This document shows, one piece after another, positions 1-64,000 of a DNA stretch of 64,000 nucleotides. Below the pieces are notes generated by a model. The model ran no database searches and had not been told where the DNA came from. It worked only from the letters and a program-made list of their open reading frames with translations. The translations under genes were made by a program, and so were the position numbers. The DNA comes from Aurantimonas endophytica (lineage in GTDB: Bacteria; Pseudomonadota; Alphaproteobacteria; Rhizobiales; Rhizobiaceae). The stretch covers positions 248,001-312,000 of the forward strand of contig NZ_JACIEM010000005.1 in assembly GCF_014196845.1 (NCBI RefSeq). The letters run 5' to 3'. Each line of letters starts with the position of its first letter. The first letter of the stretch is position 1.

Positions 1-144
1 GGCGCCGTTGCCTGAGCGAAAGCAGGGCTGCCAGTCGCCCGGCGCCAGCGCTCCCCTCACCAAGCAAATCAAGCTCGACGACGGGTAACCCTACATATGC
101 GTCTTCAAGTGCGGAGGCTGCGCCGTTTCAGCGGTTTGTCGGGT

Positions 145-1032
145 TTACGGACGCAACTCGTCGATGATGCGAGGTACCTCCACAGCGAGTTCCCGAGCCA
201 AGTATCCCGCTTTGCCGACACTCAGGGCCAACCGGCGTCCCGCCTCCGCATGCACAAAGACGCCCCACTGGGCCGCTAGCAGGAGCGGCGCGCCGCGGGC
301 TGCAACGCCCGTGATAAGTCCAGCGAGAACGTCACCGGACCCCGATGTGGCCATGCCAAGGCCGCCACCCTCACATCTCCACGTCCTACCCTCAGGAGAG
401 CAGATGAAGGTGGTCGGCCCTTTCATCACTACAACCCCGCCGACGTGAGCGGCAGCCTTGGCTCCCGCATCTAGTGGATTGCCGATGATTTCCTCCTTCG
501 ACGTGTTGTTGAAGGCCGCCATCTCGCCTGGGTGCGGGGTCAGCGCGAAGTCACGCCCGCAGCGCTGCAAAGCCGTCGCTTCGCTTTTGAGACTCGTTAG
601 GGCCGCTGCGTCGAAAACAAACGGCGCGTCGCCTTCAATTTCGAGTAGCGCCAGTGAAAGCGCGCGCGCTCCTGGTTCGTCCACCATTCCGGGCCCTACC
701 AGAATAGCATTGGCGTGGCGTACCTCCGCGGTCAGTCGGGACGAAGACGCCGGATCGATCTCTCCGTCGGAGTTTTCTGCCAATGCGATGACTCGGGCTT
801 CGGGAATTGCCACTGCTAATTGCGGAGCGACAGAGGAAACGGTCGCAATCTGAAGCTTTCCTGCGCCGGCGCGGAGAGCCGCTTCTGCAGCCAGAAGAAC
901 AGCGCCCGGGATCTCGCTGCTTCCACCGATTATCAAGACCGCGCCGCGTTCATCCTTGCCTGCCGAAACATTGATCTCCGGCAGCGGGTTGGCCAGCAGA
1001 AAGTCGCGATCGATTGAGCCGCTCGAAGTCAT
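145..1032 (-). CDS. nnrD: ADP/ATP-dependent NAD(P)H-hydrate dehydratase (carbohydrate-kinase fold)
   Basis: A 295-aa protein matching the C-terminal domain of YjeF/Nnr. This family dehydrates the damaged cofactors NADHX and NADPHX in the cytoplasm using ADP or ATP. Visible motifs are the early glycine-rich IIGGS (34-38), TPHPGE (165-170) and GSGDVLAG (231-238), whose Asp234 is the expected catalytic base. The N-terminal epimerase domain (NnrE) found in fused Nnr proteins is absent, so this is a stand-alone dehydratase. Its start overlaps the stop of the upstream histidine phosphatase by four bases (ATGA), so the two are probably translated together. The 144 bases to the left hold no gene I can support. 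Confidence 0.9.
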   Translation of the reverse strand: MTSSGSIDRDFLLANPLPEINVSAGKDERGAVLIIGGSSEIPGAVLLAAEAALRAGAGKLQIATVSSVAPQLAVAIPEARVIALAENSDGEIDPASSSRLTAEVRHANAILVGPGMVDEPGARALSLALLEIEGDAPFVFDAAALTSLKSEATALQRCGRDFALTPHPGEMAAFNNTSKEEIIGNPLDAGAKAAAHVGGVVVMKGPTTFICSPEGRTWRCEGGGLGMATSGSGDVLAGLITGVAARGAPLLLAAQWGVFVHAEAGRRLALSVGKAGYLARELAVEVPRIIDELRP

Positions 1033-1787
1033 CGCCCGAACTCCTTCGCACGAGGCTCGGCAGTGACTTCCGTGTCCTGGTTGAGGAGGGGCGCCACGAA
1101 GTTGTAGCGCACAAGCTTCAACTCGATATCGCCGCCGCCGGACCTTTGCGCACGATACTCAGTGACTGCGCAATTCGCGACGTCACCGTCGCGGTCGATC
1201 GCGAGGATCTGATCCTCGTCGAGCTTCTCAATGATGTATCGCAAACATAGCACCACAACTTGATGGGCGACGATCAGGACCCTGCGACCTTCATAGTGGA
1301 GGCTAACGGTGTCCAAGACTGACCGCAGGCGCAGTATCACGTCGCACCAGCTCTCGCCGCCAGGGGGACGATGATAGAATTTTCCGAGCAGCTGCCGGAA
1401 CTCCGCCTGCTCCGGATGCTCGCTCTTGATGCCCATGCTCGTCAGCCGATCGAGGATGCCGAATTCCTTCTCCCGCAGGCGCTCGTCGGTCGACAAACAC
1501 GCCCTTTCAAGATCCGCCTCCTCGACAATCGCCGATGCGGTCTCTAGTGCCCGCCGATAGGGAGATGAAAGGACAACTTCCGGCCGCTCTATCTCGGGCA
1601 GAGCGGCGAACCATAGCCCTACCGAGCGTGACTGCTCCGATCCTAAATCACTGAGCGGAACATCAATGTCCCGGTGCGCAATGTCGATCCGCGTCATATC
1701 GGATGCCATTGCCGCATCTCGAGCGACGTTGCCAAGACTTTCCCCGTGCCGGACTATCCAGAGGTGGGATGGCCATGTCAGTTTCAT
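1029..1787 (-). CDS. Histidine phosphatase (phosphoglycerate mutase-like) family protein
   Basis: A 252-aa protein with the histidine phosphatase signature IVRHGESLGN at residues 12-21; the His is the phosphorylated nucleophile. A second conserved region, SSPYRRALETA, lies near residue 80, and the late VAHQVVVLCLR segment carries the second catalytic His. This is a cytoplasmic phosphatase or mutase of unknown substrate. The first Met is only a few residues before the fold begins, which supports this start. It overlaps nnrD by four bases, so a cofactor-repair operon is likely, though a functional link between the two is inference. Confidence 0.88.
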   Translation of the reverse strand: MKLTWPSHLWIVRHGESLGNVARDAAMASDMTRIDIAHRDIDVPLSDLGSEQSRSVGLWFAALPEIERPEVVLSSPYRRALETASAIVEEADLERACLSTDERLREKEFGILDRLTSMGIKSEHPEQAEFRQLLGKFYHRPPGGESWCDVILRLRSVLDTVSLHYEGRRVLIVAHQVVVLCLRYIIEKLDEDQILAIDRDGDVANCAVTEYRAQRSGGGDIELKLVRYNFVAPLLNQDTEVTAEPRAKEFGR

Positions 1788-1859
1788 CTAGGGCCTCGCA
1801 TCTGCACTCTCATTGATTGGTGGCTCGCCATCTTAGGTGGTTGGGCTGCTACCGACGGT

Positions 1860-1884
1860 GGAACGGTGGGATTGCAGGGAGGTT
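1860..1884 (+). promoter_or_regulatory. Candidate EcfG-type (general stress sigma) promoter for the 47-aa membrane peptide
   Basis: GGAAC (1860-1864), 16 bases, then GGTT (1881-1884). The EcfG consensus in alphaproteobacteria is GGAAC-N16/17-CGTT, so one -10 base differs. The next start codon is about 70 bases downstream. Confidence 0.45.
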
Positions 1885-1954
1885 TGGCTGTACATCCCAC
1901 CGACCTCCTTCAAGAGATCGATGGGCTACGGCAACACAAAAGTCAGGAAATGTT

Positions 1955-2098
1955 ATGAAGCTGACTAAACAAGATCGAGTTGTGGCTGCCTTGATTGTGA
2001 TAGTTGCCATTTTAGGAGCACTAGTATTCTACGGCCTGATTACCGATTGGTTCGGTCTCTCCAGCATTGAACAGCAGCCGGACGTAGGGGCGCTGTGA
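1955..2098 (+). CDS. Small single-pass membrane protein, 47 aa
   Basis: A 47-residue reading frame with a strong Shine-Dalgarno site (AGGAA, 6 bases before ATG). Residues 1-8 are basic and polar, about 10-30 form one very hydrophobic helix, and the tail is short and acidic or polar. This is the usual layout of an inner-membrane microprotein with its N-terminus in the cytoplasm. No family is recognised. The frame stays open upstream to 1817, but the Shine-Dalgarno site and hydrophobic layout favour this internal ATG. A GGAAC-type promoter lies just upstream, so a general-stress membrane peptide is plausible. The function is unknown. Confidence 0.6.
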   Translation: MKLTKQDRVVAALIVIVAILGALVFYGLITDWFGLSSIEQQPDVGAL

Positions 2099-2429
2099 CA
2101 ACCGCGGAGCTTCAGTTGAAGCTGGTGCAGAAATACGATTGCGGGGCAGTCTGTACCCAAAATCGACGTCCACGAGGACCTCCCAGGTACGTTTCGAACC
2201 ACTTGGCCTTGCAGGTTTGTTGATCACTGGAGGAGGCAATAAGTCCACGTCTATGCCGCAGCTCTCGTGCAGGCAACAGCGCCCGCCATTGAAGAGTGTG
2301 CACCGTAAGACGAATGCGGACAGGATGACGACTTGGAACTCGTGCGACGGACCTTTGGGGGCAACCTACTATCCCACGCCTGGCGGCCGGCACCGTTGCC
2401 AATGTGACCAGGCCGGGCCGCTGATGCAC
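2099..2429. other. Intergenic stretch, no supported gene
   Basis: Short overlapping open frames on both strands show no recognisable protein. The stretch runs into the decayed transposase that follows and is probably partly derived from it. Confidence 0.4.
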
Positions 2430-2704
2430 GCGGCAGGCTGAGTGCCCTGCCGGATCGCTGACCAAGGCTACGACGCGTGCTGCGTCGGCGGCTGCGAGCC
2501 GAAGGCGCAAAGGTAGTCATTTCGGGACGCTCAGACCGCAAGGCTCAGATCGAGTCCAAAGAGGCGCGCTACAAGGGCGCTGGCGCATCGACGCCGGTGG
2601 CAGACTGAAGGACTTCCGACGCGTGGCCACCTGTTACGATCAGCTTGCCGCCACTTCCTCCGGGCAGTCGAGCTCGCAACCCTTGTCGCATTCTGGGTGT
2701 TAAT
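2430..2704 (+). pseudogene. Remnant of an IS5-family transposase (C-terminal end, frameshifted)
   Basis: Read across frames, the plus strand gives ADQGYDA, then GRLKDFRRVATCYDQLAA, then FLRAVELATLVAFWV. This is the order seen at the C-terminus of IS5-group DDE transposases: a GYD block, a KDFRR-ATRYDKLA block with the catalytic region, then the terminal hydrophobic FW-V. At least two frame changes and a missing N-terminal half show it is dead. I did not find its terminal inverted repeats. It lies downstream of the glycan operon and may mark an old insertion. Confidence 0.65.
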
Positions 2705-2800
2705 GAAGCTGAATCTTATGCGCTGCTTTATTGGCACACTATCGAGTCAGAATTGCTTAATACGCGATTCACGTACAGGCAAGATTGGCGAAAGTGAGGC

Positions 2801-3580
2801 TCAAGGCAATGGACTGGGTGGCGATATGACAGCGATACGAGGCGGTGCATCAGCCATGACTGGGCGCGTACCCCGACAGCACAGATAAACTTCGTCCTCG
2901 GTGGCGGCTTCGATCCGGAAGCCGGCGCTTCGGAGCATTGCTTCCATGCCCGCCCGGTTGGGCACCCACCAGTTGGTGGGATCCGCAGCGTAATTGTGCT
3001 CGATGAACGTCAATCGCGGGAAGCCGTCGTCGTCGAACGGCGCCGTATCCTCGAACCCGTAATCCGCCTCGACGGGGCTGACGTGCCGCTTGCCGCGCAG
3101 CATCGACTGGAAGAGAAGGTCGCTTTCCGCCACGTGCTCGTAGATGAGGTCCAGCGCCAGCAGCGGGTGCCGCAGGTGATAGAGGACGCCCATGAAAATG
3201 ACGAAATCGAACTTCTGGCCAAGTTGGCCGACTTCGTAGACCGACAATTGCTCAAACTCGATATCGAGACCGCCAATCTCCGCTGCCAGCCGCGCCTGCG
3301 CGAGATAGCGCGGATCGGAGTCAATGCCAACGACGAGTTCGGCGCCTCGACGTTTCATTTCCACCGAATAGAAACCGGCATTGCAGCCGATGTCGAGGAC
3401 CCGGCGTCCGCGCATGTCCGCCGGAACGAGATGGCGAAAACCGTTCCACTTGAAGGTCGGATAGTCTCCCAGGAAATGCTCGGGCGCCGTCTGGATGCCG
3501 CCCAGTTCCATGTTGTGGAACCACGGCGCCAGCGCCTGGATCCGGCTCTTGACGTTGTCTTGCATCATGTCTCTGCTCAT
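2801..3580 (-). CDS. SAM-dependent methyltransferase (resembles TIGR04290 / CmoB-like)
   Basis: A 259-aa class I methyltransferase. The SAM-binding motif I is VLDIGCNAGFYS (about residues 61-72), the acidic end of strand 2 is GIDSDP, and a later block is FDFVIFMGVLYHLRHP. The N-terminal WFHNMELGGIQT and FKWNGF blocks resemble tRNA mo5U34 methyltransferase-like proteins and, more closely, the methyltransferases found in glycosyltransferase gene clusters. It is the last gene of the glycan operon, 52 bases after the decarboxylase-like gene. A sugar or glycan O-methylation role is therefore inferred; the substrate is unknown. Confidence 0.8.
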   Translation of the reverse strand: MSRDMMQDNVKSRIQALAPWFHNMELGGIQTAPEHFLGDYPTFKWNGFRHLVPADMRGRRVLDIGCNAGFYSVEMKRRGAELVVGIDSDPRYLAQARLAAEIGGLDIEFEQLSVYEVGQLGQKFDFVIFMGVLYHLRHPLLALDLIYEHVAESDLLFQSMLRGKRHVSPVEADYGFEDTAPFDDDGFPRLTFIEHNYAADPTNWWVPNRAGMEAMLRSAGFRIEAATEDEVYLCCRGTRPVMADAPPRIAVISPPSPLP

Positions 3581-3632
3581 GCCGATGTCTTTTCGAGACC
3601 GTTTCAGCGCGGGCCGCCGCCGCTTCGGTAGC

Positions 3633-4748
3633 TCATGTGAGGTTCGTCTCTGCGAAGGAATAAGCGGCCTTGCTGCTCGCGCGGGTCCCGCTCCATTCGC
3701 GGTTTTCGTCGCTCTGTGCGCCGGAGAACCACGCGATCGTCGGTTCCAGTCCCTCGACGAGGGTGACCTTCGGTTCCCAGCCCAGCAGTGACCGCGCCAG
3801 CGTGATGTCCGGCCGGCGACGTTGGGGATCGTCCTGCGGCAGAGGCAGATGGGCGATCGGCGATCGCGAACCGGTCAGCCTGACGACCACCTCCGCCAGT
3901 TCCCTGATGGTGAACTCGCCGGGATTGCCGAGATTGACCGGCTGCTCAGGGTTGGGCTCCACCTCCATCAGCGCGACGATGCCGGCGATGAGGTCCGTCA
4001 CATAGCAGAAGGAGCGCGTTTGTTCGCCCGTCCCGTAGAGCGTCATCGCGTCGCCGGCCAAGGCCTGGCAGATGAGATTGGAGACGATGCGCCCGTCGTC
4101 CGGCTGCATGCGCGGGCCATAGGTGTTGAAGATCCGGACCACGCGGGCGTCCACCCGCCCGGCACGGAGATAGTCGAAGGTCAGCGTCTCTGCGGCGCGT
4201 TTGCCCTCGTCGTAGCAGGCACGCGGGCCGGTCGGGTTGACGTTCCCCCAGTACGTCTCGGTCTGTGGGTGCTGGAGGGGATCGCCATAGACCTCGCTGG
4301 TCGATGCGTGGACGAGCCGGGCGCCGCAGCGCTCGGCGATTTCCAGGATATTGTTCGTGCCGACCACGCATGTCATCATCGTATGCACGGGATCGGCCTG
4401 GTAGCGCGGCGGCGACGCGGCGCACGCCAGGTTGTAGATCTCGTCCACCTCCAGCGACGCCGGCAGCGTTTCGCAGATGTCCCGCTCGATGAACGTGAAT
4501 CGGTTGCTGGCGCCGAAGCGCGAAAGATTGGCCGTCGATCCCGTCTGCAAGTTGTCCACACAGGTGACGCGGTGCCCGCGGCGCAGCAGCAGTTCGCACA
4601 GATGCGACCCGAGGAAACCCGCACCCCCGGTGACCAGAACGCGCTTCAGGTCGCTGCGCGGCAAGCCCGGAGACTGCTCTCCACCCCGGGGTTCGCTTTC
4701 CGCCTGCCGTGCCTGGCTGCCGGTGCTATCCAATTCCACCTCCGTCAT
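3633..4748 (-). CDS. NAD-dependent epimerase/decarboxylase, UDP-glucuronate decarboxylase-like (UDP-xylose synthase type)
   Basis: A 371-aa extended SDR protein. The Rossmann motif VTGGAGFLGSHL starts near residue 39. The order NLACAASPPRYQADPVHTM, then STSEVYGDPLQHPQ and YDEGKRAAET (catalytic Tyr-Lys), is diagnostic of UDP-glucuronate decarboxylases (UXS), which make UDP-xylose from UDP-GlcA. The UDP-glucose dehydrogenase in the same operon would supply UDP-GlcA. ATG at 4748 overlaps the upstream stop (ATGA). The frame stays open further upstream, but that part runs antisense-like through the preceding glycosyltransferase and is not real. The C-terminus carries about 25 low-complexity residues beyond the fold. 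Confidence 0.85.
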   Translation of the reverse strand: MTEVELDSTGSQARQAESEPRGGEQSPGLPRSDLKRVLVTGGAGFLGSHLCELLLRRGHRVTCVDNLQTGSTANLSRFGASNRFTFIERDICETLPASLEVDEIYNLACAASPPRYQADPVHTMMTCVVGTNNILEIAERCGARLVHASTSEVYGDPLQHPQTETYWGNVNPTGPRACYDEGKRAAETLTFDYLRAGRVDARVVRIFNTYGPRMQPDDGRIVSNLICQALAGDAMTLYGTGEQTRSFCYVTDLIAGIVALMEVEPNPEQPVNLGNPGEFTIRELAEVVVRLTGSRSPIAHLPLPQDDPQRRRPDITLARSLLGWEPKVTLVEGLEPTIAWFSGAQSDENREWSGTRASSKAAYSFAETNLT

Positions 4749-5851
4749 GCCGCGCCCGCTCGCGCCTTGGATCGCGAGGCCACCGCCAGTCCATCGAGGG
4801 CGGCGAGCAGTTCCGCCGCCCGTGCCGTCCCCGTATGCTTCTCCAGAACGATCTTCCGCGCCGCCTGTGCCATGTCGCCGGCGAGCTTTTCGTCCGCATC
4901 GGCCAGAAGGGCGACCACGTCTTCCGGACCGTGTGCGATCACGATCGCCTCGCCGTCCGGAAGAAGCTCGCTGAGGCCCTGCCAGTTGTCGCTGACGATC
5001 GGCGTTCCGACAGCCGCCGCCTCGAAGAGGCGCACGCTCGGCGACCAGCCCGCGGCGATCATGTCGGCCCGCGTGACGTTCAGCGTGAAGCGCTGCCGGG
5101 AATAGAAGTCGGCATGGTCGGCGGGGGGCAGATGGTCGATGCGGTCGACATTGCCCGGCCACTCGATGTCGGACGGGTACTGCGGGCCGGCGACGACGAA
5201 GCGCTTATGCGGAAGGCGGCGCGCCGGCTCGATCAGCAGCCGTTCCAGAGTCGGCTGGCGGTCGAGGCTGTACGTGCCGAGATAGCCCAGGTCCCAGGTC
5301 GCCGCCGCTCCTGTGTTGCGGTAGCGCTCCGGCTCCACCGAGCAGTACAGCGCCACCGCACGGGCGGCGCCGAACTGGTTTTCCAGCCGCGACAGGGTCG
5401 GTCCGCCGGTGAAGGAGAAATAGGTGTGGAAGCCGGGAATCTGCGCGGCGGCGAGATATTCCTCATCTCCCCGTTCCAGCCTGGCGAGCGTCACCGGCGT
5501 GTCGATGTCGTAGAAGCTGACGCGGCCGGGCGCGATCCGGAACAGCGTGTCGATGACCGCCTCGCCATCCGGGACATAGGAGCCGACCAGCACCGCACCG
5601 GCGCCGGCGAGGTCGTCGCCGTGACGGGCAGCGAGTTCCTCGACTTCGTCGTAGAATTCCAGCGTGCAGAAATCCGGATCGGGCAGATCGCGGTGAGACG
5701 CGTACCAGGGCTTTTCCCGCTCCAGGAAGAGGACGCGGCTGCCGAGCGCGTCGAGACCCTTCAGAAGAGAGCGGAAGGTGGTGGCATGGCCGTTGCCCCA
5801 GGAAGAGGAGAGGGTCAGGCCGACCACGACGATGTCGAAGGGCGGCCTCAC
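4745..5851 (-). CDS. CgeB-type glycosyltransferase (first of three paralogues from the operon's 3' end)
   Basis: A 368-aa protein with the layout of CgeB-like GT-B transferases (Glyco_trans_1_2 domain). The N-terminus has SSSWGNGHATTFRSLLKGL, and the middle reads DLGYLGTYSLDRQ-TLERLLIEPARRLP. The C-terminal donor-site block is FTLNVTRADM, then SPSVRLFEAAAVGTPIVSD. Such enzymes are cytoplasmic, and this one probably transfers a sugar from an NDP donor onto a growing glycan or lipid carrier. It overlaps both neighbours by four bases. The neighbours at 5848 and 6939 have the same architecture, so the three probably add successive sugars. Donor and acceptor are unknown. Confidence 0.82.
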   Translation of the reverse strand: MRPPFDIVVVGLTLSSSWGNGHATTFRSLLKGLDALGSRVLFLEREKPWYASHRDLPDPDFCTLEFYDEVEELAARHGDDLAGAGAVLVGSYVPDGEAVIDTLFRIAPGRVSFYDIDTPVTLARLERGDEEYLAAAQIPGFHTYFSFTGGPTLSRLENQFGAARAVALYCSVEPERYRNTGAAATWDLGYLGTYSLDRQPTLERLLIEPARRLPHKRFVVAGPQYPSDIEWPGNVDRIDHLPPADHADFYSRQRFTLNVTRADMIAAGWSPSVRLFEAAAVGTPIVSDNWQGLSELLPDGEAIVIAHGPEDVVALLADADEKLAGDMAQAARKIVLEKHTGTARAAELLAALDGLAVASRSKARAGAA

Positions 5852-6942
5852 GCGCTTGCCCTTTCGCGTCGGCTCGCCGCATGACGGTGCAGCAGCGCGT
5901 CCACGAGGACCGCGCGCTGCTCGTAGGTGTGGTCTTTCAGGACGCGTGCGAGCGCGGCCCGGCCGATGCGTGCCGCCCGCTCATCGTCGAGCCCGGCCAT
6001 CAGGTCGACCACATCGCGGCCGTCCCGCGCGACCAGCACTTCTTCGCCCGGCTTCAGGAAAAGGTCGATGCCCGGCCATTCGTCGGTGATCAGGCAGGCT
6101 CCTGCACCGGCCGCCTCGAAGACGCGTGTCGGCGGCGAGAAGCCGGTCTCCGCCATGGAGGCGCGGTTGATGTTGAGGACCGCCTTCGGCGTGACGTTGA
6201 AGGCATTGTGGTCGCGCGTTCCGACATGGCCGATATGGCGGACGTTTTCCGGCAGAGGCCGGTCGCCCCAGCCCGACCCGCCGAGAAGGAACGTGGCGTC
6301 CGGCAGGCGCGCCGCCGGCTCGAGGAAGAACTGCTCGACACGCGCCTCCCGGTCGGGCAGGCGATTGCCGAGGAAGCCGAGCGCCGCCGCGAAGCGCTCG
6401 TCGGCCGCGACGGGATGGTGGGTGGACGGATCGAGCGCGTTGTAGATCGGGACGCATTCGGCCGCGCCGAGACGGCGGTAGGCTTCGACCACCGGGTCGC
6501 CGCCGCCATAGGTCAGCACCGCGTCCAGCCGGGCGATCGCCGCGTGGCCGGGATGACCGGGATCGGCGTGCAGCTCGGCCAGCGTCGCGGGCGCGTCGAC
6601 GTCCCAGAAGATCTTCACCGCCTGCGGTTGCGCCGCGTCGAAGACCGCGCCGAGCAGCCAGTCGTCGGCGTAGCCGACGCCGCTCGCCTTCACCACCACG
6701 TCCGCGTCGGCGGCTTCGGCGACCGCAGCGCCCGCCGCTTGCGGCGTCGCCGCGTAGACGACGACCCTGCACCAGTCCGGCGGATCGATGTCGCGGTTCT
6801 CCTGCCGGCCATAGGCGTCAGGCTCGTAGAAGGTGATGTCGTGGCCATGCGCCGCCAGAGCCCGCAGCAGCCCGCGGTAATAGGTGGCGGCGCCGTTCCA
6901 GTAGGAAGACAGAATGCTGGAACCGTAAAACGCGATCTTCAC
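5848..6942 (-). CDS. CgeB-type glycosyltransferase (second paralogue)
   Basis: A 364-aa protein closely parallel to the genes on either side. It has SSYWNGAATYYRGLLRAL near the N-terminus, then ALGFLGNRLPDREARVEQFFLEPAARLP in the centre (given here only as order). The donor-site block is VLNINRASM followed by SPPTRVFEAAGAGACLITDEW. The cytoplasmic GT-B fold is inferred. ATGA overlaps at both ends show translational coupling. No signal peptide or membrane segment is visible. Confidence 0.82.
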   Translation of the reverse strand: MKIAFYGSSILSSYWNGAATYYRGLLRALAAHGHDITFYEPDAYGRQENRDIDPPDWCRVVVYAATPQAAGAAVAEAADADVVVKASGVGYADDWLLGAVFDAAQPQAVKIFWDVDAPATLAELHADPGHPGHAAIARLDAVLTYGGGDPVVEAYRRLGAAECVPIYNALDPSTHHPVAADERFAAALGFLGNRLPDREARVEQFFLEPAARLPDATFLLGGSGWGDRPLPENVRHIGHVGTRDHNAFNVTPKAVLNINRASMAETGFSPPTRVFEAAGAGACLITDEWPGIDLFLKPGEEVLVARDGRDVVDLMAGLDDERAARIGRAALARVLKDHTYEQRAVLVDALLHRHAASRRERASA

Positions 6943-8054
6943 TGCGCGGCCTCCCTTGCGATGTCCTGCGCCCCGTCGAGGCTGGAGAGGATCGCGAAAA
7001 GCTCATCCACCCGGTGCCGGCAGGTATGCCGCGCGCGGAAGGTCTCGAGGCCGGAAGCGGCGAGCGAGGCGGCCAGATCGGGATCGTTCAGCACGTCGCG
7101 GATCCGCGACTTCATCTCGGCGCCGTCGGCTGCCACGAGATAGTCGCTGCCGGTGCGGAAGAGGTTCTCCTCGTCGCGCCACGGCGCCGAGATCAGCGGG
7201 ATGCCGCAGGCCAGCGCCTCGAAGACGCGGATCGTCGGGATGCCCGGCAGCGCCTCGACATAGGGCCGCCGCGGAATGTGCATGGTGAAGCGATGGCGGG
7301 CAAAGGCGGCCGGAACGTCGGCGTTGGCGATCCAGCCGCGATAGTCGAGGCCTGCATCCCTCAGCGCCTCGATGCCCTCGGCGGGATAGCGCACCCCATG
7401 GACGACGCCGGAAAGGCCGAGCGTGCGCGCCGGCTCGATCAGGAACTCGCCGATCTCCTTCGTCCGCTCGCCGTCGCCCCAGTTGCCGATCCAGACCAGG
7501 TCGCCCGCCGGCTCCGCCGGCAGTGGCCGGAACAGGCGGTCGTCTGCCGCCTCGTGCCAGGTAAAGACGCGGCGGCCCCAGCCGTCGGCTTCATAGCGGC
7601 GTCGCAGGGTCTCGCCGAAGGCCAGGACGGCGTCGTAGTCCTCCAGCGCCATACCGGCGATGGCTTGGTGGTCCGAAACGGCCCGGTGATGGGTGTCGTG
7701 GAAGAGCAACGCGAAACGACCGCCATCGCGGCGCAAGCGCCCGATCTCGGCGACGAGCGCCGGGGCGGTCCATTCGTGCACCACCACGACATCGGCTTCG
7801 GCAAGCGCGGCAGCATGATCGAAGCCGGGTCCGTAGGTCCGACTGGTGAGCTCGGGGAAGTCGCGCCCGAAGCGCTCGACATTGGCCTCGCCCTGCTGCT
7901 CGGCGAGATTGGTGCGGCTCCAGCTGTCCTCCGGCTCGAGTGCCTCGGCGTCGTGACCCCGGGCCACCAGCTCACGCATGATGCCCCGCAGGAAATGGGC
8001 GTTACCATGGTTCCAGTCGGAGACGAGAGAGTGGGTGTAGAAAACGAAACGCAT
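6939..8054 (-). CDS. CgeB-type glycosyltransferase (third paralogue)
   Basis: A 371-aa protein. The start is placed at ATG 8054 (MRFVFYTHS), because that gives the typical first beta strand and lies just 4 bases after the preceding gene. The 25 open codons further upstream overlap that gene's end. Conserved blocks are SDWNHGNAHFLRGIMREL, DLVWIGNWGDGERTKEI with EFLIEPAR, and the donor-site block FTMHIPRRPYVEALPGIPT with RVFEALACGIPLISAPW. It belongs to the same family as the two following genes and probably acts in the same assembly line. Confidence 0.82.
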   Translation of the reverse strand: MRFVFYTHSLVSDWNHGNAHFLRGIMRELVARGHDAEALEPEDSWSRTNLAEQQGEANVERFGRDFPELTSRTYGPGFDHAAALAEADVVVVHEWTAPALVAEIGRLRRDGGRFALLFHDTHHRAVSDHQAIAGMALEDYDAVLAFGETLRRRYEADGWGRRVFTWHEAADDRLFRPLPAEPAGDLVWIGNWGDGERTKEIGEFLIEPARTLGLSGVVHGVRYPAEGIEALRDAGLDYRGWIANADVPAAFARHRFTMHIPRRPYVEALPGIPTIRVFEALACGIPLISAPWRDEENLFRTGSDYLVAADGAEMKSRIRDVLNDPDLAASLAASGLETFRARHTCRHRVDELFAILSSLDGAQDIAREAAQ

Positions 8055-8058
8055 CGGT

Positions 8059-9189
8059 TCAGCTCGCATGCAACGGTTCGGCGGCGGCGTGTGCCGGGGC
8101 GAGGGGGCGATAGGCCGCCTGCAGCGCACGCATCTGCTGCTTCGGGGTGAACTGCGCCGCGCGGTCGCGCGCCGCCGTGGCGAGGGCGGTACGGCGCTCC
8201 TGGTCCGCGATCAGCGCTTCCACCGCGTCGGCGAACGCGGAGGGATCGCGAGGGTCGGCAAAAAGCGCCGCGTCCCGCCAGAGTTCGCGATAGGTAGGAA
8301 CATCGGCCATCACCAAGGCCGCACCGGCCTCCGCGGCTTCCAGCGCCGCAAGGCCGAACGGTTCGTAGAGCGATGGCGAAACGAAGATCGCGGCGCGCCC
8401 CATCAGTCGCCGCATCTCGGCGCCAGGGAGGGAACCCAACGCCTCGACGTGGGAAAAGCCGAAGCTCTGGCCGTTGCCGCCCTGGCAGGCACCGGCGGCG
8501 CGAACAGGCCAGGAAACGCGCTCCCCGAGATGGTCGAGCACGACGGCATTCTTGCCCTCGTCCCACCAGCGCGCTGCCGCGAGCACGAAGGGCTCCCGCA
8601 TTTCCTGCGGCTGCCAACTCAGGCGCTCGACGGCGTTGGGGACGATCGCCAGGTTTGCCGCAGTCCCGTAGACGCGCATCAACGCATCGGCATGCGCCTG
8701 CGTCGGCGCGAGGACCCGGTCGGCTCTTTGCAGCCCCTCCCGATTCATGTCGAACAGCCAACGCCATTCGCCCGGTAACGCTTCGCGGCGCATCGCGTCC
8801 CACCAGGTGGCGACGCAGGAATGCGACACGGCCACGACCGGAAGGGCGGTCTGCATTCCGCAGGCCTGGCTGGGCAGGTTCAGGTGGAGAAGATCCACCC
8901 CTTCCGCTTCGGCCAGCCGGCTCAAGCGGCGGGGGATGGCGGCAAGTTCGTCCCGCCGCGCCGCCATCCAGTCCAGCTTCTCGTCGAGGACGTTGAGCCG
9001 GGTCTGCTGCAGCGCAGCGGCTTCGCGTCGTTGGGCATCGGAGGGTTCTGGGCCGACGTTCACGAGAAGCACACGGGTTCCGGCGGCGTTCAGCGCCCTC
9101 GCCAGATCCACCGAGTAGCGCCAGACTCCGCCGACGGAGTCCGTCGTCATCAGCACATGGCGCGGCTGACCGGCTCCGGCGCCGCTCAC
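8059..9189 (-). CDS. GT4-family glycosyltransferase
   Basis: A 376-aa GT-B glycosyltransferase. Near the N-terminus MTTDSVGGVWRYSVDLARAL is the usual acceptor-side loop of GT4 enzymes. The C-terminal half has SPSLYEPFGLAALEAAEAGAALV, the classic E-x7-E donor-binding motif. The start is taken as GTG at 9189, which overlaps the preceding TGA (GTGA) and keeps the operon coupled; the first ATG lies 13 codons later, at 9150. It resembles bacterial glycogen-synthase-like and trehalose-type GT4 proteins, but its donor is unknown. Four bases separate it from the next glycosyltransferase. Confidence 0.85.
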   Translation of the reverse strand: MSGAGAGQPRHVLMTTDSVGGVWRYSVDLARALNAAGTRVLLVNVGPEPSDAQRREAAALQQTRLNVLDEKLDWMAARRDELAAIPRRLSRLAEAEGVDLLHLNLPSQACGMQTALPVVAVSHSCVATWWDAMRREALPGEWRWLFDMNREGLQRADRVLAPTQAHADALMRVYGTAANLAIVPNAVERLSWQPQEMREPFVLAAARWWDEGKNAVVLDHLGERVSWPVRAAGACQGGNGQSFGFSHVEALGSLPGAEMRRLMGRAAIFVSPSLYEPFGLAALEAAEAGAALVMADVPTYRELWRDAALFADPRDPSAFADAVEALIADQERRTALATAARDRAAQFTPKQQMRALQAAYRPLAPAHAAAEPLHAS

Positions 9190-11249
9190 GCCCACAGCCT
9201 CCGCCCATCCCGGCCGAGCGGTGCAGGCAATGGCTGCAAGGATTCCAGCTGGTCTTTTTCCAGCGGACCCTCTTCGCTGCTCAGCCAGGCATGGAGATCG
9301 CTCAGGCCTTCCTGCCAGCCGATCTTCGCCCGCCAGTCGACTGCCTCTGTCAATTGCCTCGTATCTGCGACGAAATAGGTCTGGTCGCCCTGGCGGGTGT
9401 CGCTGTAGCGGATGGCGAGATCGCCTCCGACCAGGTCCGAAATCACCGCCAGGACGGTCCTCAGACTGACCGCGTTGTCGGGGCCGCCGCCGAGATTGAA
9501 GGCGCGGCCCTGCACGGTATCGATGTTCGCCAGCAATGCCCGGTAGGCGGCCACGGCATCGGCCACATGCAGGATGTCGCGCACCTGCTTGCCGTCGCCA
9601 TAGATCGTCAGCCCTTCGTCGCGCAGCGCCCGGATCAGGAAATGGGCGACCCATCCCTGGTCCTCCGTACCGAACTGCCGGGGACCGTAGATGCAACTCA
9701 TGCGGAGCACCGCCGTGGGCAGGTCGTAGGACTTCGCGTAGTCCAGCACGTACTGGTCCGCGACGCCCTTCGAGCAGCCATAGGGCGTGCAGAAATCGAG
9801 GCGTCTCGCCTCGCTTACGCCGTGGGCGGCGATGTCGTTGTCGGCCGGCGCGTAGCGGTCGGCCTCCTCCTTCATCGCAAGATCGGCGAGGTTGCCATAG
9901 ACCTTGTTGGTGGAGGCGAAGATCACCGGGGTCTTGCGCCCGGAGCGCCGGACAGCCTCCAGCACGTTAAGCGTGCCGCGCGCGTTCACCTCGAAATCGG
10001 CCATGGGCTGTTCGAGGCTGGTGGTGACGGCGACCTGGGCGGCGAGGTGAAACACCGCGCCGGCGTCCTGGAGCACGTCGCGCAGGCTGTCCTCATCCCG
10101 CACGTCGCCCGGCTGCCAATGCACCCGCGTGCGATGGCGATCCCTCAGCCACGCCAGATTGCGCTCGACGCCCGGTCGGCTGAGATTGTCGACGACGACG
10201 ACGTCACGACCCTCGGCCAGGAAACTCTCGGCGATGTTGCAGCCGATGAATCCGGCGCCCCCCGTCACCACGATCGGCTCGGCCCCGCGTCGCAGGTGCG
10301 GTGCGGCGAGCGCCATCGTCTCGCGGACGGCCGCAACGCCGCCCTGCGACAGGAGGCGTGCCAGGAGCTTCGGCTGACCTGCCGCGTCGACGACGCCCAT
10401 GTGATAATGGCGCTCGTCGAAGCGAAGACCCTCCTGCACCGCCACATCGGGCTGGACGTCCTGCCAGCCATACCAGTAGAGGCGCTCCGCCGGAGCCCTC
10501 AGCGCCGTGAGGAAGCTTTCCGCCTGCTTCGCCTCGTCGTGCCGCCACGTCGCGTAGCCCGCTTCGGTGATCCAGATTTCGGCTTCCGGGGCAAACTGTT
10601 CGAGAATGGCGCGCGTGTGGCCGATGAGATCGTCCCAGCCGCTCCAGGTGCTGTTCTCGCTGTCCCAGGTGCCGGGAAAGCCGTGCAGGCCTACGACATC
10701 CATCTTCGCCAGCAATCCGCGCTCGCCTATCAGATGCAGCCAGTGTGCGTCGAAGGGGCTGAGACCCCCGAGCACCGTCTTGTAGCCACGTTCCTGCGCC
10801 CAGTGGGCGGCGGCGCCGACCATCTCGCAGAACAGTGTCCAGTCGGTGTCCAGGCGCCAATCCCAGTCCAGAAGGTTGTTCGGCTCGTTCCACAACTCGA
10901 CGGCGGTGAAATGCTCGCCGTACCGCGTCAGCACGTGGTCGACAAAGTCGGCGAAGTCCAGCAGGCGGTGAGGCGGGCCGGCGGACGTGCCCGTTCGCGA
11001 GAGCGACGGGGGGGTGTAGTGGACGCAGGGCAGAAGCTCGAAACGCTCTGCGATCTTCGGGATCAGCCAGTCGTACCACGCGGGGCCTTCCGGCTGATGA
11101 TACTCCGCCCAGGAGAGGTGGGTCCGCACGTAACGCGCCCCCGCGCGCTCCATGGCGTCAAGGGCGCTCTGCGTTCGCTCGTACTCGCCGGGGCGGAACC
11201 ACTCGGCAAAGCCGTAGGACTTGTCCTGACCGGTGGGACCATCCGTCAT
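9186..11249 (-). CDS. Bifunctional protein: glycoside-hydrolase-like domain fused to an NDP-sugar epimerase
   Basis: A 687-aa fusion. Residues about 8-300 look like a clan GH-A TIM-barrel hydrolase (GH39/GH5-like), with WNEPNN at 120-125 (Glu122 the expected acid/base) and WITEAGY at 226-232 (Glu229 the expected nucleophile). Residues about 325-687 are an extended SDR NDP-sugar epimerase with TGGAGFIG at 329-336, an STNKVYGN block and YGCSK catalytic Tyr-Lys, resembling CDP-paratose 2-epimerase. No signal peptide is present, so the hydrolase domain would act in the cytoplasm, which is odd. The start at 11249 overlaps the upstream stop (ATGA). The linker shows no stop or frame break. Confidence 0.83.
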   Translation of the reverse strand: MTDGPTGQDKSYGFAEWFRPGEYERTQSALDAMERAGARYVRTHLSWAEYHQPEGPAWYDWLIPKIAERFELLPCVHYTPPSLSRTGTSAGPPHRLLDFADFVDHVLTRYGEHFTAVELWNEPNNLLDWDWRLDTDWTLFCEMVGAAAHWAQERGYKTVLGGLSPFDAHWLHLIGERGLLAKMDVVGLHGFPGTWDSENSTWSGWDDLIGHTRAILEQFAPEAEIWITEAGYATWRHDEAKQAESFLTALRAPAERLYWYGWQDVQPDVAVQEGLRFDERHYHMGVVDAAGQPKLLARLLSQGGVAAVRETMALAAPHLRRGAEPIVVTGGAGFIGCNIAESFLAEGRDVVVVDNLSRPGVERNLAWLRDRHRTRVHWQPGDVRDEDSLRDVLQDAGAVFHLAAQVAVTTSLEQPMADFEVNARGTLNVLEAVRRSGRKTPVIFASTNKVYGNLADLAMKEEADRYAPADNDIAAHGVSEARRLDFCTPYGCSKGVADQYVLDYAKSYDLPTAVLRMSCIYGPRQFGTEDQGWVAHFLIRALRDEGLTIYGDGKQVRDILHVADAVAAYRALLANIDTVQGRAFNLGGGPDNAVSLRTVLAVISDLVGGDLAIRYSDTRQGDQTYFVADTRQLTEAVDWRAKIGWQEGLSDLHAWLSSEEGPLEKDQLESLQPLPAPLGRDGRRLWA

Positions 11250-12349
11250 GCCACGAGGCCTCGTGCTTCGAGGTGCTTGCGCATTTCGTCGTTGCGATCG
11301 GTGACTTCCTGCTGCGCCACCCACTCGGCGAGCTCGCCGAGGGAAGCCTCCAGGGAATGGCGCGGCTCGAACCCAAGCAGCGCGCGCGCCTTGGCGATGT
11401 CGGAGAAACAGTTGCGGATGTCGCCCGACCGCGCCTTCATCATGATTTCGGGCTCGACCGGACTGTTCATCGCCTGCGCCACCATGCGCGCGACGTCGGT
11501 GACCGAATAGGAGCGGCCGCTGCCGATATTGATCGTCTGGCCCTTCGCCTCGGGACGCTCGAGCGCCAGACGGAACGCCCGCGCCACGTCGCGCACATGT
11601 ACGAAATCGCGGCGCTGAAGCCCGTCCTCGAAGATCGTCGGGGCCTGCCCCTTGGCGATGCGGGACGAGAAATTGGCGAGGACGCCGGTATAGGGGTTGG
11701 ACAGCGCCTGTCCCGGGCCGAATACGTTGAATAGGCGCAGCGCCACCGCGTCCACCTTGTAGGCGTTCGCGAAGATCAGGACCGACTGCTCCTGAAAGTA
11801 CTTCGTCAGCGCGTAGATCGAGGCGAGATCCACCGGCTTCGTCTCGTCCGTGGCGACCGGACGCAGCACGTCGCCGTAGGGACCGAGGACGTCCCAGCGC
11901 CCGGCCGCGATCGCGGCCGGATCCCTGCGCGCGTTGTCCACAACCTCGCCGGCCCCTGTCTCGTATCTCCCCTCGCCATAGACGCTCATGGAGGAGGCGA
12001 CGACGATGCGCCCAACGGGCTGCTCGATCAGTTCCTGGAGAAGCACCGCCGTGCCGACATCGTTGGTGCTGACGTAGCGCGCGATCTCGTACATGCTCTG
12101 GCCGACGCCGACTTCGGCCGCCAGATGCACGACGCCATCGACGCCCGACAGGGCAGCTCGCACGTGCTGTGCATCGCGTACGTCACCCTTGCGAATGTCC
12201 ACGCCCTCCAGATCCACTGGCTGCCCGGCTCCATGTACCTGGTCGATCAGGGAATCGAGAACCCGGACCTCGTGACCGTGATCGAGAAGTTCCTTGCAGA
12301 CCTGACGTCCGATGAAGCCGGCACCGCCGGTGACGAGAAAACGAGACAA
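11246..12349 (-). CDS. NAD-dependent epimerase/dehydratase (NDP-hexose 4-epimerase-like)
   Basis: A 367-aa extended SDR enzyme. The Rossmann loop VTGGAGFIGRQV is at residues 6-17, SSMSVYGEG follows mid-protein, and the catalytic pair is in YALTKYFQE. RLFNVFGPGQALSNPYTGVL is the substrate-binding region typical of dTDP-rhamnose and UDP-glucose 4-epimerases. The insertion around residues 130-160 and the FEDGLQRRDFVHVRDVA block fit the dTDP-L-rhamnose 4-epimerase-like branch. It probably supplies one of the nucleotide sugars used by the downstream glycosyltransferases. It follows the UDP-glucose dehydrogenase gene after about 107 bases. Confidence 0.82.
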   Translation of the reverse strand: MSRFLVTGGAGFIGRQVCKELLDHGHEVRVLDSLIDQVHGAGQPVDLEGVDIRKGDVRDAQHVRAALSGVDGVVHLAAEVGVGQSMYEIARYVSTNDVGTAVLLQELIEQPVGRIVVASSMSVYGEGRYETGAGEVVDNARRDPAAIAAGRWDVLGPYGDVLRPVATDETKPVDLASIYALTKYFQEQSVLIFANAYKVDAVALRLFNVFGPGQALSNPYTGVLANFSSRIAKGQAPTIFEDGLQRRDFVHVRDVARAFRLALERPEAKGQTINIGSGRSYSVTDVARMVAQAMNSPVEPEIMMKARSGDIRNCFSDIAKARALLGFEPRHSLEASLGELAEWVAQQEVTDRNDEMRKHLEARGLVA

Positions 12350-12456
12350 ACGCTACTCCTCTGTTCTGTTGCAACGATGCGCGATTTTCGATGGCGGGGA
12401 GACGGGGCAACTAGTGCCGACGCCCCTTCAGGGAACCATCCGAACCGAATGCCGCG

Positions 12457-13926
12457 TCAGCCCATCGCCACTCTGCCGTCTCGAACCGCTCGACTTACCC
12501 GCCGACTCGCAGCAATGCCTTCCGGAAGCAGAGGAAGGTCGCGGAGTGGCGCGGAGCCGATCGGATGGTAGAGAAAGCCGGCCTTGCCCATCGTGTCGCG
12601 GGCGTAGAGATTGCGAAAATCGACGAAGGTCGCGCCCCTCATGCTGCGCCGCGCGGAGACGAGGTCGAGCATGCGGAATTCGGCCCACTCCGTCAGCAAC
12701 ACGGCCGCATCGGCGCCTTCCAGCGCCGCGGCGAGCGTGGAAGCCTGGAGCGCCCCTTCCAGCTCCGCCACCCCGGCGGCAGCGACCTGGGGATCATAGA
12801 AGCGGACCTCTGCACCGGCCTCGACAAGAGCCGGGATCAGGCGGAGAGCAGGCGCCTCGCGCAGATCGTCCGTATCTGGCTTGAAGGCGACGCCGAGGAC
12901 GGCGATCGTCTTACCGGCGCATGAGCCCAGGGCGTCGGCCACGCGGGACGACAGGCTCTCCTTGCGGTCTTCGTTGATCGCCACCACGGCCTCGACCAGG
13001 CGCTGGGGGCGGCCCAGCCGGCGGCCGATATCGACGAAGGCTCGAGTGTCCTTCGGGAAGCACGAACCGCCAAATCCGGGTCCCGGTTCGAGGAATCTCG
13101 GACCGATGCGGGCGTCCAGTCCGATACCGCGCACGACGTCGCGAACGTCCCCGCCGGCTGCCTCGCAAAGGTCGGAGACCTCGTTGGCAAAGGCGACCTT
13201 CATCGCCAGGAAGGCATTGGCGGCGTATTTGATCAGTTCGGCGTTTTCCGGCGAGGTGAAGAGGACCGGCACGTCCTGGTCAACGAAGCTCCGATAGATC
13301 CTCTCCATACCGGCGCGGCCGGCGTCGTCGTGACAGCCGACGACGATCCGGTCGGGACGGAGGAAATCCGCTACGGCTCGCCCCTCTCGCAGAAATTCCG
13401 GGTTTGAGACCACCGAAAACGCCAGTCCCGGGCGCCGCTCCGCAACGATGGCCCGGATGGTGCTGTTGGTTCCGGCGGGCACGGTCGACTTCACGACCAG
13501 ACAGGCGCCGGCCCGCAATTGTGGGGCCACCATGCGCGTTGCTTCGAATATCTGGGAGAGGTCGGCCTGATCGCTTCCGGGTAGGGACGGGGTGCCGACG
13601 GCCAGAAAGACGAAGTCCGCGTGTGCGACGCCCTTCGGCTCGAACGTGTCGAACCGCAGGCGGCCTTCCGCGACCTGCCTTTCCATCAGCGCTTCGAGGC
13701 CGGGCTCGTAGATCGGGCTCCTGCCCGCCTTCAGTGCCGCGACGCGGTTGGCGTTGGTGTCGAGACAGAGAACGTCGAAGCCGAGCTTGGCCAGGCAGGT
13801 ACCTGTGACGAGGCCGACGTAGCCCGCGCCAATCATCGTGATGCCGGGAGCGGGGAGGCTGTTTTTGCTGGGATCGGGCGAGGTCGGATCTGCTTCGGTT
13901 TCCGGAGCGCGCCGATTCATTGCCAC
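12457..13926 (-). CDS. ugd: UDP-glucose 6-dehydrogenase
   Basis: A 489-aa member of the UDP-glucose/GDP-mannose dehydrogenase family, which oxidises UDP-glucose to UDP-glucuronate with two NAD+. The motifs are complete: ITMIGAGYVGLVTG near residue 29 (NAD), STVPAGT, NPEFLREG, the catalytic-Cys block GGSCFPKDT, and VLGVAFKPDTDDLREAP in the C-terminal domain. The first about 27 residues are a polar extension before the Rossmann strand. Its product would feed the UDP-glucuronate decarboxylase-like enzyme of the same operon. Confidence 0.92.
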   Translation of the reverse strand: MAMNRRAPETEADPTSPDPSKNSLPAPGITMIGAGYVGLVTGTCLAKLGFDVLCLDTNANRVAALKAGRSPIYEPGLEALMERQVAEGRLRFDTFEPKGVAHADFVFLAVGTPSLPGSDQADLSQIFEATRMVAPQLRAGACLVVKSTVPAGTNSTIRAIVAERRPGLAFSVVSNPEFLREGRAVADFLRPDRIVVGCHDDAGRAGMERIYRSFVDQDVPVLFTSPENAELIKYAANAFLAMKVAFANEVSDLCEAAGGDVRDVVRGIGLDARIGPRFLEPGPGFGGSCFPKDTRAFVDIGRRLGRPQRLVEAVVAINEDRKESLSSRVADALGSCAGKTIAVLGVAFKPDTDDLREAPALRLIPALVEAGAEVRFYDPQVAAAGVAELEGALQASTLAAALEGADAAVLLTEWAEFRMLDLVSARRSMRGATFVDFRNLYARDTMGKAGFLYHPIGSAPLRDLPLLPEGIAASRRVSRAVRDGRVAMG

Positions 13927-14259
13927 TCACCACCGGCATGCAGGAGGACGATGTTTTGGGATAAAGCAATACGCATGAGGCTTCCCTGCAACTCACTCAT
14001 CCGAGGCCCGCGGCTCCGGCTTTTGGCCGGGCGAGCGTGACTTGGAACCGCACCATGGTGGGCAGTGAACTAGGCAGCAGCAGCAGCAGGGGAAGACGCT
14101 GCAGCCGAAAGGTCGGGAGGAGGCTAACCATCTGGCTGCCGGTTGGCCGAGCGCGCGATTGCGCAGCGCGCATGTGACTGGGCGGACCGTTTCGACGGCT
14201 CGGTTGCCGGATCGGCGCGGAGTCGGGTCCGTGCCTATGCGGCGCCCGGAAGGCTGCAG
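13927..14259. other. Gap between the dehydrogenase genes; probable promoter region of the glycan operon
   Basis: No gene is supported here. A GCAGCAGCAGCAG run lies near 14080, and a weak hairpin CCGGC-TTTTG-GCCGG is at 14016-14030. No convincing -35/-10 pair was found. Confidence 0.4.
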
Positions 14260-15213
14260 TTACATCGTCACCAGCGCCTTCATGAAATCGTCCGGGCGGT
14301 CGCGGGTCATGTTCAGCGCCTCATCCAGGCGGTGCAACGGAAAGCGGTGCGTATAGAGCGGACTCGCATCGAGGCGGCCGCTGGTGACCGCCTCCACCGC
14401 CGCCCGGATACCATCGACATAGACCTTGGGATCGCGTTCGTGGGCGTTGACGACGTCGAGACCGCGCCAGTTCCAGAGCTGCATGTTGACCTGGCGTGGG
14501 CCGTCCTGATGGTAGCCGGCGATGACGAGACGCCCACGCTCTGCGGTGAGCTCGCCGGCAAGGTCGAGCGGCCACTGCTTGCCCACGGCTTCGATAACGC
14601 GCTCGCACATGGCGCCACCGGTGAGTTCCCGAACCTGCTCGATAATCTGGTAGTGATCCAGCATCGGGATGGTCTCCGCCGCGCCCATTCGGCGCGCCGC
14701 CTGCAGGGCATAATCGCGCCGCGAGATCGCGATCACCCGCGCTCCCGCCTCGGCGGCGAGGCGGGTCAGGATCGCACCCAGAAACCCGACGCCGATGATG
14801 GCCACTGACTGGCCTGCCCGGATGTCACTGCGGCGAAAGATGTTCATTGCGCAGCCGAGCGGTTCGCCAGGGAAGGCTTGCAGGTCCAGTTCCGCCGGCA
14901 GCCGCACCACGGAACTTGCGGGACCCACGTCGTAGCCAGCGTAGCTGTTGTAGAAGAGGGCCGAGACCCGGTCTCCAACCGCCACGCCGGCCACGTCATC
15001 CCCGACCGCGTCGACGACGCCCCAGCCTTCGTGCCCCAGCCCGCCCGGTGCGGTCGGGAACTCCATCCACTCGGGTCCGGCCCACGGTGTCAGGTTGGAC
15101 GCGCAGACCCCGCAGCCTTCCAGACGGACCCGCACCTGCCCTGCTGCCGGGAGGGGCCGCGCCACCGTCTGGATCTCCACCCGCCCGGGCCCGGTGACCA
15201 CGGCCGCCTGCAT
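14260..15213 (-). CDS. Zinc-type medium-chain alcohol/polyol dehydrogenase (MDR family)
   Basis: A 317-aa MDR oxidoreductase. The start at 15213 has a good Shine-Dalgarno site (AGGAGA, 6 bases). CGVCAS with GHEGWGVVDAVGD forms the catalytic zinc region. The structural-zinc four-Cys loop seems to be missing, which fits the short length. IIGVGFLGAILTRLAAEAG is the NAD(P)-binding Rossmann motif. MDR enzymes oxidise alcohols, sugars or threonine; the substrate here is unknown. It is upstream of and co-oriented with the glycan operon, but a gap of about 330 bases means it may be transcribed separately. Confidence 0.83.
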   Translation of the reverse strand: MQAAVVTGPGRVEIQTVARPLPAAGQVRVRLEGCGVCASNLTPWAGPEWMEFPTAPGGLGHEGWGVVDAVGDDVAGVAVGDRVSALFYNSYAGYDVGPASSVVRLPAELDLQAFPGEPLGCAMNIFRRSDIRAGQSVAIIGVGFLGAILTRLAAEAGARVIAISRRDYALQAARRMGAAETIPMLDHYQIIEQVRELTGGAMCERVIEAVGKQWPLDLAGELTAERGRLVIAGYHQDGPRQVNMQLWNWRGLDVVNAHERDPKVYVDGIRAAVEAVTSGRLDASPLYTHRFPLHRLDEALNMTRDRPDDFMKALVTM

Positions 15214-15385
15214 CGTCTCTCCTGTTCTCTCGGTGGTCAAATCGTCCTCGCTCGGCTTGCGGTTTCGGAGTCTCGGGCGGTCACGATTGTGCGCGCGCTC
15301 GTTAGATCGTCTCTCGGCATTTCGCCCGCCTACCGCGCAGGCCCCGTGCGATCAACCGCGAGATGATCATCTGGGCAACGGTATT

Positions 15386-15437
15386 GGAACTGGGAGATGC
15401 CGCTCGTCGTGGAACCGCCCGCGCCACCTGTGGCGTT
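15386..15437 (+). promoter_or_regulatory. Candidate EcfG-type promoter(s) for the first microprotein module
   Basis: Two GGAAC boxes occur: 15386-15390, followed 17 bases later by CGTG (15408-15411), and 15411-15415, followed 18 bases later by CGTT (15434-15437). Each departs slightly from GGAAC-N16/17-CGTT. The second ends 27 bases before the start codon. Confidence 0.4.
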
Positions 15438-15464
15438 CATCCTGTTTCCACCGGAGGAGAAAAC

Positions 15465-15653
15465 ATGTCGAATATCGATCGCAAAAATCCGGAAGCCAGT
15501 CCCCTTCCCAAGGACCCGCCGCAAGGACGCAGAAGCAGCGATAACCTTCCGTCCCTCGACGAGGGCGAGGCAGCCGCCGAAGACATCGATGAGACGTCGG
15601 CCGGCGGCCTCCACTATCCCGAGGACGACCAGCCTGAGGAGCCTTCGCTATGA
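15465..15653 (+). CDS. Small acidic disordered protein, 62 aa (module copy 1, gene A)
   Basis: A 62-aa protein with a strong Shine-Dalgarno site (GGAGGAG, 7 bases before ATG). It is rich in Glu, Asp, Pro and Ser, with no hydrophobic core, so probably disordered. It begins MSNI and contains an IDET motif near its centre; both are shared with the 63-aa protein at 23973. Its stop overlaps the next start (ATGA). That the same two-gene arrangement recurs at 23973-24337 is the main evidence that it is a real gene. No known family is recognised. Confidence 0.68.
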   Translation: MSNIDRKNPEASPLPKDPPQGRRSSDNLPSLDEGEAAAEDIDETSAGGLHYPEDDQPEEPSL

Positions 15654-15826
15654 CCGTCGAAAGCACTATCCGCGAGGCAATCGTCGAAGAATTGCGGCGT
15701 CAGGCGCAAAACAGCGGCTCGAAGCTCAGGGTCGAGGCGAGTGATGACAAGGTGACGATAAACGGTCCGGTCAATCTCGATGACCTCGTGATGGTCGTTA
15801 TGGGTTCGGTGGCAGGGGGCCCGTAG
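15650..15826 (+). CDS. 58-aa conserved microprotein (module copy 1, gene B)
   Basis: A 58-aa protein starting at the ATGA overlap with gene A. The N-terminal half (about 5-22) reads as an amphipathic helix, IREAIVEELRRQAQNS. The rest has the strongly conserved VTINGPV and LDDLVMVV segments and ends GSVAGGP. It is identical at 42 of 58 positions to the 58-aa product at 24161-24337, with differences mainly conservative, as expected for selection on protein. No domain or function is recognised. A strong hairpin terminator follows. Confidence 0.75.
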   Translation: MTVESTIREAIVEELRRQAQNSGSKLRVEASDDKVTINGPVNLDDLVMVVMGSVAGGP

Positions 15827-15847
15827 CCCGCTGGAGCGACGCCATAA

Positions 15848-15883
15848 GGAGGAACCCGCCGGCGTTGGCCGGCGGGTTCCTCC
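15848..15883. terminator. Bidirectional hairpin terminator between convergent genes
   Basis: A perfect 16-bp stem (15848-15863 with 15868-15883) around a GTTG loop. It sits between the stop at 15826 and the convergent stop at 15889, so it can serve both strands. Confidence 0.8.
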
Positions 15884-15888
15884 GCGCC

Positions 15889-16335
15889 TCAGGCGGCTGC
15901 GGCCGCGTCCATCCATTCCTTGTGGCGGGATTCGTCGGCGTAGGCCTTCTGGAAGAAGGTACGCGCCTCCGGCGTCGCGACATCGTTCTTCGCCGCGTGA
16001 TCGTAAGCCATCTTGGTCTCGATCTCGTTCGTCGACATCGCCTTGAGAATGGTCTTGTCGCCGATGATGGAAGCAAGCGCGATCTTGCCCGTGGTGAGGT
16101 ACTGCTTCGCATCGCCTTCCTGCGGCGCTGCAGTGCCGATGGCGCCTGCCATGCGGGTCAATTCGGCCACGTGGCTTTCGTGATCCGCCTTGAACTCGAC
16201 GATCTTCGCCTTCGAGGCGGGATCATCCAGCTTTTCGATCGTGGATTCGTACGCCGCGATCGCGTCGTGCTCGAGGATGAGAAGGTTCTGAACGAGCTTC
16301 TCAAAGGTGTTTTCGGTACCGACTGTAGTGACCAT
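15889..16335 (-). CDS. Ferritin-like four-helix-bundle protein (DUF2383/PA2169-like)
   Basis: A 148-aa, almost entirely helical protein. Four helix segments carry metal-ligand-like residues: LEHDAIAAYES (20-30), ADHESHVAEL, NEIETKMAYDHA and DESRHKEWMD. This resembles the ferritin-like superfamily of short stress proteins, and a di-iron site is possible though not proven. The Shine-Dalgarno AAGGAGAA lies just before ATG. Neighbouring genes are stress-type, and a GGAAC box (reverse strand, 16388-16384) lies upstream without a clear CGTT. Confidence 0.75.
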   Translation of the reverse strand: MVTTVGTENTFEKLVQNLLILEHDAIAAYESTIEKLDDPASKAKIVEFKADHESHVAELTRMAGAIGTAAPQEGDAKQYLTTGKIALASIIGDKTILKAMSTNEIETKMAYDHAAKNDVATPEARTFFQKAYADESRHKEWMDAAAAA

Positions 16336-16405
16336 GGGGTTCTCCTTAGGTGTGATGCACAGGAAGGCCCGGAGCGACCCGTCTGTTCCGGAAGGCGGAG
16401 ATGCG

Positions 16406-17233
16406 CTACGCCCTGGGCAGCGCGATTTCCTCGAAATGGTCGGCGAGATGATGCAGGGCCGCGAGCATCTCGTGGCCCGCCATGGCCCGGCCGTGACCGG
16501 AGACGATCAGGCTCGGCTCCAGAGAAGCGAGGAGGCGGACGGATGCCGCCGCTGCCGCCCAGTCGCGCGTGAAATAGCGCGGCGGGCCGTGCATCTCCGG
16601 CTCCTGGACAGCGACCTCGTAGGCCGATTCCTGCCCGGTGGTGATCACCGCGTCACCGGCAACCAAAGTTTTGTCTGCCTCCCGCCAGAGGGAGACGTGG
16701 CCGGGCGTATGTCCGGGCGTGTGGAGCCAGCGCCAGCCCGGAAGATGCGGCACAGTGCCGTCGTCCGGCAACGACTTGAGACGGGCCGAAACGTCGATCG
16801 GCGAGCGAGGAAACAACGGAGCGAGTTTCGGCATGATGCCGCCTTCCGCGCCCGAGTCCGGTGCCGGGTAGGATTGCTGTCCCGTGAGGAAGGGGTGCTC
16901 GAGCGCGTGAGCGTAGATCGGCACGTCCCACTCCTCGCTCAGTTCCTCAAGAGCGCCGACGTGGTCGAAATGTCCGTGAGTCTGGATAATGGCCGCCGGG
17001 CGCGATGTCCCGAAGCGCGAGGCGATGCCGGAGGCGATCTGCCTTCTGGTTCCCGCAACGCCCGTGTCGACCAACACCCATCCGCGGTCCTGGGCGTTCG
17101 CCGGACCGATGAAGGCAACGTTGACCATCGCCGCCCGCAGGTAGGCAAGGTTAGGTAACACTGCGCGAACATGCGCGGAATCGACCTGCTCGGGAGCGCG
17201 CGCAGTCTCGGGTAGCGGAAGCTGGACACTCAT
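16406..17233 (-). CDS. MBL-fold metallo-hydrolase
   Basis: A 275-aa metallo-beta-lactamase-fold protein. The metal motif is THGHFDHVG, followed by a His in HTPGHTPGHVSLW, Asp in LVAGDAVIT and a last His in IVSGHGRAM, so all ligands of a two-metal site are present. The family includes glyoxalase II-like thioesterases, lactonases and others; the substrate is unknown. It is cytoplasmic, with no signal peptide. It is divergent from the small acidic gene at 17509. A near-match to an EcfG promoter (GGAGC-N16-CGTT) lies upstream on the minus strand. Confidence 0.87.
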   Translation of the reverse strand: MSVQLPLPETARAPEQVDSAHVRAVLPNLAYLRAAMVNVAFIGPANAQDRGWVLVDTGVAGTRRQIASGIASRFGTSRPAAIIQTHGHFDHVGALEELSEEWDVPIYAHALEHPFLTGQQSYPAPDSGAEGGIMPKLAPLFPRSPIDVSARLKSLPDDGTVPHLPGWRWLHTPGHTPGHVSLWREADKTLVAGDAVITTGQESAYEVAVQEPEMHGPPRYFTRDWAAAAASVRLLASLEPSLIVSGHGRAMAGHEMLAALHHLADHFEEIALPRA

Positions 17234-17508
17234 TTCGATTCCTGTCGCATGAAGCTATCGGCCGGCTCTGCAACGAGCGGCTCGCGCGTTGGCTCCCTCC
17301 GCGCGCCGGCAGATCCCGCACGCGACTAACGAAAAATCTCCTGCCGCAGCTGAACCGCCGGCAGGGAGAGGGCGGGAACGCGGCGGAACCCGCTCCGATC
17401 GCTCTCTCGGACACGCACGCAGCCGCTGGCCGGGCGCCATTCGCTCGAAACCAGGAACATCCGCAGCCCTGGAAGCTTTCCCATCCTGCTCAGCATGAGG
17501 AGATCGTC

Positions 17509-17745
17509 ATGTCCAAGACCAACGAAAACCTCGACGACGCCAGTGGCGGTGGCGGTATCGGCGACATTCCCGCACAGCCCCGAGAGGATCGACCCGCTTC
17601 GGTGGAGCGCAATGATCCCGTGACGGACGGCGAGGGTGACAGCGGTCGTATTGAGGGCGCGGCGCTGGCGGTCGACAAGGACGCCGCCCTCGACGGTGAG
17701 GATCCGGACGATACGGCAGACGAGACTCTCGGAGAGACGCCCTGA
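17509..17745 (+). CDS. Small acidic disordered protein, 78 aa
   Basis: A 78-aa protein with a clear Shine-Dalgarno site (GAGGAGATC before ATG). The composition is dominated by Asp, Glu, Gly and Pro, with no predicted fold, as in the two gene-A proteins at 15465 and 23973. Upstream it has GGAAC and, about 16 bases on, GCTTTCC, an arrangement also seen before the gene at 23973. It has no gene-B partner. The function is unknown; a stress-induced disordered protein is a guess. Confidence 0.6.
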   Translation: MSKTNENLDDASGGGGIGDIPAQPREDRPASVERNDPVTDGEGDSGRIEGAALAVDKDAALDGEDPDDTADETLGETP

Positions 17746-18052
17746 CGGCTTCTTGTCTCCCCGAGCTGGCGGGTCAGGCCGCCCCAGCCGCGATGAAGAA
17801 TCTCGGAGCTGATCGTCGATCGGCCAAGACTTCGCTTGGAGTGGCCTGGTTCCCTCCTATCAAGTTCGCGTCTACCGGCGGATGGAACCGGAGCGACGAT
17901 CCGGGACACGGTGCCGGAGCACTGCTTCACTGGGGCGTGGGCTCCTGCCGTTGCCCCCCTCATCCGGCGCCGCCCTCTTGGTGATCCCTCGGACACCGGC
18001 TCCGGAACCAACCACTGGATATCGACTTACGGTGGAAGCATTGGAGGTTCTC
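17746..18052. other. Intergenic stretch
   Basis: No gene is supported. It probably holds the promoter of the DUF427 gene; two GGAAC boxes (near 17885 and 18002) have no CGTT at the right distance. Confidence 0.35.
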
Positions 18053-18427
18053 ATGGACGAGCTACCCGGACAGACCCGAGGCGGGTCAACAGCCACTTCG
18101 CTTCGCATCGAACGCGAGCCACGTCCCGTCGTGATCCGACGCCACGACGCCGTCATGACCGCTACCAGGGATGCGCTCCTCGTTCACGGACTCGGCGAAA
18201 CGCCGGTCTATTTCGTGCCTCGCCGGGATGTCTACACGGAGCATCTGGTCGAGACCGGTACCGGTCCGGGTCTCGGCGGGCGGGAGATGAAATTCTGGTC
18301 CGTCACCGCTTCGGGCGGCGGGCTCGAGAATGCCGTCTGGATGTTCCTGATGCCGGAAGGAGAGACCGAGCCGCTCCTGGATCATTTCGGCTTCGACCCC
18401 AACCCGTTCAACATCACCGTCGACTGA
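18053..18427 (+). CDS. DUF427 domain-containing protein
   Basis: A 124-aa protein. Residues about 20-115 match the layout of DUF427: a beta strand with a VVIRRHDAVMTATRDAL stretch, then TPVYFVPRRDVYTEHL, the family's most conserved segment. Here the usual C-terminal Cys-Lys-Gly motif is replaced by GGREMKFWSV, so it is a divergent member. The start has a TTGGAGG Shine-Dalgarno site 5 bases upstream. The family function is unknown; these are small beta-rich cytoplasmic proteins, often in stress clusters. Confidence 0.72.
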   Translation: MDELPGQTRGGSTATSLRIEREPRPVVIRRHDAVMTATRDALLVHGLGETPVYFVPRRDVYTEHLVETGTGPGLGGREMKFWSVTASGGGLENAVWMFLMPEGETEPLLDHFGFDPNPFNITVD

Positions 18428-18710
18428 CCACCGCCCGAAGGCGAAGGAGCAGGGAGGCCGGCATGCTCGTGAACATCGACGCAGTCTGGCTGAGCGGACC
18501 CGGATGGTGGCGCCTCCAGCGGCCGGCCCGCGCTTCGCCGACGTAGCCGATCCGGGACTGGGAGACAGCGTTTCACCACCAGGGCCTTCGCCGACACTCG
18601 CGCTGAAAGCTCTTGTTCCAAGCTAGGCCTTCCGGGCCCTCGTCATCATCATACTGCATCGGGGCATTTTCTGTCGCCCCGGGGCTGGCCCGTCTGAAGA
18701 GGTCTCCGTC
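18428..18710. other. Intergenic stretch before the SDR gene
   Basis: Nothing recognisable as a gene or RNA was seen. A GCCCCGG-rich sequence precedes the Shine-Dalgarno site of the next gene. Confidence 0.3.
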
Positions 18711-19685
18711 ATGCAACGAAGCGGCTTACGCGGTCATGTCGTCGTCATCACCGGTGCCTCCAGCGGGATCGGACAGGCGACGGCAGAGGCCTTTGCCCGG
18801 TCCGGAGCGAAGCTGGTTCTGGCTGCGCGCGGGCGGGACGCGCTGGAGAAGGTGGCGGAGGGCTGCAGGAAGTTCGGCGGGGAGGTCGTCGTCGTGCCGA
18901 CCGACGTGACCGACGCTGCGGCCGTGGCCGCCCTGCGCGATCGCGCGCTCGCGCTCGGCGGACGGATTGACGTGTGGTTCGCCAATGAGGGCGTCGGGGC
19001 CGTCGGTCGCTTTCACGAGGTGCCGATGGAGGCTCACGAGCAGATCATCAAGACGAACCTCATCGGACATATGAACAGCGCCCACGCCGTCGTGCCCGTC
19101 TTTCTGCGCCAGGGCCGCGGCACTTTCATCAACATGATCTCGCTCGGCGGCTTTGCGGCTATGCCGTTCGCCTCGGCCTACAGCGCGTCGAAATTCGCGT
19201 TGCGGGGCTTTTCAGAAGTCTTGAACGCCGAACTGGTCGGCCAGCCGAACATCCATGTCTGCGACGTCTATCCGGCGTTCATCGACACGCCCGGCATCGG
19301 TCACGCCGCCAACTACGCGGGGCGCAAGGTCACCGCACCGCCTCCCGTCTTCGACTCACGAAAGGTGGCCGACGCGGTCGTCCGCCTGGCAAAGCGGCCT
19401 CGTCGCACGACCACGGTGGGCTGGGTCACCAATGCCGCCCGGATCGGGCATTTTCTGGCACCAGATTTCACCATCGGCCTCGTGAAGCGGATCGTGGAGC
19501 GGTCGCTGTCGCACGCGACCCCGATCGAGCCGACCAGCGGGAACCTGTTCGGACCTCCCGCCATCGCAGGCGGTATCGACGGGGGGCTGCGCTCACCGTC
19601 GCAGCGGCGGCAGGGAGCGATGGCTGCCGGCATTGCGCTCGCGGCCGGCGCGGGGCTCCTGCTGCTGTTGCGGTCGCGCCGCTGA
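18711..19685 (+). CDS. SDR-family oxidoreductase with a C-terminal membrane anchor
   Basis: A 324-aa classical short-chain dehydrogenase. The cofactor motif TGASSGIG is at about 14-21, catalytic YSASKFAL lies near residue 162, and Ser in ISLGGF precedes it. The usual NNAG motif is replaced by ANEG. The protein extends about 70 residues beyond the fold and ends in a hydrophobic helix, IALAAGAGLLLLLRSRR, which should anchor it in the inner membrane. The substrate is unknown. It is followed after 42 bases by the DUF2243 gene, so an operon is likely. Confidence 0.85.
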   Translation: MQRSGLRGHVVVITGASSGIGQATAEAFARSGAKLVLAARGRDALEKVAEGCRKFGGEVVVVPTDVTDAAAVAALRDRALALGGRIDVWFANEGVGAVGRFHEVPMEAHEQIIKTNLIGHMNSAHAVVPVFLRQGRGTFINMISLGGFAAMPFASAYSASKFALRGFSEVLNAELVGQPNIHVCDVYPAFIDTPGIGHAANYAGRKVTAPPPVFDSRKVADAVVRLAKRPRRTTTVGWVTNAARIGHFLAPDFTIGLVKRIVERSLSHATPIEPTSGNLFGPPAIAGGIDGGLRSPSQRRQGAMAAGIALAAGAGLLLLLRSRR

Positions 19686-19727
19686 TCGTCGGGCTTGGGC
19701 GATCTTCATCCGGCAAAGGAGAACATC

Positions 19728-20495
19728 GTGTCAGAGACAGCGTCTTCCGGTTCCCGATGGGCAGGGTATCTGCTCGGCTTCTCACTGGGCGGTTTCTTCG
19801 ACGGCATCCTGCTGCATCAGATCCTCCAGTGGCATCACCTGCTCAGCGCGATCAACTCCGACGACCTGAGGTTTCAGGTCGCGGCCGACGGATATTTCCA
19901 CGCATTCATGTACGTTGTCGCCGCGGCAGGCCTCTGGATGCTCTGGCGCTCCTGGCGGGGCGGCGGAGCAGTGTCGGGGGTCCGGCTGACTGCGGCGTTG
20001 CTGCTCGGCTTCGGCGCTTGGCATGTGCTCGACAGTCTCTTGTCGCACTGGCTCCTGGGGATCCACCGCATCCGGATGGACAGCGCAATCCCGCTGTTCT
20101 GGGATCTGCTGTGGTTCGTGGTCTTCGGCCTCGTTCCCATCCTGCTCGGCTGGTGGACGGGTTCCCGCCCGACCGGTGGCTCGGCCGAGAGGCCATCGGT
20201 CGTCGCCGCGGTACTGGCGACCCTCGTGACCGTGGGAGCCGGAACACAGGCCCTGCAACAGCCTCGGGACAGTGAGTTTACGACCGTCCTCTTCGCGCCT
20301 GGAACGGCCCCGGGCGCTGCCCTTGAAGCGATGTCGAAGGTCGGGAGCCGCCTCGTCTGGTCCGATCCGAGCGGCGAATTACTGGTGATCGAGACCGATG
20401 CCGGCGCTTGGGCATCGACGCTCTATGGGCACGGCGCCATTCTGGTCAGTGGTGCCGGTCTGCCGGCGGGCTGCTTCGATTATCTGCGGGTCTGA
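19728..20495 (+). CDS. DUF2243 integral membrane protein
   Basis: A 255-aa protein. GTG at 19728 is chosen because AAAGGA stands 7 bases upstream; the frame is open slightly further 5'. Four hydrophobic helices fill residues about 10-155. Conserved features are GFFDGILLHQILQWHHLL (first His-rich segment), the second-helix FHAF block, HVLDSLLSHW, and the FWDLLW segment. The His residues suggest metal or haem binding, as proposed for DUF2243. The C-terminal about 90 residues form a soluble domain after a fifth helix. Downstream, the neighbour is convergent. Confidence 0.78.
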   Translation: MSETASSGSRWAGYLLGFSLGGFFDGILLHQILQWHHLLSAINSDDLRFQVAADGYFHAFMYVVAAAGLWMLWRSWRGGGAVSGVRLTAALLLGFGAWHVLDSLLSHWLLGIHRIRMDSAIPLFWDLLWFVVFGLVPILLGWWTGSRPTGGSAERPSVVAAVLATLVTVGAGTQALQQPRDSEFTTVLFAPGTAPGAALEAMSKVGSRLVWSDPSGELLVIETDAGAWASTLYGHGAILVSGAGLPAGCFDYLRV

Positions 20496-20563
20496 CGTTC
20501 AACCACCCCCGCAAAGATGCGCTGCCGCAGATCCGCCCGTGGCCGTGGACGTATATGCCTGCG

Positions 20564-20983
20564 TCAGACGCCCTTTTCCTTCGCCTCGGCCAGAGCGAGT
20601 TCCAGCCCTTCCAGCAAGATGAAGATCAGACTTGCGACGAAGCCGGCCACCAGCCAGCCGAGCGGCCCGTCCATCAGAATGCCGCACAGATACGCCGCTC
20701 CCATCGCGCAGCCGACCGACAGCAGGTTGAGCATCCGGCCGAGCAGCTTGACCGTGTCGGACCGCTGCGGGTCTTCGCGGAGCAGCAGCAGCGTCAGCAG
20801 TTCTGCGACCATGAACGCGCATACCGCGCCTCCGGCTCCGGCAAAGATCTCGAGCAGACCCGGCGCTGCAATCGTGGCGAGGAGCGCGTAGGTGCCGGTG
20901 ATGGTTATGGAGAAAGCATAGGCTGACGAGTTGTCCATGACGCTGAGGCGCAGATTCTTCAGCAACAGTCGCTTGGCCGTCAT
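20564..20983 (-). CDS. Small integral membrane protein, unknown family
   Basis: A 139-aa protein with about three or four hydrophobic helices: SSAYAFSITITGTYALLATIA, then a segment containing AVCAFMVAELLTLLLL, then GCAMGAAYLCGIL and WLVAGFVASLIFILLEGL. It begins with a basic stretch MTAKRLLLKNLRL. The frame stays open another 29 codons upstream, but the polar, His-rich extension does not look like protein, and ATG 20983 follows an AGAGG-like site. No named family is recognised. Confidence 0.6.
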   Translation of the reverse strand: MTAKRLLLKNLRLSVMDNSSAYAFSITITGTYALLATIAAPGLLEIFAGAGGAVCAFMVAELLTLLLLREDPQRSDTVKLLGRMLNLLSVGCAMGAAYLCGILMDGPLGWLVAGFVASLIFILLEGLELALAEAKEKGV

Positions 20984-21336
20984 TCGTCTGCCTCTGCTGT
21001 GCCAGCCGCGCGTCATGCTCAGGCTGTGCGAGTGCGGCGAGTCCTGCTGCTCCAGGCGCTCCTGCCGCATCAGCCAACAGGGCTCATGTCCGGCTTCCGC
21101 TCCAGGATCTGCGATAGAGGGCTTTAAGGTTCCTCAACAGCAAGGGGCTCACTGTGCATCGTCAGCCACAAATGCGCAGACGCCAACTTCGCTCCCGACC
21201 ATCTGCACTTGCCGTGCCGATTTGACGGTGGCGAAGGCGCAGGGCGTCACGCCCGTCCAGGATTGTTTGCCTCGCCGCCAGGTCGTCGCAAGAGTCACTT
21301 GGAGGAAGGTCCGGTCGTCGGCTAACTTATTGTTCC
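20984..21336. other. Intergenic stretch between divergent genes
   Basis: No gene is supported. The plus-strand frame of the next gene stays open back into this stretch, but it lacks a Shine-Dalgarno site and precedes a clean signal peptide, so it is not translated. Confidence 0.4.
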
Positions 21337-21361
21337 GGAACATCAAAAATCGGCGTGCGTT
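21337..21361 (+). promoter_or_regulatory. EcfG-type general stress promoter
   Basis: GGAAC (21337-21341), 16 bases, CGTT (21358-21361): an exact match to the alphaproteobacterial EcfG consensus. It lies 47 bases before the DUF4142 start codon. Confidence 0.75.
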
Positions 21362-21407
21362 GGGGTGCCATGCGGGCAACGAGCCCGTCCAGCAAAGGAT
21401 CATTCCA

Positions 21408-22103
21408 ATGAACCGATATCTTGTCACCACAGCCTTGGCTGCAGCGCTGTTCGTCCCGAGCGTCGCTTCGGCCCAGACGGCCGCCCCGGCCACCCAGCAG
21501 CAGGCCGCGCTGACCGCCGCGGAATTCGTGCCGACGGCTACGTTCTCGAACCGCTTCGAGATCGAATCCAGCGAACTGGCGCTGGAACGCACCCAGAGCA
21601 CTGACGTGCGCAATTTCGCGCAGCGCATGATTCAGGATCACACTGCCGCCGGCGAGGCGATGATGCAGGCGGTGGAAGCCTCCGGCGCCGATCTCGCCGT
21701 GCCTGCGGGTCTGGACCAGCGCCACCAGCAGATGGTCGACCAGTTGCAGAACCTGCCCGAAGGCCAGTTCGACGCGGCATATCTCCAGATGCAGCGTCAG
21801 GTCCATGACGAGGCGGTCGCTCTCTTCGGCGCCTATGCACAAGGCGGCGAGGCTGGTCCCATCCGCGAATTTGCCGCGACGACCCTTCCGGTTCTCGAGC
21901 AGCACCATCAGATGGTCATGACGACGGGTGCCGACGCGACGGTTACGGGGTCGACGTCGGCAACGACGTCCGGCGCCACCGGAGGCTCGATGTCGTCGCA
22001 GCAGTCCGGCGCGTCGACGGCCACCAGCGGTCAGGGCGGTGCTGACCCGGCCGAGTCGACCACCCCTTCGGGCGGCATTGTCCCGGGGCAGAACCCCAAC
22101 TGA
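21408..22103 (+). CDS. DUF4142 secreted (periplasmic) helical protein
   Basis: A 231-aa protein. Residues 1-22 are a classical signal peptide ending ASA-Q. Residues about 38-168 are a DUF4142 helical bundle: NRFEIESSELALERTQSTDVRNFA..MIQDH (order), then LDQRHQQMVDQLQ, and VHDEAVALFGAYA. The last about 60 residues are a Ser/Thr/Gly-rich low-complexity tail. DUF4142 proteins are periplasmic, ferritin-like and stress-induced. AAAGGA precedes ATG by 6 bases. The exact EcfG promoter immediately upstream supports general stress control. Confidence 0.85.
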   Translation: MNRYLVTTALAAALFVPSVASAQTAAPATQQQAALTAAEFVPTATFSNRFEIESSELALERTQSTDVRNFAQRMIQDHTAAGEAMMQAVEASGADLAVPAGLDQRHQQMVDQLQNLPEGQFDAAYLQMQRQVHDEAVALFGAYAQGGEAGPIREFAATTLPVLEQHHQMVMTTGADATVTGSTSATTSGATGGSMSSQQSGASTATSGQGGADPAESTTPSGGIVPGQNPN

Positions 22104-22134
22104 CGCTAGGTGGGCTGAGCGGCAGCAAGTGCGA

Positions 22135-22156
22135 GAGCCGCCCAAAAGGGCGGCTC
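22135..22156 (+). terminator. Hairpin terminator after the DUF4142 gene
   Basis: GAGCCGCCC (22135-22143), AAAA loop, GGGCGGCTC (22148-22156): a perfect 9-bp stem 31 bases after the stop. It has no U-tract. Confidence 0.6.
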
Positions 22157-22257
22157 CATCGGCCGCAAGCGGGAGGATCGGGCCCCTATCGAGCAATGTG
22201 GTGCATCGCACAAAGGGGTTGTTATTCAAAACTCAGCTTACTGCGCTTCCGTAAAGC

Positions 22258-22749
22258 GTGAGGTTCAGCGCGGTGTCCAAGTCCCCCCGAAAAACTCGCC
22301 GCAGGTCGCGAGAGCTTGATATGAGACCTCTAACCAGGGCGGAGGCCTTACTTTTCCACAACATGATGCTCGGGCGGCTGTTCGGATGGGCCCGCGTGCT
22401 TGGAAGGGCTGGCGGGCGGCATTATTATCGAAGCCGGGAGGCGAAGCGTGCAGATGCAGTCTTTCGGCGTTTGATGCAGGAAGCGCCGTTGTTCGATACG
22501 CAGATCGCAGCGTTGATGGCCGGCGGCGACATTGCGAGCCTGTGGCCGCATGACCTGCAAACAGTCATCCGCTTCCAGATAGAACATAAGCCGCCGGAGC
22601 CTCCCAGCTACGCGGCCAACGCGCCAAGCAGTGCTGTGCGTGAAACCGGCGCTGACTGTTGGTTGCCGGGTTGGCTCTCGAACTTCAGCCGGCCGGCCAT
22701 GTACGAGGACCATCCGCCGCTGCCCCCGCAAGTACCATGGGAAAGCTAG
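22258..22749 (+). CDS. Hypothetical protein, 163 aa
   Basis: An open frame from GTG 22258 (or ATG 22321, 21 codons later). It is helical and Arg-rich at the N-terminus, with two segments that look like real protein, LFHNMMLGRLFGWARVLGRA and FDTQIAALMAGGDIASLW, and a Pro-rich tail. No family is recognised and neither start has a good Shine-Dalgarno site. It borders a decayed region, so it could be a degraded or lineage-specific gene. Confidence 0.45.
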   Translation: MRFSAVSKSPRKTRRRSRELDMRPLTRAEALLFHNMMLGRLFGWARVLGRAGGRHYYRSREAKRADAVFRRLMQEAPLFDTQIAALMAGGDIASLWPHDLQTVIRFQIEHKPPEPPSYAANAPSSAVRETGADCWLPGWLSNFSRPAMYEDHPPLPPQVPWES

Positions 22750-23110
22750 ACAAGATGCTCTGATCCTTGAAATTCTTGTGCGAGCAGTAAATTTTAATTA
22801 AGAACGTGCGCGCAGAGAGTTCCGGATTGTGATTGCCTGTCCCGCAGTTTGGCCCCGGCGCACATCTTTCTTGCGGCGCAGGAGGCAAGGTCGGCAGTGT
22901 CCCGCTTATTCCTCCGCGTTGGACCCGCGGCTTTGAGGCGCTCTCCGGGCGTCTGCATCACAGCACCGGGCGGCGCGATTTAGCCGGCCGTGGAAACAGA
23001 CGGGGTGGCGAAAACGATCATGCAGCTCTCGACCACGTTCAGGCCGTTCCCGCACACCACGAAGGAGCCACGTCGACGAACAGCGGACTTATAGAATTGT
23101 ATGTTCGGAG
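22750..23110. other. Decayed intergenic stretch
   Basis: Only short open frames with no recognisable protein. It begins AT-rich (AAATTTTAATTAAG near 22790) compared with its surroundings. Confidence 0.3.
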
Positions 23111-23640
23111 TTGGATGAGGTGGACAGCTTCGAGGCACTCATGACCAAGGCCCTGCCGAAGATGGCGAATGCAGCGTCGGAAGGGCAACTGCGGCAGGCG
23201 TTTGAGCAGCTCCGCTGGCATGACCGGCTGATCGGCGAAGATCGATGTCCCGAAGGCCGCGAAGACGCTCCGCCAGCAGGTCAAGGAGCTTCGTACCGAT
23301 CTCGGCTTCTCCATGGGCAGCTATGTCGCTCGTGAGATCGCACCAGTGGCACCAGATCGCGTGCAGGCGCTAATCCTGATTACAACCTCCATCCCGAATG
23401 TTGGGCGCCCGAGCGCGGCCGCCACGAGGTGATGCACGGAGGGCTGATCGAATTCGTCCCCGATCTGAAGCATTGCAAGCTGATCCTGACATGGTCCGCG
23501 AGTATGGCGAACCCGAGTATCTACGGCTCATGTGCCAGTGGGTACAAGAAAAACGGCCGTGTGCACGGACGGCAGATCGGCGTGTTCTCACGGCCTTCTA
23601 TATCGTCGCCGCGTTAAATCGGGAAATCGTTGCAAGCCCC
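23111..23640 (+). pseudogene. Mosaic pseudogene: DUF892-like fragment followed by an alpha/beta-hydrolase fragment
   Basis: From 23111 one frame gives DSFEALMTKALPKMANAASE with GQLRQAFEQ, closely matching the start of DUF892 ferritin-like proteins (compare KSLPKMSKKATSPELKKAFD in the intact gene at 54647). After a frame change, 23241-23432 reads LGFSMGSYVAREIAPVAPDR followed by VQALILITTS, the nucleophile elbow (G-x-S-x-G) region of an alpha/beta hydrolase. Further short coding-like patches (VREYGEPEYLRLMCQW, AFYIVAALNREIVA) lie in another frame up to 23640. Two families in broken frames point to deletion and decay rather than a working gene. Confidence 0.5.
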
Positions 23641-23972
23641 TGACGGGGATAGGGTGTCCACACTGGCCGCTGTTTCGCGTTGGGTGTTGGCAAGATCGGG
23701 GAGAGTGCATCAAACGCCTCATTCGAGCCGCAGGGCGGCATCGGGTCATCGCGCGCCGCAGATGCCGTCCGCGCGAACGATCCGAACGATCCGGACTTCA
23801 GCTGGGCAGAGCGCGCGAACAAGCGCCGCTGGCAGATGGCCGAGCGCAAGGCAGGGTGACCTTCCACCTCAGCATTTCCAACTCACGGACAGGCCGCTGA
23901 CGCCGGTGCCCGCCGTGCCTGGAACATCCAAGCTCCTCCGGCTTTCCTCTGACAACCAGAGGAGAGATGTCG
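23641..23972. other. Decayed stretch with a possible short coding remnant; promoter of module copy 2
   Basis: In one plus-strand frame ending at TGA 23857-23859 the text ANDPNDPDFSWAERANKRRW looks protein-like, but the frame has no good start. GGAAC with CTTTCC about 16 bases later lies near 23928-23954, upstream of the next gene, as it does before the gene at 17509. Confidence 0.3.
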
Positions 23973-24164
23973 ATGTCGAACATCAAGAGCCACGCTTCCA
24001 AAGAGAACAGCGTCTTCGAGGATCCAGAGTCGCTTTACGTCAACACCGGCAAGAAGCTACCGCCCAAGGGCGTCGACGAGTCCCTCGGTGAGGCGATCGA
24101 CGAGACAATGGATGAGGAGACCCAGATTCCCGACCATGATCCGGCGAGGGAGCGCTCCCGATGA
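23973..24164 (+). CDS. Small acidic disordered protein, 63 aa (module copy 2, gene A)
   Basis: A 63-aa protein. ATG 23973 is preferred to ATG 23967, because the Shine-Dalgarno GGAG (23961) is 8 bases from the former and only 2 from the latter. It also gives the same MSNI start as module copy 1. The sequence is highly charged (many Glu, Asp, Lys) and contains an IDET motif also present in copy 1. Its stop overlaps the next start (ATGA). The function is unknown. Confidence 0.68.
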   Translation: MSNIKSHASKENSVFEDPESLYVNTGKKLPPKGVDESLGEAIDETMDEETQIPDHDPARERSR

Positions 24165-24337
24165 CCGTCGAGATCGAGATCCGTCAGGCCATTGTCGAGG
24201 AGCTGCAGCGCCAGGCTGAGAACAGCGATGGGCAGTTGAAGGTGACTACGACGGACAACCGGGTGACCATCAACGGCCCGGTCGATTTGGATGATCTTGT
24301 GATGGTAGTCTTGGGCTCTGTTGCGGGCGGTCCATAG
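24161..24337 (+). CDS. 58-aa conserved microprotein (module copy 2, gene B)
   Basis: A 58-aa protein coupled to gene A by ATGA. It shares 42 of 58 residues with the product at 15650-15826, including VTINGPV, LDDLVMVV and the GSVAGGP end. Both copies have exactly the same length with no gaps. The N-terminal helix IRQAIVEELQRQAENS is amphipathic. The conservation and paired arrangement indicate an intact gene even though it lies among pseudogenes. No known domain is recognised. Confidence 0.75.
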   Translation: MTVEIEIRQAIVEELQRQAENSDGQLKVTTTDNRVTINGPVDLDDLVMVVLGSVAGGP

Positions 24338-24433
24338 CTCCACACGTTTGTCCAACATTCATATCAGAGACAAGCCCGCCAAGCTGCTGGTCGCGGGCTG
24401 TTCAACCTCAAAGGCTTTGTTCCGGATGAAGGC

Positions 24434-24646
24434 TCATCCCCCGACCTTCGTCAGGACGAGATCTTCCCACGGCACGGTGAAAGAGATGCCATCGCTGGTG
24501 GTCAGCTTGACCCCTGACGAAAGGAGCCACTCGGTTCTTTCGAGACCGCCGTCTGACTCTGGCACCTGAACCTGATGAACATCGTAGGCCTTGCCGTCGG
24601 ATCCCTTGGCAAGAAACCGATCGGCTTGGTTGGTCTCAATCGACAT
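24434..24646 (-). CDS. Hypothetical small protein, 70 aa
   Basis: A 70-aa protein with an AAGG site 7 bases before ATG. The pattern FLAKGSDGKAYDVHQVQV, then WLLSSGVKLTTSDG and ISFTV, reads as a small all-beta domain with repeated beta hairpins and a conserved-looking glycine-aspartate turn. No named family is recognised. It is convergent with module copy 2. Being free of frame breaks in a decayed zone argues for a working gene, but this is weak evidence. Confidence 0.5.
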   Translation of the reverse strand: MSIETNQADRFLAKGSDGKAYDVHQVQVPESDGGLERTEWLLSSGVKLTTSDGISFTVPWEDLVLTKVGG

Positions 24647-24724
24647 CGTGGAACCTTAGAGGCGTGGACACTGCCCTAGCTATAGCCGCAAAAAGGTGGC
24701 ATTGCTGCGACGGTTAGAGCGAGC

Positions 24725-24911
24725 CTATGTCTTCATCCGCTCTGCCGCGGCATCTGCATCAGCCCGTGTCGGCCCGTGCTTCTTGATGATCTCGCGAGCC
24801 TGTTCCGACGTCAGCCCATGCTTCTTCGCGAAGTAGCTGACTTCATACGGCTCAGCTCGCTGAGACCTTCGCCCGGTCTCGCCCATCGGTCTTGCTCTTG
24901 TCGTCCGCCAT
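24725..24911 (-). pseudogene. DUF3606 family gene interrupted by a one-base frameshift
   Basis: ATG 24911 follows a strong Shine-Dalgarno site (GGAGG, 5 bases). The frame reads MADDKSKTDGRDRAKVSAS and then meets TGA (24854-24852). Shifting by one base at 24854 continues EPYEVSYFAKKHGLTSEQAR and EIIKKHG to the TAG at 24725. The two parts together make a normal DUF3606 protein of about 61 aa. The break may be a recent mutation, a sequencing error, or, less likely, +1 recoding at the in-frame UGA. Confidence 0.7.
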
Positions 24912-25143
24912 GATGTCCTCCGCTGGTGGCGCTGTAGAGATGCGGCAGCCCGTCCGAATGTCGAGTGGTAAGGGGGCCTGCGGACTGCGTGGCGTGTTTC
25001 ACGGCCAAAGGCGCTTGAAGATCTCGTCGATCGACCCTTGGACGACCACGCTGTTTCCGCCGACGAAGAAGACTCGGTGCGTTCCGCGCCCGCCTGTTTC
25101 ATTCGATACTCGTTGTCGCATAACCACCAATTGAGTGGTACAA

Positions 25144-25629
25144 CTAGGCAGAATCGCTATACTTTGGTTTTTCTGAGGGTAGAGAACCACTCAAATCGCG
25201 CGGGGCTAGCCTGATCCGGCAGCTTCTTTGGCCCGGAGGCTGTGGATCAGAACATCCCATTCTGATGAGTCGAGGAGACCGGATCGTCTGCAGCACATCC
25301 CAGTGTTCTACGATCTTTCCATCTGTATCCAAGCGGAAGATGTCGATTGCCGCGAAATCGTCTCCGCCCGGCCAATGCTGGAGACAATGAACAACCACGA
25401 AGTCTCCTTCCGCAATCACGCGCTTGATCTTTACGTGTTTACCGTACCACTCACGCGCCATTCGTTCGAAGTAGTCAATGAAGCCCTCCTTGTCATCTGC
25501 CACGTGCGGGTAGTGCTGGATATAGTCGTTGCCCGCGTAGTCCTGGATGGCCCTGCGTGGCAAACCTTCGTCAAATATCAGCTCGTAGAAACGGCGAACG
25601 TTGCGCTTATTCCGCTCAATGTCTGTCAC
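25144..25629 (-). CDS. NTF2-like / SnoaL-type protein with a frameshifted C-terminus
   Basis: A 161-aa frame starting at GTG 25629 after GGGAGG. Residues about 1-115 match SnoaL-like NTF2-fold proteins: NKRNVRRFYELIFDEG, DYIQHYPHVADDKEGFIDYF and DIFRLDTDGKIVEHWDVLQ. The family usually ends a few residues later in an -NGMF-type tail. Exactly that text (STHQNGMF then stop) is present here in the alternative frame near 25285-25260. A one-base loss near 25290 has therefore replaced the natural end with about 40 unrelated residues. Whether the protein still works is unknown. Confidence 0.6.
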   Translation of the reverse strand: MTDIERNKRNVRRFYELIFDEGLPRRAIQDYAGNDYIQHYPHVADDKEGFIDYFERMAREWYGKHVKIKRVIAEGDFVVVHCLQHWPGGDDFAAIDIFRLDTDGKIVEHWDVLQTIRSPRLIRMGCSDPQPPGQRSCRIRLAPRDLSGSLPSEKPKYSDSA

Positions 25630-26400
25630 CTTCCCAGCCTCCCACGCGTCGCTTGGAGCACCCTGCGATCGAACTCCCGCCGCAAAACGAACCGGGCGCA
25701 GCGCCTGCCGACCCCGCTTTGTCGCGAAGGGATCGATGAGCAAGGCGATTGATGCGCAGGACCTGCGCTGTCATCGGATCAAATTGACGGCGTTGGGGCT
25801 TCAGACAGTCACGCAGCTCGCGCCAGTCTGGCCAGTCGATATGCGAAAGACTTGCCCGCCTCAGCGCTCGCGAACGTCCTTCCGTAGTGGATCTCGTTCA
25901 CTAACGGTTGGGATAGATAATGGTCAGGGCCGAACGTCGGGTAATACGCCCAGGCGGACCTGACGATCACGGCAATTTTGTCGACGAAGACATGGGCTTT
26001 CGCTGGCACCGAACGATTTGGCCCATGAATGTATGTCCGCTTATTAGCCTCGCCAACTTACTCCTGTGGGGCAACAATGGGTCGTGAGCCGCCCGTCCGC
26101 TTCTGAACGTCCGCTCACTTCGGTGCCAGCGACTGGAGGGGCCAGGACACGCCGGTGCCATCAAGTATTCAGGCGAGGCGCCGAGCTAGCGATGTGGTCA
26201 CGACTTCTTGTGGAATCCCGCTGCGTCACATCCACGGAGGGGGACGTAAAGCTCTCGCAATTTCGGTTTGCCGGCAGATGCTGAGGCACAAGCTCTTGGT
26301 GTTTCAGCTAGCGCAGAGGCAGGCGTGGCTTCCGCTCGCTCCTGGTTGTCATTTGCGCGTCAAGTGTTAAATTGAGGACAAATGTCATCAGGGGTAGGCG
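25630..26400. other. Long stretch without a supported gene
   Basis: About 770 bases. A 66-aa minus-strand frame (25809-26009) starts MPAKAHVFVDKIAVIVRSAW but resembles nothing I know. The end of the stretch must hold the promoter of the antitoxin gene; GACA-AA-TGTC (near 26379) is a small palindrome 12 bases before its start codon. Confidence 0.35.
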
Positions 26401-26814
26401 ATGGTAAATCTGATTGAGGTCACCTCCCACATCGGCGACTTCGTTTCCGAGCCGATCTCACACGAGGAAGGCGCAGCGTCCTTCCGCGCGGCCGTAAATC
26501 TGTTCGGGCGGTGGGGGATCACCGACGAGCAGGCGGCCACGCTTCTCGACATGAACGTTAGGACCTATCGACGATGGAAGGCGCAGGGGCCAAACGCCAT
26601 GGGCCGCGACACCCGGACCCGCCTCTCGATCCTCATGGGCATCCACAAGGCGCTGCGGGTCATCTTCGGGAAGTCGGAGCGGGTCTACCAGTGGATCGAC
26701 GCCCCGAACGCCCGCTTTGGCGATAGGACGGCTCTTGACGTCATGCTGAACGGGGAGATGACGGATCTTGTTCGCGTGCGCCGCTATCTGGACGCCGAGC
26801 GAGGGGCGTGGTGA
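26401..26814 (+). CDS. Xre/MbcA/ParS-type antitoxin (DUF2384 C-terminal domain)
   Basis: A 137-aa protein. The N-terminal part has a helix-turn-helix-like block, WGITDEQAATLLDMNVRTYRR (given as order), and the C-terminal half is a MbcA/ParS toxin-binding domain: RLSILMGIHKALRVIFG, then VYQWIDAPNARFGDRTALD. This is the antitoxin of RES-Xre type II modules; it neutralises the RES enzyme and represses the operon. The next gene overlaps its stop (GTGA), as expected. A short palindrome just upstream may be its operator. Confidence 0.85.
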   Translation: MVNLIEVTSHIGDFVSEPISHEEGAASFRAAVNLFGRWGITDEQAATLLDMNVRTYRRWKAQGPNAMGRDTRTRLSILMGIHKALRVIFGKSERVYQWIDAPNARFGDRTALDVMLNGEMTDLVRVRRYLDAERGAW

Positions 26815-27515
26815 CCGCTGCGGTCCCCATCGAGCGGGTGACCTGGAACCGGGCGTCCCGCATCATCCGCAGCGTTTTCCCGCCGATCGACCTGTTCGAG
26901 GACATCGCAGAGCCGGAAGATTGGCCAGCAATCCTCTCCGCCGAGATGAAAACCAACCCGCGGCTCATGGAGTCGGTCGGGGAGCTGGACCGCGTCGATC
27001 CCGCGCACCGTGTCGGCGGCTCGGGGTCGAGCTACCTGATGGCTCCGTTCACGCACGTGTCGTCCTACCGGGCGAGCAGGTTATCCGACGGGAGCTTCGG
27101 GGTCCTCTATGTCGGACGCACGTTCGCTGTCGCCCTCTCGGAAACCATCCATCACCATGCGGTCTTCATGGCCGCCACGGACGAGCCGGAGAACTGGGAC
27201 TGCCAGTTCCGAGAGATCGTCATCGACGTTGAGGCTGAGCTTCATTGCGTAGACGGGGTCTCCTCTCCAGAGCTTCTTCAGCCGGACGACTACGCGCGGA
27301 GCCAGACTTTCGCAGCCGCGATGCGGGCGGCGCGCTCTGGCGGTATCCGGTACCCGAGCGTCAGGTGCGCCAGCGGAACATGCGCGGCGCTGTTCCGTCC
27401 CGACCTGGCATCGAACGCCGTACAAGGCCGTCACCTCGACTACCACTGGAACGGAAGGGAGGTGGATTTCGTGCGGGACCACACGAAGGGAAAGGTGTTC
27501 CGCGTGGTGCGATAG
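26811..27515 (+). CDS. RES-domain toxin (NAD+ phosphorylase/glycohydrolase family)
   Basis: A 234-aa protein starting at GTG 26811 within the antitoxin stop (an alternative GTG is at 26808). The RES fold shows SSYRASRLSDGSFGVLYVG followed by TFAVALSETIHH, where Arg, Tyr and Glu are the expected NAD-binding and catalytic residues. A Ser in GIRYPSVR near the C-terminus completes the usual R-Y-E-S set. Characterised relatives deplete NAD+ and stop growth. Paired with the Xre/ParS antitoxin, this is a complete type II toxin-antitoxin operon. Confidence 0.87.
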   Translation: MTAAVPIERVTWNRASRIIRSVFPPIDLFEDIAEPEDWPAILSAEMKTNPRLMESVGELDRVDPAHRVGGSGSSYLMAPFTHVSSYRASRLSDGSFGVLYVGRTFAVALSETIHHHAVFMAATDEPENWDCQFREIVIDVEAELHCVDGVSSPELLQPDDYARSQTFAAAMRAARSGGIRYPSVRCASGTCAALFRPDLASNAVQGRHLDYHWNGREVDFVRDHTKGKVFRVVR

Positions 27516-27822
27516 TCGGCGTCGTGAGGAGGGTCTCTGAACACGCCGGAGAGGATGGTCGTACCTCTATCAAGTTTCCTTCGAGAGGTGGCCCACATCT
27601 AGGCTCGTGGTGCGTTGGCCGCGCCGTCCATTTCCGAAGTGAAGCAGCAGCCTGCCGCCCCTCCCGTCATTGGTAATTAATTCCGCTTTGGAGTCGAAAG
27701 CGGACAGGTGCCGGACGGCCGTCTAGGGTGGAAAGCGGACTGGCAGCTTTCGGCTTCGCTCTTGGATAAGCTGCCGTCGCAGCGTACCATCCAAACTATC
27801 GAAAGGCGGAAGGACTAGCCGG
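27516..27822. repeat. Intergenic stretch with a degenerate AAGCGGA-type repeat
   Basis: No gene is supported. GTCGAAAGCGGACAGG and GTGGAAAGCGGACTGGCAGC (near 27690-27750) resemble words in other intergenic stretches of the window (28.68, 30.35, 38.15 and 39.53 kb), which look like scattered, decayed copies of one repeat. Confidence 0.35.
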
Positions 27823-28647
27823 GTGGGCGATCCGGTCGAAGAAGCATTGACGCATCTGCGACAGCAGAGTTCCCCAGGCGCCGATGAGGTCCCTTGGCCG
27901 ATTACGATCAATTTCCATCCAGACATCGCCGTCGGCGGCGAAGCGGTGATTGATCTGCTTGTCACGCATGGAACCTATCGATCCCAATTCGAGACCGGGA
28001 CAAGCAGCGGTGGCCTTACGGCTTTTCGGGGTGGTGATCGGTGGAACTGGGAAAGCCGTATCTTCGGCTCTGCCTATGACGAGGGGCATCCTTCACTACG
28101 TCCGAAATACGGAGCGCTGAATCACCGGCATGATCCCGTCGGTGGCTCGAGGCGCTTTGGTTCGTGCCATTTTCGTATGGCTCAACATGTCCGCCCGAGA
28201 ACGTCTTTCTGCTACCCCGACAGTCACCTGCAACCCCGCGATTTTGCCATCGATGACGTACGGCGACTGGTTCGTCTGGCGGAGGAAAATCAGTACGCTC
28301 TTGAACCGCTCGATAATTACGTCGAGGCGCACATCCATGGCCCTCTGATGATCGTAGACGACGTCGAGGCCATTGTTCTCGATCCCTCATTCCGCGCTAC
28401 AGGTGTAGAGGAGGCTGCGCGATTACTTGGGTGCCGCGTGGAGTGGCATGAAGGCTTCTGCCTTTCGTTCGACCGTCTTGCCGATTGTAAGACGTTTCGG
28501 GGATCAGAAGCGGCAGATGCGATTGTTCGGATCGCGGTGGATAGCGCCGTCACACCGGCCATCCTCGGACGAGCGCGCGATCGGCTAATCGATTACCAAA
28601 CGGCAAAATGGGTCTGGCACTGTATTGCCAAGTTCGGTCACGCATGA
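27823..28647 (+). CDS. DUF3626 domain-containing protein
   Basis: A 274-aa protein from GTG 27823, with an AAGGA site upstream. The order ITINFHPDIAV, THGTYRSQFETGTSSGGLTA, GGDRWNWESRIFGSAYDEG, RPKYGALNHR, PVGGSRRFGSCHF and TSFCYPDS is the diagnostic series of the DUF3626 family. The C-terminal half is less conserved but uninterrupted. The function is not known to me; the many invariant His, Arg and Glu residues suggest an enzyme. It lies next to the RES toxin-antitoxin operon, in a region typical of mobile or defence cargo, and may be part of it. Confidence 0.78.
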   Translation: MGDPVEEALTHLRQQSSPGADEVPWPITINFHPDIAVGGEAVIDLLVTHGTYRSQFETGTSSGGLTAFRGGDRWNWESRIFGSAYDEGHPSLRPKYGALNHRHDPVGGSRRFGSCHFRMAQHVRPRTSFCYPDSHLQPRDFAIDDVRRLVRLAEENQYALEPLDNYVEAHIHGPLMIVDDVEAIVLDPSFRATGVEEAARLLGCRVEWHEGFCLSFDRLADCKTFRGSEAADAIVRIAVDSAVTPAILGRARDRLIDYQTAKWVWHCIAKFGHA

Positions 28648-28889
28648 GCCTTCGTCCGCTTCCAGACGGATCGAACAGCGTACCAACCGTCTAAGAAGGG
28701 TCGTGAGCGGAACGGCAGCTTCCCAGCGTCTTCGTCCGAAACCTGCCGGTCCGCTTCCGGCTCAGCCTCGCCGAGCGGCGAATGGCTCGACCGGGTGGTT
28801 TGCGGACTGTCGGCCTCGGAGCGTATGAGTTTGGCAGCTGACAATCAGAAAGGGGCACGATGCTTGGTTCGGCGATCGTTGCATATCCG
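28648..28889. repeat. Intergenic stretch with degenerate repeat words
   Basis: GAGCGGAACGGCAGCTTCC and CCGGTCCGCTTCCGG (near 28707-28760) belong to the same loose repeat family noted at 27.7 kb. No gene is supported. Confidence 0.35.
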
Positions 28890-29372
28890 TCAACGCTCCT
28901 TCGCGGCTGCCGCGATCGTCGCGATGTCGATTTTCTGCATCGTCATCATCGCCGCGAAAGCACGCCTTGCCCGGTCGCGGTCGGAACTCGTCGTGAGATC
29001 CAGCAGAAGCCTTGGGGTGATCTGCCATGAGTGGCCCCAACGATCCTTGCACCACCCGCAGGCACTTTCCTGACCGCCGTTGCCGACGATCGCATCCCAA
29101 TAGCGGTCGGTTTCCTCCTGGTCTTCGGTGACGACCATGAAGCAAACGGACTCGTTGGGCGTGAAGTCTGGGCCTCCGTTGAGGCCGACGAACTTTCGAC
29201 CGAGCACGGTGAACTCGACGGTCAGATCGTCGCCCTCCTTGCCGCCGGGATAATCGGATGCAGCCGCATTCACCCGCTCAACCCGGCTGTCGGGGAAGAG
29301 CGACGCATAGAACGCTGCGGCTTTTGCCGCTTCGCCGTGATCGAACCAAAGGCATGTGACGAGTTCGGTCAT
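28890..29372 (-). CDS. VOC-family (glyoxalase/PhnB-like) protein
   Basis: A 160-aa protein of the vicinal-oxygen-chelate fold, PhnB-like branch: [20 protein letters not shown] at the N-terminus, then [26 protein letters not shown] and [14 protein letters not shown]. The last about 25 residues ([17 protein letters not shown]) are typical of the family's C-terminal helix. The reaction is unknown; such proteins are often listed as 3-demethylubiquinone methyltransferase-like or glyoxalase-like. AGGAGC precedes ATG by 10 bases (AGGAGCCTGGAAATG). It is intact although its neighbours are damaged. Confidence 0.85.
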
Positions 29373-29424
29373 TTCCAGGCTCCTCGTTCTCGCCCCGATA
29401 CGGTCGCTGACTTTCGCCGAGGCG

Positions 29425-30168
29425 TCAGTTCGTCTTCGTTCGGGCGATAAGGTTGTCGACGTACTCGACGAGGGTTGTCTCCCCTTGCTTCGTACCTGTT
29501 GGCCTGTCCGCCCCTCCGTCGAGCGTCGCAGCGGTCATGCCTGCGAAGGATCGTGCTGCCTCCGCTGAGAAGCCGAGCTTCCGGAATGTGTCTTCCCATT
29601 CCTCAGGGGGTGTCACGGCGACCTCTACCCGACGACCCAGCGATGTGGCGAAGGCGTCCGCGACGTTTCGAGGCGTGTAACGCCCGGGACCCTCGGTGTG
29701 GATTGTTCCAGAGTTTGAAGGGCTCTGCATCAAGAGCGACGCAGCCTCCTTTCCCAGATCGGCCGGCGCAACCATGGGAAGCGCGAAATCAGCCGGAAAC
29801 ATGGAAGGCAGATTACCCTGGCGCGCGGCATCGACCATCGAGTCCCAATTGCTCATGTAGTATGCCCCGCGTTGGATCGTCACCGGGATCGGCTGCGCTC
29901 GGAGCGCTTCCTCGAACTCGTGGAGCACGCTGAGGTCGCCTTTGCCTCGTCCGGGCTGGGCACCGTAGGTCAATTGGGCAACCACCTTCTCCAGACCCGA
30001 TCCGTTTAACGCTTCCACGATGGACGAAGCCGTCCTGCGCTCCTCTGTATCCGTATCGCCGCTGACCGGCGCGGGTGGGTTCAGGAGAAAGGCACGAGGT
30101 CCTGTTCGAAAGATTGCGCGAAGCGCAACGGCATCCCCGACGTCGACCACTGCGATTGACGCGCCCAT
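29425..30168 (-). pseudogene. NmrA-like NAD(P)-binding protein lacking its N-terminal Rossmann motif
   Basis: A 247-aa frame. It starts in GASIAVVDVGDAVALRAIF, which in complete NmrA/NAD(P)H-binding proteins lies about 45 residues in, after the GATGxxG loop. Coding-like text continues in frame upstream of this ATG (KTPSALTPRQTAAPLQV), but without a start codon or glycine loop. The remainder (NPPAPVSGDTDTEER, VVAQLTYGAQ, APADLGKEAASLL, EGPGRYTPRNVADAFA) is undamaged. It is probably a 5'-truncated remnant that would not bind its cofactor. Confidence 0.55.
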
Positions 30169-30679
30169 GACTTGAAGCGGCGCCGCCGTTTGTCGTGGGG
30201 TTAATGCCGAAGGGGTCTTCCCGGATTCGGACGTCAGCTCTCGGAGCCTGATCTGAGTAAATCGAAGAGGCGGCCTGATCGATAACCGATCGACCGCCTC
30301 AGGCGTCCACTTCCTTTGCGCCGTTCGGCCTGATCGCGTAGAATGCAGGCAGTCCGCTTTCGGTTGATGCCGTCCGGATTGCTGCCTTCGAAGGAACTGC
30401 GCGGTCTGCTCGCCAACTCACCTTCGTCGACGCAGAACGACCGGGTAAGGACCGCTGTAGCCAGTTTGCGATCTGACATGCACTCGGCCGACACTGGCGG
30501 ATTTTCTTGACCGTGTTACTCATGTTTCCCGAACGAGCCAGAATGCCGAAGGACGATGCTGCCTCGGCGGAGCCAGGACGGAGGCGGGCATCGACAGCCT
30601 ACCCCATATTGTATCGACGCATCTCGGCGGGCGCCTTCGGATCGCTTCGGGCGACACGACCTATATCGAGCCGCTGCGC
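30169..30679. other. Stretch between divergent genes with decayed repeat and AraC N-terminal remnant
   Basis: GCAGTCCGCTTTCGG (near 30350) belongs to the scattered repeat. From about 30580 the frame of the AraC gene is open and protein-like (IVSTHLGGRLRIASGDTTY) but has no ATG, GTG or TTG, so the regulator may have lost its natural start. Confidence 0.4.
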
Positions 30680-31510
30680 GTGACCGCACCGATCGGCGAC
30701 GGCCTGAGGATCGTCGTAATGCTGGCGGGGGCGATGCGCCTACGCGCCGACGACGCGCGGCCGCTCGACTGCAGAGGTCCGACAAGTCTGGCGATCCTCA
30801 GCGATGGCGAGGCCGATCGCGATCAGCTCTTTCATGAAGGAGAGCGGTTCCGGGCGGTTCTCATCCAGATCGACCCGAGCCTCGTCGCAGCGGAAACCGG
30901 GGTCGATCCCGCCGGCTTGCTCCGTGACTCACAGGGGCGGGCCGAAACACGGCGGCTCGTCCTCAATGCCCGCCCCTCCGATCCGGCATCGCATGCCGTC
31001 GCAGCTCAGATCTTCGCCTGTCCGACCGGCAAGCGACACGATCTCTACCGTCTGTCCAAGGCGCTGGAGCTGACCGCGCTCGTTCTCGGCGGCTTCGAGG
31101 CGGATCGTTCACTCACCCGTCCAGGCCGGCTGACCGCTTGGGAGGCGGAGCGGATCCGACTCGCCCGGGATCTCCTCCTTGCATCGCTCAGCGACGCGCC
31201 GAACATGGCGCTGCTGGCTTCAAGCGCCGGCATGAATCCGTGGAAGCTCAGCCGGGGGTTTCGCTTGCTGTACGGCATGACACCCTACGCGCTCCTCCAG
31301 GAGGAACGGCTGCAGGCCGCCTTCCGTCTGCTCGTGAGCGCGCAATGGAGCGTCGGCCGGGCGGCGGCCGAAACGGGCTACAGCCAGACCCATTTCGCGA
31401 CGCTCTTCCGCAAGCGGTTCGGCCTGTCGCCGCGGGAGTTGTTGCCGAAAGGCAGCTACAGCGAAGCCCAGGCCGCACCTTCGAAACGACCTAACTTTTC
31501 TAGAATGTAA
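30680..31510 (+). CDS. AraC-family transcriptional regulator of siderophore uptake
   Basis: A 276-aa protein from GTG 30680. The C-terminal about 100 residues hold the double helix-turn-helix: LLASSAGMNPWKLSRGFRLL, then GMTPYALLQEERLQAAF and VGRAAAETGYSQTHFATLFRKRFGLSPREL. The N-terminal sensor domain resembles those of AraC regulators beside TonB receptors (PchR type), which activate uptake genes when a ferri-siderophore is bound. In-frame coding-like sequence extends about 35 codons upstream without a standard start codon, so the true start is uncertain. It is co-directional with the uptake operon, 114 bases ahead of its first gene. Confidence 0.82.
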   Translation: MTAPIGDGLRIVVMLAGAMRLRADDARPLDCRGPTSLAILSDGEADRDQLFHEGERFRAVLIQIDPSLVAAETGVDPAGLLRDSQGRAETRRLVLNARPSDPASHAVAAQIFACPTGKRHDLYRLSKALELTALVLGGFEADRSLTRPGRLTAWEAERIRLARDLLLASLSDAPNMALLASSAGMNPWKLSRGFRLLYGMTPYALLQEERLQAAFRLLVSAQWSVGRAAAETGYSQTHFATLFRKRFGLSPRELLPKGSYSEAQAAPSKRPNFSRM

Positions 31511-31624
31511 TTGTCAGGATTGCGAACATCGGCGTGTTGCGCACCTCGAGCGGCTCTTCCAATGAAGAAGGCGATGCGGGGCAGGGGCTTGCCGCAGGTC
31601 GTTGGCATTTGGGGACAAGCTTTC

Positions 31625-33859
31625 ATGAAGAACACGGTCGCTAGACCTCGGTCCTATCGGCGCACGACGCTTCTCTTGGGGACTGCGCTTTCCGCTCTGA
31701 CAATCGGCATGGCAGCCGCGCAGGAAGCGACGGTTATCGAACTGGACACGGTCCTTGTCGAGGGCGGAGGCAGTGGGGCGGCCGGCAGCGTTTCGCCGGA
31801 ACGCGCCAACGGACCCGTGGAGGGCGTCGTCGCGTCCCGCAGCGCGACCGGCACCAAGACCGATACCCCGATCGTCGAAACGCCGCAGTCCATCAGCGTC
31901 GTCACCGCCGATCAGATCGAGATCCTGAATGCGCAGAACCCGAGCGAGGCCCTGCGCTACAATGCCGGCGTCCAAGTCGAGCGCTTCGGCGCCGATCCGC
32001 GCTACGACTGGATCAAGATCCGCGGCTTCGACGCGCCGGCCTATCTCGACGGTCTGCTTCTGCCGAACTCGACCTATGCCACGCCGCGCTACGAGCCTTA
32101 CGGCATTGAGCGCCTGGAAGTGCTCAAAGGTCCGGCCTCGGTGCTCTACGGCCAGTCGCCTCCGGGCGGCCTCATCAACTTCGTCTCCAAGAAGCCGCTG
32201 AACGAAACGCAGCGCGAGGTCGAGTTCCAGGTCGGCAATCACAACCGCTTCCAGGGCGCCTTCGACTTCACCGGGCCCATCGACGACGAAGGGACCGTGC
32301 TCTACCGGCTGATCGGCCTCGGTCGTCTGTCCGACACCGAGGTCGATTTCGTCAACGACGATCGTGCCTTCATCGCGCCGAGCTTCACCTGGACACCGAC
32401 GGCAGAGACCTCGTTGACGCTGAGCGCGTTCTATATCAAAGACGATGCCAAATCGCTTCAGTTCCTCCCTTCGCAGGGCACGCGCTTCCCTAACCCGAAC
32501 GGTCAGATCCCACGCGAGCGCTTCATCGGCGATCCGGACTTTGACGACTTCGAGCGTGAGCAGTGGGGCATCGGCTACGAGTTCGAGCACCGGTTCACCG
32601 AGTCGCTGCTCGTGCGCCAGAACCTGCGCTACACCGATGTCGACGTGAGTCTGCCGGTGGTGCGCGGCTTCGGCTTCCCGAGCGTCGGCGGCGTGCCGAC
32701 CAACTTCCGCAACGTCACCCGGCGCGCCGTGAACTTTGATGACGAGATCGGCGGACTGACCGTCGACAACCAGCTCGTCTACGATTTCACCACCGGTGCT
32801 TTCGAGCATACGCTGTTGGCCGGGCTCGACTACCGCCAGTTCGATTCCGACTTCAAGACCCACCTCGTGCCGACCTCGCCGCTCGACGTCTTCGATCCGG
32901 ACTACAGCGCCGTGATCTTGCCGCCGCCGCTGACGGGTAACATCGATCAGAGCGTCGAGCAGACCGGCATCTATGTCCAGGACCAGATCCGCTACGATCG
33001 TCTGGTGCTGCTCCTCAGCGGCCGCCAGGACTGGGCCAGCAACGACACGCGCAACCGGATCACCGATGTCGAGGCATCCGCGGACGATGCCGAATTCACC
33101 TACCGCGTCGGCGCGCTCTACGAACTCGACCCCGGCATCTCGCCCTATCTCAGCTACTCGACGCTGTTCCAGCCGACAGTTGGCGTCGGCTTCTCCGGCG
33201 GTCTCTCATCCGTCGTGACCGGCGCCGGGGGCGCCGCTTTCGAACCGACCACAGGCGATCAGATCGAAGCCGGCGTGAAATACGAGCCGACCTTCATCGA
33301 CGGACTATTCACCGCCTCGGTGTTCCAGATCGTGCAGGAGAACGTCCTGGTCGCCGACACCGCCAACCCGGGCTTCCAGACGCAGGCGGGTGCAGTTGAG
33401 GTTCGCGGCTTCGAGATCGAGGGCAAGGTGTCGCTGACCGACAATCTCGACCTGATCGCCTCCTATTCATACCTGGACAGCGAGATTACCGAGAACACCA
33501 ACCCGCTCTTCGTGGGCAGCGACCTACCGGTGACACCGAACCATCAGGCGGCTGCCTTTGCGAGCTATACGTTCGACAGCGGCGCGCTTGGCGGGCTGAC
33601 GCTCGGCGCCGGCGTTCGCTATTTCGGGGAGCACTGGGGAAACCTTGCCAACGATCTGCCGATCTCATCCTACACGCTGGTCGACGCCGTGGCGAACTAC
33701 GACCTCGGCTATCTCGACGCTCGGCTCGAAGGCGCCGATATCGCGGTCAACGCGAGCAACCTCTTCGACAAGGACTACGTCTCGACATGCAACGATCTTG
33801 CTACCTGCTACTACGGCAACGGTCGTCAGGTGTTCGGCACGCTGCGCTACAAGTGGTAG
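31625..33859 (+). CDS. TonB-dependent ferric-siderophore receptor
   Basis: A 744-aa outer-membrane receptor. ATG 31625 gives a signal peptide ending in MAAAQ; the frame is open 38 codons further up, but that part has no signal-peptide character. TVIELDTVLVEG just after is a TonB box. The plug domain has TPQSISVVTADQI, SEALRYNAGVQVERFG, IKIRGFD and GIERLEVLKGPASVLYGQ followed by PPGGLINFVSKKP. The remaining about 500 residues are 22-strand barrel sequence ending in an aromatic (GTLRYKW). It resembles the FhuA/FpvA-type siderophore group. The ligand cannot be told from sequence. Confidence 0.93.
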   Translation: MKNTVARPRSYRRTTLLLGTALSALTIGMAAAQEATVIELDTVLVEGGGSGAAGSVSPERANGPVEGVVASRSATGTKTDTPIVETPQSISVVTADQIEILNAQNPSEALRYNAGVQVERFGADPRYDWIKIRGFDAPAYLDGLLLPNSTYATPRYEPYGIERLEVLKGPASVLYGQSPPGGLINFVSKKPLNETQREVEFQVGNHNRFQGAFDFTGPIDDEGTVLYRLIGLGRLSDTEVDFVNDDRAFIAPSFTWTPTAETSLTLSAFYIKDDAKSLQFLPSQGTRFPNPNGQIPRERFIGDPDFDDFEREQWGIGYEFEHRFTESLLVRQNLRYTDVDVSLPVVRGFGFPSVGGVPTNFRNVTRRAVNFDDEIGGLTVDNQLVYDFTTGAFEHTLLAGLDYRQFDSDFKTHLVPTSPLDVFDPDYSAVILPPPLTGNIDQSVEQTGIYVQDQIRYDRLVLLLSGRQDWASNDTRNRITDVEASADDAEFTYRVGALYELDPGISPYLSYSTLFQPTVGVGFSGGLSSVVTGAGGAAFEPTTGDQIEAGVKYEPTFIDGLFTASVFQIVQENVLVADTANPGFQTQAGAVEVRGFEIEGKVSLTDNLDLIASYSYLDSEITENTNPLFVGSDLPVTPNHQAAAFASYTFDSGALGGLTLGAGVRYFGEHWGNLANDLPISSYTLVDAVANYDLGYLDARLEGADIAVNASNLFDKDYVSTCNDLATCYYGNGRQVFGTLRYKW

Positions 33860-33903
33860 GGTACGGGACGAGAAGCGGCTCGGCGCGCTGCAGTGGTGAC
33901 GCT

Positions 33904-35106
33904 ATGTCCCGTCCGATGCAGCTCCTTTCACCCGCGCCTCTAGGCGCTCTCGCACGTCGCTGGGGCGCGGTGATCGCTTTGATGTTCCTTGCGACGCTTT
34001 TTCCGTCGACGGGCGCTGGCGCGCAGGTGCAATTGACCGACATCGCCGGTCGCGCTGTGACGCTCCAGGAGCCGGCGGATCGCATCGTCGTCGGCTCTTC
34101 CATGAACCTGGAGGCATTGGCGCTCGCCCATCCCGACCCCATCGCCCTGATCGCCGGCTGGTCCGGTCTGACGGCGGTGATGGACGAGGCGCAGGCAACA
34201 GCGCTTCGGCGTCTTCATCCGGATATCGACGCGATCCCGCTGGTCGGCAGGATGTCGCTCGACACGGTGTCGTTCGAGACGATTGTTGCCCTTGAGCCGG
34301 ATGCCGTGCTGCTCAACGTCTACGACATTGGCGGCGCGGCGGAGGGCGCAAGCGCGAGCCCGATGGTGCAGCACTTCGAGGCGGCCGGCATCCCAGTGAT
34401 CGTGGTCGACTTCTTCGTGGAGCCGCTCGCGAACTCGACGCAGAGCCTTCGCATCCTCGGGCAGATGCTGGGCACCGAAGCGCATGTTGCCGGCTTCCTC
34501 GACTTCTACGAGGGGCGCATGGCGGCGATCATAGGCCGTCTTGCCGAGGCCGATTCTACGCTCGAGCGCCCGGCCATCTTCATGCACGCCCACGCCGCCG
34601 GTCCTGATTGCTGCTATTCGCCCGGCCAGGGCGCGCTTGACGGTTTCATCCGCGCTGCGGGCGGCCACAACATCGGCGCCGACCTCCTCACGACGCCGAC
34701 TGGGCAGCTTAGCCTCGAATATGTGCTGTCGCGCGATCCGGACGTCTACGTCGCAACCGGCGGTTATGCCCGCGGCTCGGCGAGCGGCTTCACCCTCGGG
34801 CGCAATGTGGAGGAGGTGTCAGTCCAAGCGGGGTTCGAACGCCTACTCGAGCGCCCCGGGATTGCCGCGCTGAGCGCCGTCAACGAGGGACGTGCACATG
34901 GGATCTGGCACGACTTCACCCACTCGCCGCTGCATCTCGTTGCCATCGAGGTGATGGCGCGCTGGTTTCACCCGGAGCTGTTTTCCGATCTGGACCCGCG
35001 GGAGACGCTCGCCGAAATCAACGCGCGCTTCCTCGCCATTCCACTTGAAGGCGCCTTCTGGATCGATGCGGCGGCCGGTCCTCGCCCGCACGCCGGCGCT
35101 CGATGA
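33904..35106 (+). CDS. Periplasmic ferric-siderophore-binding protein (ABC transporter)
   Basis: A 400-aa protein starting at ATG 33904. The N-terminal about 45 residues form a long signal peptide with a hydrophobic core, AVIALMFLATLFPSTGAGA. The mature part is a type III (FecB/BtuF-like) binding fold: VTLQEPADRIVVGSSMNLEAL, TIVALEPDAVLLN, VIVVDFF and SLEYVLSRDPDVYVATGG. It delivers iron-siderophore to the permease encoded next, whose start overlaps its stop (ATGA). It is clearly in the same operon as the receptor, 44 bases upstream. Confidence 0.9.
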   Translation: MSRPMQLLSPAPLGALARRWGAVIALMFLATLFPSTGAGAQVQLTDIAGRAVTLQEPADRIVVGSSMNLEALALAHPDPIALIAGWSGLTAVMDEAQATALRRLHPDIDAIPLVGRMSLDTVSFETIVALEPDAVLLNVYDIGGAAEGASASPMVQHFEAAGIPVIVVDFFVEPLANSTQSLRILGQMLGTEAHVAGFLDFYEGRMAAIIGRLAEADSTLERPAIFMHAHAAGPDCCYSPGQGALDGFIRAAGGHNIGADLLTTPTGQLSLEYVLSRDPDVYVATGGYARGSASGFTLGRNVEEVSVQAGFERLLERPGIAALSAVNEGRAHGIWHDFTHSPLHLVAIEVMARWFHPELFSDLDPRETLAEINARFLAIPLEGAFWIDAAAGPRPHAGAR

Positions 35107-36176
35107 CATCGGGCACGCCGGAGATACAGACAGTGGCCACGACCGCCGCGGAGGCCGGATACCGGGCGCTTCTGCGCCGGCGCCTCGTGCTCGTCGCCGT
35201 GCTCCTCGTCACCTGCCTCTGCGGTTTCGCAATCGACCTCGTAACCGGTCCCTCAGCGATGACGCTAGCCGACACGTTCGGCGCGCTGGTCGACCCGGCC
35301 GCCTATCCGGCATCGACGCAGGTTATCGTCTGGCAGATCCGGTTGCCCGTGGCGCTGATCGCGCTTCTCGTCGGCGCCGCGCTCGCCCTGTCCGGCGCCG
35401 AAATGCAGACGATCCTCAACAACCCGCTCGCCAGTCCCTTCACCCTCGGCGTTTCGTCCGCCGCCTCGCTCGGCGCCGCAGTCGCGATCGTCCTCGGGCT
35501 CGGCGTGCCTGGCCTGCCGCCGGCATTCCTGATCACCAGCAACGCGTTCGTGTTCGCCTTCGCCTCCGTCCTCCTCATCCAGGCGCTCGGCCGGCGCGTC
35601 ACCGGCGGGCCGGACAACCTCGTTCTCCTCGGCATCGCGCTCGTCTTCACATTCGAGGCCGCGGTCTCGCTCCTTCAGTTTGTGGCATCCGCCGACGCGC
35701 TGCAGCAACTCGTCTTCTGGAGCATGGGCAGCCTCGCGCGCGCCAACTGGCTGGCGATCGCGATCCTCTCGGGCGTGCTCGTCCTGACGCTGCCCTTCTC
35801 GCTCGCCTCCGCCTGGCGCATGACGGCCTTGCGCCTTGGCGAGGATCGAGCCCGCTCCTTCGGGATCGACGTCGGGCGGCTGCGCCTGTTTTCGCTGCTG
35901 CGCATCAGCCTTCTGGCGGCCACCGCTGTGTCTTTCGTTGGCACCATCGCCTTCATCGGCCTCGTCGGACCGCACATCGCCCGCATGCTGATCGGCGAGG
36001 ACCACCGCTTCTTCCTGCCGGCAAGTGCACTCGTTGGTGCCACCGTGATGGCCTTCGCCAGCATCGCCTCCAAGACGCTGATCCCCGGCATCGTGATCCC
36101 GATCAGCATCCTCACCGCCGCAGTCGGCCTGCCGGTGTTCTTCTCGTTGATTCTGACGCGGCGGGAACGGCTGTGA
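35103..36176 (+). CDS. FecCD-family ferric-siderophore ABC permease
   Basis: A 357-aa integral membrane protein of the FecCD family with about 9-10 transmembrane helices. The typical blocks are present: IRLPVALIALLVGAALALSG, MQTILNNPLASPFTLGVSSA (one block after the other), FWSMGSLARANW, and near the C-terminus TIAFIGLVGPHIARMLIGEDHR. The NPLA and GLVGPH segments contact the ATPase. A single permease gene implies a homodimer. Translation is coupled on both sides (ATGA, GTGA). Confidence 0.94.
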   Translation: MTSGTPEIQTVATTAAEAGYRALLRRRLVLVAVLLVTCLCGFAIDLVTGPSAMTLADTFGALVDPAAYPASTQVIVWQIRLPVALIALLVGAALALSGAEMQTILNNPLASPFTLGVSSAASLGAAVAIVLGLGVPGLPPAFLITSNAFVFAFASVLLIQALGRRVTGGPDNLVLLGIALVFTFEAAVSLLQFVASADALQQLVFWSMGSLARANWLAIAILSGVLVLTLPFSLASAWRMTALRLGEDRARSFGIDVGRLRLFSLLRISLLAATAVSFVGTIAFIGLVGPHIARMLIGEDHRFFLPASALVGATVMAFASIASKTLIPGIVIPISILTAAVGLPVFFSLILTRRERL

Positions 36177-36985
36177 CGGCGGCTGACGCCTTTGACATCG
36201 TCGATCTGCGGGTACGGTACGGACGCCGCGAGGTCATCGGCGGCCTGAACCTTTCCGGGATACGGCGTGGTTCACTTACCGCGCTCGTCGGCCCGAACGC
36301 TGCCGGCAAGTCGACGCTCCTGAAGGCGCTCGCCGGTCTCCTGCCGGCATCAGGCTCTATCCGCCTCGGCGGCGCCGACCTCCAACGACTTTCGCTGACC
36401 GAACGCGCCGCACGCGTCGCCTTCATGCCGCAGCAAATTCCGGTCGGCGTTTCTCTGACCGTTCTTGAAGCCGCGATGGCCGCCCTCAAGGCGACTCCGA
36501 CGGGGGACGCCGCAGACCCGTCGGATCGCGCTGTCCTCTCGCGGGCCATGGCTGTCCTGTCGCGGTTCGGGATCGCGGAACTGGCGCTCGAGCCTCTTGA
36601 CCGGCTATCCGGCGGGCAGCGCCAGCTTGCCAGCCTAGCGCAGGCCGTGGTCCGCGAGCCCGAGCTTCTGCTTCTCGACGAGCCCACTAGCGCCCTCGAC
36701 CTCAAGCACCAGTTGCGCGTCATGCGCATCGTGCGCGAGATCGCATCCTCAAGCCGCATGGTCGTTGCCGTGCTGCACGATCTGGCGCTTGCCGCACAAT
36801 TCGCCGACCGTATCGTGGTGCTTTCGCAGGGCGCCGTTCGCGCCGACGGGCCGCCCGAGGCGGCCGTCACCCATACCATGTTGCGCGATGTCTACGGCGT
36901 CCTCGCGCGGGTCGAGCGCTGCTCTCAAGGGCGTCTTCAGATCATGGTCGATGGCGAATCCCCGACGCAGGACAATTATGCATGA
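36173..36985 (+). CDS. Ferric-siderophore ABC transporter ATP-binding protein
   Basis: A 270-aa ATPase from GTG 36173, which overlaps the permease stop. Walker A is VGPNAAGKSTLLKAL; the Q-loop is MPQQIPV; the signature is LSGGQRQLASLAQAVV; Walker B is LLLLDEPTSALDL; the H-loop His follows in VLHDLALAAQFADRI. It closely matches FecE/FhuC-type ATPases. The open frame continues upstream through the permease gene but that part is antisense-like and not coding. Its stop overlaps the next start (ATGA). Confidence 0.94.
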   Translation: MTAADAFDIVDLRVRYGRREVIGGLNLSGIRRGSLTALVGPNAAGKSTLLKALAGLLPASGSIRLGGADLQRLSLTERAARVAFMPQQIPVGVSLTVLEAAMAALKATPTGDAADPSDRAVLSRAMAVLSRFGIAELALEPLDRLSGGQRQLASLAQAVVREPELLLLDEPTSALDLKHQLRVMRIVREIASSSRMVVAVLHDLALAAQFADRIVVLSQGAVRADGPPEAAVTHTMLRDVYGVLARVERCSQGRLQIMVDGESPTQDNYA

Positions 36986-38049
36986 CCATGCTCGTTGCCC
37001 AGGCCGATGTCGCGCTGCCGGACGCCGGCCTCTACCTCCAGCCGATCTGCGACCACCTCGGTGAGCACGGGGCCGAAATCGAAAAGGGCGAGACGGTTGT
37101 CCATGTGCGCTTCGAAGGCAGCCGCGGCACCCTGCAAGCCGTTCCGGGTCGCCTGCTTCTCAAGGCCGAGGCGCAGCTCCTGTCGGATCTCATTTCCTTG
37201 CGCGCATCGCTAGCCAGTCATCTCGTGGAGTTCGCGGGCAAGGCGGCCGGCCGCATCGTGTGGACCGGCGACGGCAGCGACGTCACTAGCCCAGGTGAGT
37301 TCCGGCTTATGAAGGTGGCGGGCGTCCAGACCATTGCGCCCGCGATGCGGCGGCTGACGCTCAGCGGTGAGGATCTGGCGCGCTTCTCTACCGCACAGAA
37401 CCTGCACTGCAAGCTGCTGTTCGCGCCGGCGGGCCGCGGGCCGGTTTGGCCGAAGGTCGGACCGGACGGGCTGATCCACTGGCCCACGGGCGAGGACAAG
37501 CTCCTCGTGCGCAAGTACACCATCCGTCACGTCGACGCCGAGCGCGGGACGATCGCGATCGATTTCGTCCTCCACGCCGATGCCGGCCCGGGATCGGCGT
37601 TCGGCGAGAACGCCGTCGTTGGCGATGTGGTGGGCGTCATCGGACCCGGCGGCCTCGGCATCCGTCCGGCCGACTGGTATCTTCTGGCGGGCGACGAAAC
37701 AGCGCTTCCCGCCATCGCCCGGATACTCGAAAGCCTTCCCTCGAGCGCCCGTGGTATCGCCCTGATCGAGGTGCCGGACCGGCATTATGTCCAGGACCTC
37801 GATGCGCCGAGCGGGATCGCCATTCGATGGCTTTCGCGCGACGGCGTCCCTGCAGGCTCTACTACGGATCTTGCCGACGCGGTGGCCACTGTGCAGATCC
37901 CCGCCTCTCCGACCCGCGTCTTTGCCTGGGCCGGAACCGAGTTCACCGCCTTCCGATCCATCCGCGCGCATTTGCGCCAGGCGGTCGGGCTGCGGGCGGA
38001 CCAACACCATGTCGTTGCCTACTGGCGCCGTTCTGAAACAAAATTTTAA
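36982..38049 (+). CDS. Siderophore-interacting protein (ferric-siderophore reductase) with N-terminal DUF2218 domain
   Basis: A 355-aa cytoplasmic flavoprotein. Residues about 5-90 are a DUF2218 domain (YLQPICDHLGEHG.. to SHLVEFA). From about 105 it is a SIP/ViuB-like reductase: MKVAGVQTIAPAMRRLTLSG, VRKYTIRHVDAERGTIAIDFVLH (FAD-binding RxYT order), GPGG and WYLLAGDETALPAIARILE (NAD(P)H part). It would reduce imported ferric siderophore to release iron. ATGA coupling puts it last in the receptor-binding protein-permease-ATPase operon. No siderophore biosynthesis gene is in the window. Confidence 0.91.
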   Translation: MTMLVAQADVALPDAGLYLQPICDHLGEHGAEIEKGETVVHVRFEGSRGTLQAVPGRLLLKAEAQLLSDLISLRASLASHLVEFAGKAAGRIVWTGDGSDVTSPGEFRLMKVAGVQTIAPAMRRLTLSGEDLARFSTAQNLHCKLLFAPAGRGPVWPKVGPDGLIHWPTGEDKLLVRKYTIRHVDAERGTIAIDFVLHADAGPGSAFGENAVVGDVVGVIGPGGLGIRPADWYLLAGDETALPAIARILESLPSSARGIALIEVPDRHYVQDLDAPSGIAIRWLSRDGVPAGSTTDLADAVATVQIPASPTRVFAWAGTEFTAFRSIRAHLRQAVGLRADQHHVVAYWRRSETKF

Positions 38050-38414
38050 GGGGTGTCACCCGCCCCACACTCGAACCAACCTTGTTCGAATGTCTGCTTC
38101 CAGGAAGCGGCAATTGTGAACGCAATGTCTGCGAAGGGTCGGAACCGGAACGGCATCTGTGGACGCCCCTCCGGACGCAAGCGGTTTTTTGGCGGTAGGC
38201 ACGATGTCGGATGCTGCCATCTGTCCGGCCTCCTGATGCAGCCATCGGCTGCGGGCCCGTATGGGAGTTCGCGGACTGGATCCACATCAGCTTTGCGCGC
38301 TTGGATAGCGCTCTGCCGTTCCCTGGTTCTTCCAGCCCCGTCTCGCCGACTGTAGCGCCATACCCTCCTTCGACCGACCTCGCGTGCCCGACAGCCTCTG
38401 ACGTCGATCCCGGC
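38050..38414. repeat. Stretch between the siderophore operon and the transposase, with repeat words
   Basis: No gene is supported. GGTCGGAACCGGAACGGCATC (near 38138-38157) resembles the repeat words at 28.7 kb. The outer end of the IS110 element must lie here but cannot be fixed, because IS110 elements may lack terminal inverted repeats. Confidence 0.35.
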
Positions 38415-39443
38415 TTACACCGCGACCGCTGCCGGAGCTCGGTAACTTCCGCCCTTCGCCAGAAGGGCCCAGACAATGCGCGCCATCTTGTTGGCGAGCG
38501 CCACCGTCACCAGCATGCGCGGCTTGCGCGCCAGCATTCGTTCCAGCCACGATCCCTTGGGAACTCCACGATGTGCCGCCTGTTTGACGACGGCGCTGGC
38601 GCCGATGATCAGCAGGCGGCGCAGCGTTCGCTCGCCCATCTTCGACGTCGCGCCGAGCTTCTGTTTGCCTCCGGTCGATCGCTGCAACGGTGTCAGACCC
38701 AGCCAGGCGGCGAAGTCGCGACCCTTGGCGAAGGTCTCGGCAGTGGGAGCAAGGGCGGTCAACGCTGTCGCGGTGATCGGCCCGATGCCAGGAATGGTCA
38801 TCAGCCGGCGCGCCGTCTCGTCCTCGCGGGCACGGCGAGCGATCTCCCGGTCAAGATTCGCGATCCGCTCGTCCAACTCGGCCAGGAGATCCAGCATCAC
38901 GCGGAACATCGCGACCGCCGTCGCCGGTAAGGCTGCCATCTCCTCCTCGAGCATATCGCCGAGCATCGAGACGTAGGACACTCCCTTCGGCGCCACCCAA
39001 CCGTACTCGGTGAGGTGTCCCCGGATGGCGTTGACGAGCTGGGTTCGCTGGCGAACCAAGAGATCGCGGGTCCGGAACACGAGGGCGGACGCCTGCTGCT
39101 CCTCGCTCTTCACGGCCACGAAGCGCATGGTTGGGCGCTGCGCTGCCTCGCAAATCGCTTCGGCATCCACCGTATCGTTCTTCTGCCGCTTCACGAACGG
39201 CTTGACGTACGCGGGCGGGATCAGCCGTACGTCATGGCCGAGCGCCATTAGCTCACGGCCCCAATGATGCGCACCGCCGCAGGCTTCCATAGCCACGGTG
39301 CAACGCGGTTGTGCGGCGAAGAAGTCGAGCACCTTCGCCCGGCTCAGCCGCTTCGAGAAAACGCCTCGACCGCGTGTATCCGAACCGTGCGCATGGAACA
39401 CATTCTTCGCGATATCCAGACCGATCGTGGTAACCTCAGACAC
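38415..39443 (-). CDS. IS110-family transposase
   Basis: A 342-aa DEDD transposase. GTG 39443 is chosen for its GGGAGG site 6 bases upstream; it gives the family's usual start, EVTTIGLDIAKNVFHAHG. The N-terminal RuvC-like domain shows the first Asp (GLDIAK), ACGGAHHWGREL, and KNDTVDAEAICEA. The C-terminal transposase_20 domain has MTIPGIGPITATALTALA and FAAWLGLTPLQRSTGGK. The length is normal and the frame intact, so it may be active. IS110 transposases pair with an element-encoded bridge RNA, which would lie in the flanking non-coding DNA. Confidence 0.92.
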   Translation of the reverse strand: MSEVTTIGLDIAKNVFHAHGSDTRGRGVFSKRLSRAKVLDFFAAQPRCTVAMEACGGAHHWGRELMALGHDVRLIPPAYVKPFVKRQKNDTVDAEAICEAAQRPTMRFVAVKSEEQQASALVFRTRDLLVRQRTQLVNAIRGHLTEYGWVAPKGVSYVSMLGDMLEEEMAALPATAVAMFRVMLDLLAELDERIANLDREIARRAREDETARRLMTIPGIGPITATALTALAPTAETFAKGRDFAAWLGLTPLQRSTGGKQKLGATSKMGERTLRRLLIIGASAVVKQAAHRGVPKGSWLERMLARKPRMLVTVALANKMARIVWALLAKGGSYRAPAAVAV

Positions 39444-39677
39444 GGACGCCTCCCTTCGAATGGTTGCAACACTCCATTCTGGCACAGCGATGCCGTCAGG
39501 GGGCGTCCACCCCATCAGCTTTCGGTCGGGGGTAGCCCTAAGCTGCCGGTTCGCTTTGGCCTCAAGCGGCGCCGAGACGTTTTCCGATCGGGTCGTTGCC
39601 GGAAGCCGCTTTCTTTGCCTATGTCCAATTTGACGGTCTGCCACGGTCCAGACTGACGTTTCGCGGGCAGATGGAAA
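39444..39677. repeat. Non-coding flank of the IS110 element
   Basis: It holds the upstream non-coding part of the transposable element (in IS110 the region where a bridge RNA may be made). It also holds repeat-like words CTAAGCTGCCGGTTCGCTTT and GAAGCCGCTTTC (near 39538-39612). The element boundary is not determined. Confidence 0.35.
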
Positions 39678-41843
39678 TCATTTCCGAAACCGCTTCCCCG
39701 GGCTCTTGCCCGCCCAAGGCGGCAGTTGCTTCGCTTCGACCCACGGCAATAGACGGATCGGATGAGGCTCAAGATGGCTCGTGATCGAAGGGTATTTCCG
39801 GACGTGGCTCTCGATCAGCGGCAGGCCAGCAACATTCGTATAGCGTAACTCGGTCTTGGACTCGCCGAGCCGTCCGGATATGTCGTTGATGACGGCGGTG
39901 TCGACGCCAGCCTGTTTCATCGTGTCGGAGAAACCATGTCTGAGAGCATGGATGGCACGGCTCCACAGGTTCTCCGAGAAGTGCGGTGACGCCTTCACGA
40001 GGGGAATGAAGTCTTTGTAGAAGCGGTCCCCAGGGTCATTGGTCTTCAGCAACGGCGAAAACAGCTCGGGGAAGAGCTGCTGGTATCCGAGACGACGGAT
40101 GGCCCCGACATAGTCGAGAAATCCGAGGCGTAGCACCTCGGAGGGCACCGGCAGAATCCGATCGGACTGCGCGTTCTTGATGCCGCGAATGGTGTTCTCC
40201 CGGATGTGGAGGGCAGGGCCGTTCGGTGTAACGAGCACATCCGTCGTCCCCAACCCGGCGAACTCGAACCGGCGCGCGCCTAGATAGGCCAGCATCATTG
40301 GCAGGAAGTAGACCCCGGAATGGAACACCGCGTCGCCGGGGATGTCCCGGTTCATCGCATCTCGGCAGCCGGTGAAGACCGGAATGTCGAAGATGGGCCG
40401 AACCTGTTCAGGCTTTGGCTTCACCTGCTTGAGACGCAGAGCGCCCAGCTTGGGCTTCTTCGGGCGCAGTCCCTTGAACGACCAGTCCGCTACGACGTAG
40501 CCGTTCGCCTGGAGGTGGGTAAGGAACGTATCGAGGTTGCCCAGATGCTTTCTGATCGTCGATGCGGACAAGCCGACCGGGATGGGCGCTCTGCCCAAGC
40601 GCTCTGCCCGTGCGTTCTCCTCGACAGCGAAGGTCCGTAGGGCCCCCGGCTTCATCGCGCGCTGGCGCGCGCTCTGTCCGTAACGGGTCGGGATGTCGTT
40701 CAGATGCTGGCGGAGCGCTGCCACATGGTGTTGCCGGATTTCGCCGGAATGCGCGACGCCATGCTCCTCCAGAATGTCTCGGAACATCCGCACCAGCGTT
40801 CGGACGTCGCTCGCCGTGGCTGGCGTCCAGTTCTGGCGGTTGTTCTTGTAGAGTTCGTCGTAGGCGTGCTCGAAGTCGGCGAGGTGGAGGACACGCTCCG
40901 CCGGCGCGACATGCGCGGCATCCAGAGCCTCGGCGGAAATGATTTCCGGCGGATCCATCGGCGTCGGCACTTCGGTTGGCTGCAATCCCTCTTGGGGTTG
41001 CTCGGCGGTCCCTGGAGCGTCAATGTCAGGGGGCGCGACCCGGCCGGCTACGGGTGCCACAGCCGAGACGTGTTGAGAGCCCGCGGTGCCGACGGCATCA
41101 ACAATCGGGTCGACAGAAGCTGAAAACACCAGGTCGGCCCGCTCGTGCTCCGGCAGCGTCGTGGCGACCAGCGCATTCTGCCGGCGGTCAATCATCGGCC
41201 AGCGTTCGGTGACGTTGAGCAGGGCGTCGGCCTTGGCGCGGAACAACTCCATCTTCGCCCGTTCGCGATTGGCCAGCGTCGGGTCGAGGCCGACATCTTC
41301 CATCTGCTGTCGGACGTCGCGATCGAAGACGACGCCGCGGGCGCCCTTCTGCTCTGCCCAGAAGGTCTCGGCGATCGCCATGACGTGCGGCTCCGGGATG
41401 CCGTGGCGCAACAGCAGCGCGCGCGCTGGGCACGCCGCATCGAAGGTGAGCGGACGGGTCGTGCCGAAGAGCTGGATCAGTCGGTAGGCCCAGCCAACCT
41501 CGATATCCGCTTCCATCTCGCGCACGTCATCGATCCCGCCGCTGCGCCGGACGGCGAAGGCAATGTCGTCGAGATGTGCGCTCATGCGCTCGATCTCGGC
41601 GCGGAAGAGCTGGTCGAGCTGGTCCTTGGTCGTCATCGCGGCAGTTGATCTCACGGTCAGGTCGGCGAGCAGCGTGTTCAGCCGCCGCGCCATGTAGGCC
41701 GCTTTGTGATGGTCGGACAACCGAAGCGAGAAGGACAGGCGGGCCTGCCGCGGCACCTGTCGGAAACGCGTCGGGACCCTCGCACGCCAGTAGAAAGTGT
41801 GGCCGCGCCGTTCGAGATTGCTTGTTTCGTGCCGAGTCGCCAC
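39678..41843 (-). CDS. Tyrosine recombinase / site-specific integrase (721 aa)
   Basis: A large tyrosine integrase. The N-terminus has FYWRARVPTRFRQVPRQARLSFS, an arm-binding start seen in long proteobacterial integrases, followed by about 300 helical residues and a core-binding domain near 330-430. The catalytic domain has Arg in YLGARRFEFAGL, His632-x-x-Arg635 in HALRHGFSDTM, and Tyr668 in ELRYTNV. The second His of the R-H-R-H/W-Y set is not evident (ISGRLGESK). Its start lies about 150 bases from the 3' end of tRNA-Gln, the classic position of an island integrase. Confidence 0.9.
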   Translation of the reverse strand: MATRHETSNLERRGHTFYWRARVPTRFRQVPRQARLSFSLRLSDHHKAAYMARRLNTLLADLTVRSTAAMTTKDQLDQLFRAEIERMSAHLDDIAFAVRRSGGIDDVREMEADIEVGWAYRLIQLFGTTRPLTFDAACPARALLLRHGIPEPHVMAIAETFWAEQKGARGVVFDRDVRQQMEDVGLDPTLANRERAKMELFRAKADALLNVTERWPMIDRRQNALVATTLPEHERADLVFSASVDPIVDAVGTAGSQHVSAVAPVAGRVAPPDIDAPGTAEQPQEGLQPTEVPTPMDPPEIISAEALDAAHVAPAERVLHLADFEHAYDELYKNNRQNWTPATASDVRTLVRMFRDILEEHGVAHSGEIRQHHVAALRQHLNDIPTRYGQSARQRAMKPGALRTFAVEENARAERLGRAPIPVGLSASTIRKHLGNLDTFLTHLQANGYVVADWSFKGLRPKKPKLGALRLKQVKPKPEQVRPIFDIPVFTGCRDAMNRDIPGDAVFHSGVYFLPMMLAYLGARRFEFAGLGTTDVLVTPNGPALHIRENTIRGIKNAQSDRILPVPSEVLRLGFLDYVGAIRRLGYQQLFPELFSPLLKTNDPGDRFYKDFIPLVKASPHFSENLWSRAIHALRHGFSDTMKQAGVDTAVINDISGRLGESKTELRYTNVAGLPLIESHVRKYPSITSHLEPHPIRLLPWVEAKQLPPWAGKSPGKRFRK

Positions 41844-41989
41844 TGCCCGGATCCCTTGAGCTTGGAGCCCGGGATCGGCCGCATGGGCGTCACCTCTGGG
41901 CTACAGGTTTGGGCCCAAAGCACGGCAACGGCACCGAGAGGATTCTCAGCGGCTGAGAACAATAGAGATTACAGTGACTTGCGGTAGGC

Positions 41990-42063
41990 TGGCTGGGGAA
42001 CCTGGATTCGAACCAGGACTAACGGAGTCAGAGTCCGTGGGTCTACCGTTAACCTATTCCCCA
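41990..42063 (-). tRNA. tRNA-Gln (anticodon CTG)
   Basis: On the minus strand the 7-bp acceptor stem TGGGGAA/TTCCCCA closes a cloverleaf. The anticodon stem ACGGA/TCCGT encloses the loop CTCTGAC (anticodon CTG). The T arm is CCTGG-TTCGAAT-CCAGG. CCA is encoded. U at position 1 of the acceptor is typical of tRNA-Gln. The tRNA 3' end faces the integrase, so it is the probable attachment site; I did not find a second copy of the 3' segment within the window. Confidence 0.93.
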
Positions 42064-42412
42064 GCAGGCGACGCAGCGTGTGCGTCACGGGTGACCATAT
42101 AGACGGGGCGGAGCGGGCTGTGAACCCTCGGCAAGGATTTTTCCTCGCCGCTCGTCGGTGGGCGCCCGGCCCGGTCGGTTCCGGCCGCCGCGGAATGTTC
42201 TTCTGCTGTCACCCTGAGCCCGCGGTCCGTCACGACAACCGGATCCGGCCTGTTATCGGTTTCCCTCGCGCGATCACGTGATGCCGGTTGACCCGCCGTG
42301 GGGGGCTCGGCCCAACCCTTGTGCTCACCCGGTGGATTGATACACTCTGTAGCGAACCAGAAACCTGAGGCGCCTGAGCACGGCCAATGCCGCTCGGCGC
42401 CGGAGAGACAGT
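42064..42412. other. Intergenic stretch between tRNA-Gln and ppx
   Basis: No gene is supported. TTGTGC-N16-TACACT (near 42319-42346) is a plausible housekeeping promoter for the ppx-rlmE operon. Confidence 0.4.
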
Positions 42413-43948
42413 GTGAGTGACCATGAAATCGGTGGGAGACGCCGTCCGACCGCGGATCTGAATCGGGAGCCAGCTCCCGGCTTGTCCCCGACCTCGCGTG
42501 CGCGGTCTACCCAGGATCCGCGGCAGCAGGCTGCACCACTGCGTGCGCCGGCTCCTGAGGTGTCGGCAGGCGATCGCGGGCCGGTCGATGGCGGGCCGAC
42601 GAGCGACCTGCCGTTGACCAAGCGGCAGCGCCGGCGGCGGCGCAAGGCCGGCGCCAAGCCCGCTGGGGTGATCGTCGAAAAAGCTGAAGTCGGCGTTTCG
42701 GAGACGGAGAAGGGCGAGGCCGGCAAGCTGCGGGGCGCCCGCAAGTCGCGGCGACGCGGCAAACGTCGCGCCAAGACGAACGCCGACGAATCGCTGCCGT
42801 CCGCCGCGGCGTCGCCGCGCGCCTTGTCGCCAGTTGCAAGCCTGTCGGCGGCGGGACACGCCATGCCACCTGCGGCAGGCGTTTCGGCTGCTGCTGCGCT
42901 TCGTTCTCCCACCGCCGTGAACGGCGCCGGGATGCGGCCGCCTGCCTATGCGGCGCTGGATCTCGGAACCAACAACTGCCGGCTGCTGATCGCCGTGCCG
43001 ACACGGCCCGGCCAGTTCCGGGTGATCGACGCATTCTCGCGCATCGTCCGGCTGGGGGAGGGGCTCAGTCGCACCGGCAGCCTGTCGCGCGGCGCCATGG
43101 ACCGCGCCATCGCGGCGCTGTCGATCTGCGCGCAGAAGCTCTCGGCGCGCGACGTCGATCTCGGTCGTGCCCGGCTGATCGCCACGGAAGCCTGCCGCTC
43201 GGCGGCGAACGGGGTCGAGTTCATCGAACAGGTGAAGCGGGTGACCGGACTCGACCTCGAGATCGTCAGCCGCGAGACGGAAGCTCGGCTCGCTGTCTCG
43301 GGCTGCGGCTCGCTGGTCGACCAGTCGGCGGAAGGCGCCGTGTTGTTCGACATTGGCGGCGGCTCGTCGGAGATCGCGCTGCTCGACCTGCGCGGCGGCA
43401 GCACGCGGCGCCTGGCCAGCCGCATCGTTGCCTGGACCTCGCTGCCGGTCGGCGTCGTGAGCCTCGCCGAGCGCCACGGCGGGCGCGACGTGACGCCGGA
43501 AATCTTCGAGCGCATGATCGTCGAGACGGTGGAGATGATCGAGCGCTTCCCGGGCCGCGACCGGCTGGGCGACCTCGTCGGCGGCGAGCGGTTCCATCTG
43601 CTCGGAACATCCGGCACCGTGACGACGCTTGCCGGCGTGCATCTCGAGCTAGAGCGCTATGACCGCCGCCAGGTGGACGGGCTCTGGCTGACCGATCTCG
43701 AGGCCGACGGGCTGGTGGCGCGGATCGCCGGCTGGAGCTTCGAGGAGCGGGTCGCAAATCCCTGTATCGGCAGCGACCGCGCCGATCTGGTATTGGCCGG
43801 CTGTGCGATTCTCGAAGCGATCCGGCGGGTCTGGCCGGCGCGCACGCTGCGCGTCGCCGACCGTGGCCTGCGCGAAGGACTGTTGACCGAAATGATGGAC
43901 GCCGACGGGGTCTGGCGCCGTGACACGGCATGGAGGGCCCATTCATGA
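42413..43948 (+). CDS. ppx: Exopolyphosphatase / guanosine pentaphosphate phosphatase family (Ppx/GppA) with long basic N-terminal extension
   Basis: A 511-aa protein. The Ppx/GppA actin-like domain begins near residue 177 with [15 protein letters not shown], then [41 protein letters not shown] and [16 protein letters not shown]. These bind and hydrolyse polyphosphate or pppGpp. The first about 170 residues are disordered, with Arg/Lys-rich runs ([22 protein letters not shown]) that could bind RNA or polyphosphate. The downstream rlmE start lies inside its stop codon. The family normally starts at the actin-like domain or after a short leader. Confidence 0.9.
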
Positions 43949-44682
43949 GCGGCGGACGCGGCGACGACCGGGGCCTGACGGTCCGGGTGAAGAAGAAGCG
44001 CGGGCTGAAGGCGTCGTCACGCCGCTGGCTGGAGCGCCAGCTCAACGACCCTTACGTCCGCCGGGCGCGCGCCGACGGATACCGCTCGCGCGCGGCCTAC
44101 AAGCTGATCGAGACCGACGACCGCTACAAGTTCCTGAAGAAAGGCGATCGCGTCGTTGACCTGGGCGCGGCACCGGGCGGCTGGTGCCAGGTCGCGGCCG
44201 ATCGGGTCGGCTCGGTCGCGGACGACATCCGCGTCGTCGGCATCGACTATCTGCCGGTGGAGCCGGTGATCGGCGCGACCATCCTCGAGATGGATTTCCT
44301 CGACGAGGTGGCGCCCGGCCTGATCCTTGCCGAACTCGGCGGCGACCCGGACGTGGTCCTCTCCGACATGGCGGCGCCGACCACGGGGCATCGGCGTACC
44401 GACCATCTGCGGACCATGCATCTCTGCGAAGTCGCCGCCGACTTCGCCGTGCGCACCCTGCGGCCGGGCGGGCACTTCTTCGCGAAGACCTTCCAGGGTG
44501 GGACGGAGCAGGACCTCCTGAACCTCCTCAAGCGCAATTTCACCACGATCCACCACGTCAAGCCGCCGTCGTCGCGGGAGGATTCGGTCGAGCTCTACAT
44601 CCTGGCCAAGGGCTTCAAGGGCCGACAGGCCGAGGGGGATGACGCTGCGGCCGAGCAGGACGAGGCCGGGCCGCTCGGCTGA
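43945..44682 (+). CDS. rlmE: 23S rRNA 2'-O-methyltransferase (U2552), RlmE/FtsJ
   Basis: A 245-aa RrmJ-type methyltransferase that methylates the 2'-OH of U2552 in the 23S rRNA A loop during 50S assembly. [20 protein letters not shown] carries the first catalytic Lys, [15 protein letters not shown] is the SAM motif, then [18 protein letters not shown] (catalytic Asp) and [12 protein letters not shown] (catalytic Lys). ATG 43945 overlaps the ppx stop (ATGA); an ATG 15 bases earlier is less likely. A ppx-rlmE pair is common in Hyphomicrobiales. Confidence 0.93.
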
Positions 44683-44685
44683 ACC

Positions 44686-46074
44686 CTACTCCGCGGGCTG
44701 GCGCCGCCCCGCCACCTCGTCGCCGGCCTCGCGTGCCATCGGCAGGAAGACGAGGGCCGCCGCCGCGGTGATGCCACCGACGACGAAGAAGGCGGCGGAG
44801 AAGTCAGCAAGGCTCGCCTCGGTGCTTCCGGACAGCGCCATGCCGGCCTCGAGCACCGCGCCGGCGACGGCGACGCCGGTGGCGATCGAGACCTGCTGCA
44901 GCGCCCCCATCAGCGCGGTCGCGTCGCCCGTTCCCTGCCGCGGCACGTCGGCGAAGGCCAGCGCGTTGATCGAGGTGAAGAACAGCGAGCGGAAGAAACC
45001 GCCGACGAGCAGCAGCAGAAGCACGATGGCGATCGGGCTGTCGGGCCGGTAGAGGCCGACCATGGCCATCATGCCGCCGCCGATGATTGCCGTGGCGATC
45101 AGCGTGTTGCGGAAGCCGAGCCGCTTCAGGATCGGGTGGGCGAGCAGCTTCATGCCCATGGCGCCGCCGATCGAGACGCAGGTGATGAGACCCGACTGGA
45201 ACGGCGTGTAGCCGAAGCCGAGCTGCAGCATCAGCGGCAGCAGGAACGGCGTCGCGCCGGCGCCGATGCGAAACAGGGCTCCGCCGACGATCGCGGCGCG
45301 CAGCGTCTCGATCCGGAACAGCGACAGTTTCAGCACCGGGTTCTCGGTACGCCTTGCGTGGGCGACGTAGAGTCCGGCCGCGACGATGCCGGCGCCCGCC
45401 ATCACCAGGCCGAAGACCGGCGGCAGGGCCGGCAGCGACACCACCGAGAAGCCGAAGACGACGCCGGCGCAGGCAAAGCCCGAGAGCATGAAACCGGGGA
45501 AGTCGAACTTCACGCCCTTCACCCGGTCGATATGCGGCAGGTAGCGCGTCGCCAGCAATATGCCGGCAATGCCGATCGGCAGGTTGATCAGGAAGATCCA
45601 GCGCCAGTCGGCATAGGTCGAGATCGCGCCGCCGATCGGCGGGCCGACCAGCGGTCCGATGAGCGCCGGGATGGTGAACCAGGCCATGGCGCTGACCAGC
45701 TGCGATTTCGGCACGGCGCGCACCAGCAGGAGCCGCCCGACCGGCGTCATCATCGCGCCGCCCATGCCCTGGAGGAAGCGTGCGGCGACGAACCCTTCGA
45801 GCGAATTGGCGAAGGCGCAGGCAAGCGAGCCGATGACGAACACCGCGATGGCCAGACGGAAGACCAGCTTCGGGCCCCAGCTGTCGGCCAACCGGCCGGA
45901 GATCGGGATGAAGATCGCCAGCGACACGTAATAGCTGGTCAGCGCCAGCTTCAGCGCAATCGGGCTGGTCCCGAGGTCGGCGGCGATCACCGGCAGCGAC
46001 GTCGCGATGACCGTCGAATCCATGTTCTCCATGAACAGGGCGACGGCAAGCACGATCGGGACGATCCGGTTCAC
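44686..46074 (-). CDS. MFS transporter, drug:H+ antiporter-2 (14-TMS) type
   Basis: A 462-aa polytopic membrane protein. It starts at GTG 46074 (RIVPIVLAVALFMENMDSTV) after a GAGG site; the frame's upstream 51 codons lack membrane or protein character. Motifs are SGRLADSWGPKLVF (loop 2-3 motif A), FLQGMGGAMMTPVGRLLL (motif C region), and ADWRWIFLINLPIG, all characteristic of EmrB/DHA2 exporters. The substrate is unknown. It is convergent with rlmE only 3 bases away and divergent from the Tat-exported MBL gene. Confidence 0.87.
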   Translation of the reverse strand: MNRIVPIVLAVALFMENMDSTVIATSLPVIAADLGTSPIALKLALTSYYVSLAIFIPISGRLADSWGPKLVFRLAIAVFVIGSLACAFANSLEGFVAARFLQGMGGAMMTPVGRLLLVRAVPKSQLVSAMAWFTIPALIGPLVGPPIGGAISTYADWRWIFLINLPIGIAGILLATRYLPHIDRVKGVKFDFPGFMLSGFACAGVVFGFSVVSLPALPPVFGLVMAGAGIVAAGLYVAHARRTENPVLKLSLFRIETLRAAIVGGALFRIGAGATPFLLPLMLQLGFGYTPFQSGLITCVSIGGAMGMKLLAHPILKRLGFRNTLIATAIIGGGMMAMVGLYRPDSPIAIVLLLLLVGGFFRSLFFTSINALAFADVPRQGTGDATALMGALQQVSIATGVAVAGAVLEAGMALSGSTEASLADFSAAFFVVGGITAAAALVFLPMAREAGDEVAGRRQPAE

Positions 46075-46273
46075 GGCAGACCTCGGAAAATACGATAAGG
46101 CAGACTTATCGGGATGCGCCGCCGATCGAATACAGTCAAGCGCCGGCAGGTCCTGTGGGTCAACTTGGCGTGTGAATCGGTTGCCGTGCCGGCGTGCCGG
46201 GCCAGTTTGGCCCGCCATGGCCGCCACGATTCCTGTGGTCGCTGCGAGTTTTCACGACAGGGAGACACGGACC

Positions 46274-47308
46274 ATGAGCCAGAATACCGTCGACAGTTCG
46301 ATCTGCAGTCGCCGCAACGCGCTGAAACTGGCCGTCGCGGCCGGCGGAATCGCCGCCGGGGTGCTCTCCGTTCGCGGGGCCTTCGCGCAGGACACCGACA
46401 CGGACGCCGCGGCCCGCGCACGCGCCAGCGCCGACTCACCCGGCTGGCACCGCATCACCCTCGGGGAGGCGCGGATCACCACGATCCTCGACGGGCTGCG
46501 GCCGGGCGATGGCCCGTATCCCACCTTCGGCGCCGACCAGAGCCAGGAGGCGATGGCCGAGCTGATGCGCGAGAACTACCTGCCGGAGGACCGCTTCGCC
46601 AACGGCTTCACGCCGACGCTGGTCGAGCTCGACGACAATCTGATCCTGTTCGACACCGGGTTTGGCGAATCCGGCCGCGAGAACGGCTTCGGCCGGCTGG
46701 TCGAGCGCATGGACGCGGCGGGCTACCGGCCGGAGGACGTCACCATCGTCGTGCTCACGCATTTCCACGGCGACCACATCCAGGGCCTGATGACCGGCGA
46801 TGCGCCGACCTTCCCCAATGCGCGCTATGTCGCCGGTCAGGTCGAATACGACTGGTGGACGTCGGACGAGGCCAAGAACGGCGACAGGGCGCAGGGCGCC
46901 GCGCTGGTGGAGCGGCTGATCGTGCCGCTGCGCGAGCAGATGACGCTGGTCAGCGAGGGCGACGAGATCGTCTCGGGTATCACGGCGATGGAGGCGTTTG
47001 GCCATTCGCCGGGCCACATGATCTTCGAGGTCGCGTCCGGCGACCAGCGGCTCTGGCTGACCGCCGACACCGCGAACCATTATGTCGCGTCGCTGCAGAA
47101 ACCGGAATGGCAGGTCTCCTTCGATCAGGACAAGGCGAAGGCCACAGAGACGCGCAAGCGCGTCTTCGACCGGATCGCCGAGGAGCGGATCCCGTTCATC
47201 GGCTTCCACATGCCATTCCCCGCCATCGGCTATGCGCAGAAGCTTGAGGATGGCGGCTACCGCTTCATCCCGGAAACCTACCAGCTGGCGCTTACCGACG
47301 AAGGCTGA
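46274..47308 (+). CDS. Tat-exported MBL-fold hydrolase
   Basis: A 344-aa protein starting at ATG 46274 after AGGGAGA. The N-terminus carries a Tat-type signal, SRRNALKLAVAAGGIAAG, with likely cleavage after AFAQ near residue 39, so the folded enzyme acts in the periplasm. The MBL metal motif is LTHFHGDHIQG, followed by GHSPGHMIFEV, TADTANHY and a C-terminal GFHMPFPA. The fold resembles AHL-lactonase-like and quorum-quenching or alkylsulfatase-like members, but the substrate is unknown. Confidence 0.88.
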   Translation: MSQNTVDSSICSRRNALKLAVAAGGIAAGVLSVRGAFAQDTDTDAAARARASADSPGWHRITLGEARITTILDGLRPGDGPYPTFGADQSQEAMAELMRENYLPEDRFANGFTPTLVELDDNLILFDTGFGESGRENGFGRLVERMDAAGYRPEDVTIVVLTHFHGDHIQGLMTGDAPTFPNARYVAGQVEYDWWTSDEAKNGDRAQGAALVERLIVPLREQMTLVSEGDEIVSGITAMEAFGHSPGHMIFEVASGDQRLWLTADTANHYVASLQKPEWQVSFDQDKAKATETRKRVFDRIAEERIPFIGFHMPFPAIGYAQKLEDGGYRFIPETYQLALTDEG

Positions 47309-47334
47309 CCGGCACGACCGAGCGGTCCGGCTAT

Positions 47335-47361
47335 CGCCGGGCTGCTCGAACTCGCCCGGCG
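47335..47361. terminator. Hairpin between convergent genes
   Basis: CGCCGGGC (47335-47342), 11-base loop, GCCCGGCG (47354-47361). It lies between the MBL stop (47308) and the convergent stop at 47365. Confidence 0.5.
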
Positions 47362-47364
47362 CAG

Positions 47365-47610
47365 TCAGCGGGAGCAGCCGATCTCGGCCATGATGGCCAG
47401 CACGTCTGCGCGCGAGCCGCAAACGTTCTCGCAAGGGATACCGTCTTTGTCGCGGTCCGCACCGGGATGGTTGCCGGCGCACCAGGCAATGACCGCCTGA
47501 CGGCAGGTCGTGTAATCGGTGCATCGTGCCGCCTGCGCCTCGCTCGCGGCGGCGGTCAGCGCCACCGTCACGAGAGTCCATCGTGCCATAAAGTTCATGT
47601 GTCGCCGCAT
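47365..47610 (-). CDS. Small secreted protein with excalibur-like calcium-binding motif
   Basis: An 81-aa protein starting at ATG 47610 (GGAG 7 bases before). Residues 1-27 are a signal peptide ending in EAQA. The mature 54 residues contain DRDKDGIPCEN, the Asp-rich excalibur/EF-hand-like loop, plus six Cys residues suited to disulfides, so an extracytoplasmic calcium-binding domain is expected. It resembles excalibur-domain proteins of proteobacteria. No partner is evident; guaB lies divergently beside it. Confidence 0.72.
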   Translation of the reverse strand: MRRHMNFMARWTLVTVALTAAASEAQAARCTDYTTCRQAVIAWCAGNHPGADRDKDGIPCENVCGSRADVLAIMAEIGCSR

Positions 47611-47782
47611 CCGTCTGCTCCTGCCTGCCATTTCGAACCGCTGCGTGGCCTGCCATGAGGTTGCGGTGGCAGCCTTGCGCTAGCCGACCTTCCCAAGGGG
47701 GTGGGGTCGTGATAGCAGCCCGTGCCAATCCTTTTTCCCGCCGACTCGATTATTCGCGGTGGATGCAGCACCGAGGACTGGC

Positions 47783-49285
47783 ATGGCCCGTATCATCGAA
47801 ACCGCGACCGGCGCGACCGCGCTGACGTTTGACGACGTCCTGCTGCAGCCCGGCCATTCGCAGGTCATGCCCGGCGAGGTGGACCTTCGGACGGCGATTA
47901 CCCGCACCCTGCGCCTCAATCTGCCGATCCTTTCCGCCGCCATGGATACCGTTACCGAAAGCCGGCTGGCGATCGCCATGGCGCAGGCCGGCGGCATCGG
48001 CGTCATCCATCGCAACCTGTCGCCCGCCGAGCAGGCCGAGGCGGTGCGCCAGGTGAAGAAGTTCGAGAGCGGCATGGTGGTCAATCCGGTGACCATCGGT
48101 CCAGACGCCACGCTCGGCGACGCGCGCATGCTGATGACTCGGCACCACATCTCAGGCATTCCGGTGGTGCTGAATGGCGGGCAGGGCGGGCAGACCCGCG
48201 GCCGCCTCGTCGGCATTCTGACCAACCGCGACGTGCGCTTTGCCACCGACGACAGCCAGCCGATCCACGAACTGATGACCAAGGACCGGCTGATCACCGT
48301 GCGCGAATCTGTCGACCAGGAGGAGGCCAAGCGTCTCCTGCATCAGCACCGGATCGAGAAGCTAGTGGTGGTCGACGACGACGGCCACTGCATCGGGCTG
48401 ATCACGGTCAAGGACATGGAGAAATCCCAGCTCAACCCGAACGCGTCCAAGGATGCTCAGGGCCGGCTGCTCGCCGCGGCCGCGACCAGCGTCGGCGACG
48501 ACGGCTTCGAGCGCGCCGAACGGCTGATCGACGCGGGCGCCGACCTCATCGTCATCGACACCGCGCACGGCCATTCGCAGCGCGTGCTGGACGCCGTGGC
48601 GCGGGTGAAGCGCATGTCGAACGAGGTGCAGATCATCGCCGGCAACGTCGCGACGCCGGACGGCACCAAGGCGCTGATCGACGTCGGCGCGGACGGCATC
48701 AAGGTCGGCATCGGCCCGGGCTCGATCTGCACCACGCGGATCGTCGCCGGGGTCGGCGTGCCGCAGCTCTCGGCCATCATGGGCGCGGCGGAGGAAGCCG
48801 ACAAGGCCGGTATCCCGGTCATCGCCGATGGCGGCATCAAGTTTTCGGGCGATCTCGCCAAGGCCCTTGCGGCCGGCGCTAGGGCGGCGATGGTCGGCTC
48901 GCTGCTCGCCGGCACGGACGAAAGCCCCGGCGAGATCTATCTGCACCAGGGCCGCTCCTACAAAGCCTATCGCGGCATGGGCTCGGTGGGCGCCATGGCC
49001 CGCGGCTCGGCCGACCGATATTTCCAGGCGGAAGTCCAGGACACGCTGAAGCTGGTGCCGGAAGGCATCGAGGGGCAGGTTGCCTACAAGGGCCAGGTGT
49101 CCGCCGTGTTGCATCAGCTGGCCGGCGGCCTGCGCGCGGCGATGGGCTATGTCGGCGCGGCCGATCTCGCCGAATTCCGAGAGAAGGCGCAGTTCGTGCG
49201 GATCTCCAACGCCGGGTTGCGCGAGAGCCACGCGCACGACGTGACGATCACCCGCGAGAGCCCGAACTATCCGGGCGGCGGCTGA
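47783..49285 (+). CDS. guaB: Inosine-5'-monophosphate dehydrogenase
   Basis: A 500-aa IMPDH. It converts IMP to XMP with NAD+, the first committed step to GMP. The catalytic Cys loop is [17 protein letters not shown], the substrate block is [20 protein letters not shown], and [16 protein letters not shown] is the flap. A tandem CBS domain (about residues 95-205) is inserted normally: [13 protein letters not shown] and [19 protein letters not shown] 47783 is used rather than the in-frame TTG 8 codons upstream. guaA is in the same window at 55295. Confidence 0.97.
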
Positions 49286-49321
49286 AGACCCATTCGAACC
49301 AAGGGACCACTGGCAGCCTCC

Positions 49322-50230
49322 TCACGCTGCCAAGTCGCGCTCGGGCTTGCCGGCACGCCGGATGACGTCGGCCAGAACCTCGAAATCCTGCCGCCGCGCG
49401 GTCGAGGGTCGGAAGGCGAGAGCGATGGTCCGGGCGGGCGCCGGATCCTCGAACGGCAGGATGGCGATGCCGCCGCGGCGCGTCTCGTCGCCGACCGCCA
49501 TGTCCGGTATGAGCGTCGCGCCGAGGCCGGCGGCGACCATGCGCAGGATGGTCGACAGGCTGGTCGCCCCGAGGCCCGCCCGCTCGCTGGCATCGGCGAT
49601 CTGGCAGATCTCCAGCGCCTGGTCCCGCAGGCAGTGCCCTTCTTCGAGCAGGATGAGCCGGACGTCCCGCATCAGTCCGATGGGAACTTGCGAGGCGTAG
49701 CGATCCGCCTGGTCCGCCGGGACGGCGAAATGGAAACGGTCCTCGAACAGCGTCAGCGTCTCAAGCCCGTGTTCGTCGACCGGCAGCGCGACGACGGCGC
49801 AGTCGATCTCACCGGCGGACAATTCCCGGAGCAGCCGGTCGGTGACGCTTTCGCGCACTTCGCATTCGAGTCGCGGATGCTCGCTGGCAAGCAGCGCCAG
49901 CAATGACGGGAGCAGATAGGGCGCGACCGAGGCGATGACGCCCAGCCGCAGACGCCGCGAGAGCGGCGCATCGCCCGCCGTCGCGATGCTCTCCAGCTCC
50001 CGCACCTCGGTGAGGATCGAACGGACACGTGCGCCGATTGCCGCGCCTTCGCCGGTCAGGGCGATGCCCCCGGAAGAGCGCTGGAAGAGCGCACCGCCGA
50101 AGAAGGCTTCCATCTGGGCGATCTGTGCGGAAAGCGCCGGCTGGCTGATGTTCAGACGCTTGGCGGCGCGGCCGAAATGCAGCGTCTCGCTGAGCGCCTC
50201 GAAATAGCGGAGCTGTCGAAGGGTGATCAT
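49322..50230 (-). CDS. oxyR: LysR-type peroxide regulator OxyR
   Basis: A 302-aa LysR regulator. The N-terminal winged helix-turn-helix starts MITLRQLRYFEALSETLHFG. The redox pair Cys200 and Cys209 lies in EEGHCLRDQALEIC, equivalent to Cys199/Cys208 of E. coli OxyR. Oxidation by H2O2 makes a disulfide that activates transcription. It is divergent from katA with a 107-base gap, the usual oxyR-katA arrangement. ATG 50230 is chosen; the open frame upstream is not protein-like. Confidence 0.93.
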   Translation of the reverse strand: MITLRQLRYFEALSETLHFGRAAKRLNISQPALSAQIAQMEAFFGGALFQRSSGGIALTGEGAAIGARVRSILTEVRELESIATAGDAPLSRRLRLGVIASVAPYLLPSLLALLASEHPRLECEVRESVTDRLLRELSAGEIDCAVVALPVDEHGLETLTLFEDRFHFAVPADQADRYASQVPIGLMRDVRLILLEEGHCLRDQALEICQIADASERAGLGATSLSTILRMVAAGLGATLIPDMAVGDETRRGGIAILPFEDPAPARTIALAFRPSTARRQDFEVLADVIRRAGKPERDLAA

Positions 50231-50337
50231 CTCGATAGGATAAACTGATTGGCATCGGTTGAAAATACGATTGGAGATTATCGACCGCGCTGGGTATATT
50301 GGAACCACACTCATTCCAGAATCGAACGGAGGCCCCG
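50231..50337. promoter_or_regulatory. oxyR-katA divergent promoter/operator region
   Basis: The gap holds ATAG-type half-sites (CGATAGGATAAACTGAT near 50233) in a LysR-like setting. TTGGAG (50271) and TATATT (50295) with an 18-base spacer form a plausible katA promoter. Confidence 0.5.
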
Positions 50338-51840
50338 ATGGCTGATCGCCCGAGACTAACGACGACTGCCGGCGCGCCGGTGTCGAGCAATCAGAACGCC
50401 AAGACCGTGGGCCGCCACGGACCGGTGCTGCTCGAGGACTTCCAGCTGATCGAGAAGCTGGCGCATCAGAACCGCGAGCGCGTACCCGAGCGTGTCGTCC
50501 ACGCCAAGGGCTGGGGCGCCTACGGCACCCTCAACGTGACCGAGGACGTCAGCCGCTACACCCGCGCCAAGGTGCTGCAGCCGGGCACGAAGACCGAGAT
50601 GTTCGCGCGCTTCTCCACGGTCGCCGGCGAGCAGGGCGCGGCGGATGCCGAGCGCGACGTGCGCGGCTTCTCGCTGAAATTCTACACCGAGGAAGGCAAC
50701 TGGGACCTCGTCGGCAACAACACCCCGGTGTTCTTCGTCGCCGACCCGTACAAGTTCCCGGACTTCATCCACACGCAGAAGCGCCATCCGCGCACCAATC
50801 TGCGTTCGGCGACGGCGATGTGGGATTTCTGGTCGCTCTGCCCGGAATCGCTGCACCAGGTGACGATCCTGATGTCGGACCGCGGCATCCCCACCGACCC
50901 GAGCCGCATGAACGGCTATGGCAGCCACACCTTCTCGCTGTGGAACGACCAGGGCGAGCGCTTCTGGGTGAAGTTCCACTTCAAGACCCGGCAGGGCCAT
51001 GCCCACTTCGTCAACGAGGAAGCCGAGAAGGTCATCGCCAAGTCCCGCGAGAGCTATCAGGAAGCACTCTACGGGATGATCGAGGACGGCCGGTTCCCGA
51101 AGTGGGACATGTTCATCCAGGTGATGCCGGAAGACGAGGCCGCGGCCTTCGAGGAGAAGACCGGCTGGAGCGCGTTCGACCTCACCAAGGTCTGGCCGCA
51201 TGGCATGTATCCGCTGATTAAGGTCGGCGAGATGGAACTGAACCGCAACCCGGAAAACTACTTCGTCGAGGTCGAGCAGTCGGCGTTCAACCCTTCCAAC
51301 GTGGTGCCGGGCATCGGCTTCTCGCCGGACCGGATGCTGCAGGGACGTCTGTTCTCCTATCCGGACGCGCATCGCTACCGCATCGGCACGCATTATGATG
51401 CGCTGGCGGTCAACAAGCCGCGCAGCCCCGTGGCCCACTACCACATGGGCGGCGAGATGACGCTCGGCCTGGCGACCAACCCGGACGCCTATTACGAGCC
51501 GAACTCGTTCGGCGGCCCGGTCGAGGATCCGAGCGTCGAGGAGCCGCCGCACCGCTATGCCGGCGACGTCGCGCGCTACGACTTCCGCGGCACGGCCGAC
51601 CACTACAGCCAGCCGCGGGCCCTGTTCGAGCTGTTTGACGACGGCGAGAAGCAGCGCCTGTTCAACAACATTGCCGGCGCGATGCAGGGCGTGCCGCAGT
51701 TCATCGTGGACCGGCAGCTGGCGCATTTCGACAAGGCGCATCCCGACTACGGGGCCGGCGTGCGTCAGGCGATTTCGGTCCAGACGCGCGACGATGCCGA
51801 GGCAAGCCTCTCCACCAGCCACAGCGCCGCGGCCGAGTAG
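50338..51840 (+). CDS. katA: Monofunctional haem catalase (small-subunit clade)
   Basis: A 500-aa catalase; GGAGG precedes ATG. It decomposes H2O2 in the cytoplasm. The distal His55 is in [12 protein letters not shown], Asn128 in [10 protein letters not shown], and the proximal haem ligand in the [14 protein letters not shown] segment. The length fits clade III catalases without the large-subunit C-terminal domain. Divergent OxyR is the likely activator. A strong terminator follows. Confidence 0.96.
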
Positions 51841-51880
51841 GCAGCAGCCTTTCGCCAGACGGTGCGAGACTTCAAGCGTT

Positions 51881-51910
51881 GAAAGGGCCGGGAGCGATCC
51901 CGGCCCTTTC
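51881..51910 (+). terminator. Intrinsic terminator after katA
   Basis: A perfect 13-bp stem (51881-51893 with 51898-51910) around a GCGA loop, followed by CGTTT. Confidence 0.85.
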
Positions 51911-52055
51911 CGTTTCAGCGGCAAAGGCCTATGCACGGGCCATCATCAGGAAAATGGCAGGCGGGACGTGTCTTACTGACGCGCCCACATTTGCTGCCGA
52001 TCGGCGCGCGGCTCGACCCGAGGTGTCGCCGCCTGCGAACACCGAGGAACATTTC

Positions 52056-53351
52056 ATGCGTCTAGGCGGCCGAATGGCAGCTTCCATCGAGGTTCTCGCC
52101 GACATCGAGACACGGCGACGGCCGGTCGGCGACGCGCTGAAGGATTGGGGGCTTTCGCACCGTTTCGCCGGGTCGGGTGACCGCGCCGCGATCGGCAACA
52201 TCGTCTACGACGTCCTGCGCCGGAAACGCTCGCTGGCCTGGCGGCTCGACGATCCCTCGCCGCGCGCTCTGGTATTCGGTGCAGTGCTCGATTCCAGCGG
52301 GCTCGACGAAAAGGGCCTCGCTCTGGCTCTCGAGGGTGACCGCTTCGCGCCGGAAATGATCTCGGCGGACGATCTCGCAGGCTATCGCACGCGTGAGATC
52401 GCCCAGGCGCCGGACGCCGTCCGGGCCGACGTGCCGGACTGGATCGGCCCGCATCTGGCCGAAGCGTTCGGCGAGGATTGGGTCGAGGAAGCCGCCGCGC
52501 TCGGCGAGCGGCCGCCGCTGGACATGCGGGCCAACACGCTGCGCGCGGACCGCGACAAGGTTGCGAGGGCTCTGGAGCCTTTCGCCCCACAGCCATCGCC
52601 AATCGCCCCGCAGGGGCTGCGCATCGCGCCGATCGCCGGCGACGGGCGGCATCCGAACGTCCAGGTCGAGGCCGGCTTCCAGAAGGGCTGGTTCGAGATT
52701 CAGGACGAGGGCTCTCAGATCGTCGCGGCGTTGACCGGCGTCGCGCCGGGCGAGCAGGTGCTCGACTATTGCGCCGGCGCCGGCGGCAAGACGCTGGCTC
52801 TTGCTGCCGCAATGGAGAATACCGGCCAGATCCACGCCTATGATTCCGACCGGCAGCGGCTGGCACCGATCCACGAGCGGCTGAAGCGGGCCGAAGTGCG
52901 CAATGTCCAGGTGCACGCCCCGCGCGACGACCTGTCGGAGCATCGCGGGCGGATGGATCTGGTGCTGGTCGACGCGCCCTGCACGGGCACCGGCACCTGG
53001 CGGCGGCGGCCGGACGCCAAGTGGCGATTGTCGGAACAGGCGCTGGAGCGCCGGGTCGTGGAGCAGCGCGAGGCGCTTGCGGGCGCGGCGGCATTCGTCA
53101 AGCCGGGCGGGCGACTCGCTTATGTGACCTGCTCTCTGCTGCCGGCCGAGAACGAGGCGCAGGTCGAGGCATTCCTGACGGCACAGCCGGACTTCGCGCT
53201 GCTCGACGTCGCGGCGACCTGGGCCACGGTCTTTCCCGAGGCGCCGCCGGCATTTCTGTCGCGTCCGCACAAGGAGGGCACGACGCTGACGCTGACGCCG
53301 CGCACGAGCGGCACCGACGGCTTCTTCCTGGCGCTGTTCACAAGGCGATGA
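52056..53351 (+). CDS. RsmB/NOP2-family RNA (cytosine-C5)-methyltransferase
   Basis: A 431-aa methyltransferase with an N-terminal NusB-like helical part and a C-terminal Rossmann domain. The SAM motif is VLDYCAGAGGKTLALAA, the binding Asp is in DAPCTGTGTWRRRPDAKW, and the two catalytic Cys lie in DAPCTG and VTCSLLPAENE. It probably methylates 16S rRNA cytosine 967 or a related site; the N-terminus is more divergent than in E. coli RsmB. The start at 52056 follows GAGG. Its stop overlaps the tspO start (ATGA). Confidence 0.87.
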   Translation: MRLGGRMAASIEVLADIETRRRPVGDALKDWGLSHRFAGSGDRAAIGNIVYDVLRRKRSLAWRLDDPSPRALVFGAVLDSSGLDEKGLALALEGDRFAPEMISADDLAGYRTREIAQAPDAVRADVPDWIGPHLAEAFGEDWVEEAAALGERPPLDMRANTLRADRDKVARALEPFAPQPSPIAPQGLRIAPIAGDGRHPNVQVEAGFQKGWFEIQDEGSQIVAALTGVAPGEQVLDYCAGAGGKTLALAAAMENTGQIHAYDSDRQRLAPIHERLKRAEVRNVQVHAPRDDLSEHRGRMDLVLVDAPCTGTGTWRRRPDAKWRLSEQALERRVVEQREALAGAAAFVKPGGRLAYVTCSLLPAENEAQVEAFLTAQPDFALLDVAATWATVFPEAPPAFLSRPHKEGTTLTLTPRTSGTDGFFLALFTRR

Positions 53352-53800
53352 GGCACCCTCTCGTCACCCTGGCGCTGTTCGTCGCGCTAACCGTCGGCGG
53401 TGGCGGGCTGCTCGGCCTCGTCGTCGAGACCGGCGGCTGGTACGCCGGACTGGAAAAGCCCGGCTTCAACCCGCCGGGATGGCTGTTCGGCCCGGTCTGG
53501 GGGATTCTCTACGTCCTGATCGGCATCGCCGGCTGGCGCGTCTGGCGGATTGACGACCGGTCGGCCTTGCGCGTCTGGTGGCTGCAACTGGGGCTCAACT
53601 TCGCCTGGCCACTGCTGTTCTTCGGGGCGAACCTGATCGTCCCGGCATTGGTCGTGCTGCTGGCCCTCTTCGCCGCGATCGTCTGGTTCCTGCGCGAGAC
53701 GTGGGGCACCGATCGCCCGGCCGCCCTCCTGTTCCTGCCCTATGCGGCCTGGACCGCCTATGCGGTGCTTCTCAACGGCGCGATATGGTGGTTGAACTAG
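53348..53800 (+). CDS. tspO: TspO/MBR family tryptophan-rich sensory protein
   Basis: A 150-aa, five-helix membrane protein of the TspO/translocator-protein family. The typical sequence is W-Y-x-GLEKPGFNPPGWLFGPVW, then GIAGWRVWRI and LNFAWPLLFFG, with the conserved W/F/P tryptophan cluster. In Rhodobacter it senses oxygen and tetrapyrroles and modulates photosynthesis gene expression; here it may handle porphyrins or stress. It is translationally coupled to the upstream rRNA methyltransferase gene (ATGA). Confidence 0.93.
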   Translation: MRHPLVTLALFVALTVGGGGLLGLVVETGGWYAGLEKPGFNPPGWLFGPVWGILYVLIGIAGWRVWRIDDRSALRVWWLQLGLNFAWPLLFFGANLIVPALVVLLALFAAIVWFLRETWGTDRPAALLFLPYAAWTAYAVLLNGAIWWLN

Positions 53801-53846
53801 CAGGCGGGCCGTCCGCCATCCTCGTCTTCGATCGCCGGACCTCGTC

Positions 53847-54539
53847 ATGACCCCCTACGACCCCTCAAAAAGCGATCTGGTTCTCGACGAGATCGGCGGC
53901 GCGCGGGTGCTGTTCGTCATGGCCGCCGCCGCGGAATACGGCCCGATGCTGAAACAGCGGATCCGGCCGCTGATGACCGGCGTCGGCCCGATCGAGGCGG
54001 CGCTCGGCACCGGCGTCGCGCTGCATGCGCTGTCGCTGGCCGGCCATCGCCCGGACCTCGTCGTCTCCCTCGGCTCGGCCGGCTCGCGGACGTTGGAGCA
54101 GGGCGAGATCTACCAGGTCTCGTCGGTCTCCTGGCGCGACATCGACGCCTCGCCGCTCGGCTTCGTCAGAGGCGTCACGCCCTTCCTCGACCATCCGGTG
54201 GACACGCCCCTGCCGACGCCGATCCCCAGCGTCAAACAGGCGCGACTCTCGACGGGCTCCGATATCGTCTCCGGAATCCGCTACCGCGAGATAGATGCCG
54301 ACATGGTCGACATGGAAACGTTCGCGGTGCTGCGCGCCTGCCAGCGTTTCAGCGTGCCGCTGCTCGGACTGCGCGGGATCTCCGACGGAGCCAGCGCCCT
54401 TCACCATTACGACGACTGGGCGACGCTGCTGCACGTCATCGACGAGAAGCTGGCGGACGCGGTCGACAGGCTGGAAGTGGCCTTGGATTCGGGCCTGCTG
54501 ATCCTCGATCAGCCCGTTCCGCCGGATGCGTCGGTCTGA
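53847..54539 (+). CDS. mtnN: 5'-methylthioadenosine/S-adenosylhomocysteine nucleosidase (MtnN-like)
   Basis: A 230-aa purine-nucleoside phosphorylase-fold enzyme. It has the MAAAAEYGPML start, GVGPIEAALGTGVAL, VVSLGSAGSRTLEQGEIY, and VDMETFAVLRACQ (catalytic Glu) followed by RGISDGA (catalytic Asp). It cleaves MTA and SAH to adenine and a thioribose, clearing products of SAM use. It lies after tspO in the same direction with a 46-base gap, convergent with the DUF892 gene. Confidence 0.86.
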   Translation: MTPYDPSKSDLVLDEIGGARVLFVMAAAAEYGPMLKQRIRPLMTGVGPIEAALGTGVALHALSLAGHRPDLVVSLGSAGSRTLEQGEIYQVSSVSWRDIDASPLGFVRGVTPFLDHPVDTPLPTPIPSVKQARLSTGSDIVSGIRYREIDADMVDMETFAVLRACQRFSVPLLGLRGISDGASALHHYDDWATLLHVIDEKLADAVDRLEVALDSGLLILDQPVPPDASV

Positions 54540-54590
54540 ACTGGGTGATGCGCTCGTCTCTGACGACGGCTCCGGGCAAAAGATGTGGAA

Positions 54591-54621
54591 AAGGGAGGGC
54601 CGGCCGAGCCGATCCTCCCTT
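54591..54621. terminator. Bidirectional hairpin between mtnN and the DUF892 gene
   Basis: AAGGGAGG (54591-54598) pairs with CCTCCCTT (54614-54621), with an inner GGCCGGCC in the loop. It lies between convergent stops. Confidence 0.6.
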
Positions 54622-54646
54622 CTGATCGCCGACGGCGCGGTGCCGG

Positions 54647-55135
54647 TCAGGCGGCCTTCTTGTTCAGCTTGCTCTCGCCGAGCTTGCTGAGCGCCGCGTC
54701 GGTCTTCTTTTCCTCGTCGAGCGTCGCCTGCAGGTGCTGGATGACGTCGGTGTGCTTCAGCGTCTCTGCCCACGAGACCAGCGTGCCGTAGCGGGAAATC
54801 TCGTAGTGCTCGACCGCCTGGGCAGCCGCGAGCAGGGCGGCGTCGAGGGTTTCGGCGTCCTCGATCTCTTCCATCAGTTCTTCGGCTTCCTTGACGATGC
54901 CTTCGATGGCCGGGCACTTCTCTGCCTTCGCCTTCTGGCCGAGGGTCTCGAAGACTGTCTCGAGTCGGGTCACCTGACCCTTGGTCTCCTCGAGATGCTT
55001 GTCGAACGCCTTCTTCAGCTCAGGCGACGTCGCCTTCTTCGACATCTTCGGCAGCGATTTCACGATGGTCTTCTCGGCGTAATAGACGTCTTGCAGCGTG
55101 TGCAGGAACAGGTCGTCGAGGCTCTTGATTTCCAT
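54647..55135 (-). CDS. DUF892 ferritin-like stress protein (YciE/YciF type)
   Basis: A 162-aa all-helical protein. The family's LFLHTLQDVYYAEKTIVKSL, KATSPELKKAFDKHLEET, AVEHYEISRYGTLVSWAE and LQATLDEEKKTD segments are all present. Glu and His residues on four helices probably bind a di-iron centre. A matching but broken copy lies at 23111. The gene has an exact EcfG promoter 44 bases upstream of its start, so it should be part of the general stress regulon. The tail ends in KLNKKAA. Confidence 0.9.
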   Translation of the reverse strand: MEIKSLDDLFLHTLQDVYYAEKTIVKSLPKMSKKATSPELKKAFDKHLEETKGQVTRLETVFETLGQKAKAEKCPAIEGIVKEAEELMEEIEDAETLDAALLAAAQAVEHYEISRYGTLVSWAETLKHTDVIQHLQATLDEEKKTDAALSKLGESKLNKKAA

Positions 55136-55178
55136 GGGTTCGTCCTTTCCGGGGGCCAGCGTGCTGGCGATGTTTCAA

Positions 55179-55203
55179 AACGGCGTGACCGGGTCGATGT
55201 TCC
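55179..55203 (-). promoter_or_regulatory. EcfG-type general stress promoter
   Basis: On the minus strand GGAAC (55203-55199), 16 bases, CGTT (55182-55179): an exact consensus match, 44 bases before the DUF892 start codon. Confidence 0.82.
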
Positions 55204-55294
55204 CGCGCCATTCGTTGTGCAGGCGCGAAAGGAATCGCCCCGGAGCGCCTGCCAAGCCCTTGCCATCCGGGCCCTCCTTGCCTAAAGCCTCGCC

Positions 55295-56851
55295 ATGAAA
55301 GCCCATCCCGATACCGTCCTCATCATCGACTTCGGCTCGCAGGTCACGCAGCTGATCGCCCGGCGCGTCCGCGAAGCCGGCGTCTATTCCGAGATCGTTC
55401 CCTTCCAGTCGGCCGAGGAAGGCTTCGCCCGGCTGAAGCCGAAGGCTGTGATCCTCTCCGGCTCGCCGGCCTCGACCGGCGATATCGACTCGCCGCGCGC
55501 GCCGCAGGCGGTGTTTGAAGCCGGCATCCCGGTGCTCGGGATCTGCTACGGCCAGATGACGATGTGCGTGCAGCTCGGCGGCCGCGCCGAAGCCTCGCCG
55601 CATCGCGAGTATGGCCGGGCCTTTCTCGAGGTGGAGAAGAGCTGTGCGCTGTTCGACGGTCTCTGGCCGGAGGGCACTCGCCACCAGGTCTGGATGAGCC
55701 ACGGCGACCGGGTCATCGACATGCCGCCTGGCTTCGAGATCTTCGCCCGTTCGCCCGGCGCGCCCTATGCCGTGTTTGGCGACGAGAGCCGCAGGATGTA
55801 CGGGCTGATGTTCCATCCGGAAGTGGTGCACACCACCGACGGGGCGAAGCTGATCGCCAATTTCGTCCACAATGTCGCCGGCCTTGCCGGCGACTGGACC
55901 ATGGCCGCCTTCAAGGATCAGGCGATCGCCGAGATCCGCGCCAAGGTCGGCGATGGACGGGTGATCTGCGGCCTGTCCGGCGGCGTCGACTCCTCGGTCG
56001 CCGCGGTGCTGATCCACGAGGCGATCGGCGAGCAGCTGACCTGCATCTTCGTCGACCACGGCCTCCTGCGGATGAACGAGGCCGAGGAAGTCGTCTCGAT
56101 GTTCCGGGACCACTACAACATCCCGCTCGTCCACGTCGAAGCGCAGGACCTTTTCATTGACGCGTTGGAAGGCGAGCTCGATCCCGAGGTCAAGCGCAAG
56201 ACCATCGGCCGGCTGTTCATCGAGACCTTCGAGGCCGAGGCGAAAAAGCTCGGCGGCGCCGACTTCCTTGCCCAGGGGACGCTCTATCCGGACGTCATCG
56301 AGAGCGTCTCGTTCTCCGGCGGCCCGTCGGTGACGATCAAGTCGCACCACAATGTCGGCGGCCTGCCGGAGCGCATGAACATGCAGCTCGTCGAGCCGCT
56401 GCGCGAACTGTTCAAGGACGAGGTGCGCATTCTCGGCCGCGAGCTCGGCCTGCCGGAGCGCTTCGTCGGTCGCCAGCCCTTTCCGGGACCAGGGCTCGCC
56501 ATCCGCTGCCCGGGTGGCGTGACGCGCGAGAAGCTGGCGATCCTGCGCCAGGCCGACGCGATCTATCTCGACGAGATCCGCAAGGCCGGCCTTTACGACG
56601 CCATCTGGCAGGCCTTCGCCGTGCTGCTGCCGGTGCAGACCGTCGGCGTCATGGGCGACGGGCGCACGTACGAATTCGTGTGCGCACTGCGCGCGGTGAC
56701 CAGCGTCGACGGCATGACGGCGGATTTCTACTCCTTCGACATGGAATTCCTCGGCAACACCGCGACCCGCATCATCAACGAGGTGAAGGGCATCAACCGG
56801 GTCGTCTACGACGTGACCTCCAAGCCCCCCGGCACGATCGAGTGGGAATGA
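55295..56851 (+). CDS. guaA: GMP synthase (glutamine-hydrolysing)
   Basis: A 518-aa GMP synthase that aminates XMP to GMP with ATP and glutamine. The class I amidotransferase domain (about 1-195) has VLGICYGQM with the nucleophile Cys and MFHPEVVHT for the His-Glu pair. The ATP-PPase domain follows with [17 protein letters not shown]. The C-terminal dimerisation domain has [15 protein letters not shown] and ends [11 protein letters not shown], the family's invariant end. It completes the guanine branch with guaB. Confidence 0.97.
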
Positions 56852-56890
56852 TTTCTGCCCATCCGATGCGCAAATTCGGGTGCTTAAGCC

Positions 56891-57240
56891 ATGAAGACGT
56901 TTGATCTCCGGGCGGCGGCTCTGGACGAGCTACTTCTCACTTCGTCGACCTGCGCGTAGAGCAGGACGCTGCTTGGGTGAAGTTCGGGCAGTCCAAGGTC
57001 AATCGCGCGATCCGTCGGCGCTTTGCCGTCGAGGCCGAACTGACGGCGCGACCTGGCGACGCGCGGCGGCTGCTCGTCGACTACCACGAGCACCCGAATA
57101 TTCAGGTACAGCTCAACGCCGCGACTGCGACGCTTGCGTTGTTCCCCGAAGAGGCGCGCCGGTGCCAATCCCGCGGAGCTGTCGAGGCTGAGCAGCGAAC
57201 CGGGCCACCCGTCACCTACCTTACTCACATTGCGAATTAG
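56891..57240 (+). pseudogene. DUF2019 family gene, frameshifted
   Basis: ATG 56891 starts MKTFDLRAAALDELL and soon hits a stop. A one-base change near 56936 continues in another frame as FVDLRVEQDAAWVKFGQ, then ARPGDARRLLVDYHEHPN and IQVQLNAATATLALFPEEAR, the typical DUF2019 sequence of Rhizobiales. The C-terminal end beyond about 57165 is not family-like, so a second change is likely. A decayed or mis-sequenced gene is the best reading. Normal members have about 120 residues and unknown function. Confidence 0.62.
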
Positions 57241-57253
57241 GGAGGCGCAGACT

Positions 57254-58324
57254 TCACGTGGCCGGAAGCGGGATGAGATCCGCCACCTGCCAATCAAGGA
57301 TGACGGGCGACCCGACGGAAATGTCGGCACTTGTGTCGCGCTGAACCACGGCCTTCAACTCCCGGCCGGAACAGTCGACGAAATAGGTGCTCGCACTGCC
57401 GGAAAACAGCCGCCGCGCCAGCGTTCCCCGGAGAACTCCCGGCCGGTCGGCGACAGGGCCCGCGGCGAGGTCCACGGGTGTGATCCGCACACGCTCGGGC
57501 CGGATTGCGCAGCGCAGGGTTCCGGACATCGTTTTCGCCCCAGGGGGCAAGTCGATCAAGGTCGCTTGGTCAAGACGTAGCCGTCCGCTCTCGATTTCGC
57601 CCGCGATGATGTTCGCGTCGCCGAGAAATGTCGCGGCGAACTCGCTCTTCGGCCGGTCGTAGATCTCCTCCGGGGCCCCTTCCTGCACGATCCGGCCGTC
57701 CTTGAGGATGCCGATCCGGTCGGAGATCGACAGCGCCTCGTCCTGGTCGTGGGTGACGAAGATCGTGGTGACGCCGACCTCGCGCTGGATCCGCTTCAGC
57801 TCCACCTGCATGTCGGTGCGCAGAGCCTTGTCGAGGGCCGACAGCGGTTCGTCGAGAAGCAGGACCCGCGGCTTGGTGACGATGGCCCGGGCGAGCGCCA
57901 CGCGCTGGCGCTGGCCGCCGGAAAGCTGATGTGGACGGCGCTTGGCAAGCGCGCCCAGCTGCACGAGGTCCAGCGCATCGGACACCGCCCGGCGGACGCT
58001 CTCGCCCTTCTCGCCGCGCACCTCGAGCCCGAAGGCAACGTTGGCCTCGACGCTCATGTTGGGAAACAGCGCGTAGTTCTGGAACACCATGCCGATGCGC
58101 CGCCTGTTCACGGGGACGTTCTCCACCGCCTCGCCATCGATGCGGATCGAGCCCTTATCGGGGAACTCGAAGCCGGCGATCATGCGCAGCAGCGTCGTCT
58201 TGCCGGAGCCGGACGGGCCGAGAAGGGCATAGAAGCCGCCGTCCTCGAAAGCGATCGACACGTCGTCCACCGCCTTGTGGGCGCCGAAGGTGAGGCTGAC
58301 GTTCTGGACTTCGACTCGCGCCAT
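57254..58324 (-). CDS. PotA-like ABC transporter ATP-binding protein
   Basis: A 356-aa ATPase with a C-terminal TOBE domain. Walker A is LGPSGSGKTTLLRMIAG, Q-loop FQNYALFPNM, signature LSGGQRQRVALARAIV, Walker B LLLDEPLSALD, H-loop VTHDQDEAL. The TOBE part begins about residue 270 (CAIRPERVRI). It matches the spermidine/putrescine, thiamine and iron(III)-type importers. It overlaps the permease gene by one base (58324) and is the last of the four transporter genes. Confidence 0.93.
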   Translation of the reverse strand: MARVEVQNVSLTFGAHKAVDDVSIAFEDGGFYALLGPSGSGKTTLLRMIAGFEFPDKGSIRIDGEAVENVPVNRRRIGMVFQNYALFPNMSVEANVAFGLEVRGEKGESVRRAVSDALDLVQLGALAKRRPHQLSGGQRQRVALARAIVTKPRVLLLDEPLSALDKALRTDMQVELKRIQREVGVTTIFVTHDQDEALSISDRIGILKDGRIVQEGAPEEIYDRPKSEFAATFLGDANIIAGEIESGRLRLDQATLIDLPPGAKTMSGTLRCAIRPERVRITPVDLAAGPVADRPGVLRGTLARRLFSGSASTYFVDCSGRELKAVVQRDTSADISVGSPVILDWQVADLIPLPAT

Positions 58325-59115
58325 TACTGATCGCCTCCAAAGCGGAAAAACCGTGAGACGACGAGCATCATGCTCATGGAAAACACGATGATGATCGTCG
58401 AGACGGCGTTGATCTCGGGGGTGAAGCCCTTGCGGATCGCCGCGTAGATCTCGACCGGCAGTGTCGTCTGGCCGGGTGTCGCCAGGAAATAGGAGACGAC
58501 GAACTGGTCGAAGGAGACAGCGAAGGCGAAGAGGCCGCCGGCGACGATGCCGGGGGCGATGCAGGGCAGCGTCACCTTGCGGGTCGTCTGCCAGGCGCTG
58601 GCGCCGAGCGAGGCGGCGGCATCCTCGAGATCCCTGGAGAAGGTCTGCAGCCGCGCCGAGACAACAATGATGACGTAGGGCAGCGCCAGCGCGACGTGGC
58701 CGAGCAGGATCGCGTGCAGGCCGCGGCCGATGCCGGTGCCGAAGAAGAAGATCAGCATCGCCGTGCCGGAAATCAGCCAGGGGATGGCGATCGGCGGAAA
58801 GAGCAGCGCCTGCAGCACCCGCTTGCCGAAAAAATCGTAGCGAAACAGAGCGAGCGAGGCCGCGGTGCCGAGGACCGTCGCGATGATCGTCGTCATGACG
58901 GCGATCTGCAGGGAATTCAGCGTCGCCGCGATCAGCCCGTCATTCTGCGCCAGCGCCGCGTACCACTCGGTCGTTCCCTCGAAGGGCAGCTGGTAGAATG
59001 GCGAGGCGTTGAACGACATCGCCGCCATGATGATCAGCGGCAGATAGAGGAACAGAAGGACGACGCCGATATAGGCGCGGCCGAGGCCGGACAGGAAGGC
59101 TGGGGCACGGATCAT
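58324..59115 (-). CDS. PotC-like ABC transporter permease
   Basis: A 263-aa inner-membrane protein with six helices. The binding-protein-dependent permease motif is AASLGASAWQTTRKVTLPCIAPGIV (EAA-type loop), which contacts the ATPase. TTIIATVLGTAASLALF is an early helix. It is the second of two permeases. The start overlaps the end of the upstream permease gene by four bases. It belongs to the PotABCD-like importer of this operon. Confidence 0.92.
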   Translation of the reverse strand: MIRAPAFLSGLGRAYIGVVLLFLYLPLIIMAAMSFNASPFYQLPFEGTTEWYAALAQNDGLIAATLNSLQIAVMTTIIATVLGTAASLALFRYDFFGKRVLQALLFPPIAIPWLISGTAMLIFFFGTGIGRGLHAILLGHVALALPYVIIVVSARLQTFSRDLEDAAASLGASAWQTTRKVTLPCIAPGIVAGGLFAFAVSFDQFVVSYFLATPGQTTLPVEIYAAIRKGFTPEINAVSTIIIVFSMSMMLVVSRFFRFGGDQ

Positions 59116-59978
59116 GCGGCTTTCCTCAGGACCGGTGCCGCGACGAGCAGGATTGCCAGGACGACGGCCAGCAGGATGAAGGAGAGGGCGGCGCCGAGCG
59201 GCCAGTTGTAGACGGCGGTGAACTGGTCTTCGATCACCGTGCCGTAGAGCGTTCCGCCGCGCCCGCCGAGGATGCGCGGCTCCATGAAGGACCCGACGAC
59301 CGGGATGAAGATCAGCGCCGAGCCGGCGAGGACGCCGGGCAAAGCGAGCGGCGCGACGACCCGGCGCAACGTCGTGAAGCGCGACGCGCCGAGTGATCGG
59401 GCCGCCTCGATCAGCGCGTTGTCGATGGCCTGGAGGCTGAGATAGCAGGTCAGTACCATGTAGGGCAGGTACGAGTGGACGAGCCCGATCACGACGGCCG
59501 GATAGGAATACATCAGGTCAAAGGTGACGTTGAAGGGAAGGAGGGCGTTCAGCGCGGTATCGAGGATGCCGCCCTCGCGCAGTACCATCGACCAGGAGAA
59601 AACCCGGACGAGCGAGTTGCTCCAGAACGGCAGGATGACGAGCAGGAAGATCGCCTCGCGGGAGCGGCCCCTGAAGATCTTGGCGAGAACATAGGCGGCG
59701 GGAAAGCCCACCGCCACGCATATCAGCGTCACCAGCAGCCCGAGCTTCAGCGAGCGCAGGAGCAGCGTCGCATAGAGAGGGTCGGAAAAGAACGTCGCGT
59801 AATTAGCAAGGGTCAGCGATGAGGACTGCTCGTCCGGCGACATCGAAGTCAGGAGCGAAAAGTAGACCATCGCCGACAAGGGCAGGAAGATCGCCAGCGC
59901 CAGCCAGGCATAGGCGGGCGTCAGCAGAGGCAGGGCCCGGAACAGGCCGTTATCTCGGGTCTTGCCGGTGGTGGCCAT
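59112..59978 (-). CDS. PotB-like ABC transporter permease
   Basis: A 288-aa permease with six transmembrane helices and an EAA loop, AARSLGASRFTTLRRVVAPLALPGVL. The N-terminal LLTPAYAWLALAIFLPLSAMVY is the first helix. ATG 59978 is preferred over ATG 59987, because AGGGATGAGG stands 8 bases before it. It partners the PotC-like permease downstream. Confidence 0.9.
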   Translation of the reverse strand: MATTGKTRDNGLFRALPLLTPAYAWLALAIFLPLSAMVYFSLLTSMSPDEQSSSLTLANYATFFSDPLYATLLLRSLKLGLLVTLICVAVGFPAAYVLAKIFRGRSREAIFLLVILPFWSNSLVRVFSWSMVLREGGILDTALNALLPFNVTFDLMYSYPAVVIGLVHSYLPYMVLTCYLSLQAIDNALIEAARSLGASRFTTLRRVVAPLALPGVLAGSALIFIPVVGSFMEPRILGGRGGTLYGTVIEDQFTAVYNWPLGAALSFILLAVVLAILLVAAPVLRKAA

Positions 59979-60080
59979 GATCCTCATCCCTGTCGGCGGC
60001 GCTGCGAGGCAGCTTGCCGCTCGTCTCGATGTTCACTCCGGCCGCCAGCGTGTGCCTGCGGCCGGGACGAGACGACTTCC

Positions 60081-61130
60081 TCAGTTCGCGCCGACTTTCA
60101 GGCCCTGCCAGACTTTCAGATATTCCTCGCGCTGGGCGTCGGTGATCGGCTCCTGGAACTGGACACGCTCGGCGACCTCCGGTGCTCCCATGACCTTGCG
60201 GTTGAAGCTGTCCTCCGGCAGGGCGGCGACGGCCCGCTGGCTCGCCGACACCGGCGCGCCGACGCTTGAGTCCCACTCTGCGTAGAACTCGGGCGAGAGC
60301 ATGTAGTCGATGAACTTCTCCGCGCCCTCGACATTGGTCGAGCCTTGCGGAATGGCGAAGCTGTCGAGCCAGCCGACGGCGCCTTCGTCGGGGACGGCAA
60401 GGGAGACCGGCAGGTTGAACTTGGTCTTCGCCCGTCCCGCCGAGCCCGACCAGTAGGTGCCCAGGTCGATCTGGTTGGATGCGACCATCTGGTTCCAGTC
60501 GTTCTCCGAGGACCAGAAGGTGCGGATGTTCGGCAGAAGCTCGCTCAACGACTGCTTGACGGCCTCGATGTCCTCGACGTCGTTGATGCTCTGCCCGGTG
60601 GCGAGCGCCCCGAGCTGGATCGCCTCGACGGCGTCGTCGCGGATCGTCACGCGGCCCTTGTGATCGGCCTTCCACATTTCCTTGATCGAGGTCGGCGGGG
60701 TGTCGAAGGCCTTGTCGTTGATGGCGATGGTGGTCAGGCCCCAGGTCCAGGGAACCCCATAGGTCTTGCCGTCGACGTTCAGCATATTCGAGCGGGCCTG
60801 GACCTCGTTCAGGTCGCCGTAGTTCGCGATCTTGGTGGTGTCGATGGGCTGGACCAGCTTCTCGTCGAGAGCCTGCTGCATGAAGGCGGCGTTGATCATC
60901 ACGACGTCGTAGAGGCCGGGATTGGTCCGCAGCTTGGTCAGCATCTCCTGCTCGGAGTTGAAGAAGTCGTTGACGACCTTGTCGCCGGTCATCTCCTCGA
61001 AGGCCTTGGTGGCGAACGGCTCGTCGGCGCCGTAGCCCTTCCAGTTGAGGACGTGGAGGTCCGCCGCCATCGCCGTGGTGGCAGACAGAAGCAGGCCGAT
61101 GCCTGCGAGGATTGCGGGTGTCTTGTGCAT
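60081..61130 (-). CDS. Periplasmic solute-binding protein (PotD-like) of an ABC importer
   Basis: A 349-aa protein with a signal peptide ending TAMAA near residue 22. It matches bacterial extracellular solute-binding family 1/8: VLNWKGYGADEPFATKAFEE, KLRTNPGLYDVVMINAAF, and WTWGLTTIAINDKAF. The PotD-type polyamine pocket is not evident, so the ligand may be a different small cation or metabolite. ATG 61130 follows AAAGGAA; the open frame further upstream runs antisense-like through the kinase gene. It is part of the operon led by the GntR regulator. Confidence 0.88.
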   Translation of the reverse strand: MHKTPAILAGIGLLLSATTAMAADLHVLNWKGYGADEPFATKAFEEMTGDKVVNDFFNSEQEMLTKLRTNPGLYDVVMINAAFMQQALDEKLVQPIDTTKIANYGDLNEVQARSNMLNVDGKTYGVPWTWGLTTIAINDKAFDTPPTSIKEMWKADHKGRVTIRDDAVEAIQLGALATGQSINDVEDIEAVKQSLSELLPNIRTFWSSENDWNQMVASNQIDLGTYWSGSAGRAKTKFNLPVSLAVPDEGAVGWLDSFAIPQGSTNVEGAEKFIDYMLSPEFYAEWDSSVGAPVSASQRAVAALPEDSFNRKVMGAPEVAERVQFQEPITDAQREEYLKVWQGLKVGAN

Positions 61131-61162
61131 CGCTGGTTTCCTTTTGGCCGTCTGCGGCCGGT

Positions 61163-62131
61163 TCAATGACCCATTTTCATCGCGCCGGTTCTCCGCCGGT
61201 CTTGGTCCGCGAGGGACAGGAAGTGGAGAATCTCGTCGTGGGACGGGCCGCAGGCGCCGCCGCGCCGCGTCACCGATATCGCCGAGGCGGCATTGGCATA
61301 AGTGACGGCATCGATGGCTGGAAAGCCGCGGGCGAGGGCTCCGACAAAGGCGCCGACATGGGTGTCGCCGGCGCCGTTGGTGTCGATTGCCGCCACCGCA
61401 AATCCGGGCACCGGGACCGGTGCGGCGTCGCGCGTCAGCAGATGGGCGCCGTTCTCGCCGTCGCGCAGCACGATGCCGCGGGCACGTGGCATGCCGCCGG
61501 AAAGGATCGAGGCGGCCGCATCGAGGCTTGCTTCGCCGCCCGCGATGGAGGCGACCTCGCGCCTGTTGGCGCTCATCCAGGTCGTACGTGAGAGGATGGC
61601 AGAGAGAGCATCGGCGGGAACGTCGGCGATCACCGGTGTCGGATCGAAGATCACCTGGACGCTCTCGTCCAGCACCGCGACAAGTGACAGAACGGCCTCG
61701 CGGCTTTCCGGATAGGACAGGACGTAGCCGCTGACGGCCAGCCAGTCGCCAGGCGACATGCACTCGGCCAGGACTTCCAGATCCATCGCCCGGGCCTCGG
61801 CGCCGGGAAAGGAGACGAAGGAGCGCTCGGCATCCGGTGTGATCAGCACCACGCAGTTGCCGCTGTCGATGCCGGCGAGCGGCGGCAGCAGGACGTCGAT
61901 GCCCTCGGCGGCGAGAAACGCCCGCAGCGCGTCGCCGTCGGGCCCCGTGCCCAGATAGCCGCCGCAGGCGGTGGCAAGGCCGGTGCGCCGGACCGCCGTC
62001 ATCATGTTGACGGCGCCTCCAGGCGACCGGGCAAAGCTCGTCGCCATCAGTTCCTCCGACCGGCGGGGCAGGCCGGGGACGTGATAGACATAGTCCATGA
62101 CCGCGCCGCCGATATGGACGAGCCGCGCCAT
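61163..62131 (-). CDS. PfkB-family sugar/nucleoside kinase
   Basis: A 322-aa PfkB/ribokinase-fold kinase. It starts MARLVHIGGAVMDYVYHVPG (adenosine/ribokinase-like GGAxxD), has SPGGAVNMMTAVRR, and the ATP motif DTNGAGDTHVGAFVGALARG with the catalytic Asp. The typical substrates are ribose, fructose, purine nucleosides or related sugars. It begins 2 bases after the ADP-ribosylglycohydrolase gene stop. Together the pair suggests hydrolysis of a ribosylated compound and phosphorylation of the product. Confidence 0.9.
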   Translation of the reverse strand: MARLVHIGGAVMDYVYHVPGLPRRSEELMATSFARSPGGAVNMMTAVRRTGLATACGGYLGTGPDGDALRAFLAAEGIDVLLPPLAGIDSGNCVVLITPDAERSFVSFPGAEARAMDLEVLAECMSPGDWLAVSGYVLSYPESREAVLSLVAVLDESVQVIFDPTPVIADVPADALSAILSRTTWMSANRREVASIAGGEASLDAAASILSGGMPRARGIVLRDGENGAHLLTRDAAPVPVPGFAVAAIDTNGAGDTHVGAFVGALARGFPAIDAVTYANAASAISVTRRGGACGPSHDEILHFLSLADQDRRRTGAMKMGH

Positions 62132-62133
62132 CG

Positions 62134-63168
62134 TCAGGCCGCCTCCGTCGTCGGCGAGGCGGCAAGCCGAAGGGCGAGGAGACCCTTGGCGAGCCTCGCG
62201 GCATGGGCGAGGTCGAAGCCCTCGAGTTCGGCGACCCTGTCGGTTGGAAGGCGGGATCGGCCGCTCGCCGCCCCCGCCATCGCCCCGGCGATAGCGCCGA
62301 TCGTGTCGGTGTCCCCGCCGAGATTGGCGGCGATGACGGCGGCGCGCCAGGGATTGCCCTTGGCGGCGGCCACCACCGCAAAGGCGGCCGGGATGGATTC
62401 CTGCGAGGCCACCGAGGTGCCCACGAGGTCGACGATCGCCGCGATGGCCGCCTGCTCGTCGACGCCGGATACGAGTCCGCGCGCCCATTCGATGCGCGCC
62501 GCGATGTCCGGTGCGGCCGTCCATGCGCCGACATGGCGGGCGGCTCTCGCCGCCTCGATGCCGCGCTCGGCCGCCTCGTTCCACGCCATTCCGTCGATGG
62601 CGGCGCTGATCGCCGCGGCGACGGCGGAGGCCGAGGCGATGGCGACCGACGTTGCGTGGGTCGCCGCGCAGCTTTCCTCCACCTTGGCCACCAGACGGTC
62701 GAGGGGGTCGACCGGCAACGCGATGCCCACCGGCGCGATGCGCATCGCCGCGCCGTTGGTGGTGCCCTCCCGTCCTGCCTCCCCGGGCGGTGTGCCCGCG
62801 CGGATCAGGTCGATCGCCCGCTTGGTGGAGGGGCCGAGGAGGTCATAGCTGCCGCGCGCCTTGACGTCGGCTTCCCAGGCAAGCAGCCGGTCGACCCAGG
62901 CACCGTGGTCGAAGCGATCGGGGCTTTCCAGAAGCTGCTCGGCGAGGAGCAGCGTCTGCTCGGTGTCGTCGGTGACCATGCCGGCGGGCAACCCCCGCGA
63001 CACGGGGTGGTCCGCGCTCGGCGAAACGAACCGCTCGACAGAGCCGTATCTCCGCCGGATCTCGGCGGGCGACAGCAGCTGTGTCGGCATGCCGAGTGCA
63101 TCGCCGAGCGCGCCGCCGACGAGCGCCCCCATGGCTCGGTCGAATTTCTGGTCGTTGGCCTCGGCCAT
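62134..63168 (-). CDS. ADP-ribosylglycohydrolase family protein (DraG/ARH-like)
   Basis: A 344-aa all-helical enzyme of the ADP-ribosyl-glycohydrolase fold. The N-terminal metal motif is GALVGGALGDALGMPTQ (14-30), then GMVTDDTEQT (63-72), and the C-terminal NLGGDTDTIGAIAGAMAG holds the second Asp pair for the di-Mg/Mn site, all intact. Family members remove ADP-ribose or ribose from proteins or small molecules. Here the neighbours (kinase, importer, GntR) favour a small-molecule catabolic role over protein de-ADP-ribosylation. ATG 63168 lies 2 bases after the GntR stop. Confidence 0.88.
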   Translation of the reverse strand: MAEANDQKFDRAMGALVGGALGDALGMPTQLLSPAEIRRRYGSVERFVSPSADHPVSRGLPAGMVTDDTEQTLLLAEQLLESPDRFDHGAWVDRLLAWEADVKARGSYDLLGPSTKRAIDLIRAGTPPGEAGREGTTNGAAMRIAPVGIALPVDPLDRLVAKVEESCAATHATSVAIASASAVAAAISAAIDGMAWNEAAERGIEAARAARHVGAWTAAPDIAARIEWARGLVSGVDEQAAIAAIVDLVGTSVASQESIPAAFAVVAAAKGNPWRAAVIAANLGGDTDTIGAIAGAMAGAASGRSRLPTDRVAELEGFDLAHAARLAKGLLALRLAASPTTEAA

Positions 63169-63170
63169 GG

Positions 63171-63893
63171 TCAGAACTCTCGATGCAGGGCGAAATGCGA
63201 GGGATTGAGCAGGCTGGTGATGTGCTCCATCACGCGGCCCTCCCGGGTGCGGATGACGCGGCGGGTGCGCAGGAACATTGCGCCCGGCTCGCAGCCGATG
63301 ATACCGGCGTCCTCGGTGCCAAGGGGCACGACGTCGATCCACTCCTCGCCGTGGTCGGGGTGCAGCCCGGCCTCGCGCAGCGTGGCATGCAGCGAGCCGT
63401 CGCGCAGGCCCTTCACCGGCAGGTTCTCGATCTCGGGCATCATCGGGATGCGGGAGTGCTCGATCGAGATGGCGTGACCGTCCAGGGCATGGGTGCGGAT
63501 GCGATCGAGCGCGATGAACTCGGAACTCTCCAGCCCGAGCTTCTCGCCTAGCGCCGGGTCCGACACGATCTCGAGGCGCAGCGTCCGGGTGACGGCATTG
63601 GCGCCGGCTTTTTCCAGAGCCTTGGTCCAGCCTGCTTCGTCGGCCACGACGTTGCCGTCGAAGGTCACGAAGGAGCCGATGCCGACGCTGGTGGTGATCA
63701 GGCCACGGCGCGCGAGCTCGCTGAGGCTCTTGCGGACGGTGGAGCGGCTGACGGAGAAGCGCCGTACCAGCTCGTTCTCGCTCTGCAGCTGATCGCCATG
63801 GGCGAGCTGGCCGGAGCGGATCTCCTTTTCCAGGATCCGGGCAATCCTCTCGGGCTTACCGGAGGCGACTGCGGAGGAAGCGACTGTCCGCAC
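63171..63893 (-). CDS. GntR-family transcriptional regulator (UTRA/HutC subfamily)
   Basis: A 240-aa regulator. The N-terminal winged helix-turn-helix is LEKEIRSGQLAHGDQLQSENELVRR, then FSVSRSTVRKSLSELARRGLI. The C-terminal UTRA effector domain covers about residues 95-235, with FIALDRIRTHALDGHAISIEHSRIP. HutC-type regulators bind sugar or nucleoside-like ligands and usually repress their operon. It is the first gene of the operon with the hydrolase, kinase and importer, so it probably controls them and its own gene. Confidence 0.9.
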   Translation of the reverse strand: MRTVASSAVASGKPERIARILEKEIRSGQLAHGDQLQSENELVRRFSVSRSTVRKSLSELARRGLITTSVGIGSFVTFDGNVVADEAGWTKALEKAGANAVTRTLRLEIVSDPALGEKLGLESSEFIALDRIRTHALDGHAISIEHSRIPMMPEIENLPVKGLRDGSLHATLREAGLHPDHGEEWIDVVPLGTEDAGIIGCEPGAMFLRTRRVIRTREGRVMEHITSLLNPSHFALHREF

Positions 63894-63924
63894 GACTGTA
63901 TGAACCTGTCCATGATACTTGTCT

Positions 63925-63961
63925 GTACCTGTACTTTTCAGCTTCAGGTACTGCTTGTCAA
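63925..63961 (-). promoter_or_regulatory. Probable promoter and GntR operator of the ARH/PfkB/ABC operon
   Basis: On the minus strand TTGACA (63961-63956) is a consensus -35. An inverted repeat CAGGTAC/GTACCTG (63945-63951 and 63925-63931, 13-base spacer) overlaps the expected -10 region, where a repressor would block transcription. It is 32 bases upstream of the gntR start. Confidence 0.55.
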
Positions 63962-64000
63962 GGCGGGTTGCGGGGCGGGGGCTGCAGGCGTTGAAGCTGT

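Follow-up and report, generated by a model that had tools for sequence, protein, structure and literature searches.

A duplicated pair of small genes in Aurantimonas endophytica and its family of BON-like microproteins

Two small gene pairs and their neighborhood

The window, i.e., the complete 64,000-nucleotide stretch of Aurantimonas endophytica DNA that was analyzed, contains two copies of an arrangement in which a gene encoding an acidic protein (A) is followed by a gene encoding a 58-amino-acid (aa) protein (B). The relevant features are the following.

15411-15437, + strand: EcfG-type promoter candidate of copy 1, GGAAC-N18-CGTT, 54 nt before A1
15465-15653, + strand: gene A1, 62 aa, acidic (pI 4.05), predicted to be unstructured
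15650-15826, + strand: gene B1, 58 aa, putative trimmed BON-like microprotein with a GSVAGGP end
15848-15883, no strand assigned: inverted repeat with 15-nt perfect arms, between B1 and the ferritin-like gene
15889-16335, - strand: ferritin-like (DUF2383) gene, PF09537 with an E value of 5.9e-10, convergent neighbor of copy 1
23921-23945, + strand: weak promoter-like site of copy 2, GGAAC-N16-CTTT
23973-24164, + strand: gene A2, 63 aa, acidic (pI 4.61 for the 63-aa form)
24161-24337, + strand: gene B2, 58 aa, paralogue of B1, GSVAGGP end

Both pairs, A1/B1 and A2/B2, had been described in a first-pass annotation of this DNA, and both are present with the ATGA overlap between A and B. For A2, an in-frame ATG upstream at 23967 provides an alternative start, resulting in a 65-aa protein that begins with MSMSNI. 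A DETSAGGLxYP stretch is located close to the C terminus of A1. The reported identity of the two B products was reproduced, with 42 of 58 residues shared (72.4%) and no gaps; synonymous sites are saturated (pS of 0.75), and pN is 0.17. The view of a two-copy module holds for the window, but the genome harbors four B-like places, including both window copies; of the other two, C3:438822-438977 is a B that lacks its 5' part and has no A, and C3:49674-49766 is what is left of a degenerate A/B pair.

The ferritin-like gene noted earlier beside copy 1 is the DUF2383 gene, and in copy 3 such a gene was duplicated along with B. As read by eye, the inverted repeat is probably a terminator shared by B1 and this convergent gene. 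Its arms also give loose matches to the EcfG pattern on both strands. The "broken DUF892" gene thought to precede copy 2 was not recovered: the two open reading frames (ORFs) at this place had no Pfam match at an E value of ≤0.01, and a comparison of the DUF892-like protein of the window (54647-55135) with positions 23000-23960 gave no match at an E value of ≤10. By eye, 23111-23332 includes a segment reminiscent of the DUF892-like protein.

The neighborhoods of B were scanned using a rough gene caller, covering 95 of 213 listed ORFs. No conserved neighbor from which a function of B could be derived was found, since the commonest Pfam family, among the 25 of 119 families listed, occurred in 4 of these 95 ORFs. 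Among the remaining genes of the window, none showed a clear enrichment near B over the controls; as stress markers, they are uninformative.

Conservation of gene B and its relationship to gene A

The closest matches of B1 and B2 in A. aggregata pair one to one with the window copies, and the corresponding omega values were 0.06 and 0.19, respectively. Full-length relatives of B were detected in eight sampled families of the same order and also in other genera. No relative was found outside that order among the genomes sampled, in searches that were capped at 16, 17, and 26 initial candidates in each genome and may have missed weak matches. Two outcomes that would have spoken against the gene according to the first-pass annotation, namely, the absence of homologues and a dN/dS ratio near 1, were looked for, and neither occurred. 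Since the synonymous sites of B1 and B2 are saturated at a low pN and since there are full-length relatives in other genera, B is not a chance reading frame. The duplicated gene is genuine and evolves under purifying selection. Its length is not fixed, as had been proposed, but ranges from 56 to 66 aa across 30 members, among which 8 residues, including G39, are invariant.

The distribution of B is patchy. Three of the eight Aurantimonas genomes carry it, as do 33 of 60 genomes of the presumed Bradyrhizobium genus, in 4 of which it is partial or split. One plasmid record, from Bradyrhizobium barranii, contains a B relative. A viral or phage origin was rejected, as no relative was confirmed in viral_contigs or phage records. 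The patchy presence, the partial copies in some genomes, and the truncated and degenerate members among the four B-like places of this genome would be expected of a decaying or selfish remnant that is functionless and spread through duplication. Such an origin is nevertheless very improbable in view of the low omega values of the intact copies, the invariant residues, and the one-to-one pairing with the A. aggregata matches.

Gene A evolves faster than B, with omega values against A. aggregata of 0.51 (A1) and 0.32 (A2), and AlphaFold2 (AF2) predicted no structure for it. The two genes overlap in all nine intact Aurantimonas/Aureimonas loci, and A retains the DET motif there, with an AGGLxYP/FP stretch in six of eight aligned rows. 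These features are consistent with an obligate two-component unit, be it one in which A, being unstructured, wraps around B or regulates it, or a toxin-antitoxin-like pair. However, at the loci examined outside Aurantimonas/Aureimonas, where only the locus neighborhood was inspected, no A was found beside B; instead, B is preceded by unrelated genes or has none close by, and at two loci (L073 and L074) an unrelated upstream gene overlaps B by the same 4 nt. Given also the faster evolution of A (omega of 0.3 to 0.5), we consider an obligate unit rather unlikely. Toxin-antitoxin was set aside as a general reading because the two genes are not kept together at these loci. The earlier suggestion that both products act together is hence supported in part: the coupling in Aurantimonas/Aureimonas favors it, whereas the lack of A beside B at the other loci examined and the faster evolution and predicted disorder of A do not. 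Conservation thus lies with B and not with the A/B pair, so that experiments can be directed at the right gene.

Resemblance of B to the BON domain

DolP and OsmY are examples of proteins with BON domains (PF04972); DolP binds phospholipids and is located in the cell envelope. The initial statement that no known family is recognized needs revision, since the alignment with BON extends over most of B. This is based on several observations. (i) When the B alignment (27 of its 30 rows were retained) was compared, profile to profile, with 12 BON rows taken from relatives, the probability was 93%, with a P value of 3.4e-7 and a score of 35.6 over residues 4 to 56, whereas 20 column-shuffled controls reached probabilities of at most 3.4% and scores of at most 15.2. 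(ii) BON is the Pfam family that matched most B members (8 of 30), and its best E value, 9.5e-4, is also the best of any Pfam or NCBIfam match among the 30 members; the analysis thereby delineates a family, about 58 residues long, that no model of these collections matched better. (iii) The B profile matched a segment of another genome (G202:C2:472703-472813; E value of 0.004) that overlaps a Pfam BON domain above the cut-off (G202:C2:472697-472894). (iv) An AF2 model built from eight sequences (pLDDT of 81.8) predicts helix 3-21, strands 27-30 and 35-38, and helix 43-55, i.e., an alpha-beta-beta-alpha fold.

According to PMC7806268, the BON domains of DolP have the order alpha-beta-beta-alpha-beta. 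The helix-strand-strand-helix core is thus common to both, the second helix is also aligned, and the conserved glycine after strand 2 of BON corresponds to G39. Differences are also apparent. The modeled B chain stops three residues past helix 2, so that the last BON strand is absent, and B is short, has a fixed AGGP end, and shows neither a signal sequence nor a lipobox by eye. Furthermore, B1 (18.9 bits) and B2 (16.3 bits) score below the Pfam cut-off for BON (27 bits). A Foldseek search of the PDB gave a best E value of 0.12, with no BON among the best 50 of 674 matches, and when the B profile was run against PDB sequences, the best E value was 0.035, to an entry not recognizably BON. Because of the subthreshold scores and the absence of BON from those 50 Foldseek matches, we do not claim BON membership; judged from sequence and model, "shortened BON-like domain" is the most fitting description of B. 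It would seem that a BON-like core can exist on its own even when the last strand is missing.

NHLP-type leaders (TIGR03793) have a similar order of helices and strands and end near VAGG. Two such leaders in one locus (L139) end with LSDADLEAVAGG or LSDADLDAVAGG, superficially like the GSVAGGP of B, which could thus be imagined as an NHLP-type RiPP precursor or leader peptide with A or a neighbor as processing partner. We rejected this identity as extremely improbable: the profile-profile probability against these two leaders was 0.5% (a weak test with two rows only), no NHLP model was among the NCBIfam matches of the 30 members at an E value of ≤10, B ends at GGP without a core peptide, and no modifying enzyme was recognized in the 95 neighboring ORFs (25 of 119 Pfam families listed).

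EcfG-type sites and possible role of B

Published descriptions give the EcfG consensus as GGAAC-N16-CGTT in Rhizobium etli and GGAAC-N17-20-GTT in Sphingomonas melonis. The copy 1 site, for which N18-CGTT equals N19-GTT, fits only the S. melonis form. It precedes copy 1 in all three genomes of the genus carrying this copy, as seen in a three-way alignment with A. aggregata (L005) and a third genome (L211). Copy 2 has no consensus EcfG site upstream; the string of its weak site is identical in A. aggregata (L007).

A strict motif, GGAAC-N16-18-CGTT, whose spacer range was set after copy 1 had been seen, occurred 15 times in 235.5 kb around B (20 loci) but only 3 times in 471 kb of hand-picked control regions (n = 40); 8 of these 15 sites come from two syntenic loci, L060 and L063. 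At least one site was present in 8 of 20 B loci and 3 of 40 controls (Fisher P value of 0.004), and restriction to N16-17 gave 6 of 20 and 3 of 40, respectively (P value of 0.03). Two scrambled motifs gave 4 versus 11 and 4 versus 10 sites. With the looser GGAAC-N17-20-[CG]GTT, the excess nearly disappears (17 versus 21 sites, the B loci having half the control length, i.e., 1.6-fold per base). Directly before the unit, the motif was found in 5 of 54 units (1.1 expected; this count does not include L211, nor does it include the L059 site, which overlaps the presumed start codon of the upstream gene). Within a distance of 500 nt from B, it was found in 6 of 32 loci (0.8 expected). Four of the 28 loci L080 to L107 are off the start pattern and were left out of both sets. 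Support for a family-wide EcfG promoter directly before B is therefore weak.

B thus resembles small proteins of the EcfG regulon in the copy 1 site, in the strict-motif excess, and in the DUF3606, DUF2383, or DUF892-type neighbors of some loci, but differs in that a consensus site directly precedes a minority of units and in the loss of most of the excess with the looser motif. The stress-linked role proposed in the first-pass annotation is therefore plausible from these promoter motifs, although it draws little from the looser one. The accessible portions of the literature found on the subject (including PMC6599016 and PMC3892343) do not mention B.

With moderate confidence, we favor the view that B is a soluble, probably cytoplasmic, shortened BON-like microprotein made under stress, with A as a coupled companion in Aurantimonas/Aureimonas. 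The cytoplasmic location is considered probable because no signal sequence was seen by eye. As to biochemical function, we infer the following. B would be made during the general stress response and would consist of a helix, two strands, and a helix, followed by the fixed AGGP that replaces the last BON strand. The sheet edge left open by the missing third strand would be covered by self-association or by a partner, and contacts would be made by the helix 1 face bearing the conserved ELxRQ and by the GSxAGGP tail. By analogy with BON domains, B may bind a macromolecular surface, for instance that of anionic phospholipid or of another protein. A would be a translationally coupled, unstructured companion at the Aurantimonas/Aureimonas loci rather than an indispensable component of a two-part system.

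The AGGP end might itself be the working part, i.e., a docking or degradation signal, a GG-modifier-like conjugation site, or a programmed slow-termination Pro-stop, in which case B, as a half-BON microprotein on its own, would act as a tag or adaptor induced by stress and of a type not yet described; this we regard as quite unlikely. A literature search on C-terminal proline and termination yielded nothing specific. Among 60 distinct B segments (minimum coverage, 41 of 58 model positions), 59 end at the last model position and 58 carry AGGP, and this strikingly conserved C-terminal motif is a directly testable feature of B.

B as a constrained gene and its copies

The best-supported reading of B, a 58-amino-acid microprotein, is that of a BON-like protein whose expression would be linked, at least in part, to the general stress response and in which the open sheet edge and the AGGP tail may both serve binding. 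Selection, profile similarity, the predicted fold, the conservation of the end, and the promoter site of copy 1 form the computed part of this reading; its induction by stress, its oligomeric state, and its ligand we infer.

The first-pass annotation described two pairs in which B is directly preceded by a gene for a 62- to 63-amino-acid acidic protein (A). Both pairs were borne out from the sequence, as was the identity of 42 of 58 residues between the two products (B1 and B2). The genome contains two further B-like places, on contig C3.

15465-15826: A/B pair, copy 1, with an ATGA overlap between A and B
23973-24337: A/B pair, copy 2, with an ATGA overlap between A and B
C3:438822-438977: copy 3 (B-like), inside a 759-base near-duplicate of the copy 1 region
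C3:49674-49766: copy 4 (B-like), a degenerate A/B remnant

B is a real gene. The claim that it is coding and constrained was confirmed by a dN/dS comparison (Nei-Gojobori counts, as for all omega values), which gave an omega of 0.06 for B1 and 0.19 for B2 against their counterparts in Aurantimonas aggregata, the best named match of B1. A is under less constraint than B (omega of 0.51 for A1 and 0.32 for A2). Between B1 and B2, synonymous sites are saturated (pS, 0.75; pN, 0.17). Since A. aggregata has both kinds of B, which pair one to one with the window copies, the duplication probably predates the split between the two species, judging from these sequences.

The 759-base stretch around copy 3 (L022:4218-4978) is 94.9% identical to copy 1 and its ferritin-like neighbor (DUF2383 gene, 15889-16335, minus strand); its ferritin-like protein is 99% identical, B is truncated, and A is missing because the duplicated stretch starts within B, at about codon 7-8. 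Copy 3 has D at position 52, where 30 of 30 aligned members have G, and its omega against copy 1 is 0.41.

Three other genes of the window were noted: a DUF4142-domain ORF (PF13628; E, 1.2e-36) between the two pairs at 20931-22103, the true start of which is probably downstream of its first start codon; a DUF3606-like ORF near copy 2 at 24725-25102, just under the cut-off (E, 3.8e-5); and an open DUF892-like gene (YciF-like by eye) at 54647-55135, distant from both pairs.

Distribution and gene neighbors of B

A single-protein search detected B in 11 of 199 genomes of the GTDB family. At the order level, 24 of 397 genomes had profile matches (E <= 0.01); these reached the model end in 16 genomes, representing eight GTDB families including its own, and were partial, mostly within longer frames, in the other 8. 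In the class, 7 of 385 genomes had matches, which were full length only in this genome and in another from its order; in the phylum, 7 of 249 had matches, six belonging to that order and the seventh, from outside it, being partial. At most 16, 17, and 26 candidates were scored per genome for order, class, and phylum, respectively. B occurs in 3 of 8 genomes of its own genus and in 33 of 60 of a presumed Bradyrhizobium genus, assigned by likeness to a B. barranii gene, four of these being only partial or split. No relative was confirmed in the viral contigs searched and none was found in the phage records searched; one plasmid record carries B. Taken together, these searches suggest that B, as far as sampled, is a Hyphomicrobiales family of patchy occurrence, the order name being that of the named records.

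The proposed coupling of A and B was seen in one group of the loci compared: the ATGA overlap is present in all nine intact Aurantimonas/Aureimonas loci (L211 included), whereas elsewhere the gene preceding B varies among loci. Comparison of the genes beside B thus identifies B as the conserved unit and A, which is acidic (pI of 4.05 and 4.61) and predicted to lack structure (pLDDT, 61.8), as a companion adjoining it in that group. At four loci (L058, L059, L073, and L074) B is preceded or overlapped by an unrelated protein with the C terminus FWKWVPAI and the conserved pattern LPLRIGxYVPDDLL...EGVFWKWVPAI; the two of the four tested had no Pfam match, and the protein may represent a separate, unnamed family. 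At L067 the preceding gene clusters with a DUF3606 gene of L023, and at L014 and L071 its product looks Lrp/AsnC-like by eye. At the 32 presumed Bradyrhizobium loci it was classified, by eye or pattern, as Cys-rich (11 loci), KEKP...KWHETNTH (9 loci), FAD-reductase-like (4 loci), or none of these (8 loci).

The Cys-rich gene (L064, L066, L081, L082, L092, L094, and L101-L105), whose product resembles four-helix copper-binding proteins by eye, is followed by B after 10-11 nt and likely forms an operon with it in these 11 of 32 loci. The KWHETNTH protein, small and hydrophilic, is encoded 33-65 nt before B (L060, L063, L086, L087, L089, L091, L095, L097, and L098).

BON likeness and the C-terminal end

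BON is the Pfam family matched by most B members (8 of 30), and the match of B1 is sub-threshold (E, 0.0019). Comparison of the B alignment with 12 BON domains of relatives gave 93% probability over residues 4-56 (P, 3.4e-7; score, 35.6), whereas 20 column-shuffled controls reached at most 3.4% and a score of 15.2. The B profile also matched G202:C2:472703-472813 (E, 0.004), where Pfam places BON above the cut-off. The AlphaFold2 model, built from eight sequences (pLDDT, 81.8), predicts a helix (3-21), two strands (27-30 and 35-38), and a second helix (43-55). As compared with the alpha-beta-beta-alpha-beta topology of the DolP BON domains (PMC7806268), predicted B would lack the last strand. 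Foldseek against the PDB returned nothing significant, with no BON among the best 50 of 674 matches, and a PDB sequence search gave no match better than E 0.035. Because of the sub-threshold score, the missing strand, and these two null results, B is not filed as a BON domain; we describe it, on profile and model, as BON-like and trimmed, and claim no BON membership.

Eight residues are invariant in the 30 aligned members (E14, R17, Q18, G39, G52, A55, G56, and P58). The fixed C-terminal end is the most unusual feature of B. Sixty distinct segments cover 41 or more of the 58 model positions. In 59 of them the last position is the exact end (AGGP in 58 and AGAP in one), and one (L108, presumably broken) continues past it; this count does not equal independent events, since the search profile includes the tail and many segments are closely related. 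The end codons differ between copies 1 and 2, which indicates that the peptide and not the DNA is kept.

EcfG-type motifs near B

54 nt before A1: EcfG-type site (general stress response promoter pattern) of copy 1, GGAAC-N18-CGTT

This site recurs at the same place in the two other members of the genus in which copy 1 is present. Of the motifs published for Rhizobium etli (GGAAC-N16-CGTT; PMC3892343) and Sphingomonas melonis (GGAAC-N17-20-GTT; PMC6599016), it fits the latter. A motif was present within 500 nt upstream of B at 6 of 32 loci (0.8 expected) and within 150 nt upstream of the unit in 5 of 54 cases (1.1 expected).

Motif density was determined around 20 B loci outside the named Aurantimonas/Aureimonas loci (235.5 kb, including the broken copy L075) and in 40 control regions taken from the genomes that carry them (471 kb; places picked by hand). 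GGAAC-N16-18-CGTT, a spacer range chosen after copy 1 had been seen, occurred 15 times around B, 8 of these at two syntenic loci (four each at L060 and L063), and 3 times in the controls; 8 of 20 B loci and 3 of 40 control regions had at least one site (Fisher P, 0.004). Spacers of N16-17 gave 13 versus 3 sites, in 6 of 20 versus 3 of 40 regions (P, 0.03), and two scrambled motifs showed no excess near B (4 versus 11 and 4 versus 10 sites). The looser GGAAC-N17-20-[CG]GTT, however, was only 1.6-fold more frequent per base near B (17 versus 21 sites), which weighs against the stress link, and none of the window's other genes, taken as stress markers, was clearly commoner near B than in the controls. 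GGAAC-N18-CGTT is still found upstream of the degenerate copy 4.
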